Shown one piece after another: positions 1 to 64,000 of a stretch of 64,000 nucleotides of DNA (positions are counted from its first letter, which is position 1; every line of letters begins with the position of its first letter). Source of the stretch: an uncultured Hellea sp. (GTDB lineage: Bacteria > Pseudomonadota > Alphaproteobacteria > Caulobacterales > Maricaulaceae); NCBI GenBank assembly GCA_938007935.1, contig CALLMD010000001.1, positions 62,001-126,000 of the forward strand, in the 5' to 3' direction. The notes under the pieces are model-generated. The model was given only the letters and a program-made list of their open reading frames with translations. It had not been told where the DNA came from and ran no database searches. Position numbers and translations under genes: made by a program.

Positions 1-2
1 AA

Positions 3-362
3 GGCAAATCAGGGAATGGCTTATATACAATATTCAACCATAAAGGCCCTGCTCTGGGGACAATTATGACGACCCTTCCAACATTAATGATGGGACTAGA
101 CCCTTTTTGGGGCCAAGAAGATGCCCCACTTCGTGTCACTTGGGCCGAAGCTGATAGTGCCAAGCTGGGCAGAACGGTAGCAGGTTTATGGGCTGGCCGA
201 AAAATAAATAGGAGCGTTGATGGCTATCATAGTCACAATATTGAAAAATTAAGCCTAAGGACTAAAGCCCCCGCTACATTAGACGGCGACTTTCTCGATA
301 TATCAGGACAGAAACTCAAAATTACGGCCTCGCGCCCTGTTACCTTTTGGTTATCCAAATGA
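3..362 (+). CDS. Lipid kinase of the diacylglycerol kinase family, C-terminal part (5' end outside window)
   Basis: The reading frame is open from the first complete codon at the left edge, so this is the last 119 residues of a longer protein and the internal ATG at 66 is not a start. The tail ends with the pattern typical of the DAGK/YegS C-terminal beta domain: a D-G-D-F-L-D-I stretch, then a short strand, then a strand rich in alternating hydrophobics (VTFWLS). The catalytic GGDGT region would lie outside the window and cannot be checked. The stop overlaps the ATG of the next gene (ATGA), so the two are translationally coupled. Because it abuts a ceramide operon, a ceramide kinase like Caulobacter CpgB is the likeliest role, but a diacylglycerol kinase is possible. 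Confidence 0.6.
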   Translation, partial: GKSGNGLYTIFNHKGPALGTIMTTLPTLMMGLDPFWGQEDAPLRVTWAEADSAKLGRTVAGLWAGRKINRSVDGYHSHNIEKLSLRTKAPATLDGDFLDISGQKLKITASRPVTFWLSK

Positions 363-1264
363 ATACGTTATCTAATCTTTTGCGCCAAGAAACAGCAGAG
401 CTCCCACTGCGCGTAGAAGCTGTCTGCGATATCATCGAGAACCGACACCCAAACCGCGTACAGGCTTTTATCTATTATGGCTCCTCATTGCGCGAGCTTG
501 ATAACCCAGAAAAAATGCTCGATTTTTATGTTCTCATTGATAGCTACCGAAAAACGCATAACTTTATTAGAGCGGGATTAAATGCCCTTATACCGCCCGC
601 TGTTTATTATGTTGAACATATTTGCGCAGATGGCGTGATAAGCACGTGCAAATATTCAATTATGTCTCTAACCGCATTTGAACGGCGCTGCTCGCAAAAA
701 GCCTTTCTCTCCCAAACATGGGGGCGGTTTTCGCAACCATGCGCGCTGTTAAGGTCCAAATCAAATGCGATTACTGAACGAGTAATTTTAGCGCGCGAAA
801 CAGCCATCCGGCATATTGCCATGGAGACAGAACCCTTATTCGAAGACAGCCCAACACCGCAAGAATTTTGGGCCCGCGCCTTTTATGAGAGTTATCGTAC
901 TGAACTTAGGCCTGAGAGCTCTGTCGAGCGTACGGCGGAATTTGTTGGTAAGTACCTGTCCAGATATGAACATGTGTCAGCTATTTTATATCACCTACAA
1001 GATGGCAAGATTGACCTTCCGAAAACTCGCAGAAAAGGCGCTAAACTACGTTGGTTCTTACGCCGTCTTCTCGGTAAGCCTATGACAGCTATTCGTGTAA
1101 TAAACAGCGCCGCGACATTTGATGGCGGATTAGATTACGTACTCCGCAAAGTCAAAAATCACTCAGGTGTCACGATAAAACCAAGTGCATTTCAACGCAA
1201 ACATCCAGTTTTATGCTCACCCATATTAGGATGGAAGCTTTGGCGTAAAGGCGCGTTTCGCTAG
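359..1264 (+). CDS. Tam41/Mmp37-like nucleotidyltransferase (possible CDP-lipid synthase)
   Basis: A 301-residue protein starting at ATG 359, which overlaps the previous stop as ATGA; an upstream TTG at 347 is open but less likely. It shows the Tam41 layout: an early GSS motif (YYGSSLRE) followed by the acidic nucleotidyltransferase strand LDFYVLID, a KTHNF segment like the Tam41 W-H-x-x-N region, KYSIMSL like the KYGVISL strand, WGRFSQP like the AGRLxKP helix, and a basic C-terminal helix (GGLDYVLRKVKNHSG) like the Tam41 tail. Tam41 makes CDP-diacylglycerol from phosphatidic acid and CTP. Beside a lipid kinase and a ceramide operon, the substrate could be ceramide-1-phosphate or another phospholipid precursor. 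Family membership is read by eye, and the substrate is inference. It ends tail to tail with spt, overlapping by three bases. Confidence 0.62.
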   Translation: MNTLSNLLRQETAELPLRVEAVCDIIENRHPNRVQAFIYYGSSLRELDNPEKMLDFYVLIDSYRKTHNFIRAGLNALIPPAVYYVEHICADGVISTCKYSIMSLTAFERRCSQKAFLSQTWGRFSQPCALLRSKSNAITERVILARETAIRHIAMETEPLFEDSPTPQEFWARAFYESYRTELRPESSVERTAEFVGKYLSRYEHVSAILYHLQDGKIDLPKTRRKGAKLRWFLRRLLGKPMTAIRVINSAATFDGGLDYVLRKVKNHSGVTIKPSAFQRKHPVLCSPILGWKLWRKGAFR

Positions 1265-2484
1265 GCTTGCAATTTTGCGCCCATTTCGGCCATTAACGAC
1301 CCCTGCTTATCTTTAAGGTCATTAAATGCTTTCAGAATGATATTGATATCTTCCTCGGTATGGGCTGCGGAGAGACTAATTCGGAGCAAACTGGAACTTT
1401 GCGGCGTTCCAGGCGGAACCGCGAGGTTCACATAGACGCCGTCCTCAATTAACGCATTCCACTCCATTGCAGCAACCGCCTCATTAGGACGCCGAACCGC
1501 AATAACAGGGCTTGCCTCTGCACAAAGGTCATATTGCATATCTGAGAGGCCTTTATGCAGCTGCTCTGATCTCACTTTTAGATTTGCGCGAAGATCTGCG
1601 CCGTGTTTGACCTTTTCGACCGCCGCTAAAGCCGCGCAAATATTGGCCGGCGTTGCTGAAGCGGTGAACATGTAAGGTCGCATAACTTTTCGTAAAATCT
1701 CAAATTCAGGATGACGAGAGGCGCAAAAACCGCCGACTGACGCCAAAGATTTTGAAAACGTCCCAGATATAAAGTCAACTTTATCCAAAACGCCTTGTTC
1801 TTCTGCAAGACCGCAACCAGTTGGACCAAAGACGCCATAGCTATGCGCTTCGTCTATAAAGAGATAACCGCCATGACGGTGCGTCACGTCAACAAATTCA
1901 TCAATCGGAGCCACATCACCAAACATGGAGTAAAGACCTTCGATCACAACAAGGGCATTCCCGCCTTCTATTTCCCCCTGTCGTCTGAGACGCTTATCTA
2001 AATCTTCAGGGTTATTGTGACGAAACCGAATGGTCGAAGCCCCTGTCAATCGTGTACCGTCGATAATACAGGCGTGAGCGTCCGCATCCATAAATACAAC
2101 GTCTTTATCACCCGCAAGACCTGATATCGCAGAAAGGTTGGTCTGATATCCCGTTGTAAAGACAATGCAGCTCGGCATTCCCAAATGATCGGCTAATGCT
2201 TTTTCCAAATCGATATGTTCAGAATAAGTCCCATTGGCTATCCGTGATCCCGTCGTACCTGTTCCATGATTATCAACGGCATTTTTTGCTGCGCTCATGC
2301 AGTCTTCGTCGAATGTTAAACCCAGATAATTATTTGTCCCAGCCAATAAAATTTCACGGTTTCCAATCCGGCCACGCGTTGTGCTGATTATATCATCAAA
2401 TTGAACTCCCAACGCATCCTTACCGATTTTCATCATTACATCTACACGAGCCTGTAGCGGAGCATATTTATCAAAGAGAGACAT
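1261..2484 (-). CDS. spt: Serine palmitoyltransferase (alpha-oxoamine synthase)
   Basis: A 407-residue PLP enzyme of the alpha-oxoamine synthase family that condenses serine with an acyl thioester to give 3-oxosphinganine, the first committed step of sphingolipid synthesis. Visible residues are the stacking His137 (DADAHAC), Asp211 in DEAHSYG, which contacts the PLP pyridine nitrogen, and the Schiff-base Lys245 in GTFSKSLASVGG. Relatives KBL, BioF and HemA share these residues. The call to Spt rests on the neighbouring acyl carrier protein, CerR-type reductase and acyl-ACP synthetase, which match the Caulobacter ceramide locus. It is the last gene of the leftward operon, eight bases after acpR. 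It is probably soluble, as are other bacterial Spt enzymes. Confidence 0.9.
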   Translation of the reverse strand: MSLFDKYAPLQARVDVMMKIGKDALGVQFDDIISTTRGRIGNREILLAGTNNYLGLTFDEDCMSAAKNAVDNHGTGTTGSRIANGTYSEHIDLEKALADHLGMPSCIVFTTGYQTNLSAISGLAGDKDVVFMDADAHACIIDGTRLTGASTIRFRHNNPEDLDKRLRRQGEIEGGNALVVIEGLYSMFGDVAPIDEFVDVTHRHGGYLFIDEAHSYGVFGPTGCGLAEEQGVLDKVDFISGTFSKSLASVGGFCASRHPEFEILRKVMRPYMFTASATPANICAALAAVEKVKHGADLRANLKVRSEQLHKGLSDMQYDLCAEASPVIAVRRPNEAVAAMEWNALIEDGVYVNLAVPPGTPQSSSLLRISLSAAHTEEDINIILKAFNDLKDKQGSLMAEMGAKLQA

Positions 2485-2492
2485 GTTTTACT

Positions 2493-2738
2493 CTATTCAG
2501 ACGTCAATTGAATAATAGCCGAGGTCAGCTCGCCGACAGTTTTGATATCGGACACCATTTCCATCGGGATAGATATATCGTAATGGTCTTCCAGCCCCAT
2601 AATAATGTCAAAAACAGCGGTTGAATCGACCTCAAGATCAGACATAATTCCGCTACTCATTTCAATCGGGCGATTTTTGGGATTGTAAGGCTCTAAAAGC
2701 TCACAAATTTTATCATAGACTTCATTACGTGTCGGCAT
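2493..2738 (-). CDS. acpR: Dedicated acyl carrier protein of the ceramide operon
   Basis: An 81-residue acyl carrier protein. Ser39 in the motif DLEVDSTAVFDI is the phosphopantetheine attachment site; the usual DSL is DST here. Helix pattern and length fit an ACP. It lies between spt and the CerR-like reductase with only short gaps, as AcpR does in Caulobacter, where it is loaded by AasR and presents the acyl chain to Spt. It is not the housekeeping fatty-acid AcpP, which normally sits beside fabG/fabF and carries DSLD. Confidence 0.88.
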   Translation of the reverse strand: MPTRNEVYDKICELLEPYNPKNRPIEMSSGIMSDLEVDSTAVFDIIMGLEDHYDISIPMEMVSDIKTVGELTSAIIQLTSE

Positions 2739-2757
2739 GGTCGTTTACTTTGTCTTC

Positions 2758-3672
2758 TTATTTAAATTTATAGGACGCCGCAGTTTCCCGAAGCGCATCA
2801 ATAAAGGGTGTTGCGCCTTGAATCACATCCTGACTTGACCAGTCCTCATAACGAAACTCTCGCAGTTTGCCTAGCGTCAAGTGACCAAGCCCGAATAAGC
2901 GTGAAGTAACAGACGTTATCCCTGCGACTGTTTTTATAATCGGGACGGGCACAGCAATTATGTTGACTGATCGTCCTAAAGCTTGTCCAGCCGTTGAAGC
3001 AAAATCAGGCCATGTCAAAGCTGGGACAGAACAGGGAACGACGATTTGCTCATCGTAATCTCCTTGCATAGCTCGCCGCGTAATATCATTGGCAAGGTCT
3101 TTGACATAAACCATCGCCATTTTGCGGGCTTGCCATCCTTCTCCGCCGACAACAGGTAATTTGCCTTTTGCTATAAAGTCAAAGAAAGGTTTCGTGGCCT
3201 TATCTCCTGGCCCGAAAACCGCAGGGGCTCGAATAATTGTCACTGGCCTATGAAACTTTGATCTAACACCCTCTTCGCCCGCTTTTTTTGAGCTGGCATA
3301 GTCTGATAATTGCGGCTGTGCGGCAGTTTGGGAGGAAAGAAGAATAAATCTAGTAACCCCAGCAGATTGCGCCTGCATTGCTAATTGAGTCGTCGCATCT
3401 CTATTGGTTGCCATCATTATCGAGCGTGTCTTTGCTTTAATCAACCCCGCCATATGCAAAACAATATCAGCGCCTTGCACAAGCTTTTCATCACAATCAC
3501 CTAATCCGCCTTGGCAAATTAAGAGGTTTTCGTGAGCTAAATCATCAAGTTTCGTTGGCGTGCGAGCTAAAGCACGGACTTGGTAACCCGCATCTAATAG
3601 CGAACTTATGACATGACGGCCAACAAATCCGGTTCCGCCCGTCACGGCTATTAGTCCCTGATGTTGGGGCAT
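2758..3672 (-). CDS. cerR: NAD(P)-dependent epimerase/dehydratase family, probable ceramide reductase CerR
   Basis: A 304-residue extended short-chain dehydrogenase. The N-terminal Rossmann motif is GGTGFVG (residues 12-18) and the catalytic pair is Tyr125-x3-Lys129 (YASSK), with serines at 113-114 serving as the third active-site position. In Caulobacter, CerR, the gene between acpR and aasR, reduces the 3-keto group of the acylated sphingoid base, so the order of reactions differs from eukaryotes. The same position in this operon supports that role. It follows aasR by nine bases. The alternative is a general nucleotide-sugar epimerase, which I consider unlikely in this context. Confidence 0.82.
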   Translation of the reverse strand: MPQHQGLIAVTGGTGFVGRHVISSLLDAGYQVRALARTPTKLDDLAHENLLICQGGLGDCDEKLVQGADIVLHMAGLIKAKTRSIMMATNRDATTQLAMQAQSAGVTRFILLSSQTAAQPQLSDYASSKKAGEEGVRSKFHRPVTIIRAPAVFGPGDKATKPFFDFIAKGKLPVVGGEGWQARKMAMVYVKDLANDITRRAMQGDYDEQIVVPCSVPALTWPDFASTAGQALGRSVNIIAVPVPIIKTVAGITSVTSRLFGLGHLTLGKLREFRYEDWSSQDVIQGATPFIDALRETAASYKFK

Positions 3673-3681
3673 GAGAGGCCG

Positions 3682-5433
3682 TTAGCCTGCCTCATTAGAG
3701 ACGACAGTTACAGGGCTATCAGCCTGTAAATCAATAATCTCGCCTTTGAGATATTTATCCTTTACACGCGCACGGGAGAGTTTTCCAGACGATGTGATAA
3801 TCATCGTCCCACGCGGAACGAGTTGCAACCGCACAGGCACACCGACTTCTAAACGAATAGCCGCCATGACAGCTTTATATATTTCATCAAGTAATTTAGG
3901 ATCGCGCGTGCGGCATTCAATAAGAAGCATAACCTCTTTTTCATCACCTATTCCGCCCATCGCGAAAGAACAGGCGCGTCCACAGCGATGCGGTGCCGCC
4001 GCTTGCGCTGCCCATTCAATATCTTGTGGCCAAATATTCCGGCCATGCCATAAAATAAGGTCCTTAAATCGTCCAGTGACAACCACTTGATCATCAAGCC
4101 AATAGCCCAAGTCACCCGTATCCAGCCATCCATCAGCGCTGAATGACGCTTCCGTCGCTTGACTATTTCGAAAATAACCTGGCGAGACACTTGGGCCCTT
4201 AATGCATATTCTACCAACTTTATTGCCAGCTAATACATTGTCATCAAAGTCACGGATTTCAACTTCATGACCTGGTAGAGCGAGGCCACAGGCTACAAAT
4301 GTGCGTCTGTTTTCAGGCCTTGTTAGTTCTGTAGCTTCAACCGCTTCCGACGTACGTTCATAGCGCTCCATATCAATCGTATGCTTCAAAAGCCCCTGAC
4401 CCGTTGGAGCGAAAGTCGCTGCCAAGGTTGTTTCAGCAAGACCGTAACTTGGTTTAAAGGCGCCTTTAGCAAAGCCCATAGGCGCAAACAATTCCTGAAA
4501 CTCTGTTAGAGGTTCTGGACGCACCATATCGCCGCCAATACCTGCAGCGCGCCAACTCGACAAATCGAGTTCGCGGTCATTACGCCAACGGCGTGTACAA
4601 AGTTCATATCCAAATGTCGGAGAATAGGAAAGTGTCCCTTTATGGTCCGAAATCAGCTGCAACCATGTGATTGGACGGCGCGTAAAATCTTGCGGGTCAA
4701 TATAGTCAACGCTTAATTGACTCATAAGCGGCGCCAACATAAATCCAATTAGACCCATATCATGATATAATGGTAGCCAGCTCGTCGCACGGTCTTCATC
4801 TGTCATATCCATACCATATTTGGTAATTGCATGACAATTTGCGGAAACTGATTTTTGCGTCCCGATGATACCTTTGGGAGAGCTAGACGATCCGGATGAG
4901 TATTGAATGTAACACAAATCATCTGGCCCAAATGGACGCAGACCATCACCTGCAGGCAAATTATCTAGGTCCTCAAACGTCATGACGGGTATAGCCTGAT
5001 CATTAAGCGCCGAGCTCATAATAGGTTCCATGGTCGCGGGACAGAATAGTGCATGGAAATCACCCGTATCAGCCATGCGTTGCAATTGACGCTCGTAAGA
5101 GCTTCGCCCCCCCAGTGTTACAGGCAATGGCAATGGCGCCGGCACAAGGCCTGCATATTGGCAAGCCATAAAAATGATCGCAAAGTCAGGCGTAGATACG
5201 GCAGCCAGACCTATGCGCGAATCCTTATCCGCAAATTTAACGAGGCGTTTAGCAAGCTCTTTAGCTTTCACCTGTAATTGCGCATAAGTTAAAACGGTTT
5301 TTAGCTTCGCGCGGCCGTCAAAATAGTTAAACCCAGTGTCACAGGTTGCGGCATAATCAAGGGAATCGCATAATGTTCGAAAATCTGCGTGCCGTATAGC
5401 TTTCCCACGAGATGTCGGCGTCGGTTGGGTCAT
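3682..5433 (-). CDS. aasR: Fatty-acyl-AMP ligase type acyl-ACP synthetase of the ceramide operon
   Basis: An adenylate-forming enzyme of 583 residues from ATG 5433. It has the P-loop-like motif YSSGSSSSPKG, the FAAL-typical LPLYHDMGLIG, TGDLGY, GRFKDLI, and a C-terminal SSGKLSR carrying the catalytic lysine. It should adenylate a fatty acid and load it on the downstream AcpR. A longer frame starts at TTG 5493, but that codon is the first triplet of a consensus -35 box, and the -10 box lies inside the extension, so the extension is not expected to be translated. It is the first gene of the operon aasR-cerR-acpR-spt. Confidence 0.85.
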   Translation of the reverse strand: MTQPTPTSRGKAIRHADFRTLCDSLDYAATCDTGFNYFDGRAKLKTVLTYAQLQVKAKELAKRLVKFADKDSRIGLAAVSTPDFAIIFMACQYAGLVPAPLPLPVTLGGRSSYERQLQRMADTGDFHALFCPATMEPIMSSALNDQAIPVMTFEDLDNLPAGDGLRPFGPDDLCYIQYSSGSSSSPKGIIGTQKSVSANCHAITKYGMDMTDEDRATSWLPLYHDMGLIGFMLAPLMSQLSVDYIDPQDFTRRPITWLQLISDHKGTLSYSPTFGYELCTRRWRNDRELDLSSWRAAGIGGDMVRPEPLTEFQELFAPMGFAKGAFKPSYGLAETTLAATFAPTGQGLLKHTIDMERYERTSEAVEATELTRPENRRTFVACGLALPGHEVEIRDFDDNVLAGNKVGRICIKGPSVSPGYFRNSQATEASFSADGWLDTGDLGYWLDDQVVVTGRFKDLILWHGRNIWPQDIEWAAQAAAPHRCGRACSFAMGGIGDEKEVMLLIECRTRDPKLLDEIYKAVMAAIRLEVGVPVRLQLVPRGTMIITSSGKLSRARVKDKYLKGEIIDLQADSPVTVVSNEAG

Positions 5434-5464
5434 TATGTATCCCGCTTCGCAACGAGCGCCTCCG

Positions 5465-5493
5465 ATTAAACTGGAGGTGGGGCGCTCTGTCAA
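5465..5493 (-). promoter_or_regulatory. Sigma70-type promoter of the ceramide operon
   Basis: Reading leftwards, TTGACA (5493-5488) is followed after exactly 17 bases by TTTAAT (5470-5465). This is a perfect -35 and a near-consensus -10 at ideal spacing. Transcription would begin near 5458, about 25 bases before the ATG at 5433. Confidence 0.7.
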
Positions 5494-5652
5494 AAAAGTC
5501 CTTTTAAGGCTTTACCCCTAGAAGTAAAGCCACACCTAACACACGAAAAATTACTCCGTTTTCACGCCTTGATACAAAATGTGACACCAAGCCAGCATGA
5601 GTTCACGTAATTGTGTGTGACAGTGAGCAAGAAGATCGTTAAAGCGCCTCAT

Positions 5653-6594
5653 ATGAATGCACCTATTGATCCGCGTAAATTTCAAAACCCGTCTATCACA
5701 GCTAAAGGTGAAAAGCGGGCCTCCGTCTTTTTTAAAGACCTAACCACATTTTGGTTTAATTCTGGATCGCTTTGTAATATTGAATGCGCCAATTGCTATA
5801 TCAAAAGCAGTCCAACCGCAGATCATTTCGTTTATCTGACCCCAGAAGACATGACGCCATATCTGGATGAAATAGACCATCTTGGATATAAGCCTATTGA
5901 AATTGCCTTTACGGGCGGTGAGCCTTATCTAAACCCGCACATGATACGCCTGTCTGAAATGGCGCTAGAGCGTGGCCACTCTCTTTTGGTTTTAACCAAT
6001 GCCATGAAGCCTATGATGCGCCCACGCGTTCAAAAAGGCTTGCTAGACCTGCAATCACGCTATCCAGACAAAATGACTTTACGCGTTAGTTTAGACCATT
6101 TTAGCGAAACAGAGCACGACGCGGAACGCGGCGTAGGAAGCTTTGCCATTGCCCTTAAAGGGATGAAATGGCTGACAGAACACGGATTTACGCTCAATAT
6201 TGCAGGCCGCGCCATGTTCTCGGAAAGCGAAGAGGCCGCGCGTATTGGCTATGCTGATCTTATCAAAGCTGAAGGCTGGAACATTGATGCCTATAATCCC
6301 GGCGCCACAATTTTATTTCCAGAAATGGATGAAACCGCAGACGTGCCTGAAATCACAGTTGCCTGTTGGGGTATTTTAGATGTGCATCCTGACAGCATGA
6401 TGTGCTCCTCATCTCGTATGGTCGTCAAACGCAAAGGCGAAGACACACCCGCAGTTCTGGCCTGCACGCTTCTTTGGGATGACCCGCAATTTGAGATGGG
6501 TAAAACACTCAAAGAGAGCCTCGGACCTGTGAAACTTAACCATCCGCATTGCGCAAAATTCTGCGTTTTAGGCGGCGCAAGCTGTTCGGCTTAA
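5653..6594 (+). CDS. Radical SAM protein with extra C-terminal cysteines, function unknown
   Basis: From ATG 5653 this is a 313-residue radical SAM enzyme; GTG codons at 5611 and 5623 are alternative starts and none has a clear ribosome site. The 4Fe-4S motif is C41-x3-C45-x2-C48 (CNIECANC), followed by TGGEPYLNP, the usual SAM-contacting GGE segment. Six more cysteines lie in the last 80 residues (including HCAKFC and GGASC), suggesting an auxiliary Fe-S cluster of the SPASM/twitch type. I do not recognise a substrate. It diverges from the ceramide operon over about 200 bases and converges with dcd, overlapping at the stop codons. Confidence 0.75.
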   Translation: MNAPIDPRKFQNPSITAKGEKRASVFFKDLTTFWFNSGSLCNIECANCYIKSSPTADHFVYLTPEDMTPYLDEIDHLGYKPIEIAFTGGEPYLNPHMIRLSEMALERGHSLLVLTNAMKPMMRPRVQKGLLDLQSRYPDKMTLRVSLDHFSETEHDAERGVGSFAIALKGMKWLTEHGFTLNIAGRAMFSESEEAARIGYADLIKAEGWNIDAYNPGATILFPEMDETADVPEITVACWGILDVHPDSMMCSSSRMVVKRKGEDTPAVLACTLLWDDPQFEMGKTLKESLGPVKLNHPHCAKFCVLGGASCSA

Positions 6595-7634
6595 GCTGTA
6601 AAGTGTTTTGACAACCTTAGGCTTTGGGCTTGGTAGTGGGAGCCTTTTTCGCCGTAAAGAGATTTTGGCGTTTCGCTCATGGCTTCAAATAACAGCTTAG
6701 CCACGGGCTGCCCGTCTCGCATTAAGAACGGCACGTCACGCCCGCGTACTTCTAGCACAGCGCGGGAGCCTGCTCCGCCCGCAGCAGCGACGCCAAATCC
6801 AGGATCGAAGAAACCTGCATAATGGGCGCGAAACTCGCCAATCTCTATCGCAATCGGGGCCATTTCGGCGGCTTGGTCCGCCGGAATAGAGACGGACTCT
6901 TTGGAGGCTAAAATGTAAAATTCTTCGGGATCAAGCACAAGCTGCCCCGCATCAGTATAGAGCGGTTCCCAGAAATCGCGCGCCTTATGCCCGCCGACAT
7001 GACCTACATCGACCAAGCCCGCATGCCGCCGCGCGCGCCAACCAATAATCCCGCTCTCATCAAACCCATTCAGATCAAGGCTCACTGTCTGGGTGCTAAG
7101 AATTTTCATCTCCCCTTGGCGAAAGCGCATTTGCACCAAACGGTCCCCGGGGCGCACCAGCACGGAGAATGTCCGCGGCGCAACCTCAACATAAAGCGGC
7201 CCGCTATAGCCCTTCGGAATCGCGTCAAATTGCGTCGCCCCGTCGCAAATCACCCGCGTAAAGACATCCAGCCGCCCCGTAGAGCTCTTGGGATTGGCCG
7301 CCGCCGCAATATCTGCAGGCAAAGACAGGCTCTCTTGTAACGGCACAAGATAGACACACCCCGTCTCTAGGACCGCGCCATTCGTCAAATCAACCTCATG
7401 CATGTGAACATCACCGAGACAATCTGTGACGCTGCGCCCCGCCCCCGGCAGGAAACTCGCGCGCAATCGAAACGCTTTGTGTCCCAAGCGTAAATCAAGG
7501 CTTGCGGGCTGTATTTGCGCAGGATGGCCATCTTTGCCCATATCGGGCGCGGCAATAACGCCGCTGGCCAGCAATTGCTCGATGGCTTGCTGAGGTAGAA
7601 TACCCTGTAAAGTCCCCTTATTCATGGCTTTCAA
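6591..7634 (-). CDS. dcd: dCTP deaminase, double-domain form
   Basis: A 347-residue protein matching the long alphaproteobacterial 2'-deoxycytidine 5'-triphosphate deaminase, which converts dCTP to dUTP for dTMP synthesis. Two dUTPase-like beta domains are visible: residues about 40-190 (QIQPASLDLRLG, then NPKSSTGRLDVFTRV) and about 215-340 with a second, more diverged copy. NPKSSTGR carries the family serine/arginine. The start is probably TTG 7634, because a strong ribosome site (GGAAAGGAG) ends six bases upstream; the ATG at 7625 would be 15 bases from it. It overlaps the stop of the convergent radical SAM gene. Confidence 0.85.
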   Translation of the reverse strand: MKAMNKGTLQGILPQQAIEQLLASGVIAAPDMGKDGHPAQIQPASLDLRLGHKAFRLRASFLPGAGRSVTDCLGDVHMHEVDLTNGAVLETGCVYLVPLQESLSLPADIAAAANPKSSTGRLDVFTRVICDGATQFDAIPKGYSGPLYVEVAPRTFSVLVRPGDRLVQMRFRQGEMKILSTQTVSLDLNGFDESGIIGWRARRHAGLVDVGHVGGHKARDFWEPLYTDAGQLVLDPEEFYILASKESVSIPADQAAEMAPIAIEIGEFRAHYAGFFDPGFGVAAAGGAGSRAVLEVRGRDVPFLMRDGQPVAKLLFEAMSETPKSLYGEKGSHYQAQSLRLSKHFTA

Positions 7635-7640
7635 CTATCA

Positions 7641-7649
7641 CTCCTTTCC
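7641..7649 (-). promoter_or_regulatory. Ribosome binding site deciding a TTG start for dcd
   Basis: GGAAAGGAG read leftwards lies six bases before TTG 7634 and 15 before ATG 7625, so it favours the TTG start. Confidence 0.55.
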
Positions 7650-7793
7650 CCTGAGACAAGTATCAACTGTAAATTTCTAGTGGAGACTGGCTAAATGACT
7701 TGCGCCTTTCCCCGATACACGGCAATAAATGAGTCGAGAGAGGATGCGCGCCCACGCGCTCGAAAACCGAGTAAGCGCATCAAGGAGGGACGG

Positions 7794-8204
7794 ATGTCGT
7801 CAGACTATCCAATGTTTGAGCAGCGCACAAAAGATGTCGTTGTCAGAGTTGAACCAGAATTTTTAGCCGACCAGTCAAGCCCCGCGGAATCGCGCTTTAT
7901 CTGGGCCTATACGGTCGAGATTGACAATCAGGGCGCCAAAGACCTCACCGTCACAGACCGCTTTTGGCAAATCGCGGATAGCCGCGGCCAAGTCCAAGAA
8001 GTGCGCGGCAAAGGCGTCGTCGGCGAGAAGCCCGTCGTCAAACCCGGCGAAGTGTTTCGCTATACAAGCGGCGCGCCGCTCACGGCCCCCTCTGGCATGA
8101 TGCGCGGCAGCTATACCGTTGCGGAAACAGATGGCGAGAGCTATGACGTCGACATCCCCGCCTTCGTCCTCGACAGCCCCCATGAAGGCTTGGTCTTTAA
8201 TTAG
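7794..8204 (+). CDS. apaG: ApaG domain protein
   Basis: A 136-residue ApaG protein, close to the usual 125-130. ApaG proteins are small fibronectin-III-like beta sandwiches linked to Co2+/Mg2+ resistance and Ap4A metabolism in enterobacteria; the molecular role is unsettled. Family features are the strand FIWAYTVEIDNQG, the segment RFWQIADSRG, VRGKGVVGEKPVVKPGE and YTSGAPLTAPSGMMRGSY. The start is ATG 7794, five bases after an excellent AAGGAGG; a longer frame from 7695 has no support. It faces away from dcd and is followed by a repeat-rich gap. Confidence 0.92.
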   Translation: MSSDYPMFEQRTKDVVVRVEPEFLADQSSPAESRFIWAYTVEIDNQGAKDLTVTDRFWQIADSRGQVQEVRGKGVVGEKPVVKPGEVFRYTSGAPLTAPSGMMRGSYTVAETDGESYDVDIPAFVLDSPHEGLVFN

Positions 8205-8214
8205 GGCAATTAGG

Positions 8215-8239
8215 GCAATTTGACGAAGTCAAAATGCAC
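8215..8239. repeat. 25-bp imperfect repeat, copy 1
   Basis: It matches 8362-8386 at 23 of 25 positions. The core TTGAC-GAA-GTCAA is itself an inverted repeat. It begins with GCAATTTGA and ends with GTCAAAATGCAC. Confidence 0.6.
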
Positions 8240-8269
8240 AACTAGCACCTTACTTATTCACACCCGTCA

Positions 8270-8290
8270 TTACCCGACTTGATCGGGTAA
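8270..8290. repeat. REP-like palindrome
   Basis: Perfect 8-bp arms TTACCCGA and TCGGGTAA around CTTGA. This resembles the short palindromic repeats (GTCATT-xCCCGACTTGATCGGG) scattered between genes in many alphaproteobacteria. A decayed relative (TTGCCCGACTGATGCAA) lies near 8350-8367. Confidence 0.6.
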
Positions 8291-8361
8291 CCCATCATGA
8301 GGTGCTTCACGCGAATAAAGGCGAGTTCATCAAAGTTCGAGAAACGGATTGCCCGACTGAT

Positions 8362-8386
8362 GCAATTTGATGACGTCAAAATGCAC
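8362..8386. repeat. 25-bp imperfect repeat, copy 2
   Basis: Second copy of the repeat at 8215-8239, with two differences. It is followed by GGGTCAGGCAATGACG, which resembles the edge of the REP-like element. Confidence 0.6.
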
Positions 8387-8457
8387 GGGTCAGGCAATGA
8401 CGAAAGGGGAAAGAACACCCCCAAGAAAAAAAGACGGTTCTGTGCTGCAAGCAGAGT

Positions 8458-8477
8458 CGGATTTTAAAAAAAATCCG
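8458..8477. other. Perfect hairpin (8-bp stem, AAAA loop)
   Basis: CGGATTTT and AAAATCCG flank AAAA. It is the first of three stem-loops that follow each other closely. It has no downstream T-run on the + strand, so it is not a simple terminator. Confidence 0.5.
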
Positions 8478-8489
8478 TGAAAAGCGATC

Positions 8490-8529
8490 TCCTCGGTTGA
8501 TTTTTTCCTTCGGAAAAATTCAACGAGGA
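8490..8529. other. Long hairpin, possible structured RNA
   Basis: The arm from 8490 (TCCTCG-GTTGA...) pairs with the arm ending at 8529 (...CAACGAGGA) over about 17 base pairs, with one bulged G, one T-T mismatch and a three-base loop. A third small stem, TCAGG-TAC-CCTGA, follows near 8540-8555. Three stems in about 100 bases with no reading frame suggest a transcribed structured element, but no RNA family was recognised. Confidence 0.4.
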
Positions 8530-8834
8530 CAGTCCGCAGAGTCAGGTACCCTGATGGAGCACCAAAAATAAAAAATGTTTTACAAGGCCCTAACCCTGCG
8601 GCGATGATTTTAGAATAACGGCACTAGGTAATCCCGAAGTCTGAGCGGTACGATGGCTGTCGCCACCTGACCCAGCCGGTCTGGCTTCCACGTTACAATG
8701 ACCCGGCACAACTGTGGTCGTTCGTGCATTTGAAGAGTTCACTTGCATCTCGCAAATGAACCAAGCAAATACTCCACAGCGCTCAGTCTCATCGTCTAAC
8801 CCACCAGCAAGTAACGATCTCTCACCTGTCCTAG

Positions 8835-8881
8835 GCAATTGCTTCGTGCAATTGCGTTTCGCAAATGCACTATGCAAATGC
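8835..8881. repeat. Array of four GCAAWTGC units at exact 13-bp period
   Basis: Units start at 8835 (GCAATTGC), 8848 (GCAATTGC), 8861 (GCAAATGC) and 8874 (GCAAATGC), each followed by a different five-base spacer. Two similar units (GCAAATGA at 8752, GCAAATAC at 8765) stand 13 bases apart about 70 bases upstream. The period is not a multiple of three, so it is not a coding repeat. Confidence 0.6.
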
Positions 8882-9060
8882 ACAATGGGCCAAAACTACA
8901 TCATCGAGGATAGTTTCCCGACAATAGATGAAATATAGGCCAGCTTTCTATAGCGAGGATTAATCTCTTAAGAAGTGTTGAAAAGACAGAAGAATTTGGG
9001 AGTTAGAGCGAGGATTGTGCGACGAGCAAACTATTATCCGCAAGGCTGAAAGTTTACTCT

Positions 9061-9089
9061 ATCACTTCAGATATTTTTCGTGAAGTGAT
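9061..9089. promoter_or_regulatory. Inverted repeat, possible operator or hairpin
   Basis: ATCACTTCA (9061-9069) and TGAAGTGAT (9081-9089) are perfect 9-bp arms separated by 11 bases. A half-site TGAAGTGAT recurs around 9323-9331, about 30 bases before the NhaC-type gene. Its function is unknown. Confidence 0.4.
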
Positions 9090-9360
9090 TAGGGATAAAA
9101 CTTTGTGCCAGTGATTGAAGATATTGCTCAGGCTTTCAAGCCTCGATTTCTGAAACTGCTCGAACGAAAAATTGAGGAAACCGTTTTAACTACGATTTCA
9201 CAAAACATCATAGACAGTCTGCATGATAGCGAGTAGTTTATCTAAGTTCACTTTCTTCTCTGTTGATTTTATCAAGTTTTGCTGCTTTTTAGCGAGAGTA
9301 GAATCTAAAGCAGGCATAATGAAGTGATGTTTGTTCTATTCGTGAACGAGGTCTAATGAA

Positions 9361-10863
9361 ATGACAGCCGACCCTAGCTTTGCCTCGATTATTCCCATCA
9401 TCATAACGCTGATATTATCTTTATTCACACGTAATGTAGTTATTGGGCTGTTCTTCGGAATACTGTCTGGTGTCTTGTTGCTTTATGGCCTCAACCCGTT
9501 TGCCGCTATGGATAAGCTCATAGGTCATTATCTCGTAGGACAGGTGTCAGATAGCTATAACGCTTCCGTTATTACGCTTTTGGTGTTTATTGGCGGGTTT
9601 ATTCACCTGATTGAAAAATCTGGCGGCGGTCCCGCCTTTGCTAACTCTGTTACGCGATACATTAATTCCAAGCGCAAAGGTCAAATGTTTGCATGGATGG
9701 GTGGCGTCGTGCTGTTTTTCTCTGATATTGGAACGCCGCTAATTGTCGGGCCCATTTTTCAACCTCTCTTTGACAAGATGAAATTGTCGCGTGAAAAGCT
9801 AGCTATGATTGTGGACTCAACCGCTTCACCCGTAGCGATCCTTGTGCCGTTTATTGGCTGGGGCGTGTATATCATGAGCCTGATCGATAACGAAATCGGA
9901 ACCCTTTACCCAGACCTAAACTCTCTTGAAATATTCGTAGAAGCTGTGCCGTTTCAGTTTTATGCCATTTTGGCGGTGCTCCTCATTCCGTGGTTGACTT
10001 TAAGCCTAACCGACATTGGCCCAATGGCGGTGGCTGAACGGACGGCCGCAAAGGGTTTGGCAAGTCGCGGTATGTTACGAGGCGAAGGCGGGAAAGCACC
10101 TGAAATTTTCACCCATGAAAAGGCAAGTGCTAGCTTTGTTTTTATTCCGCTTATCCTTTTGGCCGCAACATTGCTCATTGTCATCATTCCACTAGGATTT
10201 CCGAGCAAGCCCGTACCCGGCGCAGTTTTTAGAACGGCGCTGGCAACGGGATATTTCTTCGCAGCTGTCGCTATCATTCTATTAATGGCGAAGAACGGCG
10301 TCAGGCCTTTAATGGAGAGCATCGGTCTTTATCTCAAAGGTATGAATGGCATGATGCAAATCGCTATCATTCTGGTTCTAGCTTGGAGCTTAAGTGTTAT
10401 CGGGAAAGATCTGGGCGCCCCCGCTTATATTGCTGGCGTCGTTGAAAATGGATTTCCGCCTTGGCTTCTCCCGGCTATTGTGTTTCTGCTTGGCGGAATA
10501 ATTTCATTCGCCACGGGGTCATCATGGGGAACATTTGCTTTGATGTTCCCCTTGGTTATCCCTGCAGCAGCGGCGCTAGATGCCCCTTTGGCGGTAGTCG
10601 TTGCCTCAGTGCTCTCAGGCGGCTTATTTGGAGATCACTGCTCACCTATTTCAGACTCAACCATTCTGTCTTCAACAGGCGCCGGATGTGATCAAATTGA
10701 GCATTTTAGAACGCAGCTCCCTTACGCCTTGTTAAATGGTTGTGTGGCTTTTTGTGTCTTTCTACTGGCGGGAATTTATCCAAACGCCTTAATGTTGCTT
10801 CTTGCTATTGCTATTCAAATTGCAGTGTTGTTTTCGGTCACGAAATTGACGGCCCGTGAGTGA
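9361..10863 (+). CDS. NhaC-family Na+/H+ antiporter-like transporter
   Basis: A 500-residue inner-membrane protein with about 11-12 hydrophobic segments. The strongest family marks are SDIGTPLIVGPIF near residue 120, SSWGTFALMFPL near 385 and GDHCSPISDSTILSSTGAGC near 425. Characterised NhaC proteins exchange Na+ for H+, but the superfamily also carries organic acids and amino acids. The next gene, an asparaginase, begins three bases after the stop, so a role in moving asparagine, aspartate or a counter-ion is plausible. The start is ATG 9361, with GAGG nine bases upstream. The long intergenic region lies in front. Confidence 0.85.
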   Translation: MTADPSFASIIPIIITLILSLFTRNVVIGLFFGILSGVLLLYGLNPFAAMDKLIGHYLVGQVSDSYNASVITLLVFIGGFIHLIEKSGGGPAFANSVTRYINSKRKGQMFAWMGGVVLFFSDIGTPLIVGPIFQPLFDKMKLSREKLAMIVDSTASPVAILVPFIGWGVYIMSLIDNEIGTLYPDLNSLEIFVEAVPFQFYAILAVLLIPWLTLSLTDIGPMAVAERTAAKGLASRGMLRGEGGKAPEIFTHEKASASFVFIPLILLAATLLIVIIPLGFPSKPVPGAVFRTALATGYFFAAVAIILLMAKNGVRPLMESIGLYLKGMNGMMQIAIILVLAWSLSVIGKDLGAPAYIAGVVENGFPPWLLPAIVFLLGGIISFATGSSWGTFALMFPLVIPAAAALDAPLAVVVASVLSGGLFGDHCSPISDSTILSSTGAGCDQIEHFRTQLPYALLNGCVAFCVFLLAGIYPNALMLLLAIAIQIAVLFSVTKLTARE

Positions 10864-10866
10864 TAA

Positions 10867-11820
10867 GTGTCAATGACGTCTCGTATTTTAGCAATTTCAC
10901 TGGGCGGAACAATTGCGCTCTCTGTAAAAGACGGGAAAGCTGTCGCGACAGATGGCGCTGATCAGCTGGTCAGTAAAGTTGCTTTACAAAAAACTGAAGT
11001 CAAATGGTCAACCCATCAATTTCTCAATAAAGATAGCATCGATATCACTCTGGGTGATCTCGCCCGTTTATGCTTTTTTATCAATTCTAAAAGCGCAGAA
11101 TTTAGCGGCTTTATTGTTACGACAGGCACGGATACGCTAGAAGAGGTTTCTTATTTCCTTCACGAGGCTTTCGGTGACAGGTTAAACATAATTGTTACCG
11201 GTGCTATGCGCCCGCCTTATTCGAAAAACTTCGATGGAGCCGTAAATTTCAATTTTGCCACGACGACAAGTCTGTCTCATATAAGCCAAAATCACGGTGT
11301 TTTCGTTGCCATTTCCGGACATGTCATACCCGCTATGCATGTCGCCAAAAAAAGTTCTGTGCGATTAGACTCATTCGAGCCAGTCTATAGTCATAACTTT
11401 AATGCACATATGAACCCTCAAAGTCGTCAAAATGAGACGTATTTTGAAAATATACTGCCTGATGTTTCTGCTTTTAGTGACATAAATATACCTATTGTGG
11501 CTGTTTCAATAGGAACTAAATTTTGCCCTATTTTTTTTGAAGCAGCTGATGGATGCGTTATCTCTTGTCCAGGGGCGTTCTCACTTCCTGAGAGTATAAT
11601 CCCTAAACTCCAAGAGTTAGCAGTAAATATCCCCATTGTGCTGGCGAGCCGGTGCATTCACAATGAACCGGTGCCAGATGGTATATATCCCGGATATCAG
11701 AAAAGGCAGGAAGCCCTTGGCTTTTTAATCAGAGAATATGCAGGATTGTCCCCGCAACAATCCAGATTGAAATTGGTTTTTGATATTCTAAGAACACGCC
11801 AAGTAAACGCATGCAAATAG
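10867..11820 (+). CDS. L-asparaginase family protein
   Basis: A 317-residue asparaginase that should hydrolyse asparagine to aspartate and ammonia. The two catalytic triads are visible: Thr15 in GGTIA, and Thr88-Asp89 in TTGTDT, followed by TGAMRP and the AKKSSVRLDSF region. It has no signal peptide, so it is cytoplasmic. The start is GTG 10867, or ATG 10873 two codons later. It sits three bases behind the NhaC-type transporter and is surely cotranscribed with it. The conserved serine after TGAMRP (usually LSxDG) reads SKNFDG. GC content falls in the second half. Confidence 0.85.
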   Translation: MSMTSRILAISLGGTIALSVKDGKAVATDGADQLVSKVALQKTEVKWSTHQFLNKDSIDITLGDLARLCFFINSKSAEFSGFIVTTGTDTLEEVSYFLHEAFGDRLNIIVTGAMRPPYSKNFDGAVNFNFATTTSLSHISQNHGVFVAISGHVIPAMHVAKKSSVRLDSFEPVYSHNFNAHMNPQSRQNETYFENILPDVSAFSDINIPIVAVSIGTKFCPIFFEAADGCVISCPGAFSLPESIIPKLQELAVNIPIVLASRCIHNEPVPDGIYPGYQKRQEALGFLIREYAGLSPQQSRLKLVFDILRTRQVNACK

Positions 11821-11984
11821 GCCGTATGCGTCAGATTTTAGCTCAATAGAAGCTCTTGCTGATAGGCTATAGCGCTAATGATTGCATTTTTCTTTTCTAA
11901 TCTTGTCTTTCTTAGCGTCGCTAAAGCTTGCCACAAAAAATCACCCCTACCCAACTCCTCTATTTATGCTATTGAGCGCCCGCT

Positions 11985-13166
11985 ATGAGCACGACTTTAA
12001 TATCAGAGACGCAGCGACCGATTGCGCCGCCTACCAGTGACGGCCTTATCCGCCTTGTCGGCTTGGGGCGCGCCGAGATTGCGGCGCATCTTTCCGCGCA
12101 TGAGCCTGTGCTGGGGATAGAGCCTAAGAAAATCCGCATGCGGACCAAGCAGCTTTTCCATTGGATTTATAATTACGGCGTGACGGAGTGGTCACAAATG
12201 ACCAATATCGCCAAGCCGATGCGCGCCAAGCTTGAAACTGTTTTCTCGCTCGCGCGGCCCGAAGTGATAGAGCGCCAAATCAGTGTGGACGGCACGCGCA
12301 AATATCTTATACGCATGGCCCCCGGTATTGAGGTTGAGAGCGTCTTTATTCCTGATGTGTCCAAGACGGGGGCGCTATGTGTGTCCTCTCAAGTGGGCTG
12401 TACGCTGACCTGTAAGTTTTGCCATACGGGAACGCAAAAGCTGGTGCGCAATTTAACGGCGCGCGAGATTGTGCTGCAAGTTATTATTGCCCGTGATGAT
12501 TTAGGTGAATGGCCGACGACGCAGGAAAACCGTAAGCTCACCAATATCGTCTTTATGGGCATGGGGGAGCCGCTCTATAACACCGAGCAAGTGGGCGATA
12601 GTCTGGATATTATTTGCGATCCTGAAGGGCTGGGCATTGGGCGGCGGCGTATTACGGTTTCGACCTCTGGCGTTGTGCCTGAAATCGGGCCTATGGGGGC
12701 GCGCACCTCGGCGATGCTTGCCATTTCTTTGCATGCGGCCAATGATGAGCTGCGCGAGCAAATCATGCCGATTAACCGCAAATATCCGCTCAAAGAGCTG
12801 ATGCAGGCCTGCCGTGATTATCCGGGGCTCTCAAACTCGCGCCGTATCACATTTGAATATGTCATGCTTAAGGATGTGAATGATCAGCCTTGGCATGCCA
12901 AACAGCTTATCCGCCTGCTTAAGGGTATTCCTGCCAAAGTTAATCTGATCCCCTTTAACCCCTGGCCGGGGACTGATTATGAGTGCTCTGACTGGGAGAC
13001 GATTGAAACCTTTGCCGATATTGTGAACCGCGCGGGCTATGCTTCGCCTATCCGCACGCCGCGCGGGCGAGATATTCTCGCGGCCTGCGGGCAGCTTAAA
13101 TCCGAGTCAGAGAAGATGCGCGCGAGTGAAAAGAGAAAATCCGCGCAACAAACGCCTGAGTCGTAA
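11985..13166 (+). CDS. rlmN: 23S rRNA (adenine2503-C2)/tRNA methyltransferase RlmN
   Basis: A 393-residue radical SAM methyltransferase that methylates C2 of A2503 in 23S rRNA and A37 of some tRNAs. The cluster motif is C139-x3-C143-x2-C146 (CTLTCKFC), followed by [30 protein letters not shown] and SLHA, all signature RlmN strings. ILAACGQL near residue 368 carries the methyl-accepting cysteine. The start ATG 11985 has no good ribosome site, but the family N-terminus fits. A hydrophilic lysine-rich tail of about 20 residues follows the last motif. Confidence 0.95.
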
Positions 13167-13275
13167 AATTATCACTTTTAAATAAAAGACTTGAGTTTAT
13201 AGCATCTCTAGCACATTGACTTTTCAGCATAGCGTTGTGGGCGCGCCTTAGTTAAATAGATTAACGGACCACAAT

Positions 13276-13689
13276 ATGATACCTGCCCTCGATAGCCTTG
13301 CAAATGGGTTTCCATGGCTGATATTTTATCTCTTAGTTGTCACAGCCATTTATCTTTTGGGTCTTTTCATTTACGTCAAACTAACGCCTCATAAAGAATT
13401 AGAGCTCGTTCAAAATGGCAATATGGCCGCCGCTGTTTCCTTCAGCGCGCTTGTCATCAGCCTCGCCCTGCCGCTGGCCGCCTGTTTGGTGAATAAATTC
13501 AGCCTGTTTGACGTGGCCTTATGGGGCACAATTAGCCTCTTTTTGCAGCTCTTCTTATTCCGTCTGACGGACGCCATATTTAAAGGCATGCCCCAGCGCA
13601 TTGTCGATGATGAAGTGCCTGCCGCCACGGTTCTTGCCGCCTTTAAGCTCGCAGGGTCTATCATTCTCGCCTTTGCAATTTCTGGCTAG
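13276..13689 (+). CDS. DUF350 (YjfL-like) inner-membrane protein
   Basis: A 137-residue protein with four hydrophobic helices (about 13-34, 50-70, 77-96, 118-137), the layout of the DUF350/UPF0719 family. Family marks are NMAAAVSFSALVIS in helix 2 and RIVDDEVPAATVLAAFKLAG before and in helix 4. Function is unknown; relatives are often next to envelope-stress genes. It is followed after nine bases by the trypsin-like protease, so the two are probably one operon. Confidence 0.8.
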   Translation: MIPALDSLANGFPWLIFYLLVVTAIYLLGLFIYVKLTPHKELELVQNGNMAAAVSFSALVISLALPLAACLVNKFSLFDVALWGTISLFLQLFLFRLTDAIFKGMPQRIVDDEVPAATVLAAFKLAGSIILAFAISG

Positions 13690-13698
13690 GCGTCTGCT

Positions 13699-14493
13699 AT
13701 GTGGCGGAAAATCCCTGACTGGCTGTTTTATTTAATTATCGTTATTCTGATTTATGCCAATTCCAATCGGGCATCTGAAAAAATAGACGCACCTGCCCCG
13801 CCGCCGGAACTCGGCGAAATGCTCCCCAGTGAAAGCCCGCGGGATGAACGTGTTATCGTTAATGTGCCCAAAGCCCAGTCAGGTATTGGGACGGCCTTTG
13901 CGATAGATAATAAGGGACACTGGATGACAGCGCGCCATGTTGTCGATAGTTGCTCTGAGGTCGGCATTAATATTGGCGGGCGCAAAGTACTAAAAACAAC
14001 GGCTGAAGTCTCGCCAGATACCGATACCGCGATTTTAACCTCTCGCTGGAAACGTCAGCCTCTGGCCAATGATCTTTATTCAGACCGTCAGATTGGCGAG
14101 CGCGGTTTTTTCTTTGGCTTCCCGCAAGGACGCCCCGGAGAGGTAGTGGGGTCTTTGCTAGCAAGAAACCGTATGCTGGTGCGCGGGCGCTATAAATCTG
14201 ATGAGGCTATTCTCGCTTGGTCAGAGGTCAGCCGTACAAAAGGACTTTTTGGCTCGCTGGGCGGGCTTAGCGGCGCGCCCGTTATGGATGTTGATGGAGA
14301 AGTGATCGGCGTTGTATCAGCTGAAAGTCCGCGGCGCGGGCGCATCTATACGGTCACACCTGAAAACCTACGCACCCTCATCACGAGCTACGCGGGTAAC
14401 CCCAAACCCCTGACCCTGCAAAGCTATGGTCTCCAAGCCGATAAGTTAAGGCGCGATCGGCGCATTGCCCAAGTCGTTTGCATGGTCAATTAA
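13699..14493 (+). CDS. Membrane-anchored trypsin-like serine protease
   Basis: 264 residues. A single hydrophobic segment (8-20) would anchor it with the body in the periplasm. The triad can be read as His80 (MTARHVVD), Asp109 (SPDTDTAIL) and Ser191 (GGLSGAPV), each in the expected trypsin-like surroundings. No PDZ domain follows, unlike DegP. It lies between the DUF350 protein and an extensin-like protein on the same strand, which points to an envelope function. The natural substrate is unknown. Confidence 0.8.
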   Translation: MWRKIPDWLFYLIIVILIYANSNRASEKIDAPAPPPELGEMLPSESPRDERVIVNVPKAQSGIGTAFAIDNKGHWMTARHVVDSCSEVGINIGGRKVLKTTAEVSPDTDTAILTSRWKRQPLANDLYSDRQIGERGFFFGFPQGRPGEVVGSLLARNRMLVRGRYKSDEAILAWSEVSRTKGLFGSLGGLSGAPVMDVDGEVIGVVSAESPRRGRIYTVTPENLRTLITSYAGNPKPLTLQSYGLQADKLRRDRRIAQVVCMVN

Positions 14494-14512
14494 ACTTTCC
14501 CATAATAGAGTT

Positions 14513-15220
14513 ATGTGGAAACGCTCGGGCTTATTATTTTTTGCTATCATTGCGCTTGCCCTCTTGGGGGCTTTGGGGCTTGACCGCACAGTTGGGCATC
14601 ATCATTTGCCATGGCGAAGTCTGAACCCCGAAGCGCCGATAGGATTTGCGACCAAGACCCAGTTTCTGCGTCTCGCTGTGTCACCTTCCAAAACCTGCAT
14701 GGATATGGCGCAAAATGCTAAGCTGCTAAATTCTGTTCCAGCTGAGGCGCATAAACCTAACAAACAATGCGGCTGGAATATCGCGCGTACCTTTTATGGC
14801 GACGCAGCAGTGACGCTAAAACCCGGCGAAGCCAATATGCAATGTCCGCTGGCTCTGGGGAGCTATATATGGATACGAGAGCTAAATGCCCTCGCCCAAA
14901 AGCATTTTCAGACTGAGCTCAAAAACATCCATCATGTCGGGACATATTCTTGTCGGCGGCAAAACGGAAATAATTCTAGAGCTTGGAGCGAACATGCATT
15001 CGCTAATGCTTGGGACATTACGGGCTTTGAGCTAAAGGATGGGCGGGTCATATCTATCCAAAAGGATTGGAAAGGTGATGATAAAACCCGCCGTAAGTTC
15101 CTCAGGGATGCAAGAAACAAAGCCTGTAAAATCTTTCGAGTTACCCTAAGCCCAGATTTTAACGACGCTCACTATGATCACTTTCATGTCGATATGGGGC
15201 CCAATTTCAGCTGCCGCTAA
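14513..15220 (+). CDS. Extensin-like protein, probable periplasmic LAS-type peptidase
   Basis: 235 residues from ATG 14513; a longer frame from 14465 would overlap the protease gene. An N-terminal hydrophobic segment (about 5-22) suggests a signal anchor. The C-terminal half is the extensin-like domain common in alphaproteobacteria: four spaced cysteines, SEHAFANAWDI and HYDHFHVDMGP. The His-x6-Asp and His-x-His pairs resemble zinc ligands of LAS (VanY/D,D-carboxypeptidase-like) enzymes, so a role on peptidoglycan is possible. Its stop overlaps that of the convergent DUF2793 gene. Confidence 0.8.
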   Translation: MWKRSGLLFFAIIALALLGALGLDRTVGHHHLPWRSLNPEAPIGFATKTQFLRLAVSPSKTCMDMAQNAKLLNSVPAEAHKPNKQCGWNIARTFYGDAAVTLKPGEANMQCPLALGSYIWIRELNALAQKHFQTELKNIHHVGTYSCRRQNGNNSRAWSEHAFANAWDITGFELKDGRVISIQKDWKGDDKTRRKFLRDARNKACKIFRVTLSPDFNDAHYDHFHVDMGPNFSCR

Positions 15221-16509
15221 TTGCTTGTCCATTTTTCCCATTTCGGAATAAAGGGCAAATATCCATAAGGCTGTACCGTTTGCAAATCATGCACGGGAGT
15301 GAGCTGCCAGTTTTCCGAAAAACCATTTTCAATTTCATTGGCCGTATTATTGGCATATAGATGGCTAGCTGCTCCAGAAAAACGTAGGTCCGCTGTGGTG
15401 CCGTTACCCGTTTTAATCAAGAAACTTTGACAAGGCTGGAATGTCCTTACATTACGCACCATCACGCCCGCTCCATTTGTCCCTAAAGTGATTGCATACC
15501 AGCCAGTCTCCAAAATCGATGGAACCGAAGGCTCAAACTCCTTATGCCCTGCAACATCGGCAGGATGAGTTCCAAAATCAGCTGCGCGCTCACCAATCTG
15601 CCAATTATTACCATCTGCTTCTCCGAGCTTATATATTCCCGCTCGCATTATACTGCCCGCCGTCGAACTTGCGATAGGTTGAGCTACAAAGCCGCCAACA
15701 ATTTTGGTTGGACGGTCAACATAAACAGGACAGAAATAGACTCGGTTCTTTGCCAAGGTTAAGTTTTGACGCCCATAAAAGCTCGTAGTCACATTCGGAA
15801 CTCCGTAATGATAATCCGCGCCGCCACTTTCAACAACTGAGCTTCCCATCTTTACGACGTCCGTCCCGCTTGGGAATGAAACGCTTCCGGTTCCTGAATT
15901 CGCAATCAGGCTATCTTTAAAGTTAGCCCCATCAATACTCACCTTTAAATGCAGATTATCATCACCCGTCAAACCGAGCTCAGCTTTAGATATATATTGC
16001 GTTTGCAGCATGAGACTCGCGGTTTCATCCGTGCCGGATTTGTTAATTTTAAGCTGCTGTCCATCGCCCTCATGATCAAATAATATGGCGGGGCTTCTTA
16101 CGGATAATCGATTTGTTGTATCCGCTTGCGCGTTAATACCGATCAAGCTTACGTCTTGAATAACGTCTTGCCCAATGAGCGATCGCCAGGATGATCCGTC
16201 AAATATGTGAAGATCTGACACGGCTTCTATATAGGCGCGCCACCCTGGTTTGGGCGCATAATATGCCCATGCCCCATCTTGATAGGCTGCAATTGCATTT
16301 GCATGAGCTATAAATTCACCTTCTGGCGCGCTTCCGATAATTATGCGCTGCCCATTCACGGGAGAGTCTGGGGGCGTATTTGTCACCAACGTCACCGAAA
16401 GCTGCACAATGGCATCAAGTTGTCTTAGCGCTTCATTATGTGTGACATGCTTCTGGGCTTGGGCCGGGGCAAGATAGGGGAGTTTAAGATTGGGGCTGAT
16501 GAGGTCCAT
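15217..16509 (-). CDS. DUF2793 domain protein (phage/GTA-associated)
   Basis: A 430-residue protein. The first 100 residues are a DUF2793 domain (LKLPYLAPAQAQKHVTHNEAL, then LHIFDGSSWR), found in alphaproteobacterial tail fibre-like and gene-transfer-agent-associated proteins. The rest is beta-rich, with no signal peptide, and ends in a Trp/Gly-rich part likely to be a sugar- or receptor-binding head. It is alone here, about 44 kb from the GTA tail protein at the right edge. Its start follows AAGGAAAT, itself preceded by an inverted repeat (16519-16537). Confidence 0.75.
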   Translation of the reverse strand: MDLISPNLKLPYLAPAQAQKHVTHNEALRQLDAIVQLSVTLVTNTPPDSPVNGQRIIIGSAPEGEFIAHANAIAAYQDGAWAYYAPKPGWRAYIEAVSDLHIFDGSSWRSLIGQDVIQDVSLIGINAQADTTNRLSVRSPAILFDHEGDGQQLKINKSGTDETASLMLQTQYISKAELGLTGDDNLHLKVSIDGANFKDSLIANSGTGSVSFPSGTDVVKMGSSVVESGGADYHYGVPNVTTSFYGRQNLTLAKNRVYFCPVYVDRPTKIVGGFVAQPIASSTAGSIMRAGIYKLGEADGNNWQIGERAADFGTHPADVAGHKEFEPSVPSILETGWYAITLGTNGAGVMVRNVRTFQPCQSFLIKTGNGTTADLRFSGAASHLYANNTANEIENGFSENWQLTPVHDLQTVQPYGYLPFIPKWEKWTSN

Positions 16510-16518
16510 GAGATTTCC

Positions 16519-16537
16519 TTGTTGATTAATTCAACAA
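16519..16537 (-). promoter_or_regulatory. Inverted repeat in the leader of the DUF2793 gene
   Basis: TTGTTGA and TCAACAA are perfect 7-bp arms around TTAAT, ending ten bases before the start codon at 16509 and just in front of the ribosome site. It could be an operator or an mRNA hairpin. Confidence 0.4.
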
Positions 16538-16622
16538 AGATATGACCTCTTAGGTTTGTGAGGATTAATCTCTTTAAATCTATATAATCAGAGCGCTTAA
16601 ACTAAATTGAGTTAGGGTTAAA

Positions 16623-17627
16623 TCAGATATGACCGTAATCATCTTTGTCCCCATTATGTTTATGCCCATGTTTGTAGGCCTCATGATGTTTATGGGCGTG
16701 TGCAGCCTTAAGGCTTGTGCTTTCACGCATCACGTCAACAGTCGCATGATCAATACCAAATTCTGATTTTAGCCGAAGCTTTATATCGCGATTGACGGTT
16801 TCCAGACTCGCCTCATCAGATATTATCGCTTCCATCGTCACCATGGGACGCTCAGGCGTTATCGACCAAGCATGTATATGCTCGACCCGCAAAAGGTGCT
16901 CGACATGAGCAGGTAAATCCTCACGTATAGCGCGGCGGTCAATATGAGCAGGCGCGCCTTCGAGCAATATGTGGGCACTATCTTTAATTAGAAACCAAGC
17001 ACTGCGTAAAATCAGAATAGCGACGAGTCCTGAAAGTATAGGATCAATGGGAAGCCATCCCGTACGCATAATAATCAATGCCGCTATAATTGCCGCAACA
17101 GATCCTAAAAGGTCTCCTAACACATGCAAAACAGCGCCGCGAATGTTCAAATTCTCTTGATCGGCCCCTGTTAAGATTTTGAACACAATCAGATTGACCA
17201 ATAATCCAGCAATCGCGACCCAAAGCATGGGTCCTGCCAAAATCTCACCCGGGGCTTGAATGCGGTGAAAAGCTTCCCAGACAATCCAAATCGCGATCAA
17301 AAATAAGGTCAGACCATTCACAAAGGCTATGAGAATAGAAAATCGGTCATAGCCAAAGGTATGTTTCCAATTTGCAGGCTTTTTAGCCATTGTAAAAGCG
17401 CCCCAAGCCATAGCAAGAGCGGCAAAATCAGTGAGCATATGCCCCGCATCTGCCAGCAAAGCGAGAGAACCTGAAATCACGCCCCCGACGACCTCAGCAA
17501 TCATAAATAACCCTGTGAGCGCGGCGGCAATGCCAACCCGCATACGATTATTCTCTCCGCCAGGGGAATGGCCGTGCAGACCGTGGTGATGATGGCCATC
17601 GTGACTGTGGTTATGATGGGTTCCCAT
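16623..17627 (-). CDS. Cation diffusion facilitator (CzcD/ZitB-type zinc exporter)
   Basis: A 334-residue CDF antiporter that exports Zn2+ (or Co2+/Cd2+) from the cytoplasm in exchange for protons. The N-terminus is His-rich (HHNHSHDGHHHHG). Six transmembrane helices follow, with the H-x3-D metal sites in helix 2 (DAGHMLTDF) and helix 5 (HVLGDLLGS). The C-terminal cytoplasmic domain contains VEHIHAWSITPERP and ends in a second His-rich tail. Histidine-rich segments at both ends are typical of zinc members. It stands alone between convergent and divergent genes. Confidence 0.9.
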   Translation of the reverse strand: MGTHHNHSHDGHHHHGLHGHSPGGENNRMRVGIAAALTGLFMIAEVVGGVISGSLALLADAGHMLTDFAALAMAWGAFTMAKKPANWKHTFGYDRFSILIAFVNGLTLFLIAIWIVWEAFHRIQAPGEILAGPMLWVAIAGLLVNLIVFKILTGADQENLNIRGAVLHVLGDLLGSVAAIIAALIIMRTGWLPIDPILSGLVAILILRSAWFLIKDSAHILLEGAPAHIDRRAIREDLPAHVEHLLRVEHIHAWSITPERPMVTMEAIISDEASLETVNRDIKLRLKSEFGIDHATVDVMRESTSLKAAHAHKHHEAYKHGHKHNGDKDDYGHI

Positions 17628-17729
17628 ATCTGGGTGATAGGCAGAAAAATTGAGGGGCGCAAATCCAAATCTTAAGCCGTTTCTAACTCTTTATTGCTAA
17701 CAGAGCCCAAATAATAGACCGGAGACGGC

Positions 17730-18851
17730 GTGGTGGTTCAAAACCTAACGACTAAAGTAAAACGCGCTCATGAGCTGAGCGACAAAGACCGTAAGGCCTG
17801 GGCGGAGCTGCGCGCAGCAAACGCGCAGACCTATAGCCCCTATTTTCATCTTGATTATACGGCGCTTATTTCTGAGCTTCGTGATGATGTTTATATTGCC
17901 TGTGTTTATGACAGCGAGACGCCCATAGGGTTCTTACCCTATCAAGGCCAGCGCTTTGCAAGACCAGTCGGCGCGCCTATGACTGATTATCACGGATTTA
18001 TTTGCAATTATGGTCATTTTGATCCCGCAGATATTATCAAGGCGGCGGGAATTGGCGCCCTGCATTTTAGCGCAGCGGTCAATAGTTCATTGCATAGCTT
18101 TGCCCAAAGTGATGATGAGGGTGTTGTTATGTCTATCGAAAATGGCGCAAAGGCATGGCGTGAGGCGCGCGATTCCAGCTATAGGCGTCATCTTAAAAGT
18201 AATCGCCGCCGCATTCGCAAAGCCAGTGAAGATATAGGCAAGCCACGTTTTGAATGGATGTCAGCCGATCAGGCGGTTTTTGATCAATTGATGTCATGGA
18301 AGAAGCAAAAATTTTCCGAAACAGGAAAATATGATGTTTTGTCGGCAGAATGGACAATGACATTATTAGAAACGCTCTGGTCTAAACAAGGGGATGACCT
18401 CAGATGTGATATGCACGCCCTTTACTTTGGCGACCGCTTAGCGGCTGTCGACCTTGGCCTTTCCGACGGCAAAACATTTCATAGCTGGATTGTTGCCTAT
18501 GACGGCGAGCTTCATAGCTACGCACCAGGTATTCAGTTATTAGAAGCCCTTATCGACGCCTGTGAAACGCTGGGGTATTCTCGTATCGATTTAGGTGCGG
18601 GTACTGATGGTTATAAGAGACATTACGCGACCGAAGAGGTCAAAGTCAGCGGCGGGTTTATCGCAGCGCAAGGTTCAGCCGCAGCTCTATCAAACCTTTA
18701 CAGCAAAGCCGAGAGCTTCGGCCAAAAAGCTCTAAAAGATGCGCCCGGTAAATTAAGGCGGCGTTACAGCCAAATCGCAGCTTGCGAAGATAGCGTAACG
18801 GGACGTGCAAAAGCCATGCTCGGCGCGGTAGCGACGAACCGGCGTGGATAA
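17730..18851 (+). CDS. CelD/BcsL-like GNAT-fold acyltransferase
   Basis: 373 residues starting at GTG 17730 (or GTG 17733) behind GGAG. It is a double GNAT-fold protein of the kind annotated as CelD/BcsL cellulose-biosynthesis acetyltransferase or FemAB-like: SPYFHLDYTALISE at the N-terminus, SYRRHLKSNRRRIRKA in the linker helix, and a C-terminal GNAT half with RLAAVDLGLSDGKTFHSWI, SYAPGIQLLEALI and RIDLGAGTDGYKRHY. The family modifies exopolysaccharides or capsule in some bacteria. No polysaccharide cluster is next to it, so the substrate is unknown. Confidence 0.75.
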   Translation: MVVQNLTTKVKRAHELSDKDRKAWAELRAANAQTYSPYFHLDYTALISELRDDVYIACVYDSETPIGFLPYQGQRFARPVGAPMTDYHGFICNYGHFDPADIIKAAGIGALHFSAAVNSSLHSFAQSDDEGVVMSIENGAKAWREARDSSYRRHLKSNRRRIRKASEDIGKPRFEWMSADQAVFDQLMSWKKQKFSETGKYDVLSAEWTMTLLETLWSKQGDDLRCDMHALYFGDRLAAVDLGLSDGKTFHSWIVAYDGELHSYAPGIQLLEALIDACETLGYSRIDLGAGTDGYKRHYATEEVKVSGGFIAAQGSAAALSNLYSKAESFGQKALKDAPGKLRRRYSQIAACEDSVTGRAKAMLGAVATNRRG

Positions 18852-18881
18852 GGCACATAAGCATGCCTAATTTGCTATATA

Positions 18882-18904
18882 ATCACCTCAAGTTTGAGTG
18901 TGAT
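18882..18904. promoter_or_regulatory. Imperfect inverted repeat upstream of the TonB receptor gene
   Basis: ATCAC-CTCAA and TTGAG-TGTGAT form a palindrome with one bulge around GT, about 135 bases before the receptor start, in AT-rich sequence. It is a candidate operator or promoter element. Confidence 0.3.
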
Positions 18905-19039
18905 ATAATTGCGCCAGTCCAAAACAATATGCAAAAAGTTGCACATTTAATGTTTGGCATGACAACTCATATGTGATTAATTAAAAGGCAGAGGAACTCA
19001 AAGATTCCGCGCCCAACATTAACACATCGGGGAGATGTC

Positions 19040-21568
19040 ATGAAAAACCTTAAATTCGTATCTGCATGCCTATTAGCTACAACAGCGCTAACCGTGCCAG
19101 AAATTGCGGCTGCACAATTTGATGATGAAATCATCGTAACGGCGACGCGCCGTGCAGAGTCCATTCAAGATATTCCAATTGCTGTGACGGCTATCCTTCC
19201 TGATGATCTTGAGAAGCAAGGTGTCGTCAATATCCAAAATCTAGGCAGCGTAGCGCCAAGCTTTGCAACATCTAACGCGCAAATCGCATCAGGAAGTGTT
19301 GTTCTTCGGATTCGCGGTATCGGCACGACGTCAAACAATATCGGATTTGAATCGGCAGTCGGTATCTTCGTCGATGGCGCTTATCAATCTCGTCCCGGTG
19401 TAGCCCTAGGCGAATTTGTTGATGTTGAGCGGGTCGAAGTTCTTCGGGGTCCGCAAGGCACTCTATTTGGACGTAATACATCAGCCGGTGCCTTGAATAT
19501 TACAAATGTGCGACCTGACCTTGATGAAGCGGGCGGCTTTATCAACGCCACTTACGGCAATCATGATCACAAGAGCCTTCAGGGCGCGGTGAATATTCCG
19601 CTAGCCGAAGGTAAAGTCGCCGCGCGCTTAACCGGGGCTTGGCGCAACCGGGATGGTTACGTCGATATTATTAATGCTGCTGGTAATAAAATTGGGGAAT
19701 CCAATTCTGTTGATCAATATTATTTACGCGGTCAATTAGGCTTTGAAGGTGATGAAAATTGGAAGGGCCGCATTGTTATAGACCACTCTAATAGTGATTC
19801 TGTTTGTTGTTCTGCCCTTGAAGTCTTGACATCACCTGTTGAAGCAGGCGGTGTTTTTGGTCTGGTGGGCCTTGGCGCTCGCGGGGGCATGGCAGCGCCT
19901 AACGTCGCATCAAGCGCAACTGATTTGGACGGCGCTCAGGCTGCCGTTGATGACCGCATTGCAACATCAAGCCAAGTCCCTAATCCATCAAGCAAACAAA
20001 CTGGCATAACAGGTGAAATAGAATACGCCCTTAGTGATAATGTCGATGCGATTTATATCGGGTCTTACCGTGAATATGACGCGACTGAAGTATATGACTC
20101 AGCATTCTCAGGCTTAGACCTCTTTAATGTTGGCCCAGCAGATAGCGGTGGACTACCTCCTGGCGGAACAGAAATTGATACCATGACCCACGAATTACGA
20201 TTCCAGGGCAACGCTATGGATGATAGACTCAGCTGGTTGGTTGGCGGTTACTATGCCGATGAAAAAATCGAACAAGCGGTAAATTTCGGACTAGGGACAG
20301 ACTATAGCAGCTTTGTAGATGCCCTTCTCATTGCTGGCACGGGTGGTGCTTATCCTAATGCAGCCATTCTTGGTCTTGGCGGCGCTTTACCCGTGGCCTC
20401 TGGAGGCGTAAATCCCGCCTCAGCGAGAACACAAAACTTATATAAACAGGATAGTAAAAGCTGGTCGCTCTTTACGCATAATATCTTTGATATTACGGAT
20501 AAATTAGACCTGACAATTGGCCTGCGTTATTCAGACGAGTCTAAGGATGGTAGCTTTTCTCAACCCTTTGCAAATTATCCATCATGTACAAACCAGTTAG
20601 CTGGCTTCAACGGAACATTCCCGCCAGCCCCTGCTGCGTTAAATGGCAACCTTGTTGTTCTTGGGTGTTTCCCATTCCTAGCGCCTGCCGACCATCCGCT
20701 TTCGGCAGTCCTGCCTCTTCCACGCTCGTTTGACGAAACATTCAAAGACGATGAGCTGATTTACACTGGTAAGCTTGGATATGAGATTAATCCTGATATA
20801 TCCACCTATGCTGGCTTTACACATGGGTATAAGTCAGGTGGCTTTAACCTTGATTCGACGGCGGCGATTGGCGGGGCTGACCCGCGCTTCGCCTCTGAAG
20901 AAGTTGATGCCTATGAAGTCGGTATGAAGTCGAAATTCATGGACGGCATGATGACATTAAACGTTGCGGCCTTCCTAGAGAAATTCACAAACTTCCAAGT
21001 GCTTGAATTTACAGGCGCACGGTTTGAGACTTTCAACGTGCCAAAGGCACAGACGAAAGGTGTTGAAATTGAATCTGTTTTACGTCCGACAGACAACTTC
21101 ACTTTAAATGGCGGCCTAACGCTCCTAAGTGCTGAATATCCAGACGATTGTGCAGGCGATGTAACATCTGCTAACGTGCTCTCCCTTTGTGGCAACACAC
21201 TGACTAACGCGCCCAAAACCGTTGGTATCCTTGGCGCGACATATAATGGCGAGCTAGGAGGAGATTACACGTTCTTCCTTAATGGCGCGCTCCGTTATGA
21301 AAGTGACCGCCGCACATCAACACAAGCTTTCAGTCCTACAACAGGTGCGGCTGTTCCGTTTGATGTTCAAGAAGCCAATACGAAGATTAATCTTCGGGCT
21401 GGTATCGGAAATGATGATGCAGGTTGGGGACTTGAAGCTTGGGCCACCAACATCACAAATGAGATAACCCGTGGCGTGACGTTTAATACAACATTGCGTT
21501 CTGGTTCACGCTCTGCCTTTATTCAGGACCCGCGCTTTTACGGCATTACAGCCCGTAAAAACTTCTAA
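19040..21568 (+). CDS. TonB-dependent outer-membrane receptor
   Basis: An 842-residue receptor with a signal peptide (cleavage likely after AAA, about residue 25) and a TonB box (EIIVTATRR) at the mature start. The plug domain follows (IPIAVTAILPDDLEK, VLRIRGIGT, VEVLRGPQGTLFGRNTSAGALNI), then a beta barrel ending in ITARKNF with the terminal aromatic. A large extracellular loop holds several cysteines. It is strongly set up for translation (GGGGAGATGTC). A terminator follows directly, yet the next two genes on the same strand are an aldehyde and an alcohol dehydrogenase, so the ligand is probably their substrate. Confidence 0.92.
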   Translation: MKNLKFVSACLLATTALTVPEIAAAQFDDEIIVTATRRAESIQDIPIAVTAILPDDLEKQGVVNIQNLGSVAPSFATSNAQIASGSVVLRIRGIGTTSNNIGFESAVGIFVDGAYQSRPGVALGEFVDVERVEVLRGPQGTLFGRNTSAGALNITNVRPDLDEAGGFINATYGNHDHKSLQGAVNIPLAEGKVAARLTGAWRNRDGYVDIINAAGNKIGESNSVDQYYLRGQLGFEGDENWKGRIVIDHSNSDSVCCSALEVLTSPVEAGGVFGLVGLGARGGMAAPNVASSATDLDGAQAAVDDRIATSSQVPNPSSKQTGITGEIEYALSDNVDAIYIGSYREYDATEVYDSAFSGLDLFNVGPADSGGLPPGGTEIDTMTHELRFQGNAMDDRLSWLVGGYYADEKIEQAVNFGLGTDYSSFVDALLIAGTGGAYPNAAILGLGGALPVASGGVNPASARTQNLYKQDSKSWSLFTHNIFDITDKLDLTIGLRYSDESKDGSFSQPFANYPSCTNQLAGFNGTFPPAPAALNGNLVVLGCFPFLAPADHPLSAVLPLPRSFDETFKDDELIYTGKLGYEINPDISTYAGFTHGYKSGGFNLDSTAAIGGADPRFASEEVDAYEVGMKSKFMDGMMTLNVAAFLEKFTNFQVLEFTGARFETFNVPKAQTKGVEIESVLRPTDNFTLNGGLTLLSAEYPDDCAGDVTSANVLSLCGNTLTNAPKTVGILGATYNGELGGDYTFFLNGALRYESDRRTSTQAFSPTTGAAVPFDVQEANTKINLRAGIGNDDAGWGLEAWATNITNEITRGVTFNTTLRSGSRSAFIQDPRFYGITARKNF

Positions 21569-21593
21569 GCGCGGCTATAAAGCCTAAGACTTT

Positions 21594-21623
21594 AAGGCGC
21601 AGATTTCGGTCTGCGCCTTTTTT
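21594..21623 (+). terminator. Rho-independent terminator after the TonB receptor gene
   Basis: AAGGCGCAGA and TCTGCGCCTT form a perfect 10-bp stem around TTTCGG, followed by a T-run. It lies 26 bases after the receptor stop and 21 before the next start. Confidence 0.88.
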
Positions 21624-21643
21624 ATAAAAAAACAAAAGGTGAG

Positions 21644-23092
21644 ATGATGGTCAGAATAGATTTGAAAGAAAAAAATGTCGGCGAAGCGATCGATTTAGGC
21701 GGGATATTGGCAAAGCAAAAAGCAGCCTTTAACGCGCGTCCCAACCCGCCTTGGAGCGAGCGTAAAGCTAACCTTCAAAAACTCGGTAAAGCTATTAAGG
21801 ATCACAGCAAGGAATTTCAAAAAGCGATTTCAGAAGACTTTGGTAACCGCGCCTATGAAGAAACAACGATTGCAGAACTTCTGATTATTCAAGGCGGTAT
21901 CTCCCACGCCCTTAAGCATACCAAACATTGGATGCGCACACGCCGCGCGCCAACGGCGATGCAATATAAACCTGCCAGCAATCATATCGTCCCGCAGCCC
22001 CTTGGCGTAATCGGGATTATCAGCCCGTGGAATTATCCGCTCCAGCTCGCCATAATGCCGCTTATCGGCGCTTTAGGCGCAGGTAACCGCGCCATGATAA
22101 AACCCAGCGAATATACACCGCGCTTATCAGATCTTTTAAAACGCGTGCTGGGAACAATATTCACCGAGGAAGAAGTCTATGTCGCCACGGGCGGCGTAAA
22201 AGTCGCGCAAGCCTTCTCTGCCCTGCCCTTTGATCATCTGCTCTTTACGGGTTCGACCTCTGTTGGCCGCATCGTGGCCAGTGCTGCAGCCAAGAACCTC
22301 ACGCCTTGCACTTTGGAACTCGGCGGCAAGTCCCCGACCATTATTGATGAGAGCGCTAATATGGCTTTGGCCGTGCCGCGCATCGCCAATGGGAAACTCT
22401 TAAATGCAGGACAAACCTGCGTCGCGCCTGATTATGTTTTAATGCCAGAAAAAAACATCGATGCGTTCTCTGATGCGATTATCAAACAAGCCGAAACTTT
22501 CTATCCAAAAGTTGCGGGCAATAAAGACTACACATCTATTATTGCCGATAGTCACTATGCCCGCCTTCAAACGCTTTTAGAAGACGCAGAAAATAAAGGC
22601 GCGCGCATTCGTGTGGCCGGGGATGATGATAAACAGCAACTTGCCAAAGAACGCCGCGTGCCCCTCACCGTTGTGACCAATACAAGCCCTGATATGAAAA
22701 TCATGCAGGAAGAAATATTTGGCCCGCTTCTGCCAGTTGTTGCATCCGAAACGCTGGAAGATTCCATGTCATATATTCAAAGCAAAGAGCGACCTCTTGC
22801 GCTTTATTGGTTCGGTGAGGACAAAGCCAAAAAGGCCAAGGTTCTCAACGAGACAATCTCGGGCGGCGTCTCCATCAATGATTGCGCGTGGCACGTTATC
22901 CAAGAAGACATCCCTTTTGGCGGCGTTGGCCCCTCCGGTATGGGCGCTTATCATGGTGAGCACGGATTTAAATCCTTCTCGCATATGAAAGGCGTCTATC
23001 AACAAAGCCGCTTCAGCCAAGGCAAAGCGCTCTTCCCGCCATATGGCCCCAAGACGCATAAGATGCTCAACCTCATGAAGAAAATCGTCTAA
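21644..23092 (+). CDS. NAD(P)-dependent aldehyde dehydrogenase (coniferyl aldehyde dehydrogenase type)
   Basis: A 482-residue aldehyde dehydrogenase that oxidises an aldehyde to its acid. The active-site Cys259 is in [11 protein letters not shown] and the general base Glu225 in [18 protein letters not shown] (126-135) and FTGSTSVGR line the cofactor site. Similarity is closest to the CalB/YwdH class, which lacks the long bridging tail of other ALDHs and accepts bulky or long-chain aldehydes. It sits one base before the GMC dehydrogenase, so the pair should turn an alcohol into an acid. Start is ATG 21644 or the next codon. Confidence 0.88.
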
Positions 23093-23093
23093 C

Positions 23094-24710
23094 ATGGAAA
23101 CATATGATTACGTGATAGTTGGCGCAGGCTCGGCAGGATGTACGCTGGCCGGACGCCTTTCCGAAGATCCAAATATATCTGTCTGCTTACTCGAAGCGGG
23201 CGGAACCCATAAACATTGGAGCGTGTTTACGCCTGGTATAGCTATTTGGAATATGGTTCTGGGCAAACGTAATTGGCGTTTTGAAACTGAACCACAAGAA
23301 GGCCTGAACGGACGAAAAGGCTATCAACCGCGCGGCAAAGTTTTAGGCGGCTCTTCGAGCATTAATGCCATGATTTATATTCGTGGTCACAAAGCGGATT
23401 ATGATGAATGGGCACGCCTTGGCAATAAAGGCTGGTCTTATAAAGATGTGCTCCCTTACTTTAAAAAGAGTGAACATAGAGAAGCTGGCGCTGATGAATA
23501 TCATGGTCAAGGCGGCCCTTTAAATGTTGCACAATTGCGTAGCCCTGGCGCGGTGAATGAAGCCTTTTTTGAAGCTGGCCGCCAGAACCAAATGCCTTTT
23601 ACGGATGACTTTAACGGCGCAAAGCAAGAAGGCCTTGGCATGTATGAGGTCACCCATAAAAATGGTGAGCGCTGGAATACAGCTCGTGCGTTTTTGGATG
23701 ACCATATGGACCGCCCAAACTTGACGGTTATCACGCATGCCATGGCACAAAAGATTATCTTAGAAAATGGCCGCGCAACAGGCGTGGATGTAAAGGTGAA
23801 AAGTAAGCCACGAAAAATTATGGCGGACAAAGAAGTCATCCTTGCAGGCGGTGCCTTTGGGTCACCACAATTAATGTTGCTTTCAGGCATTGGTCCAAAG
23901 GAAAAATTAGAACCTCATGGCATCGCCCAAACGCACGACTTGCCGGGTGTTGGCGAAAATCTGCAAGATCATATTGATTACGTGATTTCTTATCAATCCA
24001 AGCTGAAAGATAATTTTGGGTTCTCATTCTTGGGAACGTTCCACAGCCTTGCTGAGATATTTAATTACCGAAAAAACCGCAAAGGTATGTTTGCTTCAAA
24101 CCTCGCTGAGAGCGGAGGCTTTCTCTATACAGATCGTTCCGAGCCTTCTCCTGACATTTCCCTCGTTTTGGTTCGCGCTATGGTAGATGATCATGGGCGT
24201 AAGCTGCATTGGGGACATGGTTATAGTTGTCATGTCTGTGTTCTTCGCCCGAAAAGCCGCGGCGGCTTATGGCTTAAATCTGCCGATCCTGAAGCTCCGC
24301 CTGCGATTGACCCAGCATTCTTAAAGGATGAGCGAGATATGGATACTTTGGTGCGCGGTGCCAAGCTTATGACTCAAATCATGGAAGCTCCTGCATTTGA
24401 CGCAGTGAAGGGTAAACCCAAATATATTGCCGGGAGCACCGATACAGAGGACTTAAAAGCCGATATTCGCGCGCGCGCTGATACACAATATCATCCTGTT
24501 GGTACCTGCAAAATGGGCCATGATGACATGGCGGTTGTTGATGATCGTCTGCGCGTACATGGGGTTAAAAATCTCCGTGTTGTCGATGCCTCTATTATGC
24601 CAAATGTGGTATCTGGCAATACAAATGCACCAACAATTATGATTGCGGAAAAAGCGGCTGACATGATCAAAGAAGACGCAATTAAAACGCAGAAGGCATC
24701 AGCGGCTTAA
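23094..24710 (+). CDS. GMC-family FAD-dependent alcohol dehydrogenase
   Basis: A 538-residue glucose-methanol-choline oxidoreductase. The FAD motif is [16 protein letters not shown] (10-25); next come the two GMC signatures ([19 protein letters not shown] and [17 protein letters not shown]) and the active-site HPVGTCKMG near residue 470, with [15 protein letters not shown] closing the FAD domain. It resembles choline, AlkJ and polyethylene glycol dehydrogenases in length. It begins one base after the aldehyde dehydrogenase stop, so translation is coupled. The electron acceptor is probably a quinone or cytochrome. The substrate cannot be read from the sequence. Confidence 0.9.
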
Positions 24711-24829
24711 TCGCGATTTGCTCGCACTTTATTCACGAAACTGTGCAGCCTTGTTAGGGCTTAGTGACATGCGCTCTCTAATCAAGCTGGTAGGAAAGAT
24801 TTATCAACCTATCAGCAAACGAGAGTCAG

Positions 24830-25381
24830 ATGCTAAAAATTAAAACAACCCTTATTCTATCCGCCGCAGCTTTATGCTTAAGCGCCGCTCCAAGTTATGC
24901 GCAGTCTTCTTATGGGAGCGGTAGTTCATATGGAAATTCTAAGCAGACCCAATCCTCAAAATCCAGCGCTCAACGTAAAGCCGAAAGAAAGGCTCGCAAA
25001 GAATTGAAACGTCAGAAAAAGGCAATGGCTAAAAAAGAAGCCATGGAAAAAGAATTAGCCATGAAAGAAAAAGCGGCGAAGACATCATATGGCTCTGGCA
25101 CGAAAGGCCAAGCTGACACGATGATGAAAAAAGGCGACCATATGATGAAAGATAACGCCATGATGAAAAAAGACGATCATATGATGAAAAAAGACGACGT
25201 TATGATGAAAGATAAAGCCCCGTCTTATGGGTCTGGAACACCCGCGCCATCATCATATGGTTCAGGACAAGCTGCGCCTACTGCGGCTACCCCCTCTCTC
25301 CCATTAAACTGCCCAACTGGGACGAAACCACAGCCTAACGGAACCTGCATGATTACAAGTGGAAGCTTCCCAACAGGATAA
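24830..25381 (+). CDS. Secreted protein with Met-Met-Lys and Tyr-Gly-Ser-Gly repeats
   Basis: 183 residues, not a family I recognise. A signal peptide (cleavage likely after Ala24, PSYA) is followed by a Ser/Tyr/Gly stretch, a very basic charged segment (48-84), and five MMK units beginning at residues 98, 105, 111, 118 and 125, interspersed with Asp and His. YGSG occurs four times (28, 87, 133, 143). A proline-rich tail has two cysteines (161 and 173). Met/His/Asp clusters in the periplasm could bind copper or another metal; a structural or adhesive role is an alternative. It lies just before two glycosyltransferase genes. Confidence 0.65.
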   Translation: MLKIKTTLILSAAALCLSAAPSYAQSSYGSGSSYGNSKQTQSSKSSAQRKAERKARKELKRQKKAMAKKEAMEKELAMKEKAAKTSYGSGTKGQADTMMKKGDHMMKDNAMMKKDDHMMKKDDVMMKDKAPSYGSGTPAPSSYGSGQAAPTAATPSLPLNCPTGTKPQPNGTCMITSGSFPTG

Positions 25382-25401
25382 AGTGTAAGATATAAATCGG
25401 T

Positions 25402-26784
25402 ATGAAATTCCCGCCTTTCATATTCATCGGAGCAGCTCTCATTGGAGCTGCTCTCTTTTTTATTCGCCATCTCTCGGCAGACTTCTACTTGGGTACGACA
25501 ACGGCAGACCATCCTTATGTCGTATTTACTGCGGCCCTCATCGTCTCGGGCTTAGTATGGACCGCACTTATCCCCGCCTTCAAAGCTTGGGCTAAGAATT
25601 CCGTCCACTCAACCACAACACTGGGCATCTTAATTGCCTTCGGCCTCATCTTTCGTGCCATGTTTTTTGGCTCAACACCAATATATGAAGATGATTGGAA
25701 CCGTTATCTCTGGGACGGCGTAGTCGTAACCCAAGGCGAAAGCCCATATCTTTATAGTCCCGGAGATATTCTGCAAAATAAAGCGCCTGCCAAGACGCAA
25801 TCATTAAATGAAATTTCTACCTCTCATGATAATGTTCTGCATAAGATAAATAATAAAAATCTAACCACGATTTATCCCCCTATCGCGCAAGCCGCCTTTG
25901 CGCTGGCCGCACTCATCGATCCTGTAAATCTAGACGCCCTGCGATTAGTATTTCTATTCAGTGAAGCCATCACATTGTTTCTGCTTGTCAAAGCTCTCAC
26001 GCTCTATGGACGCTCACCGCTTTGGGCAGGGCTTTATGCGCTCAATCCCCTATTGATATTTAGCGCCTTTAATGCGGCCCATATGGATATTCTTCTCGCG
26101 CCATTTCTCATCGGCACGGTAATAACTATACGTAAACGCCCCTTTATTACGGCCGCTCTATTATCTGCGGCGGCGGCGATTAAAATTTGGCCTTTATTGC
26201 TGGCGCCCATTATTTTTCGGCCATGGCGGCGAGACCTAAAAATATATATAAGCTCAGCTCTCCTTGTGGCAGGGCTCTCTCTAGCCCTACTTTGGCCGAT
26301 GATATCTACATTAGGAGAAACGAGCGGCCTGAGCGCCTATTCCGCGCAATGGCAACGCAGTAGCTTTCTTTTCCCTCTCCTAGAAAAAGCCTTAAGCGTG
26401 ATAACAGATAATGCAGGCATCATCGCGCGAATGAGCGTGGCGGTGATCTTAATCGGTCTTAGTCTTTGGCGCGGGCTCTTATCGCCTATTGGGTCCTTAT
26501 CTAAGCGGCCAGCAGAGCTTATGCTCATGACCCTTGCGCTTTATCTTTTATCACCAACAGGCTTTCCGTGGTACCTCATTTGGGCGCTTGCGTTCATGCC
26601 CTTTCGTCCGCTTTACGGCCTTGCCCTACTATGTGCGCTAACGCCGCTTTATTATCTGCGTTTCGGACTCGGTGAGTTAGGGCGTTACGAGATATATACG
26701 CAGTGGCTTATCCCCTTACAATTTGGCCTGCCAATATTGGTCCTTATCTATGAGCTTATGAAACGAGACCGCATAAATGCCTAA
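25402..26784 (+). CDS. GT-C fold membrane glycosyltransferase
   Basis: A 460-residue inner-membrane protein with about 11 hydrophobic helices. The first periplasmic loop carries YEDDWNRYLWDG near residues 94-105, the acidic catalytic-loop motif of GT-C transferases that use polyprenyl-phosphate sugars. YPPIAQAAF and NPLLIFSAFNAAHMDI resemble mannosyltransferase/GT87-like proteins. Its end overlaps the following GT2 gene by eight bases; the GT2 product could make the lipid-linked sugar donor that this enzyme uses. The acceptor is unknown, perhaps a glycolipid. Confidence 0.75.
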   Translation: MKFPPFIFIGAALIGAALFFIRHLSADFYLGTTTADHPYVVFTAALIVSGLVWTALIPAFKAWAKNSVHSTTTLGILIAFGLIFRAMFFGSTPIYEDDWNRYLWDGVVVTQGESPYLYSPGDILQNKAPAKTQSLNEISTSHDNVLHKINNKNLTTIYPPIAQAAFALAALIDPVNLDALRLVFLFSEAITLFLLVKALTLYGRSPLWAGLYALNPLLIFSAFNAAHMDILLAPFLIGTVITIRKRPFITAALLSAAAAIKIWPLLLAPIIFRPWRRDLKIYISSALLVAGLSLALLWPMISTLGETSGLSAYSAQWQRSSFLFPLLEKALSVITDNAGIIARMSVAVILIGLSLWRGLLSPIGSLSKRPAELMLMTLALYLLSPTGFPWYLIWALAFMPFRPLYGLALLCALTPLYYLRFGLGELGRYEIYTQWLIPLQFGLPILVLIYELMKRDRINA

Positions 26785-27475
26785 GCCCCTTAAAGAACTG
26801 GTTATCAAAGTCGTTATTCCGGCCCGAAATGAAGTTCAGGCCATAACCAAAGTCATTGATGCCATCCCTGATATAGTTTCGGAAATCATCGTCGCTGATA
26901 ATGGCTCAAGTGATGGTACCGCCGAGGCTGCGCGCGCTGCAGGGGCGAGGACCGTGTTTGTTGAAACGCCTGGTTACGGACGCGCTTGCCTTGCGGGTAT
27001 CGCCCTCGCAGGAGAATGCGATATCCTTGTTTTCCTCGATGGTGACGCCTCTGATTATCCCGAAGATATGATAGAAATGTTAGCGCCTATTCTCTCGGGC
27101 GAGAAAGACTTCGTAGTAGGGTCGCGGTTAAACCCGACTTTGGAGACCGGCGCGCTCACTCTGCCGCAACGCTTTGGTAATAAGCTCGCCTGTTTTCTGA
27201 TGAAACTGTTTTGGAAAAGCACCTTCACAGACCTAGGCCCATTTCGCGCCATCACAAAACCCGCTCTTGAGCGCTTGAATATGCAAGCGCCTACATTTGG
27301 CTGGACCGTCGAAATGCAAACCCGCGCGCTAAAGCAAGGCCTGAGATATAGCGAGGTACCTGTGCGCTACCGTCCACGTATAGGAACATCTAAAATTTCA
27401 GGTACAGTGTCAGGCGTTATCCTAGCCGGCTATTATATTCTGAGCACTATTTTCATAGAAGCACTTAGAAAATAA
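26777..27475 (+). CDS. Family 2 glycosyltransferase (polyprenyl-phosphate sugar synthase type)
   Basis: 232 residues. A GT-A fold is marked by VVIPARNE near the start, ADNGSSDGTAEAA and FLDGDASDYPEDM (the DXD-like metal site). FGWTVEMQTRALKQGL and the RIGTSKISGT segment match dolichol-phosphate mannosyltransferase relatives. It has one weak C-terminal hydrophobic segment only, so it is probably peripheral at the membrane. It overlaps the upstream GT-C gene by eight bases. A terminator shared with the convergent peptidase gene follows. Confidence 0.85.
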   Translation: MPKPLKELVIKVVIPARNEVQAITKVIDAIPDIVSEIIVADNGSSDGTAEAARAAGARTVFVETPGYGRACLAGIALAGECDILVFLDGDASDYPEDMIEMLAPILSGEKDFVVGSRLNPTLETGALTLPQRFGNKLACFLMKLFWKSTFTDLGPFRAITKPALERLNMQAPTFGWTVEMQTRALKQGLRYSEVPVRYRPRIGTSKISGTVSGVILAGYYILSTIFIEALRK

Positions 27476-27477
27476 AA

Positions 27478-27494
27478 CCCCGCGAAAAGCGGGG
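27478..27494. terminator. Bidirectional terminator between convergent genes
   Basis: CCCCGC and GCGGGG form a 6-bp stem around GAAAA. Four A residues precede it and CTTT follows, so it can serve the M13 peptidase gene (TTTT on the minus strand) and, more weakly, the glycosyltransferase gene. Confidence 0.8.
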
Positions 27495-27504
27495 CTTTAT
27501 CACA

Positions 27505-29583
27505 TTACCAAATTTTGACGCGTTTTTCTGGCGGCAAATAAAGTGCGTCACCTGGCTGGACATTAAACGCCTCATACCACGCATCAAAATTGCGCACGAT
27601 ACCATTGGCGCGGTATTCGCCGGGGCTATGCGGGTCGGTTTTGAGACGATTAAGCAGGGCCGCATCGCGGAACTTACGCTGCCAAATTTGACCAAAGGAT
27701 AAGAAGAAACGTTGATCACCGGTCATGCCGTCAATGATAGGGGCCTCTTTGCCATTTAAGGATTTCTTATAGGCGGCATAGGCCATCGTAAGGCCTGTCA
27801 GATCACCAATATTTTCACCCAAGGTCAGCTCGCCATTAATATGCTCGCCGGGGAGCGGTTCAAATGCGTTAAACTGCTCGACAAGGTCCTTAGATCGCGC
27901 CTCAAAGGCCTTGCCATCTTCCTCGGTCCACCAATCACGCTGTTCGCCATTACCATCCGTCTTACGACCTTGATCGTCAAAACCATGTCCCATTTCATGA
28001 CCAATAACAGCGCCAATGCCGCCATAATTCACAGCCGCATCAGCCGCAGGGTCAAAGAATGGCGCTTGCAAAATAGCCGCGGGGAAGACGATTTCATTCA
28101 AATCAGGGCGATAATAAGCGTTCACTGTTTGAGGGTTCATACCCCACTCATCACGGTCAATCGGCCCGCCCAGTTTTTTGATCTCATCATTCCAAGCCCA
28201 AGCATTAGCTTTTTTAACCGTGCCAATAAGGTCATTACGATCAACGGTAAGCTCAGAATAATCTGTCCATTTATCAGGATAGCCAATTTTTGGGTTAAAC
28301 TTTGCGAGCTTGTCTTGCGCTTCAACCTTTGTGGCTGGGTCCATCCATTCAAGGTTTTCAATCCCGTCCTTGAAAGCACTGCGCAGATTTTCAATCAGCT
28401 TATCCATTTCAGTTTTAGCGATAGGCGGGAAATGTTTTTTGACATAAACCTTTCCAACAACTTCGCCCAACATGCCATCTATCTGCCCAACGCCGCGCTT
28501 CCAGCGTTCTCTTTGAACTTCGGTGCCGCGCAGTTTTTTACTGTAAAACTCAAAACGCGCATCATCTATCCGCTTAGGCAAATAAGCTGCATTTGCGCTC
28601 ATATAGCTCACGGTCATATAGTCTTTTAACGTCTCGACATTGGCCTTAGCGAAAATCTTTGCTGTGCCTTCAATGGCGTCTGTTTCGCGGACAACAAAAT
28701 TTGTCTGAGCGCCGAGGCCCGCCTTGGCCAGCATGGCATCCCAAGGAAAGCCGCCCGCCATCTCTTTAAGGCCAATAAGACTACGCTTATTATATGTCAG
28801 GCTACGGTTACGGCGCTTCGTCGGTGTCCAGTGAACGCGGGCGAGGTCTGTTTCAAATGCCATAAGCCGCGCCGCGCGCATATCGGCTTGATCAACATCG
28901 GCTTCCTTGAGCATTGTCGTCAAAAACGAGACATAAGCCGCGCGAAGATCATCAGACTTTTCACCTTCATCGAGATAATAGCTCCGGTTTGGCATACCCA
29001 AACCCGCTTGCGTTAAATAGACGATATAATTTTTTACATCCTTAAGGTCCACAGCAACAAAAGGGGCAATAGGCGTGCGTAGTCCCATTGAAGGATCCGC
29101 CATCAAAACCCCGACATCTTCATGAGATTGTGCGCTTCGAATTTTCGCAATGTCAGCTTTTACAGGCTCAAGGCCTGCCGCCTCGATCGCGTCAACATCC
29201 ATGAAGGCCGCATAGAGATCGCCAATTTTTTGCTCTTCGGAACCCATCGGCGCGTTGGTTGCTGAGGCCTCTTCGATAATGTCCCGCACCCGTTCTTGAG
29301 ACAAATCAGCAAGGATCGAAAACCCGCCATAATTATCTTTATCAGCCGGTATCTCAGTATTTTTAAGCCATGTTCCATTGACATATTTAAAGAAATTATC
29401 ACCCGGCTTTACAGACAAATCCATATTCTCTGTCGCAACGCCATATGTACCTCGCACGGGTTTCGTTGGAACCTGAGCCATCTGCTCAATCGCAGTTTCA
29501 CCGCCTTCAGTGACGACGCTATTATTACAAGCCACCAGGCTAAAGACTAATAGGCTTGTCGCCATTAAGTGATGTAGTCTCAT
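27505..29583 (-). CDS. pepO: M13-family zinc metallopeptidase lipoprotein (PepO/neprilysin type)
   Basis: 692 residues. The signal peptide ends in a lipobox with Cys19 (SLVAC), so the protein is a lipoprotein. The zinc site is H529-E530-x2-H533 (GHEMGHGFDDQG), with the third ligand Glu590 in LTLGENIGDLTG. Substrate-binding NAYYRP precedes it and the chain ends with the aromatic typical of M13 enzymes. It cleaves short peptides. Its ATG follows GGAAGGGAT and lies 32 bases behind the stop of the RND pump gene, so it may be the last gene of that operon. A 262-codon frame on the other strand inside it is a shadow. Confidence 0.93.
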   Translation of the reverse strand: MRLHHLMATSLLVFSLVACNNSVVTEGGETAIEQMAQVPTKPVRGTYGVATENMDLSVKPGDNFFKYVNGTWLKNTEIPADKDNYGGFSILADLSQERVRDIIEEASATNAPMGSEEQKIGDLYAAFMDVDAIEAAGLEPVKADIAKIRSAQSHEDVGVLMADPSMGLRTPIAPFVAVDLKDVKNYIVYLTQAGLGMPNRSYYLDEGEKSDDLRAAYVSFLTTMLKEADVDQADMRAARLMAFETDLARVHWTPTKRRNRSLTYNKRSLIGLKEMAGGFPWDAMLAKAGLGAQTNFVVRETDAIEGTAKIFAKANVETLKDYMTVSYMSANAAYLPKRIDDARFEFYSKKLRGTEVQRERWKRGVGQIDGMLGEVVGKVYVKKHFPPIAKTEMDKLIENLRSAFKDGIENLEWMDPATKVEAQDKLAKFNPKIGYPDKWTDYSELTVDRNDLIGTVKKANAWAWNDEIKKLGGPIDRDEWGMNPQTVNAYYRPDLNEIVFPAAILQAPFFDPAADAAVNYGGIGAVIGHEMGHGFDDQGRKTDGNGEQRDWWTEEDGKAFEARSKDLVEQFNAFEPLPGEHINGELTLGENIGDLTGLTMAYAAYKKSLNGKEAPIIDGMTGDQRFFLSFGQIWQRKFRDAALLNRLKTDPHSPGEYRANGIVRNFDAWYEAFNVQPGDALYLPPEKRVKIW

Positions 29584-29615
29584 ATTATCCCTTCCGATAA
29601 AATTAGGATGTGATG

Positions 29616-32600
29616 TTATTCAGCAGGCGCAGGCGTTGCGACAACGGTTGAGTTATCCTGAATGATATCCTCAGCAAGTTCCATATCGTCCAAAGCTAGC
29701 GCCATTTCAGGATCATATGTTGATCCTAGACCTGGCTGTTTTTCACCGCGCCACAAGCCGCGGAAGAAGCGCGTAATGTCGACGCCAATACCATACATGG
29801 CCGGCACCAACATAAGCGTTAGGAAAAAGTCGAATAAAACCCCGAATGCCAAAGCCACAACCATCGGTTTGAGAAATTCGGCCTGTGCAGATGTCTCAAA
29901 CAAAATCGGCGTAATACCAATAAATGTTGTCACAGAGGTTAGAAGAATAGGGCGGAACCGCGCGACACAGGCATCAAGCATAGCTTGATAAGCGCCAACG
30001 CCCTTGGCTCTCAATCGGTTTACATAATCGATAAGAACAAGATTGTCATTGACCGCAACACCAGAGGCGGCAAAAAATCCAAAAATCGACATCATACCAA
30101 AAGGTACGCCCGTGACGATATTCCCGAAAATCATACCCACGAGAGCAAAAGGAATAGCAATCATAATTAAGAGAGGTTGCGCATAGGATTTAAAGGCAAT
30201 GGCCAGCAAGCCATACATCATGAATAATATAGCGACGAGCGAGATATTGAGCTCTTTGACAAAATTCGTCTCAATCTCATCTTCACCAACATTTACCTTA
30301 GATACTCTCGGGTGACGTAATTCCCATTCCGGGAAAAAGTTTTCATTCAAATCTTTCTTTATCTTTGCAACGTCGCTTTGTTCGCCGCGAATCCGGGCGC
30401 CTGTATATGTTAAACGTTTACGGTCACGGCGCTGTATCCGTCCAACGCCTTCTTCAAAGGCCACATCTGCGACCGAGAATAACGGAACTTCTACGCCGTT
30501 CGCCGCGCGAATACGAAGTTCTTTAAGACTATCAATAGACTCACGTGCTGCCTCTGGATAACGCACCATCACGCGGACATCCTCGCCATTACGTGGGAGG
30601 CGCTGCACTTCCTGACCATAAAACGCCTGACGAACCTGACGCGTAACATCTGATAATTGTAGGCCTAATGTTTCTGCACCTGGTTTTAATGTAAACTGTA
30701 TTTCGCTCGCAGAACTTTCAAGACCATCCCAAGCGCGGGTCACAGAACTATAACTCTCAATTTCCGCTTTAAGATCTAGAATAGCATCTCTTAACGCTTC
30801 CGGGTCAGACGAAGCTACACCATAATAAAGGCCTCCACCTTGACCAGAGCCCCCTTCCGTCACGCCGTAACTAACGCGGTATGCATCTGGAACCGGGCCG
30901 ACATATTCTTCGAGCTTATCAGCAATATCTTTACTGGATATGTCAGGTCTTTTATTGGGATCAGACAGCCCGAGGAAACCTTCAACGCTGCGACCCTGCG
31001 AAACTGTTCCAGCTTCTGTAATAACATCAAAATCTAGTCCAAATTCTTTGGCGCTATTTTCGTTAAGTGATTTTACGCCTTGATCAACTTGTTCACGGAC
31101 TTGTTCAATACGCTCGAAATTCGTGCCCTCTGGGAAACGCGCACTAAACTGAATCATATCTCCTTCAACCTCAGGGATCATCGCGCTTGGCGCGACCCCT
31201 GATCTAAGGAGCATAATAGACATTATGAAGAGTCCCACGAATACCGAAAGCGTCACATATCGAAACTTAATCAGCGCCGCGACAAAAGGACGAAACCTTC
31301 TCTGTGCGAAGCTGACCAAGCTGTTGGCAATTTTTGTCTGAAAGCGCATAAGACGCCCTTGCTTGGACGGATCGACTTCTTCCAAATGTCTTAAATGCGC
31401 TGGCAGGATGAAAAAAGCTTCGATCAAAGAGAAAATCAGAACCGCAATTACAACCAGGCTAATTTGCCCGAGCATTGCCTGAATAGGACCTGTCATGAGC
31501 AAGAATGGAATGAACATTAATATTGTCGTGATGACAGCAAAATAAACTGGCTTAACCACCATATTGGCACCGGCTATCGCGCCGCGTTCGCCCGTTATAC
31601 CATTCTCGACATGGAAATAGGCACTCTCGCCCACAACAATCGCATCATCAACAACAATCCCGATCACCAGTAAGAAGGCGAAAAGCGAAATCATGTTAAG
31701 AGAAATTCCGATATAAGGCGCAACCGCAATCGCACCCATAAAGGCCGCAGCAATACCTATCGTGACCCAAATCGCGACTTTCGGGCGTAAAAATAACATC
31801 AAGATTATCAAGACCAGAATCATACCTGAAAGGGCATTGCCGCCTATAAGGCTCATACGGCTGTCAAACATGGTGGATCCATCAAACCAAATCGAGAAGG
31901 TCAATCCGGGGGGTAGTTTCTCGTTAATGTCAGTTTCAAATTTACGTATCGATTCTCCTGCTTCAGTCACATTGGAATTATCAGGAGAAAAGACTCTGAA
32001 AACCGCCGCATTTTCACCCTTAAATTTGGCGTTAAAATCATCATTGTCGAAACCATCTATAACATTGGCGATATCACCTAATCGTATGACACCCCCACTT
32101 GGCGACTGCCTGACAATGATATTTTCAAACTCCGCTTGCGTATTTGCCAATGCACGGGCACGTAGCTGTAATTTTCCGCCCGTTGTTTCAACCGTACCCG
32201 CGGACAGGTTTACAGACGCGCCAGATATTGCTTGAGAGACCTGAGAGAAAGTTAAATTATACTGCCTAAGAGCATCCTCGGAGACTTCAATTGTAACCTG
32301 TTCGGATATCTTTGAGAGCTGTTCGGTAAGCTGCAATCCTGGGAGCTTTGTTATTTCTAACCGCAGGTCATTAGCATATCGCTGAAGCGTCAGCCGGTCC
32401 ACATCCCCATGTAAAGCCAAGTAAATAATATCAACCTGAGCATCCCAGCGATAAATTTGTGGGCGGAAAGCATCAGGCGGTAAATTTTGAATACCGTCAA
32501 CACGCGCTTTGACTTCATCGAGAAGTTTTTCATAATCAATACCAAGCTTCGTTCGAATATTGACACTATAGCTCCCCTCACGTGCAGTGGCTTCCACATA

Positions 32601-32837
32601 GTCAATACCGTCCAAGCCATCGACAGCCTCTTCAATACGTACAATCATCTGCTCTTCGACATCTCTCGGAGACGCCCCGGGCCACCCCGAAGAAATTGTC
32701 ATACCATTGATGGTGACTTGCGGAATAAACTCACGCTCAAGATTATTATACCCAAAAATGCCCACCACAAACATGGTGACCATCATAAGATTTGCGGCAA
32801 CGGGGTTCTTGACGAACCAAGCTATTAGAGATTTCAT
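29616..32837 (-). CDS. RND efflux pump inner-membrane transporter
   Basis: A 1073-residue RND permease with the usual 12 helices and two large periplasmic domains. Family marks are the N-terminal helix (VKNPVAANLMMV), GWPGASPRDVEEQ, the paired aspartates in helix 4 (IGIVVDDAIVVGES) used for proton relay, and FAASGVAVNDNLVLIDYVNR in the second half. It belongs to the AcrB-like cluster with a short N-terminal periplasmic signature rather than the true AcrB set, so the substrate is uncertain. It overlaps the adaptor gene by four bases (ATGA), which shows tight coupling. Confidence 0.92.
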   Translation of the reverse strand: MKSLIAWFVKNPVAANLMMVTMFVVGIFGYNNLEREFIPQVTINGMTISSGWPGASPRDVEEQMIVRIEEAVDGLDGIDYVEATAREGSYSVNIRTKLGIDYEKLLDEVKARVDGIQNLPPDAFRPQIYRWDAQVDIIYLALHGDVDRLTLQRYANDLRLEITKLPGLQLTEQLSKISEQVTIEVSEDALRQYNLTFSQVSQAISGASVNLSAGTVETTGGKLQLRARALANTQAEFENIIVRQSPSGGVIRLGDIANVIDGFDNDDFNAKFKGENAAVFRVFSPDNSNVTEAGESIRKFETDINEKLPPGLTFSIWFDGSTMFDSRMSLIGGNALSGMILVLIILMLFLRPKVAIWVTIGIAAAFMGAIAVAPYIGISLNMISLFAFLLVIGIVVDDAIVVGESAYFHVENGITGERGAIAGANMVVKPVYFAVITTILMFIPFLLMTGPIQAMLGQISLVVIAVLIFSLIEAFFILPAHLRHLEEVDPSKQGRLMRFQTKIANSLVSFAQRRFRPFVAALIKFRYVTLSVFVGLFIMSIMLLRSGVAPSAMIPEVEGDMIQFSARFPEGTNFERIEQVREQVDQGVKSLNENSAKEFGLDFDVITEAGTVSQGRSVEGFLGLSDPNKRPDISSKDIADKLEEYVGPVPDAYRVSYGVTEGGSGQGGGLYYGVASSDPEALRDAILDLKAEIESYSSVTRAWDGLESSASEIQFTLKPGAETLGLQLSDVTRQVRQAFYGQEVQRLPRNGEDVRVMVRYPEAARESIDSLKELRIRAANGVEVPLFSVADVAFEEGVGRIQRRDRKRLTYTGARIRGEQSDVAKIKKDLNENFFPEWELRHPRVSKVNVGEDEIETNFVKELNISLVAILFMMYGLLAIAFKSYAQPLLIMIAIPFALVGMIFGNIVTGVPFGMMSIFGFFAASGVAVNDNLVLIDYVNRLRAKGVGAYQAMLDACVARFRPILLTSVTTFIGITPILFETSAQAEFLKPMVVALAFGVLFDFFLTLMLVPAMYGIGVDITRFFRGLWRGEKQPGLGSTYDPEMALALDDMELAEDIIQDNSTVVATPAPAE

Positions 32838-34282
32838 TGATCCGTCTCCTTCGTCAATTCAGCATCGCTCTCAGAAGTTTCATCAGAACTGTCTTTTTTA
32901 GGTGCATCGCTTTTCTTCAAGGGGCGGTCAGATTTCTTCTCACCCTCTTGAGGTTTCTTTTTACCCCAACGCCTTTTTTTCTTCTCATCTTTATCACCGC
33001 CTTTTGCCTCGGCTGCCTCTTTCTTTTTAAGCCAATCGGGCTTGGGCGGTTCAACCAAGACTTTTTTAGGATCATTCACGTCCAAAACTTTCAAAGTCAT
33101 TGTTACCCGAGATTTTTCCATGGGCGAGAGTACAACCAGCTCTCCTGCGGCGACGCCTCCGAGTAAAATTGCACGCTTCGCATCTGAATCCAGCACATCG
33201 GCTTTCCTGATTTCGACCTTGCCTTTATCGTCAACAACATAAATTTCATCTTCGGGCCTAAGACCATCACGCGACAACACAATAACATCTTCATATAATT
33301 TGCCCGCAATCTCCGCGTCGACAAATAACCCAGGCGCTATTGGGACACCATTTTGAGACAGACCTTTTCCGTAGGGGTCATATATTTCAGCAATTGCAGA
33401 AAGCGCACGCGTTTGTGGATCATAGGCACTATCAGTCCGCATGATCTTGGCATCCCAATATTGCCGCTCTCCAGCAATAATTGCGCTCAGTTTAACGTCG
33501 GGCGCAGATGCGCGATCTTTAGCAACATAGGCAATGGGTAAATCCATTTTTGAAAAATCATTATCTGTCAGAGGCAGACGCACTTCGAAAATATTCGTCG
33601 AGAATATACGGCCTAAAGTACGGCCCGGAGATACAAATTGCCCAAGGTCAGAACTTTTCGTCCTCACGCGGCCTGTGAAGGGGGCTTTGACCTCTGTTCG
33701 CGTCAATTGTAATTTTGCCGACTCAAGCTCAGCTTGGGCCAGTTGCAAAGCAGCCTGCGCTTGTGCCTGCTGAGGTTTACGTAGGGCTAACGCCGAAGCT
33801 TCGCCGCGCCCTAATTCTGCATAATCTTGCCGCGCTATTTCGCCTTCTGCCTGTTCACGAATTAGGACTTGCTCAGCCTGCGCTATACTTGCCTGCGCCC
33901 GAACAACAGATACCTGATAATCTGCATCTTCAATGCGTATCAATGTTTCGCCTTTTCGAATAACGCCGCCTTCAACGAAATTCGGGGACACATAAATAAT
34001 TTTGCCGCCAACTTCAGGGACTAAGTCAATTTCTATCTGAGGGCGCGACTCGCCTTGCGCCGTGACTTTGAGCTGTACATTATCCTGAATCGCATAATCT
34101 GCCATTACGGCCAGCGTGTTAAAGGCCCTCTTTTTCTCTTCCGGTTTTTTATTCAGTTTAATGATAACAGATGCACCAACAATAAAACCAATCACAATGA
34201 GTATTGGAATTAGGACAACCAGCAATTTTCGTAAAAATCCGCCGCTTTTCTGAACGCCGAGACTATTGGCTTTGTTCACCAT
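32834..34282 (-). CDS. RND efflux periplasmic adaptor (HlyD/MFP) with a lysine-rich tail
   Basis: 482 residues with one N-terminal membrane anchor (about 19-42). The lipoyl half-motif VPEVGGKIIYVSPNFVEGGVIRKGE, an alpha-hairpin of Ala/Gln-rich heptads (about 130-190), the second lipoyl half (VKAPFTGRVRTKSSDLGQFVSPG) and the beta-barrel domain are in order. After about residue 405 comes a highly charged extension of some 75 residues rich in Lys, Glu and Asp, not usual in adaptors. It sits between the outer-membrane factor (15-base gap) and the pump (4-base overlap). Confidence 0.9.
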   Translation of the reverse strand: MVNKANSLGVQKSGGFLRKLLVVLIPILIVIGFIVGASVIIKLNKKPEEKKRAFNTLAVMADYAIQDNVQLKVTAQGESRPQIEIDLVPEVGGKIIYVSPNFVEGGVIRKGETLIRIEDADYQVSVVRAQASIAQAEQVLIREQAEGEIARQDYAELGRGEASALALRKPQQAQAQAALQLAQAELESAKLQLTRTEVKAPFTGRVRTKSSDLGQFVSPGRTLGRIFSTNIFEVRLPLTDNDFSKMDLPIAYVAKDRASAPDVKLSAIIAGERQYWDAKIMRTDSAYDPQTRALSAIAEIYDPYGKGLSQNGVPIAPGLFVDAEIAGKLYEDVIVLSRDGLRPEDEIYVVDDKGKVEIRKADVLDSDAKRAILLGGVAAGELVVLSPMEKSRVTMTLKVLDVNDPKKVLVEPPKPDWLKKKEAAEAKGGDKDEKKKRRWGKKKPQEGEKKSDRPLKKSDAPKKDSSDETSESDAELTKETDQ

Positions 34283-34297
34283 TTTTCTTTTTCCATT

Positions 34298-35743
34298 TTA
34301 AGGCGTAGCGCCGCTATTGTTAAGTCGGGCGAGTGAATAAGCCCTAGGCCCAATATCTGACTCAAATCCACCGCCAAGTGCAACATGCATACGCACACGA
34401 TTGGCCAAACGTTCTTTACGGGCACTAATAAGTTGCCCTTCAGCCGAAATTCGGCGTGATTGTGCGTCTAATAGCTGCAATATTGTTGCAAGCCCTTCAG
34501 TATATCGAAGCTCCAAGCGCTCTTCCGCCTTTCTAGCTTCATCGAGTGAAATCCGCAAGGCTGCTTCTCGCTCAGAGAGGCGCTGTTCGCCATCAATCGC
34601 ATTCTCGACATCAAGGTAAGCTCCGAGCGCCGTACCCGCATATGTCTCTAATTGCTGACGCAAGAGCGCTTCTTGCGTTCTTACATTTGCTTTTAGGCGG
34701 CCGCCCTGAAAAATCGGCGCAGTTAGCCCGCTGGCCAAAGACCCGACCAAAGCGTCAATATTAAAGAGCTTATTTAATCCTCCAGCCGCAAGTGACCCAC
34801 TTCCATCCAGCGTTAGGCGCGGAAGCAAATTTTTGCGTGCGACATCAATTTGCAGGCCTTGAGCTTGAAGCCGTCTCTCTGCCGCGAGTAAATCTGGGCG
34901 CTTTCGTAAGATATCTCCCGGCGTGCCGACTCCGCTCAGCACAGGTAAATTCGGAAGGTCTGCTGCAGCTTGAATTTCTTCAGCTGGGTAGCGCCGTAAC
35001 AAAACCTCTAAATTGCGCGTAATGGCTGATAAGCGCTGTTCGCGCGAGGCGCGCAAGGCTTTTGAATTGGCCACAGAAGACCGGGCTAAGCGCACATCGC
35101 TTGACCCTGTTACGCCGCCCTCAAAGCGGCGCTGGGTCAGGCGCAAAGCCCGCTCCTGTGTCTCGACATCGCGCACCGATAATTCCGTTAAAAGCCTCGC
35201 TTCAATCAAATCAAACCAACTCTGCGCGACTTGACCCGCAATAGACAGGCGCGCGCCCGCATAATCCGCAGTCGTCGCGTCAGCTTCCAACTCACTCGCC
35301 CCAATTCCATCTTTGATGCGGCCCCAAAGGTCAGCTTCCCAGCTTGCAGACACGCCGCCTGATAAATTTGTTGAGCTTGGGAATGGTCCTGCATTTTCAT
35401 TGCGCGCGGCGCGTGAATTCGCATTCAAAGAGGGCAGCCTGTCCGCCGCCGCCGCGTCGGCTCTGGCAAGAGCGGCATCAACACGAGCAGCCGCAGACCT
35501 GATATTTGTATTGGCGTCTAAAGCCTCGCTTACGAGACGGACAAGCATCTCATCAGAAAAGCTTCCAATCCAATCCGTGCTGGGCAAATCTTGCGGGGCA
35601 GGTTCATCCCAAACTGGTTTTTGCGGCGTAGCCTCTTGAGCACTAACAATCGTTGCTTCTGGCTTTATTTTTGACAAACCACCGAGGCTGGCACACCCTG
35701 AAAGGCCTATCACGCTCGCCGATAGTAAAATCGTTAAACGCAT
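34298..35743 (-). CDS. Outer-membrane efflux lipoprotein (NodT/OprM family)
   Basis: 481 residues. The signal peptide ends in a lipobox with Cys17 (LSGC), so it is lipid-anchored. The TolC-like repeat pattern is present: SWEADLWGRIKDG, AQSWFDLIEARLL, RQLEGG-like RRFEGGVTGSSDV, RRPDLLAAERRL (here KRPDLLAAERRL), and RYTEGLATILQLLDAQ. It should form the trimeric exit duct for the RND pump encoded downstream. It is the first gene of the operon; the promoter must lie in the AT-rich 35744-35940 stretch. No regulator gene is adjacent. Confidence 0.92.
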   Translation of the reverse strand: MRLTILLSASVIGLSGCASLGGLSKIKPEATIVSAQEATPQKPVWDEPAPQDLPSTDWIGSFSDEMLVRLVSEALDANTNIRSAAARVDAALARADAAAADRLPSLNANSRAARNENAGPFPSSTNLSGGVSASWEADLWGRIKDGIGASELEADATTADYAGARLSIAGQVAQSWFDLIEARLLTELSVRDVETQERALRLTQRRFEGGVTGSSDVRLARSSVANSKALRASREQRLSAITRNLEVLLRRYPAEEIQAAADLPNLPVLSGVGTPGDILRKRPDLLAAERRLQAQGLQIDVARKNLLPRLTLDGSGSLAAGGLNKLFNIDALVGSLASGLTAPIFQGGRLKANVRTQEALLRQQLETYAGTALGAYLDVENAIDGEQRLSEREAALRISLDEARKAEERLELRYTEGLATILQLLDAQSRRISAEGQLISARKERLANRVRMHVALGGGFESDIGPRAYSLARLNNSGATP

Positions 35744-35935
35744 TTTTGTCTCCTTATTGGCTTTTCATAAGCGATTAATACCGAAAGTCAATCAAACTTT
35801 ATTGAAAAACAATAAATAATATAATCTAACTATACATTCTTATACGTGTGAAATGAGCTTTTCCTGTCAAAAAATCACGTTAAAAACTAGAAATTTGAAC
35901 TAAGTAAAGCTTTTATAAAAATAATTACGAGAGCG

Positions 35936-35961
35936 AATAAAAAAGGCGGCCTAAGCCGCCT
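35936..35961 (-). terminator. Rho-independent terminator after gcrA
   Basis: Read leftwards, AGGCGGC-TTAG-GCCGCCT is a perfect 7-bp stem followed by TTTTTATT. It lies 26 bases after the gcrA stop. Confidence 0.85.
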
Positions 35962-35987
35962 AGAGTAAAACGTTCTTAAAAGATGTC

Positions 35988-36506
35988 TTATCTCAATCGT
36001 TTCCGGCTTGTTGGGCTTGGGCCTAAAGCGCGAGTCGTACTGCCCCGGCGACGGCTAGCCTGATAAGCCACAGAAGAATGAGCAAGACAATAAGGTTCAT
36101 CTTTATCTTCGGTTTTACGGCCACAGAACCTAAAGTCCGACGTACTTGGGTCGCCAATTGGCCACTTACACATATGATCTGAGATCGTTAAAATTGTTGC
36201 GAAGCGGCCATCAGCCATCGGCAGAGCTTCGATAGGCGGCGGCGCAGGCGGCGCTTTCACGACAGGACGCGGCGTGCGCGGCGCTGATGGCATACGCGGT
36301 TGCCGTGTTCGCGCCGTTGTTTTGCTACGCGCTTTCTTTTTCGCAGGATTAGAAGGCTTGGCGCGGCCTGATAAACCCAATCGATGCACCTTACCAATGA
36401 CGGCGTTACGTGTGACGCCGCCTAATTGCTTAGCAATTTGAGACGCACTTAGACCTTCAGCCCATAATTTCGTCAAAACCTCTACCCGGTCTTCTGTCCA
36501 CGCCAT
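35988..36506 (-). CDS. gcrA: GcrA cell-cycle regulator
   Basis: 172 residues. The N-terminal 45 residues are the GcrA helix-turn-helix (MAWTEDRVEVLTKLWAEGLS, then GGVTRNAVIGKVHRLGLSGR). A basic Pro/Arg/Lys linker follows (50-90), then the C-terminal sigma70-binding region with CKWPIGDP (113-120), FCGR and YCLAH. GcrA binds CcrM-methylated GANTC promoter sites and sigma70 and drives early S-phase genes in Caulobacter and relatives. The start ATG 36506 has GAGGGGGA in front. It diverges from an ABC permease over 231 bases containing a perfect palindrome and a DnaA-box-like site. Confidence 0.96.
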   Translation of the reverse strand: MAWTEDRVEVLTKLWAEGLSASQIAKQLGGVTRNAVIGKVHRLGLSGRAKPSNPAKKKARSKTTARTRQPRMPSAPRTPRPVVKAPPAPPPIEALPMADGRFATILTISDHMCKWPIGDPSTSDFRFCGRKTEDKDEPYCLAHSSVAYQASRRRGSTTRALGPSPTSRKRLR

Positions 36507-36576
36507 CGCGTTTCCCCCTCATTTCGTATCATTTGGAGGCCAAAGCCCCAGATGAAATATTATACTTAAAATCGAA

Positions 36577-36592
36577 ACACTATATATAGTGT
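36577..36592. promoter_or_regulatory. Perfect 16-bp palindrome upstream of gcrA
   Basis: ACACTATATATAGTGT, about 70 bases before the gcrA start. The TATATA core could double as a -10 element. It is a candidate operator for gcrA or the divergent permease gene. Confidence 0.45.
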
Positions 36593-36669
36593 GAGACCAT
36601 GAAGTCTCTTCTCATTCTACACAAGATAATGTAGCCATATCCCCGTAAACCACAAGATAAAGTTTTTAC

Positions 36670-36678
36670 CTATCCACA
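36670..36678 (+). promoter_or_regulatory. DnaA-box-like site in the gcrA upstream region
   Basis: CTATCCACA differs from the consensus TTATCCACA at one position. In Caulobacter, DnaA is known to activate gcrA. Here the site is 164 bases from gcrA and about 60 from the divergent permease gene, so the target is not certain. Confidence 0.35.
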
Positions 36679-36737
36679 GAAATCAATATGTTGTGGCAAT
36701 ATACAAAGGGAAATTTTTCTAATAATCCAGAGATTAC

Positions 36738-37598
36738 ATGGCTTGGCTTGCAAAAACCGCCATGTTACGCCGCCTTATGACTCAGATGACCGACAGCCTT
36801 ACAAAAACCCCGCCCACTGCCCGGCAATTTGGCGCGGTGAACTGGATGGGACTGGCTACGCTCTATAAAAAAGAGTGCCGCCGCTTTCTAAAAGTCTTCC
36901 CGCAGACCTTACTCGCGCCGATTATCTCCAATCTCTTATTCATGACAGTCTTTGTGCTGGCCTTTGCGGAACAGCGCGGCGGCGGTAGTCCTGAATTCAT
37001 TAAATTTCTTGCCCCCGGCCTTGTCATGCTCGGGATCTTAAATAATGCAGCGGCCAATAGCTCATCTTCTATGATGACCAGCAAAATGAATGGCAGCGTG
37101 ATTGATGTTCTCATGCCGCCGCTTTCTTATTATGAGCTCGCCCTTGGTTATATTGGCGGCGCGATGACGCGAGGTATTGTTGTGGCAATTGCGACGGCCA
37201 TAGCTCTCTCCATTTTTTTCACCCCGCTTATCCCGATGCATTGGTGGGCCGTGATTTACTTCAGCCTGTCAGCGGCGGCGGCGCTTGCCATGATCGGCAC
37301 ATTATCTGGCATATGGGCAGAAAAATTTGACCAACTCGCTGTGGTCAATCAATTTATCATTCTCCCGCTCTCTTACCTCTCGGGCACATTTTATCATATC
37401 GACATCTTGCCAGAGCTGTTCCAAAAAATCTCTCTCGCCAACCCGCTCTTCTATCTCATTGATGGTTTTCGATATGGCTTTTTGGGCGAGTCAGATGGCA
37501 ATGTCATGACGGGCGTCATTTTAATTGCCATTATCAATATCATTTTATTTGTGCTTGTCCTGAAAGTTCTAAAATCAGGCTGGCGGCTCAAAGCTTAA
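36738..37598 (+). CDS. ABC-2 type transporter permease
   Basis: 286 residues with six hydrophobic segments in the ABC-2 (YadH-like) pattern. Marks are TLYKKECRRFLKVFPQTLLAPIISNLLF, FLAPGLVMLGILNNAAANSS, and FILPLSYLSGTFYHIDILPELFQ plus NPLFYLIDGFRYG. Such permeases export lipid-linked sugars, polysaccharide or drugs. Its partner ATPase is not in this neighbourhood: the next gene is argD, 21 bases later, and gcrA lies on the other side. Start is taken as ATG 36738; methionines at codons 9, 14 and 17 are alternatives. Confidence 0.82.
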   Translation: MAWLAKTAMLRRLMTQMTDSLTKTPPTARQFGAVNWMGLATLYKKECRRFLKVFPQTLLAPIISNLLFMTVFVLAFAEQRGGGSPEFIKFLAPGLVMLGILNNAAANSSSSMMTSKMNGSVIDVLMPPLSYYELALGYIGGAMTRGIVVAIATAIALSIFFTPLIPMHWWAVIYFSLSAAAALAMIGTLSGIWAEKFDQLAVVNQFIILPLSYLSGTFYHIDILPELFQKISLANPLFYLIDGFRYGFLGESDGNVMTGVILIAIINIILFVLVLKVLKSGWRLKA

Positions 37599-37619
37599 AC
37601 TCAAATCAAGGACCTTCCC

Positions 37620-38822
37620 ATGGCACATGATGACAATCTCTATGACTGCTACAAACCGCCCGCGCAGGAATTTGTCCGCGGCGAAGGCGCTTATCTCTAC
37701 ACAGAAAATGGAGATAAATATCTCGACTTTATTGCGGGCATTTCCGTCAACTGTCTGGGTCACGGCAACCCTATCACGGTGAATGCCCTGAAGGAACAGG
37801 CCGATAAAGTCTGGCATGTCTCGGGTATGTTCCAGCTCACAGGCGCAAAACAGCTCGCCAAGAAATATTGCGACGCCTTGCCCTTTGCGGAGAAAGTTTT
37901 TTTCACCAATTCAGGCGCAGAAGCCATTGAATGCGCGATGAAAACAGCGCGTAAATATCACTATGATAATGGCAACCCGCAGCGCTATGAAATTATCACC
38001 TTCCAAGGCGCGTTTCATGGCCGCACATTTGCGACGATCAATGCAGGCGGTAATCCGAAATACCTCAAAGGCTTTGGACCCAACCTACCCGGCTTTGTGC
38101 ATCTACCCTTTGGCGATCATGACGCGCTCAAAGAAGCCATCTCAGACAAAACAGCCGCAATCCTTGTTGAGCCCGTTCAAGGCGAAGGCGGGCTACGCCC
38201 GCTACCCGAAGTCTGCCTGCGTAGCCTCAGAGAGCTTTGCGATGAAGAAGGCATACTTTTGATTTATGATGAAGTGCAATGCGGGGCTAGCCGCACAGGC
38301 AAACTCTTCGCCCATCAATGGGCTGAGAACGCAGAACCCGACATCATGGCCGTCGCCAAAGGCGTGGGGGGTGGTTTCCCCATGGGCGCCTGTATCGCAA
38401 CCAAAGCCGCAGCGGCGGGCATGGTGCCAGGCACACATGGGAGCACATATGGCGGCAACCCGCTGGCCATGGCGGTTGGCAATGCTGTCTTTGACGAAAT
38501 TTCAAAACCAGAATTTCTTCAGCACGTTGTAAAAGTCTCGAACTTCCTCAAGCAACAATTTGAATCTCTTAAAGACGAGTTTCCAGATGTGGTTGACGAA
38601 CTACGCGGCAAAGGCTTGCTCTGCGGCATGAAACTTAAAAAGCCTGCTCTTGATGTGCGCAAAATGGCGCTGGAACATGGCCTACTTGGCGGCAGCGCAG
38701 GTGACAACACGCTGCGCCTCGCCCCCGCCCTCATCATCACAGAAGACCATGTTCGTGAAGCGGTGGGGATTTTACGCAAATGTTTCAAAGAAGCACAAAG
38801 CTTAGATGATTTTGAAGGGTAG
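37620..38822 (+). CDS. argD: Acetylornithine/succinyldiaminopimelate aminotransferase
   Basis: A 400-residue class III PLP aminotransferase that makes N-acetylornithine in arginine synthesis and may serve the lysine pathway. Asp217 (YDEVQCG) contacts PLP and Lys247 (AVAKGVGGGFPMGA) is the Schiff-base lysine; NSGAEAIE (97-104) binds the phosphate. GSTYGGNPLA and LLIYDEVQCG are standard. The ATG at 37620 has AAGGACC in front. In many alphaproteobacteria argF follows directly; here argF is nearly 3 kb further on. Confidence 0.92.
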   Translation: MAHDDNLYDCYKPPAQEFVRGEGAYLYTENGDKYLDFIAGISVNCLGHGNPITVNALKEQADKVWHVSGMFQLTGAKQLAKKYCDALPFAEKVFFTNSGAEAIECAMKTARKYHYDNGNPQRYEIITFQGAFHGRTFATINAGGNPKYLKGFGPNLPGFVHLPFGDHDALKEAISDKTAAILVEPVQGEGGLRPLPEVCLRSLRELCDEEGILLIYDEVQCGASRTGKLFAHQWAENAEPDIMAVAKGVGGGFPMGACIATKAAAAGMVPGTHGSTYGGNPLAMAVGNAVFDEISKPEFLQHVVKVSNFLKQQFESLKDEFPDVVDELRGKGLLCGMKLKKPALDVRKMALEHGLLGGSAGDNTLRLAPALIITEDHVREAVGILRKCFKEAQSLDDFEG

Positions 38823-38908
38823 CTACGAAATTAACAGCGCCGCTTTTAAGCCAATATAATGCCTGATTATCGGCGACATGCGTGTTGGTTTGAACATAGT
38901 CTGTTTCA

Positions 38909-39826
38909 ATGACATCAAACATAAACCAACAAATGAGCCTGACCGATATTCTCATATTGGTTACGCTGTCTATTTTATGGGGCGGGTCATTTTTCTTTAT
39001 TGAAGTTTTAGTCGATCATCTTCCGCCTCTCACCATTGTAACGGCCCGTGTAGGGCTCGCCGCATTTGCCCTTTGGGGGATTGTCTTGGCGCGCAAGCTC
39101 CCATTGCCTAAAACCAAGGCGCAATGGAGCGCGCTTTTTGTCATTGGGTTTTTAAATAATGCACTGCCCTTTTGCTTAATTACCTGGGGGCAAACCCAGA
39201 TTAATTCAGGACTGGCCTCCATCTTCAATGCGACAACACCGTTTTTCACGGTTCTAGTTGCGGGGGCGCTCCTGACCGATGAGCGGATAACCAAGCCAAA
39301 ACTAGCAGGCGTCATTATCGGGTTACTCGGCACCGCCGTGCTTATCGGCCCTGATGCGTTAAAAGGCGTGACAGGCTCTATGCTAGGACAGCTTGCCGTT
39401 ATGGGGGCGGCGATTTCCTATGCATTTGCAGGGACATATGCGCGGCGTTTTAAAAAATGGGGATTATCACCTTTGATCGTAGCTACGGGACAGGTGAGCA
39501 TGGCGGCACTTATGCTCTTACCCCTTATGCTTTTTATCGACAGACCTTGGGTGAATTTCGCTATGCCTTTTGACGCGATTTGGGCCATCGCCGGTCTCGC
39601 CTTTTTTAGCACCGTTATCGCCTATAACCTCTATTTTCGGCTTATCGCCTCAGCGGGCGCTACCAATGCCGCCCTTGTGACGTTCCTCATTCCGATTTCC
39701 GCAATTTTATTAGGCGTCACGATTTTGGGTGAGAGCTTTACGCGGCTTCAAGCCATTGGCATGGGGTTAATTGGCGTGGGGCTGCTAGTGATGGACGGGC
39801 GGGTGTTTAGTGGCACCAAGCAATAG
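38909..39826 (+). CDS. DMT-superfamily (EamA) transporter
   Basis: A 305-residue inner-membrane protein with ten helices in two EamA repeats: the first holds SILWGGSFFFIEVLVDHLPP and the second begins at LGQLAVMGAAISYAFAGTYARRFKKW. NSGLASIFNATTPFFTVLVAG and ASAGATNAALVTFLIPISAILLG are the two conserved repeat ends. Such proteins export amino acids or other small metabolites; the substrate is unknown. Starts at 38909 or 38933 (ATG ninth codon) are both possible. It lies between argD and argF on the same strand. Confidence 0.88.
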   Translation: MTSNINQQMSLTDILILVTLSILWGGSFFFIEVLVDHLPPLTIVTARVGLAAFALWGIVLARKLPLPKTKAQWSALFVIGFLNNALPFCLITWGQTQINSGLASIFNATTPFFTVLVAGALLTDERITKPKLAGVIIGLLGTAVLIGPDALKGVTGSMLGQLAVMGAAISYAFAGTYARRFKKWGLSPLIVATGQVSMAALMLLPLMLFIDRPWVNFAMPFDAIWAIAGLAFFSTVIAYNLYFRLIASAGATNAALVTFLIPISAILLGVTILGESFTRLQAIGMGLIGVGLLVMDGRVFSGTKQ

Positions 39827-39832
39827 ATGATT

Positions 39833-40333
39833 TTACATAGAAATACTATAGATAAGCGCCAATATATTAGAAGAGAAATGTGCTATCACACTATACCAAT
39901 AAGACAGCCTTGGAGACTGACTCTTAGTTAAAAACAAATAGAACAGACAAAAAACAAAGAAACCGCTAGCACCATTTATTCCATGAACTTGACCCCCATG
40001 AAAGAAAAATGCAACGGTAGTTATGGAAATAATGATGAGTAAATTCCTAGACTTAAAAATAAGCTTACATAATGGAAATATTAAATTTTCAAGAATTGGA
40101 GCAACTATCAATACTATGAACAGACGGTATAACGAATAATTCCACTCGTAATTATCTTTTAGGCCAAGTAATGAATTTGGGACCGAAGTGTCCAAGCTAA
40201 CAGACTCATATGGAAAATACTCAGCAGTTACAAAAATGAAAGCGTAGACTATTGCGCCGAATAACTTGGCTACAGCTCCCACTAGTAGCGATGCCAAAAT
40301 CAGCCGAGATGATATTCTTTCTTGCTTATCCAT
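39833..40333 (-). CDS. CPBP-like intramembrane protease homolog, diverged
   Basis: 166 residues from ATG 40333, with about five hydrophobic helices. It fits the CPBP/Abi layout: motif 1 appears as APILENLIFP where the family has EE-x3-R, motif 2 as FFFHGGQVHG, and motif 3 as IAHFSSN (H-x3-N). Loss of the second Glu and the Arg in motif 1 suggests it may be inactive or use other residues. The region 39830-40460 is visibly richer in A and T than its surroundings, hinting at recent acquisition. A longer frame to 40366 is less likely. Confidence 0.55.
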   Translation of the reverse strand: MDKQERISSRLILASLLVGAVAKLFGAIVYAFIFVTAEYFPYESVSLDTSVPNSLLGLKDNYEWNYSLYRLFIVLIVAPILENLIFPLCKLIFKSRNLLIIISITTVAFFFHGGQVHGINGASGFFVFCLFYLFLTKSQSPRLSYWYSVIAHFSSNILALIYSISM

Positions 40334-40463
40334 AATAACTAAACATTCAAACAATCGTAATCCCAAAAGTCAAATATAGGCAACTAACGAGCAATATTTC
40401 GGATAATAGCAAAGATAACTAAACAACTAAAATCACTCAGTTTAAATTAACCGAACACAGACC

Positions 40464-41594
40464 TTATAACGCGCCAGTTTGATAGAGCCATATCTTGAGC
40501 CCGCCATGGGGTATAGGCGCGCTGGGCGGGAGCCACGGCAGCTTTGTCGCCTCTGCGAGGGGTTTGTCGGCCACAATCATGCCCACGCGCCAGCCCGTAA
40601 AATGGGCGCGCATAACCTCGCCAAAGCTTTCATAAAGCGCGAAAAGCTCTCTCTTATTGCCAATGCGAATGCCGTAAGGCGGGTTGACCATCACGAGGCC
40701 GGGCGGCCCTTCTGGGCGCTTAAGTTTTGACAAGGATTTCGCCGTGAATTGACAAACCCCATCAACACCCCCGCGGGCGGCATTAGCGCGGGCTGATTCG
40801 ATAACTTTTGCATTGCGGTCAAAGCCGTAAAATTGCGGCTTTATCTCTCTTGTAAACCAAGTCTCTTTCATTGCTTGCACGGCATCCGCGTCATAACTGA
40901 CCAATTTTTCAAAGGCGAAATGGCGATCGCGCCCCGCCAGTAAATTGGCGGCAATTTCTGCGGCTTCTATCGGGTAAGTGCCAGAACCGCACATAGGGTC
41001 TAGCACAGGCTCGCGCCGATTATACCCACAGGCCCTCAGCGTCATGGCCGCGATTGTCTCGCGCAAAGGCGCTTTGCCCATAGCCTGTTTATGCCCGCGT
41101 TTATGCAGCGGCGCGCCTGATGTATCGATTGAAAGGCTAACAACATTACGCGCAATGCGGGCTTTAATCAGTATATCGGCCTCCTCAAGTGAAGTCGCAA
41201 TTGGCGCGCCGAGGCTACCTTGAATAGCGGCTTCAAGGCGCTGCGTGGCCGCGCCTTGGTGATAGATTTTACTCTGACGGTTCGTGCTAACCTCGACTTT
41301 AACGGAATGGGCGGGGGTCAGGTAATCCGCCCATGGGAACTGGCGCGCGCGTTTATCGAGCTGTGCCAGATGCATTGCGCGAAATTCACCGATACGCGCA
41401 AGCACTTTTGAGGCCCCGCGCAGCACCAGATTGGCGCGCCAGACATCCCTCCATCCGCCGCGAATGGTCACGCCGCCGCTCATCTCTTTGGGTTTACGAA
41501 AGCCTTGTTCACACACTTCCGCGTAAAGATAGCTCTCAAGGCCCGGTAGGGTCACAAGTAAAATTTCAAAATCTGATTGCGGCGAGCCAGTCAT
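40464..41594 (-). CDS. THUMP-domain rRNA guanine-N2 methyltransferase (RlmL N-terminal type)
   Basis: 376 residues from ATG 41594. The open frame continues upstream to 42029 but that part is antisense to argF and is not gene-like. A ferredoxin-like/THUMP region (about 10-150) precedes a class I methyltransferase with DPMCGSGTYPIEAAEIA (199-215) as SAM motif I and NPPYG (304-308) as motif IV. These match the RlmL/YcbY m2G enzymes of 23S rRNA. It diverges from argF across about 100 bases. Confidence 0.85.
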   Translation of the reverse strand: MTGSPQSDFEILLVTLPGLESYLYAEVCEQGFRKPKEMSGGVTIRGGWRDVWRANLVLRGASKVLARIGEFRAMHLAQLDKRARQFPWADYLTPAHSVKVEVSTNRQSKIYHQGAATQRLEAAIQGSLGAPIATSLEEADILIKARIARNVVSLSIDTSGAPLHKRGHKQAMGKAPLRETIAAMTLRACGYNRREPVLDPMCGSGTYPIEAAEIAANLLAGRDRHFAFEKLVSYDADAVQAMKETWFTREIKPQFYGFDRNAKVIESARANAARGGVDGVCQFTAKSLSKLKRPEGPPGLVMVNPPYGIRIGNKRELFALYESFGEVMRAHFTGWRVGMIVADKPLAEATKLPWLPPSAPIPHGGLKIWLYQTGAL

Positions 41595-41694
41595 ATAAGC
41601 CGCCCTATCATGGCTTGATGCGTTGGCGCAGTATAAAATTTCTCTTCCCTCTGCGCCGAGATTTCGGTAAAGGTTCTTTTTGCGCGAGGCTGAG

Positions 41695-42624
41695 ATGTCC
41701 AACCCAAAACACTTTTTATCGCTCGCCGATGTCCCGGCCAGTGAGCTACGCTCAATATTGGACGAAGCCCACCGGATTAAAAAAGCACGTAGTGGATATC
41801 CCAAAGGCCGCATTGATGCGGACGCGCCCTTTACCGGCGAAACGCTCGCGCTCATTTTTGAAAAATCCTCGACCCGTACTCGGTTTAGTTTCGATATGGG
41901 GATGCGCCAATTAGGCGGGAGCTCTATCACCGCGACAAGCAATGATATGCAAATCGGGCGCGGTGAAACCATTGAAGATACCGCCAAAGTGCTCTCGCGG
42001 TTTGTTGACGGGATTATGCTGCGCGCCAATAGTCATGAGACCCTCACGGCTTTAGCGCATAATGCGAGGATCCCTGTGATTAACGGCCTGACCGATTATA
42101 ATCACCCTTGCCAAATCATGGCCGATCTCGAAACGCTGGAAGAGCGCGGCGGCGCGCTCTCGGATATGACCTTAACATGGGTGGGTGATGGCAATAATGT
42201 CGCCGTAAGCTTTGTCAACGCAGCGGCCAAATTTGGCTATAAGCTGCGCATTTCCTGCCCAGATGGTTATACCGTACAAGGCCAAGGCATTGAGGCCGCG
42301 CGCGGCCAAGGGGCGAGCATTGAAACTATCACAGATCCGCTTAGCGCCTGTAAAGATACGGATGTTGTTATCGCGGATACATTTGTCTCTATGGGCGATA
42401 CGGACGCCGACAAACGCCTCTCTGACCTTATGGGTCATCAGGTCAATGACGCCCTTATGAACGCGGCCGCCAAAGACGCTATTTTCTTACATTGCCTGCC
42501 TGCCCACCGCGGCGAAGAAGTCAGCGCCAGCGTTATTGACGGCCCACAAAGCGCGGTCTTTGACGAAGCCGAAAACAGACTTCACGCGCAAAAGGCGATT
42601 ATCCGTTGGTGCTTTAACGCTTAG
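41695..42624 (+). CDS. argF: Ornithine carbamoyltransferase
   Basis: A 309-residue enzyme of arginine synthesis that joins carbamoyl phosphate to ornithine to give citrulline. SSTRTR (58-63) binds carbamoyl phosphate, HPCQ (137-140) is catalytic, and [10 protein letters not shown] near residue 265 holds the ornithine-side cysteine. The start ATG 41695 follows GAGGCTGAG; the earlier codon at 41680 is not needed. It is probably expressed independently of argD because the genes between include one on the other strand. Confidence 0.95.
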
Positions 42625-42637
42625 GGCCTGAGGACGC

Positions 42638-44305
42638 TTAAGGCGTTTTCTCAAAAACAGTTTCGCCGTTAATGACTGTTCGCAAGACAGAAATATTTTG
42701 AATATTTACGGGACTAACGGCGCGCGGATCATTTGATAACACAACGAAGTCAGCGCGTTTCCCCGCTTCTAATGTACCCGACACATCTTCTTCGCGCATG
42801 GCAAATGCGTTAGAAACTGTATAGGCCGTCATCGCCTCTTGGGCGGTTATCTTTTGTTCGGGTATCCAGCCATCTGGATTAGCATCATCTGTCGTGCGCC
42901 GCGTTACCGCTGCATAAACGCCTTTTATCGGAGAGAGCGGCGCGACTGGCCAATCAGAGCCAAATGTCAAAATTGCGCCTGCATCCACAATAGACCGAAA
43001 GGCATATGTCGTCTTTGCCCGCTCAGCTCCAATACGGCCCTGTGCCCAGCGTCCATCATCAATTGCGTGATAAGGCTGCATCGACGCGATGATGCCGCTA
43101 TCGGCAATCGCTTGGATAGCATCGGCGCTGGGGTGCTGGAAATGCTCTATCCGGTAACGGCGCGCGGCAATATCGTCACCCGCAATATCACGCATGGCGC
43201 TAATGGCGACATCTATCGCCTTATCGCCTATGGCGTGGATAGTTAGCGGCATGGCGGCATCATCGACGGCGCGCATCCAATCTGCGAAGGTCTTTGGCTC
43301 AACGATAGGAAAGCCTGAATTATCAGGCTCATCACTATAAGGCTCGTAGAACCATGCTGTACCCGACCCAAGCGAGCCATCAATTAAGCCTTTAATTCCG
43401 CCTAGTCCCAAAATATCATCCCCGCGGCCACGGGCCTGCACCGCCTTTAATCCATTTTCCCAATCTTCAATCGGGGTCGAGACGAACGCCCGAATTTTCA
43501 TAATATCGCGCGCTCTCGCCATTTCAAAAATATCGCGCATTGTCGTCTCGGTCGGATAACCCGTAACGGCGTGAACTTTGGTCAGGCCGAGGCTAAGCGC
43601 GTGTGTCTGCGCATTTTCAAATTGCTCCATAAGCTCATCATCGGAGGGCGGCGGAATGATGCTCAGCACCATATTAAGGGCATTATCTTTTAACAGGCCC
43701 GTCGGCTCACCGTCTGGGCCGCGCAATATTTCGCCGCCTTCTGGTGCTTGGGTATTCTTATCAATCCCTGCCAACCGCAAGGCCGCAGAATTGGCCAGCG
43801 CCATATGCCCGTCCAGCCGAATAACATAGACGGGAATATCCTCTGTCTGCGCGTCAATCCAAGATTTATGCGGCAGCTCCCCGCCCCATAATTCATGATC
43901 CCAATTCCCGTTTAAAACCCATGCGCCCTCTGGCCGTGTCTTGGCATAATCAATGATGCGTTTTGAAAACTCTGCGGGGGTCTTGGCATCACGCAAATCA
44001 ACAGAGGATAAAGCCGCGCCGCCTTCCATAAAATGAACGTGATTATCTATGAAGCCTGGCATCACAAACCGCCCGCCAAGATCAACAACCTTATGCGCCT
44101 CAATAGGTTTGGACGCGCCGGCATATAAAATATTTCCGGCTTTTACCGCGAGCCTATCAACAGGCTCCGCGCCCTTAACACCCGTCCAAATATTGCCGTT
44201 CACATAGAAGGTGTCAGCCATGTCAGCTTTGACAGTCGGATTGGAGCAAGCAGAAAATGCGGCCATGAGCGCAAGCAAAAAAATGGAGAGGATGTGTTTT
44301 ATCAT
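42638..44305 (-). CDS. Amidohydrolase family lipoprotein (YtcJ-like)
   Basis: 555 residues. The signal peptide ends in a lipobox with Cys20 (AFSAC), suggesting a lipid-anchored periplasmic enzyme. The amidohydrolase metal motif is DNHVHF (about 88-93), and later GNWDHE, GGIKGLIDGSLGSGTAW, IHAIGDKAID, RIEHFQ and FGSDWPVAPLSP follow in family order. Members hydrolyse N-acyl or cyclic amides; the substrate is unknown. It diverges from a sodium:alanine symporter gene, 59 bases apart, which may share control. Confidence 0.87.
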   Translation of the reverse strand: MIKHILSIFLLALMAAFSACSNPTVKADMADTFYVNGNIWTGVKGAEPVDRLAVKAGNILYAGASKPIEAHKVVDLGGRFVMPGFIDNHVHFMEGGAALSSVDLRDAKTPAEFSKRIIDYAKTRPEGAWVLNGNWDHELWGGELPHKSWIDAQTEDIPVYVIRLDGHMALANSAALRLAGIDKNTQAPEGGEILRGPDGEPTGLLKDNALNMVLSIIPPPSDDELMEQFENAQTHALSLGLTKVHAVTGYPTETTMRDIFEMARARDIMKIRAFVSTPIEDWENGLKAVQARGRGDDILGLGGIKGLIDGSLGSGTAWFYEPYSDEPDNSGFPIVEPKTFADWMRAVDDAAMPLTIHAIGDKAIDVAISAMRDIAGDDIAARRYRIEHFQHPSADAIQAIADSGIIASMQPYHAIDDGRWAQGRIGAERAKTTYAFRSIVDAGAILTFGSDWPVAPLSPIKGVYAAVTRRTTDDANPDGWIPEQKITAQEAMTAYTVSNAFAMREEDVSGTLEAGKRADFVVLSNDPRAVSPVNIQNISVLRTVINGETVFEKTP

Positions 44306-44364
44306 TGGTCAATTATGGGCGAGACGTTGACAGGCAGCAACACAAAACCTACATCCCGTCCTTC

Positions 44365-45900
44365 ATGCATTATTTAAATAGCTTTCTTAGCCGCACGTCT
44401 TTCCTGTTTTTATTTTTATATTACGCCCTTAAACCGCAAACCGTATTCGCCGCAGATGGCATCGACGCCGCTATAAACAAAGCGGTGCAGCCGCTGACAG
44501 ACGCGCTTTCCAGTTTTATTTTTTATGCGGTCAAAATCGGAAATGCTGAGCTGCCCCTTATTGTTGTCTGGCTGATTTTTGCGGCGTGTTTCTTCACGGT
44601 TTATCTCGGCTTTATCAATATTCGCGGCTTCAAACACGCCCTCGATATTGTCAGCGGTAAATTCACTAACGAAAGCGCTCCGAAGCAAAACGGCGAAATC
44701 ACCCATTTTCAAGCCCTCACGGCGGCTGTCTCTGGCACAGTCGGTATTGGCAATATTGGCGCGGTCGCTGTTACGGTTTCACTTGGCGGCCCAGGCGCTA
44801 TCTTTTGGGTCGCCGTTGCAGGATTTGTCGGCATGACAACGAAATTTGTCGAATGCACATTGGGCGTTAAATACCGCGTCGTAAATCCAGACGGCAGCGT
44901 TTCGGGCGGGCCGATGTATTACCTACGTGATGGCCTGAAAGCCAAAGGCATGGGCGGATTTGGCAAATTCCTAGGCATGTTCTTTGCCGTCAGCATCGTC
45001 ATAGGCTGCCTCGGTATTGGTAATATGTTCCAATCCAACCAAGCCTATGTGCAACTTGTCGAGGCCACTGGCGGTCAGGCCAGCGCACTACAAAATAAAG
45101 GTTGGCTCATCGGCCTTATCATGGCCGCTATGGTGGCGGTGATTATCATTGGCGGCATCAAATCGATCGCAAATATCACCTCAAAACTTATCCCTTTTAT
45201 GGTCCTGATTTATTTAATCGGCGCATTGATTGTGCTCGGCATGAACGTTGCGGAATTACCGCGTGCCTTTCGCGAAATCTTCACAGGCGCCTTCTCTATG
45301 AAAGGCGCAACGGGCGGCATTCTTGGCATCATGATTATTGGGTTCCAGCGCGCAGCCTTTTCTAATGAAGCAGGGCTTGGCTCTGCTGCTATCGCGCATT
45401 CCGCAGTCAAAACAGATACGCCCCTGACTGAGGGTTTTGTGGCTCTGCTAGAGCCTTTTATTGATACTGTTGTTATCTGTACGCTGACAGGCCTTGTGCT
45501 GGTGACATGTTTCCCGACAGAGACTCTAATGGACGGCGGGCTCTCTGGTATTGAGCTGACCTCGGCGGCTTTTGAATCTAAAATATCATGGTCGCCAGTA
45601 CCGCTCTCCTTTGTGGCCTTTATGTTTGCCTTCTCGACCATGCTGGCTTGGGCCTATTATGGCACAAAAGGCTGGACCTATATTTTCGGCGAAGGCAAAG
45701 GCAAAGAACTGATATTTAGCCTCATCTTCTGTATCTTCATCGTTATTGGGGCTTCAGTGCAGCTCAGCGCTATTCTAGATTTCGCTGACGCGCTTATTTT
45801 TGTCATGGCCATTCCCAACCTGATTGGCCTTTATATTTTCGCGCCAGAGATAAAGCGGGATTTGGTCGAGTATTGGAAAATGCGTGAGAGCAAAACCTGA
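44365..45900 (+). CDS. Sodium:alanine symporter (AGCS family)
   Basis: 511 residues from ATG 44365; the frame is open from 44305, but that extension is hydrophilic and begins at TTG. About 10-11 helices. The AGCS marks are HFQALTAAVSGTVGIGNIGAVAVTVSLGGPGAIFW, MTTKFVECTLGVKYR, GGPMYYL, NEAGLGSAAIAHSA and YYGTKGW. It takes up alanine or glycine with Na+. An N-terminal signal-like segment precedes the core. Neither start has a clear ribosome site. Confidence 0.9.
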   Translation: MHYLNSFLSRTSFLFLFLYYALKPQTVFAADGIDAAINKAVQPLTDALSSFIFYAVKIGNAELPLIVVWLIFAACFFTVYLGFINIRGFKHALDIVSGKFTNESAPKQNGEITHFQALTAAVSGTVGIGNIGAVAVTVSLGGPGAIFWVAVAGFVGMTTKFVECTLGVKYRVVNPDGSVSGGPMYYLRDGLKAKGMGGFGKFLGMFFAVSIVIGCLGIGNMFQSNQAYVQLVEATGGQASALQNKGWLIGLIMAAMVAVIIIGGIKSIANITSKLIPFMVLIYLIGALIVLGMNVAELPRAFREIFTGAFSMKGATGGILGIMIIGFQRAAFSNEAGLGSAAIAHSAVKTDTPLTEGFVALLEPFIDTVVICTLTGLVLVTCFPTETLMDGGLSGIELTSAAFESKISWSPVPLSFVAFMFAFSTMLAWAYYGTKGWTYIFGEGKGKELIFSLIFCIFIVIGASVQLSAILDFADALIFVMAIPNLIGLYIFAPEIKRDLVEYWKMRESKT

Positions 45901-46006
45901 CAATAAGCGTAATTCTGCCTTGCATATCCTTTAAGCTTTATCACATATAGCCCAATATATGACGCCCTAAATATAAGACAAACTAATTGGTCTTAAAGGA
46001 TATATT

Positions 46007-48601
46007 ATGCGCCCAGATACACTCTCTGACACCCCCAAAGTGACGCGTCTTGCTGATTATACGCCGCCTAATTTCAAGATTGAAACTGTCTTCCTCGATT
46101 TCGACCTCAGCCCGAAGGCCACAATCGTAAAAAGCAAAATGAAGGTGCGCCGCATGAGCGCCGGCCCGCTCATGCTGGATGGGGATGAGATAAAACTTAA
46201 ATCTGTGAAAATAGATGGACGCGCGCTCAAACGTAGCGAATATCGCCTTACTCAAACCCATTTGGTCATAAACGAACTGCCCGATAGCTTCACGCTTGAG
46301 ATTGAAAATAGCTGTAACCCCGCCGCCAACTCCACCTTGATGGGGCTTTATGTATCTAGCGGACGCTTTTGCACGCAGTGCGAAGCCGAAGGCTTTCGAC
46401 GTATCACTTTTTACCCCGACCGCCCCGATGTCCTCTCTGTCTTCACCGTAAAAATAACAGCTGATAAAAAAGAAAATCCTTACCTGCTCTCTAATGGGAA
46501 TATGGTGGATAGCGATGACCTGCCAGGCGGGAAACATTTTGCCATTTGGGAAGACCCCTTCCCTAAACCCTGTTACCTCTTCGCATTGGTTGCAGGCGAT
46601 TTTGATTTATTAGAAGATAGTTTCAAGACCATGAGTGGTCGAGATATTCCGCTCACAATTTATGTCGATAAAGGTGATGCGCCGCGAGCCGAATATGCGA
46701 TGGACGCGCTTAAACGCTCCATGACATGGGATGAGCAGGCTTATGGTCGCGAATATGATCTCGACCGGTTTATGATAGTCGCCGTGCGCGATTTCAATTT
46801 TGGCGCAATGGAAAATAAAGGCCTGAATATCTTCAACTCCTCACTTCTGCTCGCTGACGGAGCCAGCGCGACAGATATGAATTTTGAGCGTATCGAGTCC
46901 GTTGTCGCGCATGAGTATTTTCACAATTGGACAGGCAACCGTATTACCTGCCGTGATTGGTTTCAACTTTGCCTCAAAGAAGGCTTCACCGTTTTCCGCG
47001 ATCAGGAATTTTCCGCAGATCAACGCGGCGCGGCCGTGCAGCGTATCAAAGATGTGCGCGCACTACGCGGACGTCAATTCCCAGAAGATGCTGGCCCCCT
47101 CGCACATCCCGTCAGGCCTAATGCATTTGTGAAGATTGATAATTTTTACACCGCAACGATCTATGAAAAGGGCGCGGAGCTTATTCGGATGCTAAAGACA
47201 ATTTTAGGCGCAGATGAATTTCGTAAGGGCTGTGATTATTATTTCGAGAGCCTAGACGGCACTGCCTCCACCGTAGAGCAATTCATCGCCTGTTTTGAAA
47301 AAACATCAGGGCAAGACCTCTCCCAATTCATGCGCTGGTATGAACAAGCTGGCACGCCCGAACTGTGCGTAAGCCGTAACGGGGGGCGCGTTACCTTCAC
47401 CCAGTCCACTGCACCAACACCTGGCCAGCCGAAAAAATCCGCCCAGATTATGCCCGTGCGTTGGCAAGTTATTGGCGATAATGGGCCACTCGGTAAACCG
47501 CAATTGACAGTATTGACAGACAAAACAGAAAGCCTTGAACTTCCAAATTACGGGCAAGATTATAGCCTGTCTGTGCTGCAAGATTTCTCTGCTCCCGCAA
47601 TTTTAAAAAACGGACAATCATCACATGATGCCTTGCGGTTAATGGCCAATGACCCCAATGCCTTTAACCGCTGGGAAGCAGGGCAAAGCCTTGCGCGCGA
47701 GCTTTTAGGGCGCATGACGAAAGCTATTGAAGCAGGTAAAACGCCCAAGCCTGACCGCGCTTTATCTGGTTATGTGACCGCCTTAAAACACACCCTAAAT
47801 GATGCTGAATTTGATGATAACTTCAAGGCTTTGGCCCTCACGATCCCAACAAATACTGAGATTCAACAAAGTTTAATACAAGCTGACCCAATAGCAATTG
47901 ACCTTGCTGGTGGATGGCTTCGCCGCGCCATTGCTGATGGCACAAGCAAAGACTTGCTTGAGCACTATCATACCTTAAAAGATACGGGTCCCTTTAGTCC
48001 TGACGCCGCCTCTGCGGGACGGCGGGCACTAAAGAACCGCTGCTTATCTTTACTTGCCTCTCGTCAAGATCCACAGGCAGCCCCGCTGGCCATCGCACAA
48101 TTTAATTCTGCAACAAATATGACGGATGAATTATCAGCGCTTGTAGTTTTAGAAAAACTGGGCGGACGCCGCGTCGATCAGTCAATGGCAGATTTCTATA
48201 CAAAATGGGAAAAGAATCCGCTTGTCATCGATAAATGGTTTGCGGTTCAAGCTGGCCGAAATCACCCTAGCGGCGTTGCGGCGATCAAACAGCTCACCAA
48301 ACATACTGCCTATGATGGACGTAATCCCAATCGCGTCCGCGCGCTAATCGGTGGTTTTGCGATGAATAACGCGCATCTCTTCCATAGCATAAACGGAACG
48401 GGTTATCGTTTCTTTACAGATCAAGTTCTGGATATGGATAGCCGTAATCCTTCCGTTGCCGCGCGGCTTTTAGGTGTTTATGAGATTTGGCGAAAATTGG
48501 ACACGCCGCGTCAGGATATGATCAAAGCAGAGCTCAAGCGCGTCATAGACTCAAAACCCTCGAAAAACGTGCTGGAAATCGCAGCTAAAACTTTAGGATA
48601 A
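46007..48601 (+). CDS. pepN: Aminopeptidase N (M1 family)
   Basis: An 864-residue cytoplasmic zinc aminopeptidase that removes N-terminal residues from peptides. GAMEN (266-270) is the exopeptidase motif; H302-E303-x3-H306 (AHEYFHNW) and Glu325 bind zinc. Length and the NWTGNRITCRDWFQL, GFTVFRDQEFSAD block match the E. coli PepN group. Four domains are expected, with the C-terminal helical region from about residue 545. The start ATG 46007 follows AAGGA with a six-base gap. Confidence 0.95.
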   Translation: MRPDTLSDTPKVTRLADYTPPNFKIETVFLDFDLSPKATIVKSKMKVRRMSAGPLMLDGDEIKLKSVKIDGRALKRSEYRLTQTHLVINELPDSFTLEIENSCNPAANSTLMGLYVSSGRFCTQCEAEGFRRITFYPDRPDVLSVFTVKITADKKENPYLLSNGNMVDSDDLPGGKHFAIWEDPFPKPCYLFALVAGDFDLLEDSFKTMSGRDIPLTIYVDKGDAPRAEYAMDALKRSMTWDEQAYGREYDLDRFMIVAVRDFNFGAMENKGLNIFNSSLLLADGASATDMNFERIESVVAHEYFHNWTGNRITCRDWFQLCLKEGFTVFRDQEFSADQRGAAVQRIKDVRALRGRQFPEDAGPLAHPVRPNAFVKIDNFYTATIYEKGAELIRMLKTILGADEFRKGCDYYFESLDGTASTVEQFIACFEKTSGQDLSQFMRWYEQAGTPELCVSRNGGRVTFTQSTAPTPGQPKKSAQIMPVRWQVIGDNGPLGKPQLTVLTDKTESLELPNYGQDYSLSVLQDFSAPAILKNGQSSHDALRLMANDPNAFNRWEAGQSLARELLGRMTKAIEAGKTPKPDRALSGYVTALKHTLNDAEFDDNFKALALTIPTNTEIQQSLIQADPIAIDLAGGWLRRAIADGTSKDLLEHYHTLKDTGPFSPDAASAGRRALKNRCLSLLASRQDPQAAPLAIAQFNSATNMTDELSALVVLEKLGGRRVDQSMADFYTKWEKNPLVIDKWFAVQAGRNHPSGVAAIKQLTKHTAYDGRNPNRVRALIGGFAMNNAHLFHSINGTGYRFFTDQVLDMDSRNPSVAARLLGVYEIWRKLDTPRQDMIKAELKRVIDSKPSKNVLEIAAKTLG

Positions 48602-48630
48602 TATTTATTCCCGTCTGCTAATGCATAAGA

Positions 48631-49356
48631 ATGGTAGATATTCGCACTGCAGCAGGGTTTCGCACCCATATTTCCGAGCAACGTTACTCGGTTCTTCGCC
48701 AACCCATTGTCGATTTGAACGATGGCCGCATTCACCATCATGAATGGTTGGTTCGTTTTGACCAAGACAAGGAACTTGAAGGGGTACTTCGTCCCGCAGA
48801 AGTGTCAGGCGTTATTCGTGATCTTGACCTCTCAATGCTGGCTCAGGCTATTTTGGTTCTCAATGATCATCCAAATGATACGGGTATAGCGATTAACTTG
48901 TCTGGGGCCTCTGTTGATAAATCAACGTTTAAAGGCTCAGTTCTGGCCTGTCTGACAGCGTTAGAAGCCTCCCCCACCAAACTGGTAATTGAGCTAACGG
49001 AAAGCTGGGACATGCATGACCTTGCTTTGGCCGAAAGCCTATTATCGGAATTGAAAACCCGCGGGCACCCTGTATGTTTGGATGATGTCGGCTCAGGTGC
49101 TGCCTCCATAAGATATTTGCGCGCTTTGCCCGCAAATTGGCTCAAAATAGATGGTGGCTTCGTGGCAGCGGCCTATAATTCCGCCCGAGACCGCGCTATC
49201 TTAGAGGCGCTATTAACCTTACGCGGACCTTTAGATGTGCGATTTATCGCAGAGGGTGTCGAAACTGAAGATATTAAGGATTTCGTCATAAAATTAGGCT
49301 TCGATGCCGCTCAGGGCTACGCAATTGGAAAACCGGAGCCAGAAACACGTATTTAG
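48631..49356 (+). CDS. EAL-domain protein (c-di-GMP phosphodiesterase family)
   Basis: 241 residues made of one EAL domain, with no sensor or transmembrane part. The signature is EWLVR (38-42) instead of EALVR. Other catalytic positions look kept: INLSG (Asn), ELTES (Glu), LDDVGSG (paired Asp), LKIDGGF (Lys), AEGVET (Glu) and QGYAIGKP (Gln). It probably hydrolyses c-di-GMP, though DDVG in place of DDFG may change loop 6. It lies between pepN and a PleC-type kinase on the same strand, and c-di-GMP and PleC act in the same polarity pathway in Caulobacter. Confidence 0.85.
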   Translation: MVDIRTAAGFRTHISEQRYSVLRQPIVDLNDGRIHHHEWLVRFDQDKELEGVLRPAEVSGVIRDLDLSMLAQAILVLNDHPNDTGIAINLSGASVDKSTFKGSVLACLTALEASPTKLVIELTESWDMHDLALAESLLSELKTRGHPVCLDDVGSGAASIRYLRALPANWLKIDGGFVAAAYNSARDRAILEALLTLRGPLDVRFIAEGVETEDIKDFVIKLGFDAAQGYAIGKPEPETRI

Positions 49357-49469
49357 GCGCTTTTAAACCCGCTTTTTTGGAAAATTAAAGGCAATATTAA
49401 CTACGTTTTGTTCGACTAATGAAAGTTGGCAAATTACTGTTAACCCAGTGATTCGAAAAAGGTAATAGC

Positions 49470-52316
49470 GTGCAAACAGGGTCTGTAAATCGACACATGC
49501 CAGTTCCGCCGCAAAGAAATGTGGCGCAGCCGCAACACTATCAGCCTGCTAGACAGCAACGGCCACCGGCCATACCGCCCTATGCGGCAGGGCAAAGAGG
49601 GACGCCCCCTCCGCAACAGCCCATTCAACGCCCCATTCAACGCCAAGCCAATGTTGAGTTCATTCCAGAAAAACCTAATCGGGGTAGTTTAAGCAAAGGG
49701 ATAAAACAACTTTCTAAGGATATGGGAGCGGGATCACTACGCAAAATCCTCGTCAGTTCAGTTGCTTTTTTTACGCTTTTTGCCGTGCTTGCCATTACAA
49801 AATCCTTTATGGATTATAATGACTTCAAGTCCTCACAAATTGAGACCCATGACAACGCAGCTAGAAGCAAAGCTAATGACATTGCGCGCATTCTAGATAG
49901 TCAAATTGCCTGGATGGACACAGCTTTAGGCACTAATGGTAATTCACGCACGGTTGTTAATTTAGTAGGCCGAGGGCAAGGCATTGTGGCGGCAGCCCTT
50001 ATTGACCAATCTGGCAATATTTTATCCGCAACATCTGGTTCTGGCGAAGTTTTAAAACAGGTCGACAGACGCAACTTTCCTAAAGGGGGCGTACAGGTCT
50101 CCTCACTTATTAACAAGAACGGAACAATCACGCCTGTTGTAACGCGGCGCAGCAATGAAAATTTTCTGACAATAGCCTTAGCCCCGGGCAGTCTTTTGGA
50201 CGTTAAGTCACAAGGTATGTCAGTTATTCTAGACGGTGGGCGCGTAATAGATGGCCCCGTAGAATTAGGTACTGATGGTGCAATAAAATATTACGGATTA
50301 ACTCCCGGTAAGTTAAAAATGTTAACGTCACCTAATGCATCAGGTGTAGAGTCGCATAAACTTGACGGTCAAAAACTCTGGCTTACCTCGGCCAACGTTC
50401 CAAACTCTGCACTAACAGTTCTGGAAACGCACCCTAGACAACTCCCGCCAAGTTTAAAGAATAACATCATTATGTTTTCGCTTCTCATTGTTGGCACAGC
50501 GTGGCTCATCTGGAGCTTGATTAAAACGATGATTAACCAAATGTCGGTCTTGCGCGCTCAAAAAACGTCTGAAGAAGTCTCACAGCAACGCTATCGGGCA
50601 GCAATTGATGGCTCAAGAGGCGGCGTATGGGAAGTCGATTTAGGTAAAAACCAAGCTTATATCAGCAAATCATTTGCAGGTTTGCTAGGGCTTCCTGCAA
50701 AAGAACAAATTTTACCGATGCCTCAGTTTTTAGGGCTGTTTGGGTCAGCGGATAGAGAAAAGCTTTTATCTTTTATCCGTAGAGCCCATGTTAACGGAGA
50801 ATTTGAACTGGACGTTAGATCAGCTCACTTACCCATATCTCTTGCCTGTAGAGGCCGCCCTTCCGTTCGGGGGTCTGATCAAGCAAAAGTCGTTATTGGT
50901 ATGGCTCTTGATGTGACTGAAATGCGAGGCGCACAAACCCGTTTGCAAGCCGCAGAAGCAAGGCTGTTTGACGCTCTAAGTTCCATGAATGATAGCTTCG
51001 TGATTTGGGATCAAATGGACCGTTTGGTTTTATGGAACAATAAATTTGCTGACTTTTTTGGGTTTGAACCTGGAAACCTGCAACAAGGCTTAGATTACGC
51101 GACAGTTGAATATCATGCCAATAATGCAATTGAGAATATTAATATCTTAGATGATGGCACGGGATCTGAAATCCAACTCAAAGATGGCCGCTGGATTAGG
51201 TACTTAGAGACACATACAGCAGATGGTGGTCGCGTGAGTATTGGTACAGATGTCACGGGCATCCGAACGCGTGAGCATCAATTACAAGTCAATCAAGACG
51301 CGCTTCAAAAGACAATTAGCGTCCTTAAGAAATCTCAAGTCCGTATTGTGGAACTTGCGGAAAATTACGAACAAGAAAAAATAAGGGCCGAGGAAGCCAA
51401 CCACTCTAAATCAGAGTTCTTAGCCAATATGAGCCATGAGCTTAGAACGCCTCTTAATGCGATTAACGGTTTTTCCGATATTATGAAGAAAGAGATGTTC
51501 GGCCCCCTCGGAGACCCGCGCTATAAAGAATATGTAAATGACATCTTATTTTCAGGCCAACATCTGCTCTCATTAATCAATGATATTTTGGATATGTCCA
51601 AGATTGAAGCGGGTAAAATGACGCTTAATACTGAATCACTGCAAATGACAGAGATGATTGCCCAAGTCGTGCGTATTGTACGTGGGCGCGCAGATGATGG
51701 GCGCTTGAAACTTGTCTATGACGAAAATCCAGTCCCTGAGATTGAAGCCGATCCGAGGGCTGTAAAACAAATCCTACTTAACCTTGCCACAAATGCGATT
51801 AAATTTACGCCAGAAGGCGGCGTTGTGACAATTGCTGTCGAAGCTAAATCCGCAGGGCTAATCATGCGTGTCTCTGACACAGGTATTGGTATTTCAGAAG
51901 AAGACATTCAACGACTTGCCCAACCTTTCGAACAAATTGACAGTCAGCATTCTCGCAAACATGAAGGTACGGGCCTTGGGCTGGCCCTCTCTAAATCACT
52001 TGTTGAACTTCATGGCGGAAACTTCAAAATTCAATCCGTCGTTGGTCAAGGCACAACAGTTATCTTTACGCTTCCCAATAAGCCAACTGTCGCCAAACCA
52101 ATTAAGAGCGAGACAGAAGTTGGTAACGAAATTTCTCGCTTGGCTCAAGATATTGCAGATGTCTTAGTTGCAGGCGAAATGGGAACAGTTAACACTTCGC
52201 CTGATGCACCTAGCACGCAGCCACCGCCACCTCCAACACCCGCTCAGTTCATTCCACATGATACGCCAGGTGAAGCCAGCGTTACGCCAGCGCAATTTAT
52301 AAATCCAGCCGCTTAA
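49470..52316 (+). CDS. PleC/DivJ-like PAS sensor histidine kinase
   Basis: 948 residues from GTG 49470. A cytoplasmic Pro/Gln-rich head (1-70), helix 1 (about 91-112), a periplasmic sensor (113-330), helix 2 (331-353), two PAS-like domains (about 370-485 and 495-600), then a coiled coil and HisKA with His656 (NMSHELRTPLNAINGFSDIM), and HATPase with Asn775, DTGIGI and GTGLGLALSK. The HisKA block through FGPLGDPRYKEY and LINDILDMSKIEAGK is the PleC/DivJ type that controls DivK in Caulobacter. The tail is proline-rich, with PAQFI twice. Confidence 0.85.
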   Translation: MQTGSVNRHMPVPPQRNVAQPQHYQPARQQRPPAIPPYAAGQRGTPPPQQPIQRPIQRQANVEFIPEKPNRGSLSKGIKQLSKDMGAGSLRKILVSSVAFFTLFAVLAITKSFMDYNDFKSSQIETHDNAARSKANDIARILDSQIAWMDTALGTNGNSRTVVNLVGRGQGIVAAALIDQSGNILSATSGSGEVLKQVDRRNFPKGGVQVSSLINKNGTITPVVTRRSNENFLTIALAPGSLLDVKSQGMSVILDGGRVIDGPVELGTDGAIKYYGLTPGKLKMLTSPNASGVESHKLDGQKLWLTSANVPNSALTVLETHPRQLPPSLKNNIIMFSLLIVGTAWLIWSLIKTMINQMSVLRAQKTSEEVSQQRYRAAIDGSRGGVWEVDLGKNQAYISKSFAGLLGLPAKEQILPMPQFLGLFGSADREKLLSFIRRAHVNGEFELDVRSAHLPISLACRGRPSVRGSDQAKVVIGMALDVTEMRGAQTRLQAAEARLFDALSSMNDSFVIWDQMDRLVLWNNKFADFFGFEPGNLQQGLDYATVEYHANNAIENINILDDGTGSEIQLKDGRWIRYLETHTADGGRVSIGTDVTGIRTREHQLQVNQDALQKTISVLKKSQVRIVELAENYEQEKIRAEEANHSKSEFLANMSHELRTPLNAINGFSDIMKKEMFGPLGDPRYKEYVNDILFSGQHLLSLINDILDMSKIEAGKMTLNTESLQMTEMIAQVVRIVRGRADDGRLKLVYDENPVPEIEADPRAVKQILLNLATNAIKFTPEGGVVTIAVEAKSAGLIMRVSDTGIGISEEDIQRLAQPFEQIDSQHSRKHEGTGLGLALSKSLVELHGGNFKIQSVVGQGTTVIFTLPNKPTVAKPIKSETEVGNEISRLAQDIADVLVAGEMGTVNTSPDAPSTQPPPPPTPAQFIPHDTPGEASVTPAQFINPAA

Positions 52317-52322
52317 CAAAAC

Positions 52323-53780
52323 CTAGGTCTTTGTCCGCATATTCCGTCTTCTTGGAAAGATAAGTGAAGCGTTCAGCCCTGGCCGCTCCGGAGTTTTACC
52401 AATACCCTCTGACATATTGAAATCTGCGCGGTGAAGATCAGCGACGGCTTCAACCAATGTTAAGCCCAAACCACTACCGGGCAGAGTTCTACTTTTATCT
52501 AACCGCACAAATCTTTCTTTAACGCGCTCACGATCAGATTGCGGAATACCGGGACCATTATCAGCAATGGAAATAACAGCACGCCGCGCCGTGTTTTTCG
52601 AAAGAGAGAGATGAATGCTTCCCCCGGCCGGTGTATATTTAATCGCATTCTCAATAAGGTTAGACACGGCTTGAGATAAAAGTCCGCGATCCGCCACAAT
52701 TTTAATCCCTGAAATAATATCAGAGGTAAAGGTCAAGCCCGAATCTTCGCAGGCGGGTTCATAAAGCTCCGCCAAATCATCCAATATAGGCTTTGGGTCA
52801 ATATCAGTTAAGAGTTCACGGCGCTCGCCAGCTTCAAGCCGCGCAATTCGTAAAACACTATCAAAGGTTTGAAGAAGTTCCCCCGCATCACCTGCCGCCG
52901 CAAATAATGTCTTCGCCTCCTCGGTATCGCCAAGTTCGACAGCCGCGCTTTCAAGCCGCGTTCGCAGTCTAGTTAAGGGCGTACGCAAATCATGCGCAAC
53001 ACTATCACCAGCATAACGCATCGCCTTCATTAGCCTATCAATATGATCAAGCATCGCATTAAGATGTTCGGCAAGCATATCCATTTCATCTTCAGAATAA
53101 GTGCGCGGCACGCGCCGATCGAGATTACCTGCACGCACATCATCCGCAAGTTTGTTAAAGGCTTCTACGCGCCGCGTGAAACGGCGCGACACGAACCAAC
53201 TTGATATCAAGCCTAAAATAACGGCAATCGCAGACGAGGTCAAAATAGCGGTGCGCACACGTGCCCCTGTTCGCATTGTGGCTTCAACATCGCGGGCGAC
53301 AAGCAAGAGGCCCGCATTACCTTCTTCAGTTTTAAGCGGTCCAGCCAGACCGCGTGCGCGGCGGTCTTGAAAATCAGGGTCCGTGGTTTCAGGATTACTA
53401 TATGTGAACTGTATTTTCTGAAAGTCCTCCTCGGACTCAACGGGAATTAAACTCTCTGTGCCGTCTTGGGTTTCAACCTTTTGAAAAGCTAAGTTCCCAG
53501 CGACGATGTTGCCAGCAATCAGGATATACCACCCTTCAGAACTTGCTGAGCGCAGAATAACTTCTCGGTCAACACCTTGAAGGCCCTTTTCCTCGAAAAT
53601 GGTTTGAAACTCTGAAAACTCGGCAACAAGTGCTTTATCTACGCGCCGCAGCTCTGACTGAATTGTTGCGAAATAAACATAGCCCATCGCTATAAAAAGA
53701 GAGCCTACAAATAAAAATGCGCCCAACAGAGATAATCTGAAGAGCGTATTTTTATAAAGCTTTCGAATGGCCTCTAACAT
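52323..53780 (-). CDS. Sensor histidine kinase, partner of the OmpR-type regulator downstream of degP
   Basis: 485 residues: helix 1 (about 11-37), a periplasmic sensor of about 140 residues, helix 2 (178-197), HAMP, HisKA with His263 (SVAHDLRTPLTRLR), and HATPase with NLIENAIKYT, DNGPGIP and GSGLGLTLV. The H-box with DLRTPL is like those of QseC/PmrB-class kinases. It lies 26 bases after its response regulator in the operon degP-regulator-kinase. Given DegP, periplasmic protein stress is the likely cue. Confidence 0.88.
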   Translation of the reverse strand: MLEAIRKLYKNTLFRLSLLGAFLFVGSLFIAMGYVYFATIQSELRRVDKALVAEFSEFQTIFEEKGLQGVDREVILRSASSEGWYILIAGNIVAGNLAFQKVETQDGTESLIPVESEEDFQKIQFTYSNPETTDPDFQDRRARGLAGPLKTEEGNAGLLLVARDVEATMRTGARVRTAILTSSAIAVILGLISSWFVSRRFTRRVEAFNKLADDVRAGNLDRRVPRTYSEDEMDMLAEHLNAMLDHIDRLMKAMRYAGDSVAHDLRTPLTRLRTRLESAAVELGDTEEAKTLFAAAGDAGELLQTFDSVLRIARLEAGERRELLTDIDPKPILDDLAELYEPACEDSGLTFTSDIISGIKIVADRGLLSQAVSNLIENAIKYTPAGGSIHLSLSKNTARRAVISIADNGPGIPQSDRERVKERFVRLDKSRTLPGSGLGLTLVEAVADLHRADFNMSEGIGKTPERPGLNASLIFPRRRNMRTKT

Positions 53781-53806
53781 GGATTATGAGGCTTAAGGAT
53801 TCAGAC

Positions 53807-54478
53807 CTAAACCTGCAAGCGGTAACCTGCGCCGCGCACTGTGTGCAGAAGCGGTTCGTCAAAATCTTTATCAATTTTTCCGCGCAGGCGCGAGATATGA
53901 ACATCAATGACATTGGTCTGGGGGTCAAAATGATAATCCCAAACTTTTTCCAAAAGCATGGTGCGTGTCACGACGCGTCCTGCATTGCGCATCAAGCATT
54001 CAAGCAAGCGAAATTCACGCGGCTGCAAAAGAACTTTCTGTCCAGCTCGGCGCACTGTTCTGGCAAGTAAATCCATTTCAAGATCACCCACTTTTAATTT
54101 CGTGACAGCAGCAGAAGGGTCTGAGCGCCGTCCAATCGCTTCTACGCGAGCCAAAAGCTCAGTGAAGGAATAAGGCTTAGCAAGATAATCATCTCCGCCT
54201 GCTCTTAGGCCTTCAACTTTATGATCAACCTCACCAAGAGCTGACAGAATTAAAACAGGTGTCGCATCTCCATCTTCACGAAGTTCACCCAAAACCTCAA
54301 GACCGTCACGTTTAGGAAGCATACGGTCTAATATCAGAGCATCATAATCGGCAGCGCGCGCCATCTCTAATCCAAGGTCTCCATCAGGCGCCAAGTCTAC
54401 AACGTGACCCGCTTCCATAAGGCCTTTACGGACATATTCCGCTGCAACCTCATCATCTTCAACGACTAATATTCTCAT
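53807..54478 (-). CDS. OmpR-family response regulator
   Basis: 223 residues. Receiver with DD at 8-9, phospho-acceptor Asp51 (LILDRMLPKRDG) and Lys near 101 (LAKPYSF), then a winged-helix DNA-binding domain from about 125 (LLQPREFRLLECL, IDVHISRLRGKID, GAGYRLQV). It sits between degP and its kinase. It probably controls degP and itself; a palindrome at 56250-56265 in front of degP is a possible site, though OmpR proteins more often use direct repeats. Confidence 0.9.
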   Translation of the reverse strand: MRILVVEDDEVAAEYVRKGLMEAGHVVDLAPDGDLGLEMARAADYDALILDRMLPKRDGLEVLGELREDGDATPVLILSALGEVDHKVEGLRAGGDDYLAKPYSFTELLARVEAIGRRSDPSAAVTKLKVGDLEMDLLARTVRRAGQKVLLQPREFRLLECLMRNAGRVVTRTMLLEKVWDYHFDPQTNVIDVHISRLRGKIDKDFDEPLLHTVRGAGYRLQV

Positions 54479-54531
54479 ATGTTTCTCCTAGAAGTGGATC
54501 CCCATCCCAGTTTTTATTTATTAGATTTTTC

Positions 54532-56187
54532 TCATTCGAGCGGTAGCACCATAAATGTTTCACGTCCGTCTTTGAGGCGAACATTCATGACAATTCCATC
54601 CTGCTTTGCGAGGCGCGCATTGAGCACAATAGAACTCATCGATTTCACTTCTGCAATAGGCTGCGCGTCAGCCTCCAAAAGCACCATACCCGTTTTAAAT
54701 CCGCCATTTTCCGCTCCGCTGCCGGGCGTAACAGACTCGACATAAACACCGACTTGATCAGATCGCATCCCGATTGCTGATCTAAATTCAGGACTTAAAT
54801 CAAGTAGCTGAAGACCCGTATCAACATTAATTTTTGGACCTGCTGGCCGTTTTGGCGGGGGCGGAGGCAAGCCTTGCGCAATCGCAGAGGCGCGCTGAAT
54901 ATCAGTTTTTTCAGGCCGCTCGCCTATTGAAACATTGAGAGAATAGGTTTTCTCATCCCGTTCATAAATCATCTTTGCGACATCACCCGGACGCATACCG
55001 CCAATCGCGCGAGTCGCCTCAACAGAGTTTCGCACAGCCTTGTCATTTATTCTGAGGATAATATCATCAATTTGTAGCCCATATGTCTCGGCAGGGCTTC
55101 CGGGAACAATACTTGTAATCGTCGCGCCGGATTTATAAACGCCATTGCCGTTTTCAATTTCAAATGTTGCTGTTCGAAGCCCCGCGCCAAGATAGCCGCG
55201 CCGGACTTTCCCATCTTCGCGAATAGCAGTGATTATATCTTCTGCCGTCCCGTGAGGGATCACAAATGCAATACCGACGCTGGCACCTGTCGGAGAATAA
55301 ATAGCCGAATTTACACCGACAACATCGCCCTTAAGATTAAACAAAGGCCCGCCTGAATTCCCGCGGTTAATAGTGGCATCTGTTTGGATGTAATCCACAT
55401 AAGAGCCACTATCGACTCGCGAACGTCCAATCGCGGAAATAACGCCAAGACTCGTCGATTGACCAATTCCAAATGGGTTTCCGATGGCCACCACCCAATC
55501 CCCAATGCGGGTTTTAGTTCCGTTATGGAAATTGACATGGGGGAAGGACTTTGCACTTTCTATTTTAAGCAAAGCAAGATCTGTTTCTTCGTCCGTTCCA
55601 ATAATGCTTGCGGGAAATTTTTGACCATCATTAAATTCTATTTCAATATTCGTCCCACCATCAATCACGTGATAATTGGTCACAACCTCTTTGTTGCGGG
55701 AAATAATAAATCCAGATCCTTGTCCTTCGGATGTTGTTTCGCCGTCTTCCGTGGTCACGATGATGTTCACCACTGAGGGACTCACTTTATCAACGAGATT
55801 AGCAATTGAGGGCAATGATGTAATCGGGGCTTGATATAGATTTCTAGGCGCTTGTGTTTGAGGCGTAGCTAACGGAGCGGGCAAAGTTGTTGTTTGTGGT
55901 ACCGTAATATTTGGCTGTCCAAAAGGCTGAGCTGGGGCTGTTAAACTCTCGGGTAAGGGCGGCGCAGATGACGAGAAAGACGGCTCGCTCTGCACTGTCC
56001 CTGATGGCGCATCCTGTTCACGCAGGGGCGTGAATATCTCAACAGATTGAACGTCTGTTTGCTGCGCAACATCATTGATTGTTGGAATGACGCTTTCTTG
56101 CGCAGCAGCTGGAGCTATAACACATAGCACAGCCATAGAGGTCGATAGCAAAGCCCCAAAACGGCTAATTTTTACTTTTGAAGACAC
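54532..56187 (-). CDS. degP: DegP/HtrA-type periplasmic serine protease
   Basis: 551 residues. Signal peptide (cleavage near AAAQ, residue 30) and an unusual Pro/Gln/Thr-rich stretch (60-120) precede the protease domain. The triad is His173 (VVTNYHVID), Asp203 (DLALLK) and Ser278 (GNSGGPLFN). Two PDZ domains follow, about 330-420 and 450-545. It degrades and chaperones misfolded envelope proteins. Its stop is 53 bases in front of the regulator gene, making a stress operon with its own two-component system. Confidence 0.93.
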   Translation of the reverse strand: MSSKVKISRFGALLSTSMAVLCVIAPAAAQESVIPTINDVAQQTDVQSVEIFTPLREQDAPSGTVQSEPSFSSSAPPLPESLTAPAQPFGQPNITVPQTTTLPAPLATPQTQAPRNLYQAPITSLPSIANLVDKVSPSVVNIIVTTEDGETTSEGQGSGFIISRNKEVVTNYHVIDGGTNIEIEFNDGQKFPASIIGTDEETDLALLKIESAKSFPHVNFHNGTKTRIGDWVVAIGNPFGIGQSTSLGVISAIGRSRVDSGSYVDYIQTDATINRGNSGGPLFNLKGDVVGVNSAIYSPTGASVGIAFVIPHGTAEDIITAIREDGKVRRGYLGAGLRTATFEIENGNGVYKSGATITSIVPGSPAETYGLQIDDIILRINDKAVRNSVEATRAIGGMRPGDVAKMIYERDEKTYSLNVSIGERPEKTDIQRASAIAQGLPPPPPKRPAGPKINVDTGLQLLDLSPEFRSAIGMRSDQVGVYVESVTPGSGAENGGFKTGMVLLEADAQPIAEVKSMSSIVLNARLAKQDGIVMNVRLKDGRETFMVLPLE

Positions 56188-56249
56188 AAATCACTCCAAG
56201 CTCACATGCAGTTGTGACAGACCACATATATCCTAATTCTGTCCAAAAC

Positions 56250-56265
56250 ATGACAAAATTGTCAT
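56250..56265. promoter_or_regulatory. Inverted repeat upstream of degP
   Basis: ATGACAA and TTGTCAT are perfect 7-bp arms around AA, 62 bases before the degP start codon. It may be an operator for the encoded regulator. Confidence 0.4.
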
Positions 56266-56300
56266 ACTTGAGCCCATTCTAAAAGTTCTTCAAAGAGTGA

Positions 56301-56936
56301 CTATGATTTCGTAAAAATCAGAAGTCTGTTTTCTTTAGGCATCACGATACGGGCCGTATGATTAAACCCCTGTTCACTAAATATATGCTTAACGGCGCTT
56401 AACTTTCTTACGCCCCATTTCACATTTCTAGCCTTTAAATTCTCATTAAACGCCAAATTAGATGGCGCGGTCTCCTCCCCTTCCAAAAAAGGGCCATATA
56501 AGAACACATGTCCCTTTTCCAAGAGAAGATGTTTCGCACCCTCTACTAATCCAAGAGCCGCTTCCCAAGGCGCGATGTGAATCATGTTCGCGCAAAAAAT
56601 AGCGTCTAGATTGCCTAACTCTGCCCACCATTGCTCCTGCATAGTATCTAAGGGCAATGCGGCCAAAATTTGTTCAGGATACTCTTTCGCCCAATCATTT
56701 TGAGAAGCCCGCGAGCCTTCATCTGGGTCAGAATATTGCCAAATAATATCAGGCCGTAAGCTACACAAATGAACCCCGTGCTCACCAGAGCCCGAAGCAA
56801 TTTCCAGAACTTTCGCATTTTGGGGAAGGTACTCTGACAAACCCTTCCCGATAGGATCTTTATTTCTGCTCGCAGTTGGCGAATATAAACGTACGCCTGT
56901 TTTCGTGCGCTCTTCAAGGTGAATAGGGGACTTCAT
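56301..56936 (-). CDS. DUF938 family SAM-dependent methyltransferase
   Basis: 211 residues. The family opening (SPTASRNKDPIGKGLSEYLP) is followed by SAM motif I LEIASGSGEHGVHLC, and FCANMIHIAPWEAALGL and LYGPFLEGEETAPSNLAFN later. DUF938 proteins are predicted methyltransferases of unknown substrate. It lies 12 bases after the PhoQ-like kinase gene and may be its operon partner, but the family is widespread and often independent. Confidence 0.85.
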   Translation of the reverse strand: MKSPIHLEERTKTGVRLYSPTASRNKDPIGKGLSEYLPQNAKVLEIASGSGEHGVHLCSLRPDIIWQYSDPDEGSRASQNDWAKEYPEQILAALPLDTMQEQWWAELGNLDAIFCANMIHIAPWEAALGLVEGAKHLLLEKGHVFLYGPFLEGEETAPSNLAFNENLKARNVKWGVRKLSAVKHIFSEQGFNHTARIVMPKENRLLIFTKS

Positions 56937-56948
56937 CTCTTGTCCTGA

Positions 56949-58355
56949 CTATAATCGGCGCGGCAATTCTAATATGGACTTTAAGCCGCCCATATCCGAT
57001 TTGCCCAAAGTTAGGCTACCTTTATAAGCGCGAGAGAGATCATCAACAATAGCGAGGCCAAATCCGCTACCAGGTGTGGCTTCGTCAAGACGCGCCCCGC
57101 GCTTGATAGCTTCTTTATATTGATCGGCCGCCATGCCGGGACCGTCATCTGAAACCTCTATAACAAATTGATCTCCCTCTATATGCGCCTTTACGCTTAT
57201 AGCGGACTTCGTCCATTTGCAGGCATTGTCCATCAAATTACCGGCCATTTCTTCTAGGTCGCGTTTTTCGCCGCGAAACACCAAATCTGGCTCCAGATCA
57301 ATATCAAAATCAATGCGCTTATCTCTATAAATACGGTCTAGTGTTCGCGCCAACCCTTCTAACGTCTCATTTACTGGTGAAGACACGCCGATAGCTTGCC
57401 CCCTCGCCGCAGCCCGCGCACGGCGAAGATGGTGATCCACTTGGTTCTTCATGGTCTCGGTTTGACGGCCAACGACATCTGAGAGTTTCGAATTGGAGGA
57501 TTGCACCTCATTTTGCAAAACTGCTAAAGGGGTTTTAAGCGCATGAGCCAGATTACCGACATGGGTTCGCGCACGTTCAACAACGTCTTTATTATGTGTA
57601 ATCAAAGAATTGAGTTCTGTCGCAAGGGGCTGGATTTCGCTCGGATAATTTCCGTCAACTTGAGCCGCCCTGCCCTCTCTTACATCGGCAACTTTGTCTG
57701 TTAAATCGAAGAGAGGTTTAAGTCCTGATCTAACTTGCGTAACAACGGCGGTAATAAGTCCGAGTGATATTAAGAGCATTAAGCCGACAGCAATAAGAGC
57801 GAAACTCAATACACTTTGACGCGCAGGGCCGCTATCCGCGGCTGCGAGAACAACTACGGGCGCCTTCATATTAGGTAAAACAACTTGACGAGCGACAAGA
57901 CGTAATTGCTCATCCTCATCAGGGCCAGCCGCGTGAGAGCGTATTTCCTCACCTTGCTGACTTTGCAAGCGAACAACATCAGCCCTGGGTAGAGTTAATG
58001 AGGTGTCATATAAGGACCGCGAGCTAGAGATTGGTTCTATAACGCCATCATCTTGCAAAAATCCGATTAACCAGTAACGCCCCGATAGCGCCCGCTGATA
58101 TCGCGGATCTAAGGGTTTACGGCTCAGGCTTAACGTTCCATCACCAACTTCTGCAGAGGCAATGAGTGAAGTCACGGCGCTTACAAGAGGATCATCAAAA
58201 CTTCGATAAGTCGTATTGCGATATAGCCAAGTTAAGGTCAAAGCCGTTAGCAATAAAAGCGGTAAGGCCCAAAGTGCGGCGCCGCGGACAAGGCGCATAA
58301 CCAAGGATCGGTTGGCACCGGGAACGGTAGGTAATGGGGCCCCCGTATCTGTCAT
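56949..58355 (-). CDS. PhoQ-like sensor histidine kinase
   Basis: 468 residues. Helix 1 (about 24-45), periplasmic sensor (46-180), helix 2 (181-205), HAMP, and a HisKA variant with His271 in NLAHALKTPLAVL, as in PhoQ. The HATPase part has NLMDNACKWT, DDGPGM and GSGFGLAIVDDL. It begins three bases after the stop of its regulator gene. The usual PhoQ signals are divalent cations and envelope stress, but the sensor part is too divergent to tell. It is the distal member of the PepSY-regulator-kinase operon. Confidence 0.88.
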   Translation of the reverse strand: MTDTGAPLPTVPGANRSLVMRLVRGAALWALPLLLLTALTLTWLYRNTTYRSFDDPLVSAVTSLIASAEVGDGTLSLSRKPLDPRYQRALSGRYWLIGFLQDDGVIEPISSSRSLYDTSLTLPRADVVRLQSQQGEEIRSHAAGPDEDEQLRLVARQVVLPNMKAPVVVLAAADSGPARQSVLSFALIAVGLMLLISLGLITAVVTQVRSGLKPLFDLTDKVADVREGRAAQVDGNYPSEIQPLATELNSLITHNKDVVERARTHVGNLAHALKTPLAVLQNEVQSSNSKLSDVVGRQTETMKNQVDHHLRRARAAARGQAIGVSSPVNETLEGLARTLDRIYRDKRIDFDIDLEPDLVFRGEKRDLEEMAGNLMDNACKWTKSAISVKAHIEGDQFVIEVSDDGPGMAADQYKEAIKRGARLDEATPGSGFGLAIVDDLSRAYKGSLTLGKSDMGGLKSILELPRRL

Positions 58356-58358
58356 GGG

Positions 58359-59036
58359 TTACTCGGCCTTTGCCTCATCTGGGTCCGTCAAACGATAACC
58401 AAGCCCGCGTACTGTTTCAATGCGGTCAGTGCCTATTTTTCGGCGCAGGCGTCCAACAAAGACTTCGATAGTATTAGAGTCGCGGTCAAAGTCTTGATCA
58501 TAAATATGCTCAACCAATTCGGTGCGCGAAATTACGCGGCCTCGATGAGTTGCCATATAGCTTAGCAAACGAAATTCATGCGACGTCAGCTTGATAGACA
58601 TGCCATTCACAAAAGCGCGTGCAGATCGATTATCGACGGAGAGCTCTCCGATATCAATTGTGTCTGTTGTGTGCCCCGCTGCGCGGCGTAGAAGCGCGCG
58701 CAATCTCGCCATTAATTCTTCGGTGTGGAAAGGTTTAGTCAGATAATCATCTGCGCCCGCGTCAAATCCCGCGACTTTCTCGCTCCATTGATCTCTGGCT
58801 GTTAAGATAAGAACAGGGAAAGCTTTCCCATCAGAGCGCCATTTTTGCAAAACACTCACGCCGTCAATTATCGGAAGGCCAAGATCAAGAATTACCGCGT
58901 CATAAGGCTCGGTATCACCCAAGTGATGACCCTCTTCACCATCATTTGCGATATCAACGGCGTAGCCGACATCGGTCAATGCATCTTTGAGTTGGCGGGA
59001 TAGATCTGGATCGTCTTCGACGACAAGAATACGCAT
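58359..59036 (-). CDS. PhoP-like OmpR-family response regulator
   Basis: 225 residues. Receiver with Asp51 (VILDLGLPIIDG) and Lys in YLTKPFH; then the winged helix (LTSHEFRLLSYM, IEVFVGRLRRKIG, VRGLGYRL). It pairs with the downstream kinase, three bases away. A PepSY gene precedes it by 44 bases. Sequence is typical of the PhoP/QseB/TctD group, so the target genes are unknown. Confidence 0.9.
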   Translation of the reverse strand: MRILVVEDDPDLSRQLKDALTDVGYAVDIANDGEEGHHLGDTEPYDAVILDLGLPIIDGVSVLQKWRSDGKAFPVLILTARDQWSEKVAGFDAGADDYLTKPFHTEELMARLRALLRRAAGHTTDTIDIGELSVDNRSARAFVNGMSIKLTSHEFRLLSYMATHRGRVISRTELVEHIYDQDFDRDSNTIEVFVGRLRRKIGTDRIETVRGLGYRLTDPDEAKAE

Positions 59037-59080
59037 ATAAGCCTCACATTTTATAGGATGGAAGAACGAATCCTAGAGAC

Positions 59081-59440
59081 TTATCTTTTGACACGTCCAG
59101 TGTTCGCGTCAATCAAAACATCAACGACACGACCGTCTTTTGCGATAACACGCACGCGGTACGTATCGCCTCTGCGCGATATATCAACAACTTCACCGCC
59201 TTTAACACGGCGGCGCGCAATTGATTTGGCCTCAGCCGCAGAAATTTGGCTCTGAACCATCTGAGGATAAAACTGTTTTCTCGCATTGAAATTCCGCTGC
59301 TGTGCATGGTTTTGAGATGCATAGCTTTGATGTGGGTGCGCTTTCCATTTTCCGGGTTTCGCACTCGCAGGCATAGCTGGTGCACCGAGCATTAAAGCCG
59401 CGCTTAAAGCTAAAACGATATGTCTACGTTTCGTTATCAT
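59081..59440 (-). CDS. Secreted PepSY-domain protein
   Basis: 119 residues from ATG 59440; an open extension to 59473 lacks support. A signal peptide (cleavage after ASA, about residue 27) is followed by a His/Gln/Asn-rich basic segment and a C-terminal PepSY domain (ISAAEAKSIARRR, then GEVVDISRRGDTYRVRVIAKDG and DVLIDANTGRV). PepSY proteins are thought to restrain peptidases or sense envelope state and often lie next to PhoPQ-like systems, as here. It is the first gene of that operon. Confidence 0.8.
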   Translation of the reverse strand: MITKRRHIVLALSAALMLGAPAMPASAKPGKWKAHPHQSYASQNHAQQRNFNARKQFYPQMVQSQISAAEAKSIARRRVKGGEVVDISRRGDTYRVRVIAKDGRVVDVLIDANTGRVKR

Positions 59441-59537
59441 GCAGTATCTATAAGCACTAGCAACTGAACCCAATCTGAATATGGCGTATATTTTTCGTTT
59501 ATGTTGACTAAAATTTATGCGCGCCCAAACATAACAA

Positions 59538-60446
59538 TTATCGTCTTAAAGCCAGACGTGGATCAAAGCTTGGTGATATAGATGATTTTTTTGCCCATTT
59601 TTTCAATGACTTAGCATCCTCATCATCCAAAACGACTTGCAAGGTTACGACAAGATCGCCCCCATTAATGCCTTTTCCCTTCAGCCGCATTTTTTTTCCC
59701 GTGTTACTCTCTGCAGGAATTTTGAGCGTAACGTCTCCATCTGGCAGAGGAATCGCTATTTTTGCGCCCAAAACAGCTTCTTTGAGAGAAACAGGCAGAA
59801 TCAAACGCAGCTTATTTCCGCTACGGCTAAAATAGCTATGTGGTTTTATAGAAATTTCCACTTTAGCATCGCCCATAGGGCCGCCGCCTGTACCAGGCTT
59901 GCCCTTACCCGCAACACGCAGGACCTGACCATCCTCTACGCCCTTTGGAATATTTACAGTCAGGCCATTACGAAGCTTTTTTGTTCCCCCTTTTAGAGCA
60001 TCCACAAAAGGTAGCGTCACCTTATAGCGTATATCCGCGCCTTTACGCGGCGCAGCGCGGCGTTGGTTCATACCCCCGCGCATACCGCCCATATTCATCC
60101 CAAAAAGAGACGAGAAAAGCTCAGCCATATCTTCTTGGCCGCCTGCTTGTCTTCGGCGTCCACCGCCCATGCCGCCAAAAGGGTTCTGACCGCCAAAGCC
60201 CCCCGCAAAAGGATTTTGCTGCTGGCCAGACCCATCAACTTGCCCACTATCATAGCGCCTTTTCATATCCTTATCGGAAAGCAGTGAATAGGCGGCGGAA
60301 ATCTCTTTGAACTTTTCCGCCATTCTCGGATTATCTTTATTGACGTCAGGATGATATTTCTTCGCAAGGCCGCGATAAGCTTTGCGAATTTCTGCATCAG
60401 AGGCCGACTTCGGCACGCCAAGTAATTTATATGGGTCTTTAGCCAT
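59538..60446 (-). CDS. DnaJ-class chaperone without zinc finger (CbpA-like)
   Basis: 302 residues. The J domain (1-70) has the HPD tripeptide at 32-34 that stimulates DnaK. A Gly/Phe/Met-rich stretch (about 70-125) follows, then the DnaJ C-terminal substrate domains (KGADIRYKVTLPFVDALKGG, LRLILPVSLKEAVLGAKIAIPLPDG). The cysteine-rich zinc finger of DnaJ is missing, as in CbpA. It starts 26 bases behind the GTA tail gene stop and may read through from it. Confidence 0.9.
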   Translation of the reverse strand: MAKDPYKLLGVPKSASDAEIRKAYRGLAKKYHPDVNKDNPRMAEKFKEISAAYSLLSDKDMKRRYDSGQVDGSGQQQNPFAGGFGGQNPFGGMGGGRRRQAGGQEDMAELFSSLFGMNMGGMRGGMNQRRAAPRKGADIRYKVTLPFVDALKGGTKKLRNGLTVNIPKGVEDGQVLRVAGKGKPGTGGGPMGDAKVEISIKPHSYFSRSGNKLRLILPVSLKEAVLGAKIAIPLPDGDVTLKIPAESNTGKKMRLKGKGINGGDLVVTLQVVLDDEDAKSLKKWAKKSSISPSFDPRLALRR

Positions 60447-60472
60447 ATAATCTATTTAAGCGCAAAATAGTC

Positions 60473-63400
60473 TCAGGCAAGGGACGGTATGTCGATAATC
60501 GCGCGGGCGCCCCACCCAAAGGCGCGGCTGCCTTGCGCAATAGCAATTTGGTCGGATATTTCCAAACCAGATTGGGGCAAAGTGATTTGCGGCTGCGTAA
60601 CTTCATAGTCTGACATAATGTTTCCGCCTGAGAGACATTGAACCCGATATTGTTCAGTCTCTTCACCTAATGGCACATCCATCCCTGCCCAGCTTTCACC
60701 GCCAATACGGCTCTGTCGTATCCACGAAACTGTTCCCTGTTGATCAGAAAATTCAAACGCAATATGGACAGGTGCAAGCGGACGCAAATGCTGGGCAGAA
60801 TAAGAAAACGCCGCAGGGGAGCTTTCACGGCCAGCGACCTTGGCAGTTAAGGTAACGCTTTCGCCAATATAGGTTTCAGGCAGTGGAAAACTTTGCCAAC
60901 CGCTTCCCAAAAATGTCACGCGAGCACCTGCGTTAATACTCTCAGCCATATTAGCCGCGCTACCCCCTAGCCCGCGTAGCAACTTGGATAGCCTATAACT
61001 ATTCTGCCCAATCAATTCAGCCTTGGCGGCTTGAAAAACCTCCCAGCCCGTTTCTGTTTCGACAGCAAATTTGTTACCCCCGTCAAATATGGCCGTGTCT
61101 GAGAGAGATGAAAGCTCAATTTGAGGCAATAAAATATCGATTATTTGGCTACTATCCCACCGCCCGATTGGGGCGCGTGCCATGGGCGTTAATAGCACCC
61201 CCATTTGAACAGGAGAATTTAGGGCTACCTCAACATCTGGCCCCGTAACGCTTACCACAGAAAATGTATCAGCGATTACACCGACCAATGGGCCTTCATA
61301 TGGACCTGGAATGTCTAACATAAAGAGGACAGGCTTCGCGCTCCATAGTGGCTCGCTTGTTACCGCCGGTACAGGTCCTGATAAAGGCATATCAAAGTGT
61401 CGAGGCGCAAGGCTTGCGCTAACACGCATCGTCGTCAACCCTTCCAGACTTTGGATTTGCCACTGACCTGCTAAGTCAGGGAGAGACAGATAGTCTCCGA
61501 CTTCTAAATCAAGACGATGGCTAGCCAAGCTAAAGGATAAAATTTCATCACTTTGTATATTACGTACCAATAATCTCTCGGCGGCCAGACGCGCAAAACT
61601 TCGGTCCATCACTATGGGAGCATTTATATCGGCTATCCGCACCGTTTCAGCGCTAAGATCTCGCGCGCTTGCAAGGCCGAGCTGATAATCATTTGAGGCG
61701 TCAATAAAATGAATACGGGCATCTTTCAGGCGCGCTTCGGGGTCGGCTTTTATAAGCTCAATAGCGTTAGAATAATCGTCTACAACATCTTCTAGATTAA
61801 GGTTCATCACGACCGCCGTCGTTTCACTGACAAAGCGTAACCCCTGACCCGTCTCTATAAGGTTAAATCCATAAAGCGCCGAAAGCGGTGTTAAGGCCGC
61901 TCGGCCCGTCATAGGTCGGTCAAGATGATACCCTTGTACAAGCCCAGTGACGTGGGATGTATCAACTTCATCTAATCCACTTTGAAAACAAATATCTGAT
62001 ACAACATCAGACAGCGGGACAAGACCCATGCGCCCTGAAAGCCAATGCCCCCGTTCCCAATTCTCACCATCTGACCAGATGTTGCTGCGAGCGGGAAAAT
62101 CAGGAAATGGCCGCGCGTCCCACGCCCAGACATTTATCATATCCAGATCAATCATCGCCCCGCCATAAATCGTTGAGGTCTGATTATTGAGCGTCCAATA
62201 GTCGATAAAGGCTTCCAGATAGCTCCGCTGAGTCAAATCATCCCGCGCGCCATTTGAAAAATACGGGATATTCGTTTCTGAAGATTTGGCGTCATAAAAG
62301 ACATTAGGCTGATTAGCGCCGTTATTAATGGCGGGGCAGCCAATTTCCATGAGCCATATGGGTTTGCTTTGCGGCGTCCAAGCCGTCGGTGTTTGAACCT
62401 CAACACCGTTGCGGCGGTTATAATGCATCTGGTTCCACCAATTACGAATATCTTTATAACGAAAGACCCATGGCTTTGCGGAGGCACCATCTGTAATCTC
62501 TATACGGTCCTGTGTTTCACGATCAATTAGAGAGCCGTAATAATAATCATAACCTTCCCCGCCCTCCATCTGACTTTGCAGATAGGTTTTATCATAAGGG
62601 TCATCCGCAAGCGCGGCATCCAGATGCGCTCCGCCTTCGCGCCAATCTGACAGCGGAAAATAAGCATCAATCCCAATGGCGTCTATCGCGCTTGAGCTCC
62701 AAAGCGGGTCAAGATGAAAACTGACATCCCCGCTTCCGTCTTGTGGATGATGCCCAAAATATTCTGACCAATCCGCTGCATAGGTCAGCTGGGTTTGCGC
62801 CCCCAATAAAGATTTCACATCATACGCTAATGCTGTCAATTTTTGAACCGCAGGGTAATGACTGACGCTATCGCGAAGTGTGGTTAGCCCGCGCATTTCA
62901 GAGCCAATAACAAAGCGTTCAACGCCGCCTGAGATTTGCGCAAGCTTGGCATAATGCAAAATAAACCTGCGGTAAGAGAACTCATCGGGACCTGTATAAT
63001 TTGGCAAGCCATCCATAGTGCCAAAATGCCCAGCGAGAGCGCTCCCAAAAAAATTATTGATTTGCGCAATCACAGCATCCGTTTTCTCGGCAGATTGCGG
63101 ATAACAGCCAATCCGTCCGCGCCACGGAAAAGCGGCTTGCGCGGACCCGCCATAAGGGTCAGGCAAATTATTGCCCGTTGGAATATCCATCAAAATAAAG
63201 GGATATAATGTGACTTTATAGCCGCGCGATTTAAGCGCTGATATAGCTTCGAGGATTGAACGGTCCGAAGGCGTGCCGCCATAATGGGGACGGCCATCTG
63301 CGTCTTGGCTCACTAGATAAGCCGTACCGCGTTTTACGCCGCTGACCTGCCAGCTAACATCGGGGGTTATACGAATTTTGCGCTCAACCCCGGGATGGAT

Positions 63401-64000
63401 TTCACAATGCCCGCAGCGTAAATCAGTCCCAAACCACGCCGTAATAATCGATACATTTTTGATATTAGGTAGCTGCGTTTCAAGTTGATCTAAGGCCAGC
63501 TCAATATCGGGCTTACCCGATAGGTTATTCATATTAAGGGGTCGAGCGGAAGTCGGGGTCGGTGTTTCTTCGGCGATTTGGGTGGCATAGGCAAATTCAC
63601 CCGAGGCAGGCAGTAAATTGACCCCGCGTATCATTGTTTCTAATCGCGGCGCATTATCAACCGCATGCGGAACGCGAATGACTTCAGCATTTATTTGCGG
63701 CAGACGCGCGCCAAAATCATCAAGCGGGAAATCCTCAAAGACAATATAGGCGGTGCCGCGAAAGGCGGGCGCGGACCCTTCAATGGCGTTGATAATTGGA
63801 TCGGCTAATTGCGTGTCTGTGCCTTTATAAATGCGCGTCACTAGCCCTGGGATATTCAGCGGCGCGCCATTGGCCCAGAGCCTATCAATGCCTAGTATCT
63901 CACCTTCGCAGAGGCCAATGGCAAAACTTATCGTATAGCTATAATTACGCTGTGTTGGGCCGCCGCCTTTACCGCTTTGGACAGATTCTTCCTTAACATT
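60473..64000 (-). CDS. Gene transfer agent tail/host-specificity protein (gp15-like), 5' end outside window
   Basis: The frame stays open past the internal GTG at 63841 to the right edge, so 1176 codons are visible and the start is outside. The edge part (GPTQRNYSYTISFAIGLCEG, then EILGIDRLWANGAPL) is the N-terminal beta region of phage and GTA tail proteins. A TIM-barrel (GTA_TIM) domain follows: DVSWQVSGVKRGTAYL, then SRGYKVTLYPFILMDIP, the SEMRGLTTLRD loop and PIWLMEIGCPA. The last 500 residues are tail-tip domains. It probably forms the tail tip with glycosidase-like ability. The other GTA structural genes should lie to the right, beyond the window. Confidence 0.88.
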   Translation of the reverse strand, partial: NVKEESVQSGKGGGPTQRNYSYTISFAIGLCEGEILGIDRLWANGAPLNIPGLVTRIYKGTDTQLADPIINAIEGSAPAFRGTAYIVFEDFPLDDFGARLPQINAEVIRVPHAVDNAPRLETMIRGVNLLPASGEFAYATQIAEETPTPTSARPLNMNNLSGKPDIELALDQLETQLPNIKNVSIITAWFGTDLRCGHCEIHPGVERKIRITPDVSWQVSGVKRGTAYLVSQDADGRPHYGGTPSDRSILEAISALKSRGYKVTLYPFILMDIPTGNNLPDPYGGSAQAAFPWRGRIGCYPQSAEKTDAVIAQINNFFGSALAGHFGTMDGLPNYTGPDEFSYRRFILHYAKLAQISGGVERFVIGSEMRGLTTLRDSVSHYPAVQKLTALAYDVKSLLGAQTQLTYAADWSEYFGHHPQDGSGDVSFHLDPLWSSSAIDAIGIDAYFPLSDWREGGAHLDAALADDPYDKTYLQSQMEGGEGYDYYYGSLIDRETQDRIEITDGASAKPWVFRYKDIRNWWNQMHYNRRNGVEVQTPTAWTPQSKPIWLMEIGCPAINNGANQPNVFYDAKSSETNIPYFSNGARDDLTQRSYLEAFIDYWTLNNQTSTIYGGAMIDLDMINVWAWDARPFPDFPARSNIWSDGENWERGHWLSGRMGLVPLSDVVSDICFQSGLDEVDTSHVTGLVQGYHLDRPMTGRAALTPLSALYGFNLIETGQGLRFVSETTAVVMNLNLEDVVDDYSNAIELIKADPEARLKDARIHFIDASNDYQLGLASARDLSAETVRIADINAPIVMDRSFARLAAERLLVRNIQSDEILSFSLASHRLDLEVGDYLSLPDLAGQWQIQSLEGLTTMRVSASLAPRHFDMPLSGPVPAVTSEPLWSAKPVLFMLDIPGPYEGPLVGVIADTFSVVSVTGPDVEVALNSPVQMGVLLTPMARAPIGRWDSSQIIDILLPQIELSSLSDTAIFDGGNKFAVETETGWEVFQAAKAELIGQNSYRLSKLLRGLGGSAANMAESINAGARVTFLGSGWQSFPLPETYIGESVTLTAKVAGRESSPAAFSYSAQHLRPLAPVHIAFEFSDQQGTVSWIRQSRIGGESWAGMDVPLGEETEQYRVQCLSGGNIMSDYEVTQPQITLPQSGLEISDQIAIAQGSRAFGWGARAIIDIPSLA

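Follow-up and report, generated by a model that had tools for sequence, protein, structure and literature searches.

The left edge of the window (the whole stretch of 64,000 nucleotides which was analysed) cuts through a gene cluster of which the window holds the right half, and which is, with high confidence, a ceramide phosphoglycerate (CPG) cluster of the Caulobacter type. The gene between a lipid kinase gene and spt is cpgC, by its position and by the fold of its product, which resembles that of Tam41. Ceramide is the core of sphingolipids, and Tam41 is a mitochondrial enzyme which activates lipids with CTP; the fold of CpgC suggests how ceramide-1-phosphate may be converted to CPG. Three features, the Tam41-type fold with its conserved site for CTP, the strict association with serine palmitoyltransferase (SPT) in one class and the retention of CdsA, together restrict CpgC to the activation of a lipid in the sphingolipid branch. 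CDP-ceramide is plausible as an intermediate and, if real, would be an activated sphingolipid of a new kind.

Gene cluster across the window edge

The following genes were found at the left end of the window:

1..362, plus strand: cpgB-like kinase gene (DAGK/YegS type), 3' part; DAGK_cat domain, GGDGT motif
359..1264, plus strand: cpgC-like gene (Tam41 fold), 301 amino acids; position, fold and family profile
1261..2484, minus strand: spt, serine palmitoyltransferase, 407 amino acids; NF047599 and SPTs in the PDB
2493..2738, minus strand: acpR, dedicated acyl carrier protein, 81 amino acids; PP-binding (E 2.1e-6, above cut-off)
2758..3672, minus strand: cerR, SDR-type reductase, 304 amino acids; Epimerase (E 4.1e-19) and operon position
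3682..5493, minus strand: aasR, fatty acyl-AMP ligase / acyl-ACP synthetase; NF006624

The whole cpgB-like gene (G000:C1:61433-62362, 309 amino acids) starts 568 bp left of the window; its product contains the GGDGT motif and matched DAGK_cat above the cut-off (E 9.2e-15) and TIGR00147 (YegS/BmrU) below the curated cut-off (1.4e-13). The cpgC-like open reading frame was listed as 347-1264 (TTG at 347, 305 amino acids), and translation more likely starts at 359, where an ATG and the kinase stop overlap in ATGA. The initial annotation had described the kinase tail and a Tam41-like gene as ending against spt on the opposite strand, and indeed the stop codons of the cpgC-like gene and of spt share the tetranucleotide CTAG at 1261-1264. 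Spt passed the NCBIfam model NF047599 with 553.6 bits (cut-off 500), and among solved structures bacterial SPTs scored best (2x8u, 377.5 bits; best KBL, 196.4 bits). AasR passed NF006624 with 674.8 bits (cut-off 600); the gene was listed from a TTG, and the family match begins at residue 24, near an internal ATG at 5433. Domain or family matches are present for all four minus-strand genes, aasR-cerR-acpR-spt, which lie where the initial annotation had put them, and their arrangement in one run places them in a Caulobacter-type cluster. Scans for sigma-70 promoters and terminators gave values near the means of shuffled sequences (19 versus 17.6 and 13 versus 10.3, respectively).

Left of the window, genes for LptF/LptG-like permeases, a bCerS-like protein, a CofC-like nucleotidyltransferase, a CpgA-like CDP-alcohol phosphotransferase (PF01066 above cut-off), a HAD phosphatase and a CpgD-like cytidylyltransferase (PF00483 above cut-off) were found. 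The CpgD-like protein matches structures 1jyk and 4jd0, the latter being the structure found for CpgD in PMC12275187. A leftward search for a CDP-alcohol phosphatidyltransferase or a phosphatase had been proposed, and both kinds of genes are there (the CpgA-like gene and the HAD phosphatase). That bCerS is not in the window was also noted correctly: a gene about 3.6 kb left of the edge (G000:C1:57272-58441), which from its position is a candidate for bCerS, sits between the CofC-like and LptF/G genes, which is the position of CC_1154. Its product was covered by no Pfam or NCBIfam model; among the best 80 of 584 confirmed loci, 34 carry a bCerS-like protein of the same cluster.

In these best 80 loci, counted strictly, a DAGK-type kinase gene directly adjoins cpgC in 59; counting against the pathway proposed below, no CpgB-like gene was found upstream in 9 of the 73 loci with at least 1 kb of upstream sequence. 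The identity of the cluster follows from the same kinds of genes flanking spt on both sides as in CC_1152-CC_1168 of Caulobacter crescentus, and this gene content supports the earlier view of a cluster for ceramide and its head group which includes the kinase and the Tam41-like gene. The route which had been suggested, i.e., kinase, CDP-activation, head group, fits the fold and the distribution of CpgC; its nucleotidyltransferase, however, is not extra to the Caulobacter scheme. The Tam41-like gene was thus rejected as an addition to the known pathway; where it lies and how its product folds identify it as cpgC.

Fold and conserved residues of CpgC

CpgC of the window alone matched no Pfam model, PF09139 included; therefore, the label "Tam41-like" could be judged only from related proteins and from a predicted structure. 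An alignment of 54 rows was used, consisting of the window protein and 53 proteins picked by hand from the 80 loci, which lean towards the window protein, since they are the best 80 of 584; the best named match was that of Parvularcula oceani. PF09139 was matched at E up to 1 by 24 of the 54 members (best 7.8e-9), and the family profile matched the Tam41 structures 6ig2 and 6ig4 (E about 9e-6). With an AF2 model of CpgC (pLDDT 92.3) the five best PDB rows in Foldseek were all Tam41. The VIA Z score was 18.6 against 7ecd (Tam41 with CTP-Mg; 225 residues of a 272-residue chain, 2.9 A), and 16.1 and 15.7 against 6ig4 and 6ig2, respectively; the best row other than Tam41, an aminoglycoside nucleotidyltransferase, reached 8.1. 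The label is upheld by these results. PF09139 was rejected as a finder of the family: over its cut-off it matched in none of 289 genomes of the class, with a single match below threshold, and the CpgC family is therefore invisible to this model at its cut-off. Because the gathering score was not reached, CpgC is filed as a protein of Tam41 fold, not as a member of Tam41.

A nucleotidyltransferase fold could also serve for the activation of a small molecule, such as phosphoglycerate or another phospho-alcohol, instead of a lipid, and phosphoglycerate is activated by another enzyme of the cluster, CpgD. However, CpgD already does so and is dispensable for CPG, and the top fold matches of CpgC are lipid-activating enzymes, well above the rest; we consider this function of CpgC improbable.

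Eight residues, Y44, G45, S46, D59, K102, R127, Y183 and R188 (numbering of the 305-residue form, TTG 347), are invariant in all 54 rows and face the same residues of Tam41 in a HMMER alignment, in which the N-terminal segment, comprising YGS and D, is not significant on its own. Tam41 is said to retain a single acid where the nucleotidyltransferase fold has three (PMC11646218). In CpgC, D59 is kept and the residue two positions on is Tyr in 49 of the 54 rows; the protein thus possesses the single catalytic-site acid and conserved basic residues.

A further invariant block, T257, F258, Y264, K268 and H272, lies near the C-terminus, where the alignment with 7ecd (model residues 16-258) ends or has already ended. 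This block could hold a second function, and CpgC itself might join glycerate or phosphoglycerate to ceramide-1-phosphate with no release of CDP-ceramide, e.g., by activation and transfer in one enzyme. In Caulobacter, the genes known to be required for CPG are those for CpgB and CpgC, and figure legends in PMC12275187 and PMC13228409 draw the conversion of ceramide-1-phosphate to CPG by CpgC, with the mechanism given as unidentified. Direct attachment was judged energetically not very favourable in PMC11324152, and the Tam41-type CTP site is conserved in CpgC; direct joining would appear unlikely.

Distribution of CpgC, SPT, CpgA and CdsA

In the 289 genomes of the class the occurrence was nested without exception: CpgA (20 genomes, counted from 100 bits upwards; another 64 genomes had only weaker matches) within CpgC (34) within SPT (39, counted over the NF047599 cut-off of 500 bits; a partial SPT of 495 bits in G246, which is without CpgC, was not counted). 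The same pattern was found in 41 relatives, with CpgA in 12, CpgC in 15 and SPT in 18; CpgC without CpgA occurred there in G291 (76% complete), G305 and G308. Fisher tests of co-occurrence gave P values of 2.7e-39 and 4e-22, in which shared ancestry is ignored. Since in 11 of the 34 class genomes no spt lies within 2 kb of cpgC, the tie of the two genes goes beyond mere linkage, and CpgC as a mere hitch-hiker beside spt was rejected. An ordinary CdsA is present in all 34 class genomes with CpgC, and CpgC as a replacement of CdsA was rejected on this ground.

The initial annotation had named conservation of the Tam41-like gene without spt in related genomes as evidence against its reading. The gene was always accompanied by SPT in the class (34 of 34) and in near relatives (15 of 15); farther off, this was partly otherwise. 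Thirty of the named loci had no spt in the fetched stretch; 26 were picked, 25 genomes were searched, and SPT over the cut-off was absent from eight, which speaks against a strict dependence of CpgC on spt. Two of the eight are probably incomplete, since CdsA was absent also. The SPT model had no match in G328 and G344, gave 22 to 27 bits in four genomes and 277 and 295 bits in two, which is the level of related enzymes. A bCerS-like gene was found in G328, G342 and G344 and not in the other five. In a tree clade of six rows, the SPT search covered the genomes of L044, L050, L067 and L096; L082 was labelled SPT-less without a genome search, and the genome of L090 is probably incomplete. The group without SPT includes deltaproteobacteria.

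CpgC could be regarded as an auxiliary CDP-DAG synthase which merely travels with sphingolipid genes, as its closest solved relatives make CDP-DAG and it occurs without detected SPT in some distant genomes. This explanation is very improbable in view of CdsA in every class genome with CpgC, the restriction of CpgC to SPT genomes in the class, also where the genes are unlinked, and the abolition of CPG in Caulobacter by loss of CC_1161, its cpgC gene, of which the protein is CCNA_01219.

Proposed pathway and comparison with known systems

AasR, AcpR, Spt and CerR, together with the bCerS-like protein, would form dihydroceramide, which would be phosphorylated by CpgB to ceramide-1-phosphate. CpgC (359-1264), with its Tam41-type active site, would then convert ceramide-1-phosphate and CTP to CDP-ceramide; from the fold, the conserved residues and the co-occurrence with SPT, this step is somewhat more probable than not. 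The first phosphoglycerate lipid could be made from CDP-ceramide as the energised donor. CpgD would supply CDP-glycerate, from which CpgA, a CDP-alcohol phosphotransferase fused to a putative MOP-type flippase, would add a second unit, and the LptF/LptG-like pair may carry the lipid towards the outer membrane. We consider the scheme as a whole moderately probable; we infer CDP-ceramide as the product of CpgC, the enzyme consuming it, which head group this organism makes, and transport. Against the CpgC step it may be said that a fold alone gives no substrate and that CpgC of the window also misses PF09139.

The activities of CpgB and CpgD and the gene requirements were shown by others in Caulobacter. 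Counting against the scheme, CPG is made there without CpgA and without CpgD; therefore, a further transferase is needed if CpgC only makes CDP-ceramide. A search of conserved neighbourhoods in the best 80 of 584 loci revealed no new transferase which stood out. A metallophosphoesterase is near CpgC in 29 of these 80; other neighbour clusters, judged by eye, were an ABC transporter (17 loci), hydroxylase-like (14) and HIT-like proteins (13). The motif of CDP-alcohol phosphotransferases was present in 33 of the same best 80, and a second such enzyme in nine (L047, L048, L051, L055, L059, L064, L080, L089 and L098, with L051 and L064 from one organism). The genome of the window (92% complete) holds only three PF01066 genes, for PgsA, a degenerate PgsA-like paralogue and CpgA.

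CpgA of the genus is fused behind the putative flippase in one protein of 833 amino acids, encoded in the bCerS operon. Its domain has the intact motif D..DG..AR...G...D...D and matched NCBIfam PIPS and IPCT-DIPPS weakly, far below their curated cut-offs. For the flippase part, the model of a homologue (L031) had a pLDDT of only 64.9, and 49 of the 50 listed rows were titled MATE, MOP, WzxE or MurJ; a Pfam polysaccharide-flippase match was present in one of 12 members (E 9e-5), and a profile search against the PDB gave no match. The fusion suggests a coupling of head-group completion and export. The combined proposal, i.e., that CpgC is a soluble CTP:ceramide-1-phosphate cytidylyltransferase of Tam41 fold which makes CDP-ceramide, so that a sphingolipid is activated by the chemistry of mitochondrial cardiolipin synthesis, and that the genus of the window has its head-group transferase physically joined to the flippase exporting the finished anionic sphingolipid, is tentative and somewhat short of probable.

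Nucleotide activation of ceramide-1-phosphate by CpgC is not new here: PMC11324152 (2024) noted a CDP-DAG-synthase-like InterPro domain in CC_1161, which might make an NDP-activated ceramide. PMC13228409 (May 2026) still calls the mechanism of CpgC unidentified; in the literature surveyed no paper on CDP-ceramide and no demonstration of it was found. New are the structural match of CpgC to Tam41, the nested genome pattern, the kept CdsA and the CpgA-flippase fusion. According to PMC12275187, anionic sphingolipids of the CPG kind help Caulobacter to survive the absence of LPS.

The cluster resembles the CPG/CPG2 pathway of Caulobacter crescentus (CC_1152-CC_1168) in gene kinds and order: spt, acp, reductase and acyl-ACP synthetase genes form one run, the kinase and cpgC genes are beside spt, and bCerS-like, CofC-like, CpgD-like and CpgA-like genes and the LptF/LptG-like pair occur in both. 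It differs in that cpgA is here behind the putative flippase in the bCerS operon, whereas in Caulobacter it is beside cpgB, and that a HAD phosphatase gene is in the bCerS operon, while 29 of the 80 other loci have the metallophosphoesterase mentioned above near cpgC. With the CDP-DAG synthase Tam41/TAMM41 (6ig2, 6ig4, 7ecd; PF09139), CpgC shares the fold over about 225 residues, YGS, the single acid and conserved Lys and Arg; it differs by falling below PF09139, by its own invariant C-terminal block and by occurring with SPT in genomes which keep CdsA. The CpgA domain has the intact CDP-alcohol phosphotransferase motif in common with DIPP synthase and enzymes of the phosphatidylinositol-phosphate-synthase type, but it is far below their curated cut-offs, is encoded in a sphingolipid cluster and is joined to a putative flippase.

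Gene content of the cluster

The source genome comprises 2.94 Mb in 42 contigs, and the window spans G000:C1:62001-126000. The ceramide genes, kinase tail and Tam41-like gene claimed in the initial annotation were all present in the first 5.5 kb, in agreement with library scans. NCBIfam models were passed by Spt (NF047599) and by the acyl-AMP ligase AasR (NF006624), a PP-binding domain was detected in AcpR and an SDR domain in CerR; the closest solved structures to Spt were bacterial SPTs. For the Tam41-like gene the most probable start is ATG 359, where it overlaps the kinase stop as ATGA, and its own stop shares CTAG with that of spt. Directly past aasR a radical SAM protein is encoded (5611-6594, + strand), for which all NCBIfam matches were sub-threshold. 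Examination of 16 kb to the left of the window yielded both a CDP-alcohol phosphotransferase domain and a phosphatase, two candidates that the initial annotation had proposed to look for on this side.

Genes of the cluster, from the window outwards to the left
First 5.5 kb of window, - strand: aasR, cerR, acpR, spt
First 5.5 kb of window, + strand: lipid kinase tail, Tam41-like gene (359-1264)
Left side of window edge, + strand: remainder of kinase gene
Next outwards from kinase, + strand: LptG-like and LptF-like permeases (scores under NCBIfam curated cut-offs)
Outwards of LptF-like gene, - strand: DUF2141 protein
Outwards of DUF2141 gene, - strand: bCerS-like protein (matched by no library model)
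Outwards of bCerS-like gene, - strand: MobA/CofC-like nucleotidyltransferase
L003:26-2527 (G000:C1:54026-56527), - strand: 833-aa protein with C-terminal CDP-alcohol phosphotransferase (CpgA) domain
Outwards of 833-aa gene, - strand: HAD-IB phosphatase
Outwards of phosphatase gene, - strand: CpgD-like nucleotidyltransferase

The bCerS-like protein is so named on account of its position and is a putative ceramide synthase. Adjacent gene ends overlap or lie a few bases apart, thus indicating two divergent operons, split between the DUF2141 gene and lptF. Just past the CpgD-like gene, genes of the aspartyl/asparaginyl-hydroxylase family and of cyclopropane-fatty-acid-synthase type were found (L002:3651-5717; G000:C1:49651-51717), which perhaps serve lipid chain modification.

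Within this genus, the clusters of all six genomes read encode the CpgA domain behind some 460 N-terminal residues of the same protein; of five further genera in the family, three had CpgA as a gene of its own and two had none in the stretch. Whole-genome frames measured 832-846 aa in eight of nine same-genus genomes with CpgA (680 aa in the ninth) and 385-426 aa in three other genera. Fold matches of a homologue, obtained with a low-confidence model, were MATE, MOP, WzxE or MurJ in 49 of 50 listed rows, and one of 12 members had a Pfam match agreeing with the MOP type; this part looks like a putative MOP-superfamily transporter. Free-standing relatives occur in the same clusters; in L069 and L109, both from Lysobacterales, they adjoin CpgC and spt. 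A potential flippase, CC_1166, is named for the Caulobacter region in PMC11324152.

Identity of the Tam41-like protein

By itself, the window protein had no Pfam match. From a scan of named genomes the best 80 of 584 CpgC-family loci were taken, which belonged to Alphaproteobacteria, Gammaproteobacteria, deltaproteobacterial groups, Nitrospirota and Calditrichota. The 54-member profile, built from the window protein and 53 of these, matched the Tam41 structures 6ig2 and 6ig4 (E about 9e-6), and 24 of the 54 members matched PF09139. With the AF2 model (pLDDT 92.3) the top five Foldseek rows were all Tam41, and VIA Z scores to three Tam41 entries were 18.6, 16.1 and 15.7 (next, 8.1). Invariant in 54/54 (numbering from TTG 347) were Y44, G45, S46, D59, K102, R127, Y183, E186, R188 and E190, as well as a C-terminal block of T257, F258, Y264, K268 and H272; a Tyr follows two residues past D59 in 49/54. 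Tam41 is said to retain one acid of the usual three (PMC11646218). The position between kinase and spt is common to the gene and to Caulobacter CC_1161, for which PMC11324152 gives a CDP-DAG-synthase-like InterPro domain; the protein was therefore named CpgC, with Tam41 fold and outside PF09139 membership. Among 73 CpgC loci with room upstream, a CpgB-like gene was the strict neighbour in 56, a partial or offset match in 8, and none was there in 9, a point against the proposed route.

Distribution with SPT, CpgA and CdsA

In 289 genomes of the class, SPT scored over the NF047599 cut-off in 39, CpgC was found in 34 and CpgA (counted at >=100 bits) in 20. The sets were nested: all 34 CpgC genomes have SPT, and all 20 CpgA genomes have CpgC. 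In 23 of the 34 genomes no more than 2 kb separated CpgC from spt, with a convergent arrangement in 22, and in the other 11 the two genes were not close together; CdsA was found in 34/34. Nesting was also seen in 41 relatives (SPT 18, CpgC 15, CpgA 12). No CpgC match was present in the examined stretches of the three SPT-positive relatives that lack CpgC, i.e., G325 (bCerS-like, DUF2141, spt, acpR, cerR and acyl-AMP ligase genes), G317 (spt at the contig end) and G303 (bCerS-like, spt, acpR). Ceramide genes thus occur without the phosphoglycerate module; CpgC without CpgA occurs as well, in G305 and G308 (99 and 100% complete). Their loci (L118, L120) contain CpgB, CpgC, flippase, HAD and CofC-like genes, in genomes without CpgA of their type. 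Both would be natural cases in which ceramide phosphoglycerate (CPG) alone is expected. Losses in this order would be expected if the pathway ran from ceramide via CpgB and CpgC to CpgA.

Conservation of the Tam41-like gene without spt, held in the initial annotation to speak against a role in ceramide activation, was not encountered in relatives (34/34 in the class and 15/15 among the 41 have SPT) and did occur farther away. Thirty named CpgC loci had no spt in the fetched stretch; 26 were chosen and 25 genomes searched, of which 17 had SPT elsewhere and 8 had none over the cut-off. Two of the eight also had no CdsA; the remaining six are metagenome assemblies, five labelled Deltaproteobacteria and one Gammaproteobacteria. 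Assemblies with a Deltaproteobacteria label, CpgC and no SPT over the cut-off include L096/G344, L044, L050, L067 and L090. G344, a single 3.65-Mb contig, gave no SPT match and contains a bCerS-like gene and a short CpgB-like ORF (146 aa). In the tree six SPT-less rows, including one genome outside the SPT search and one probably incomplete, formed one well-supported group (100/99). In these genomes, therefore, either CpgC is used for a different lipid or an SPT of unrecognised type may be present.

Proposed pathway and comparison with Caulobacter

The five ceramide genes would produce ceramide, which CpgB would phosphorylate and CpgC would activate with CTP to CDP-ceramide; a further transferase would form CPG, CpgD and CpgA would add the second unit, and the flippase and LptF/G-like proteins would carry out export. 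Activities have been shown by others for CpgB and CpgD only (as reported in PMC12275187), the idea of activation by CpgC comes from PMC11324152, and both CpgA and CpgD are dispensable for CPG formation in Caulobacter (PMC12275187, PMC11324152). In the source genome the PF01066 model matched three CDP-alcohol phosphotransferases, namely PgsA, a PgsA-like paralogue of degenerate type and CpgA, and therefore no PssA. A difficulty for the pathway remains: CPG is made in Caulobacter without CpgA or CpgD, and only these three transferases are available here. PgsA adjoins its paralogue, which has a degenerate DG..AR motif (L127; G000:C7, about 22.3-23.5 kb), and beside the pair lies a gene that looks like uvrC. 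In six loci (L047, L048, L055, L059, L089, L098) the CpgA type (DTVDGKLAR) stands beside CpgB-CpgC and a second CDP-alcohol phosphotransferase (DSVDGKLAR) beside LptF/G-like genes; the latter enzyme is a candidate for the remaining transfer.

A literature search, mostly without subscription papers, found no report of CDP-ceramide, and among the matches listed for ceramide 1-phosphate, cytidylyltransferase and Tam41 only the CpgD paper was on topic by title. Caulobacter CC_1152-CC_1168, as listed in PMC11324152, is the same gene set as here, and the CpgD-like protein matches 4jd0, the same reference structure as Caulobacter CpgD, whose product is CDP-glycerate (PMC12275187). New relative to this known system are the structural match to Tam41, the pattern of conserved residues, the nesting of CpgA within CpgC and of CpgC within SPT, the CdsA count as a control, the exceptional CpgC genomes without SPT, and the fusion of CpgA.
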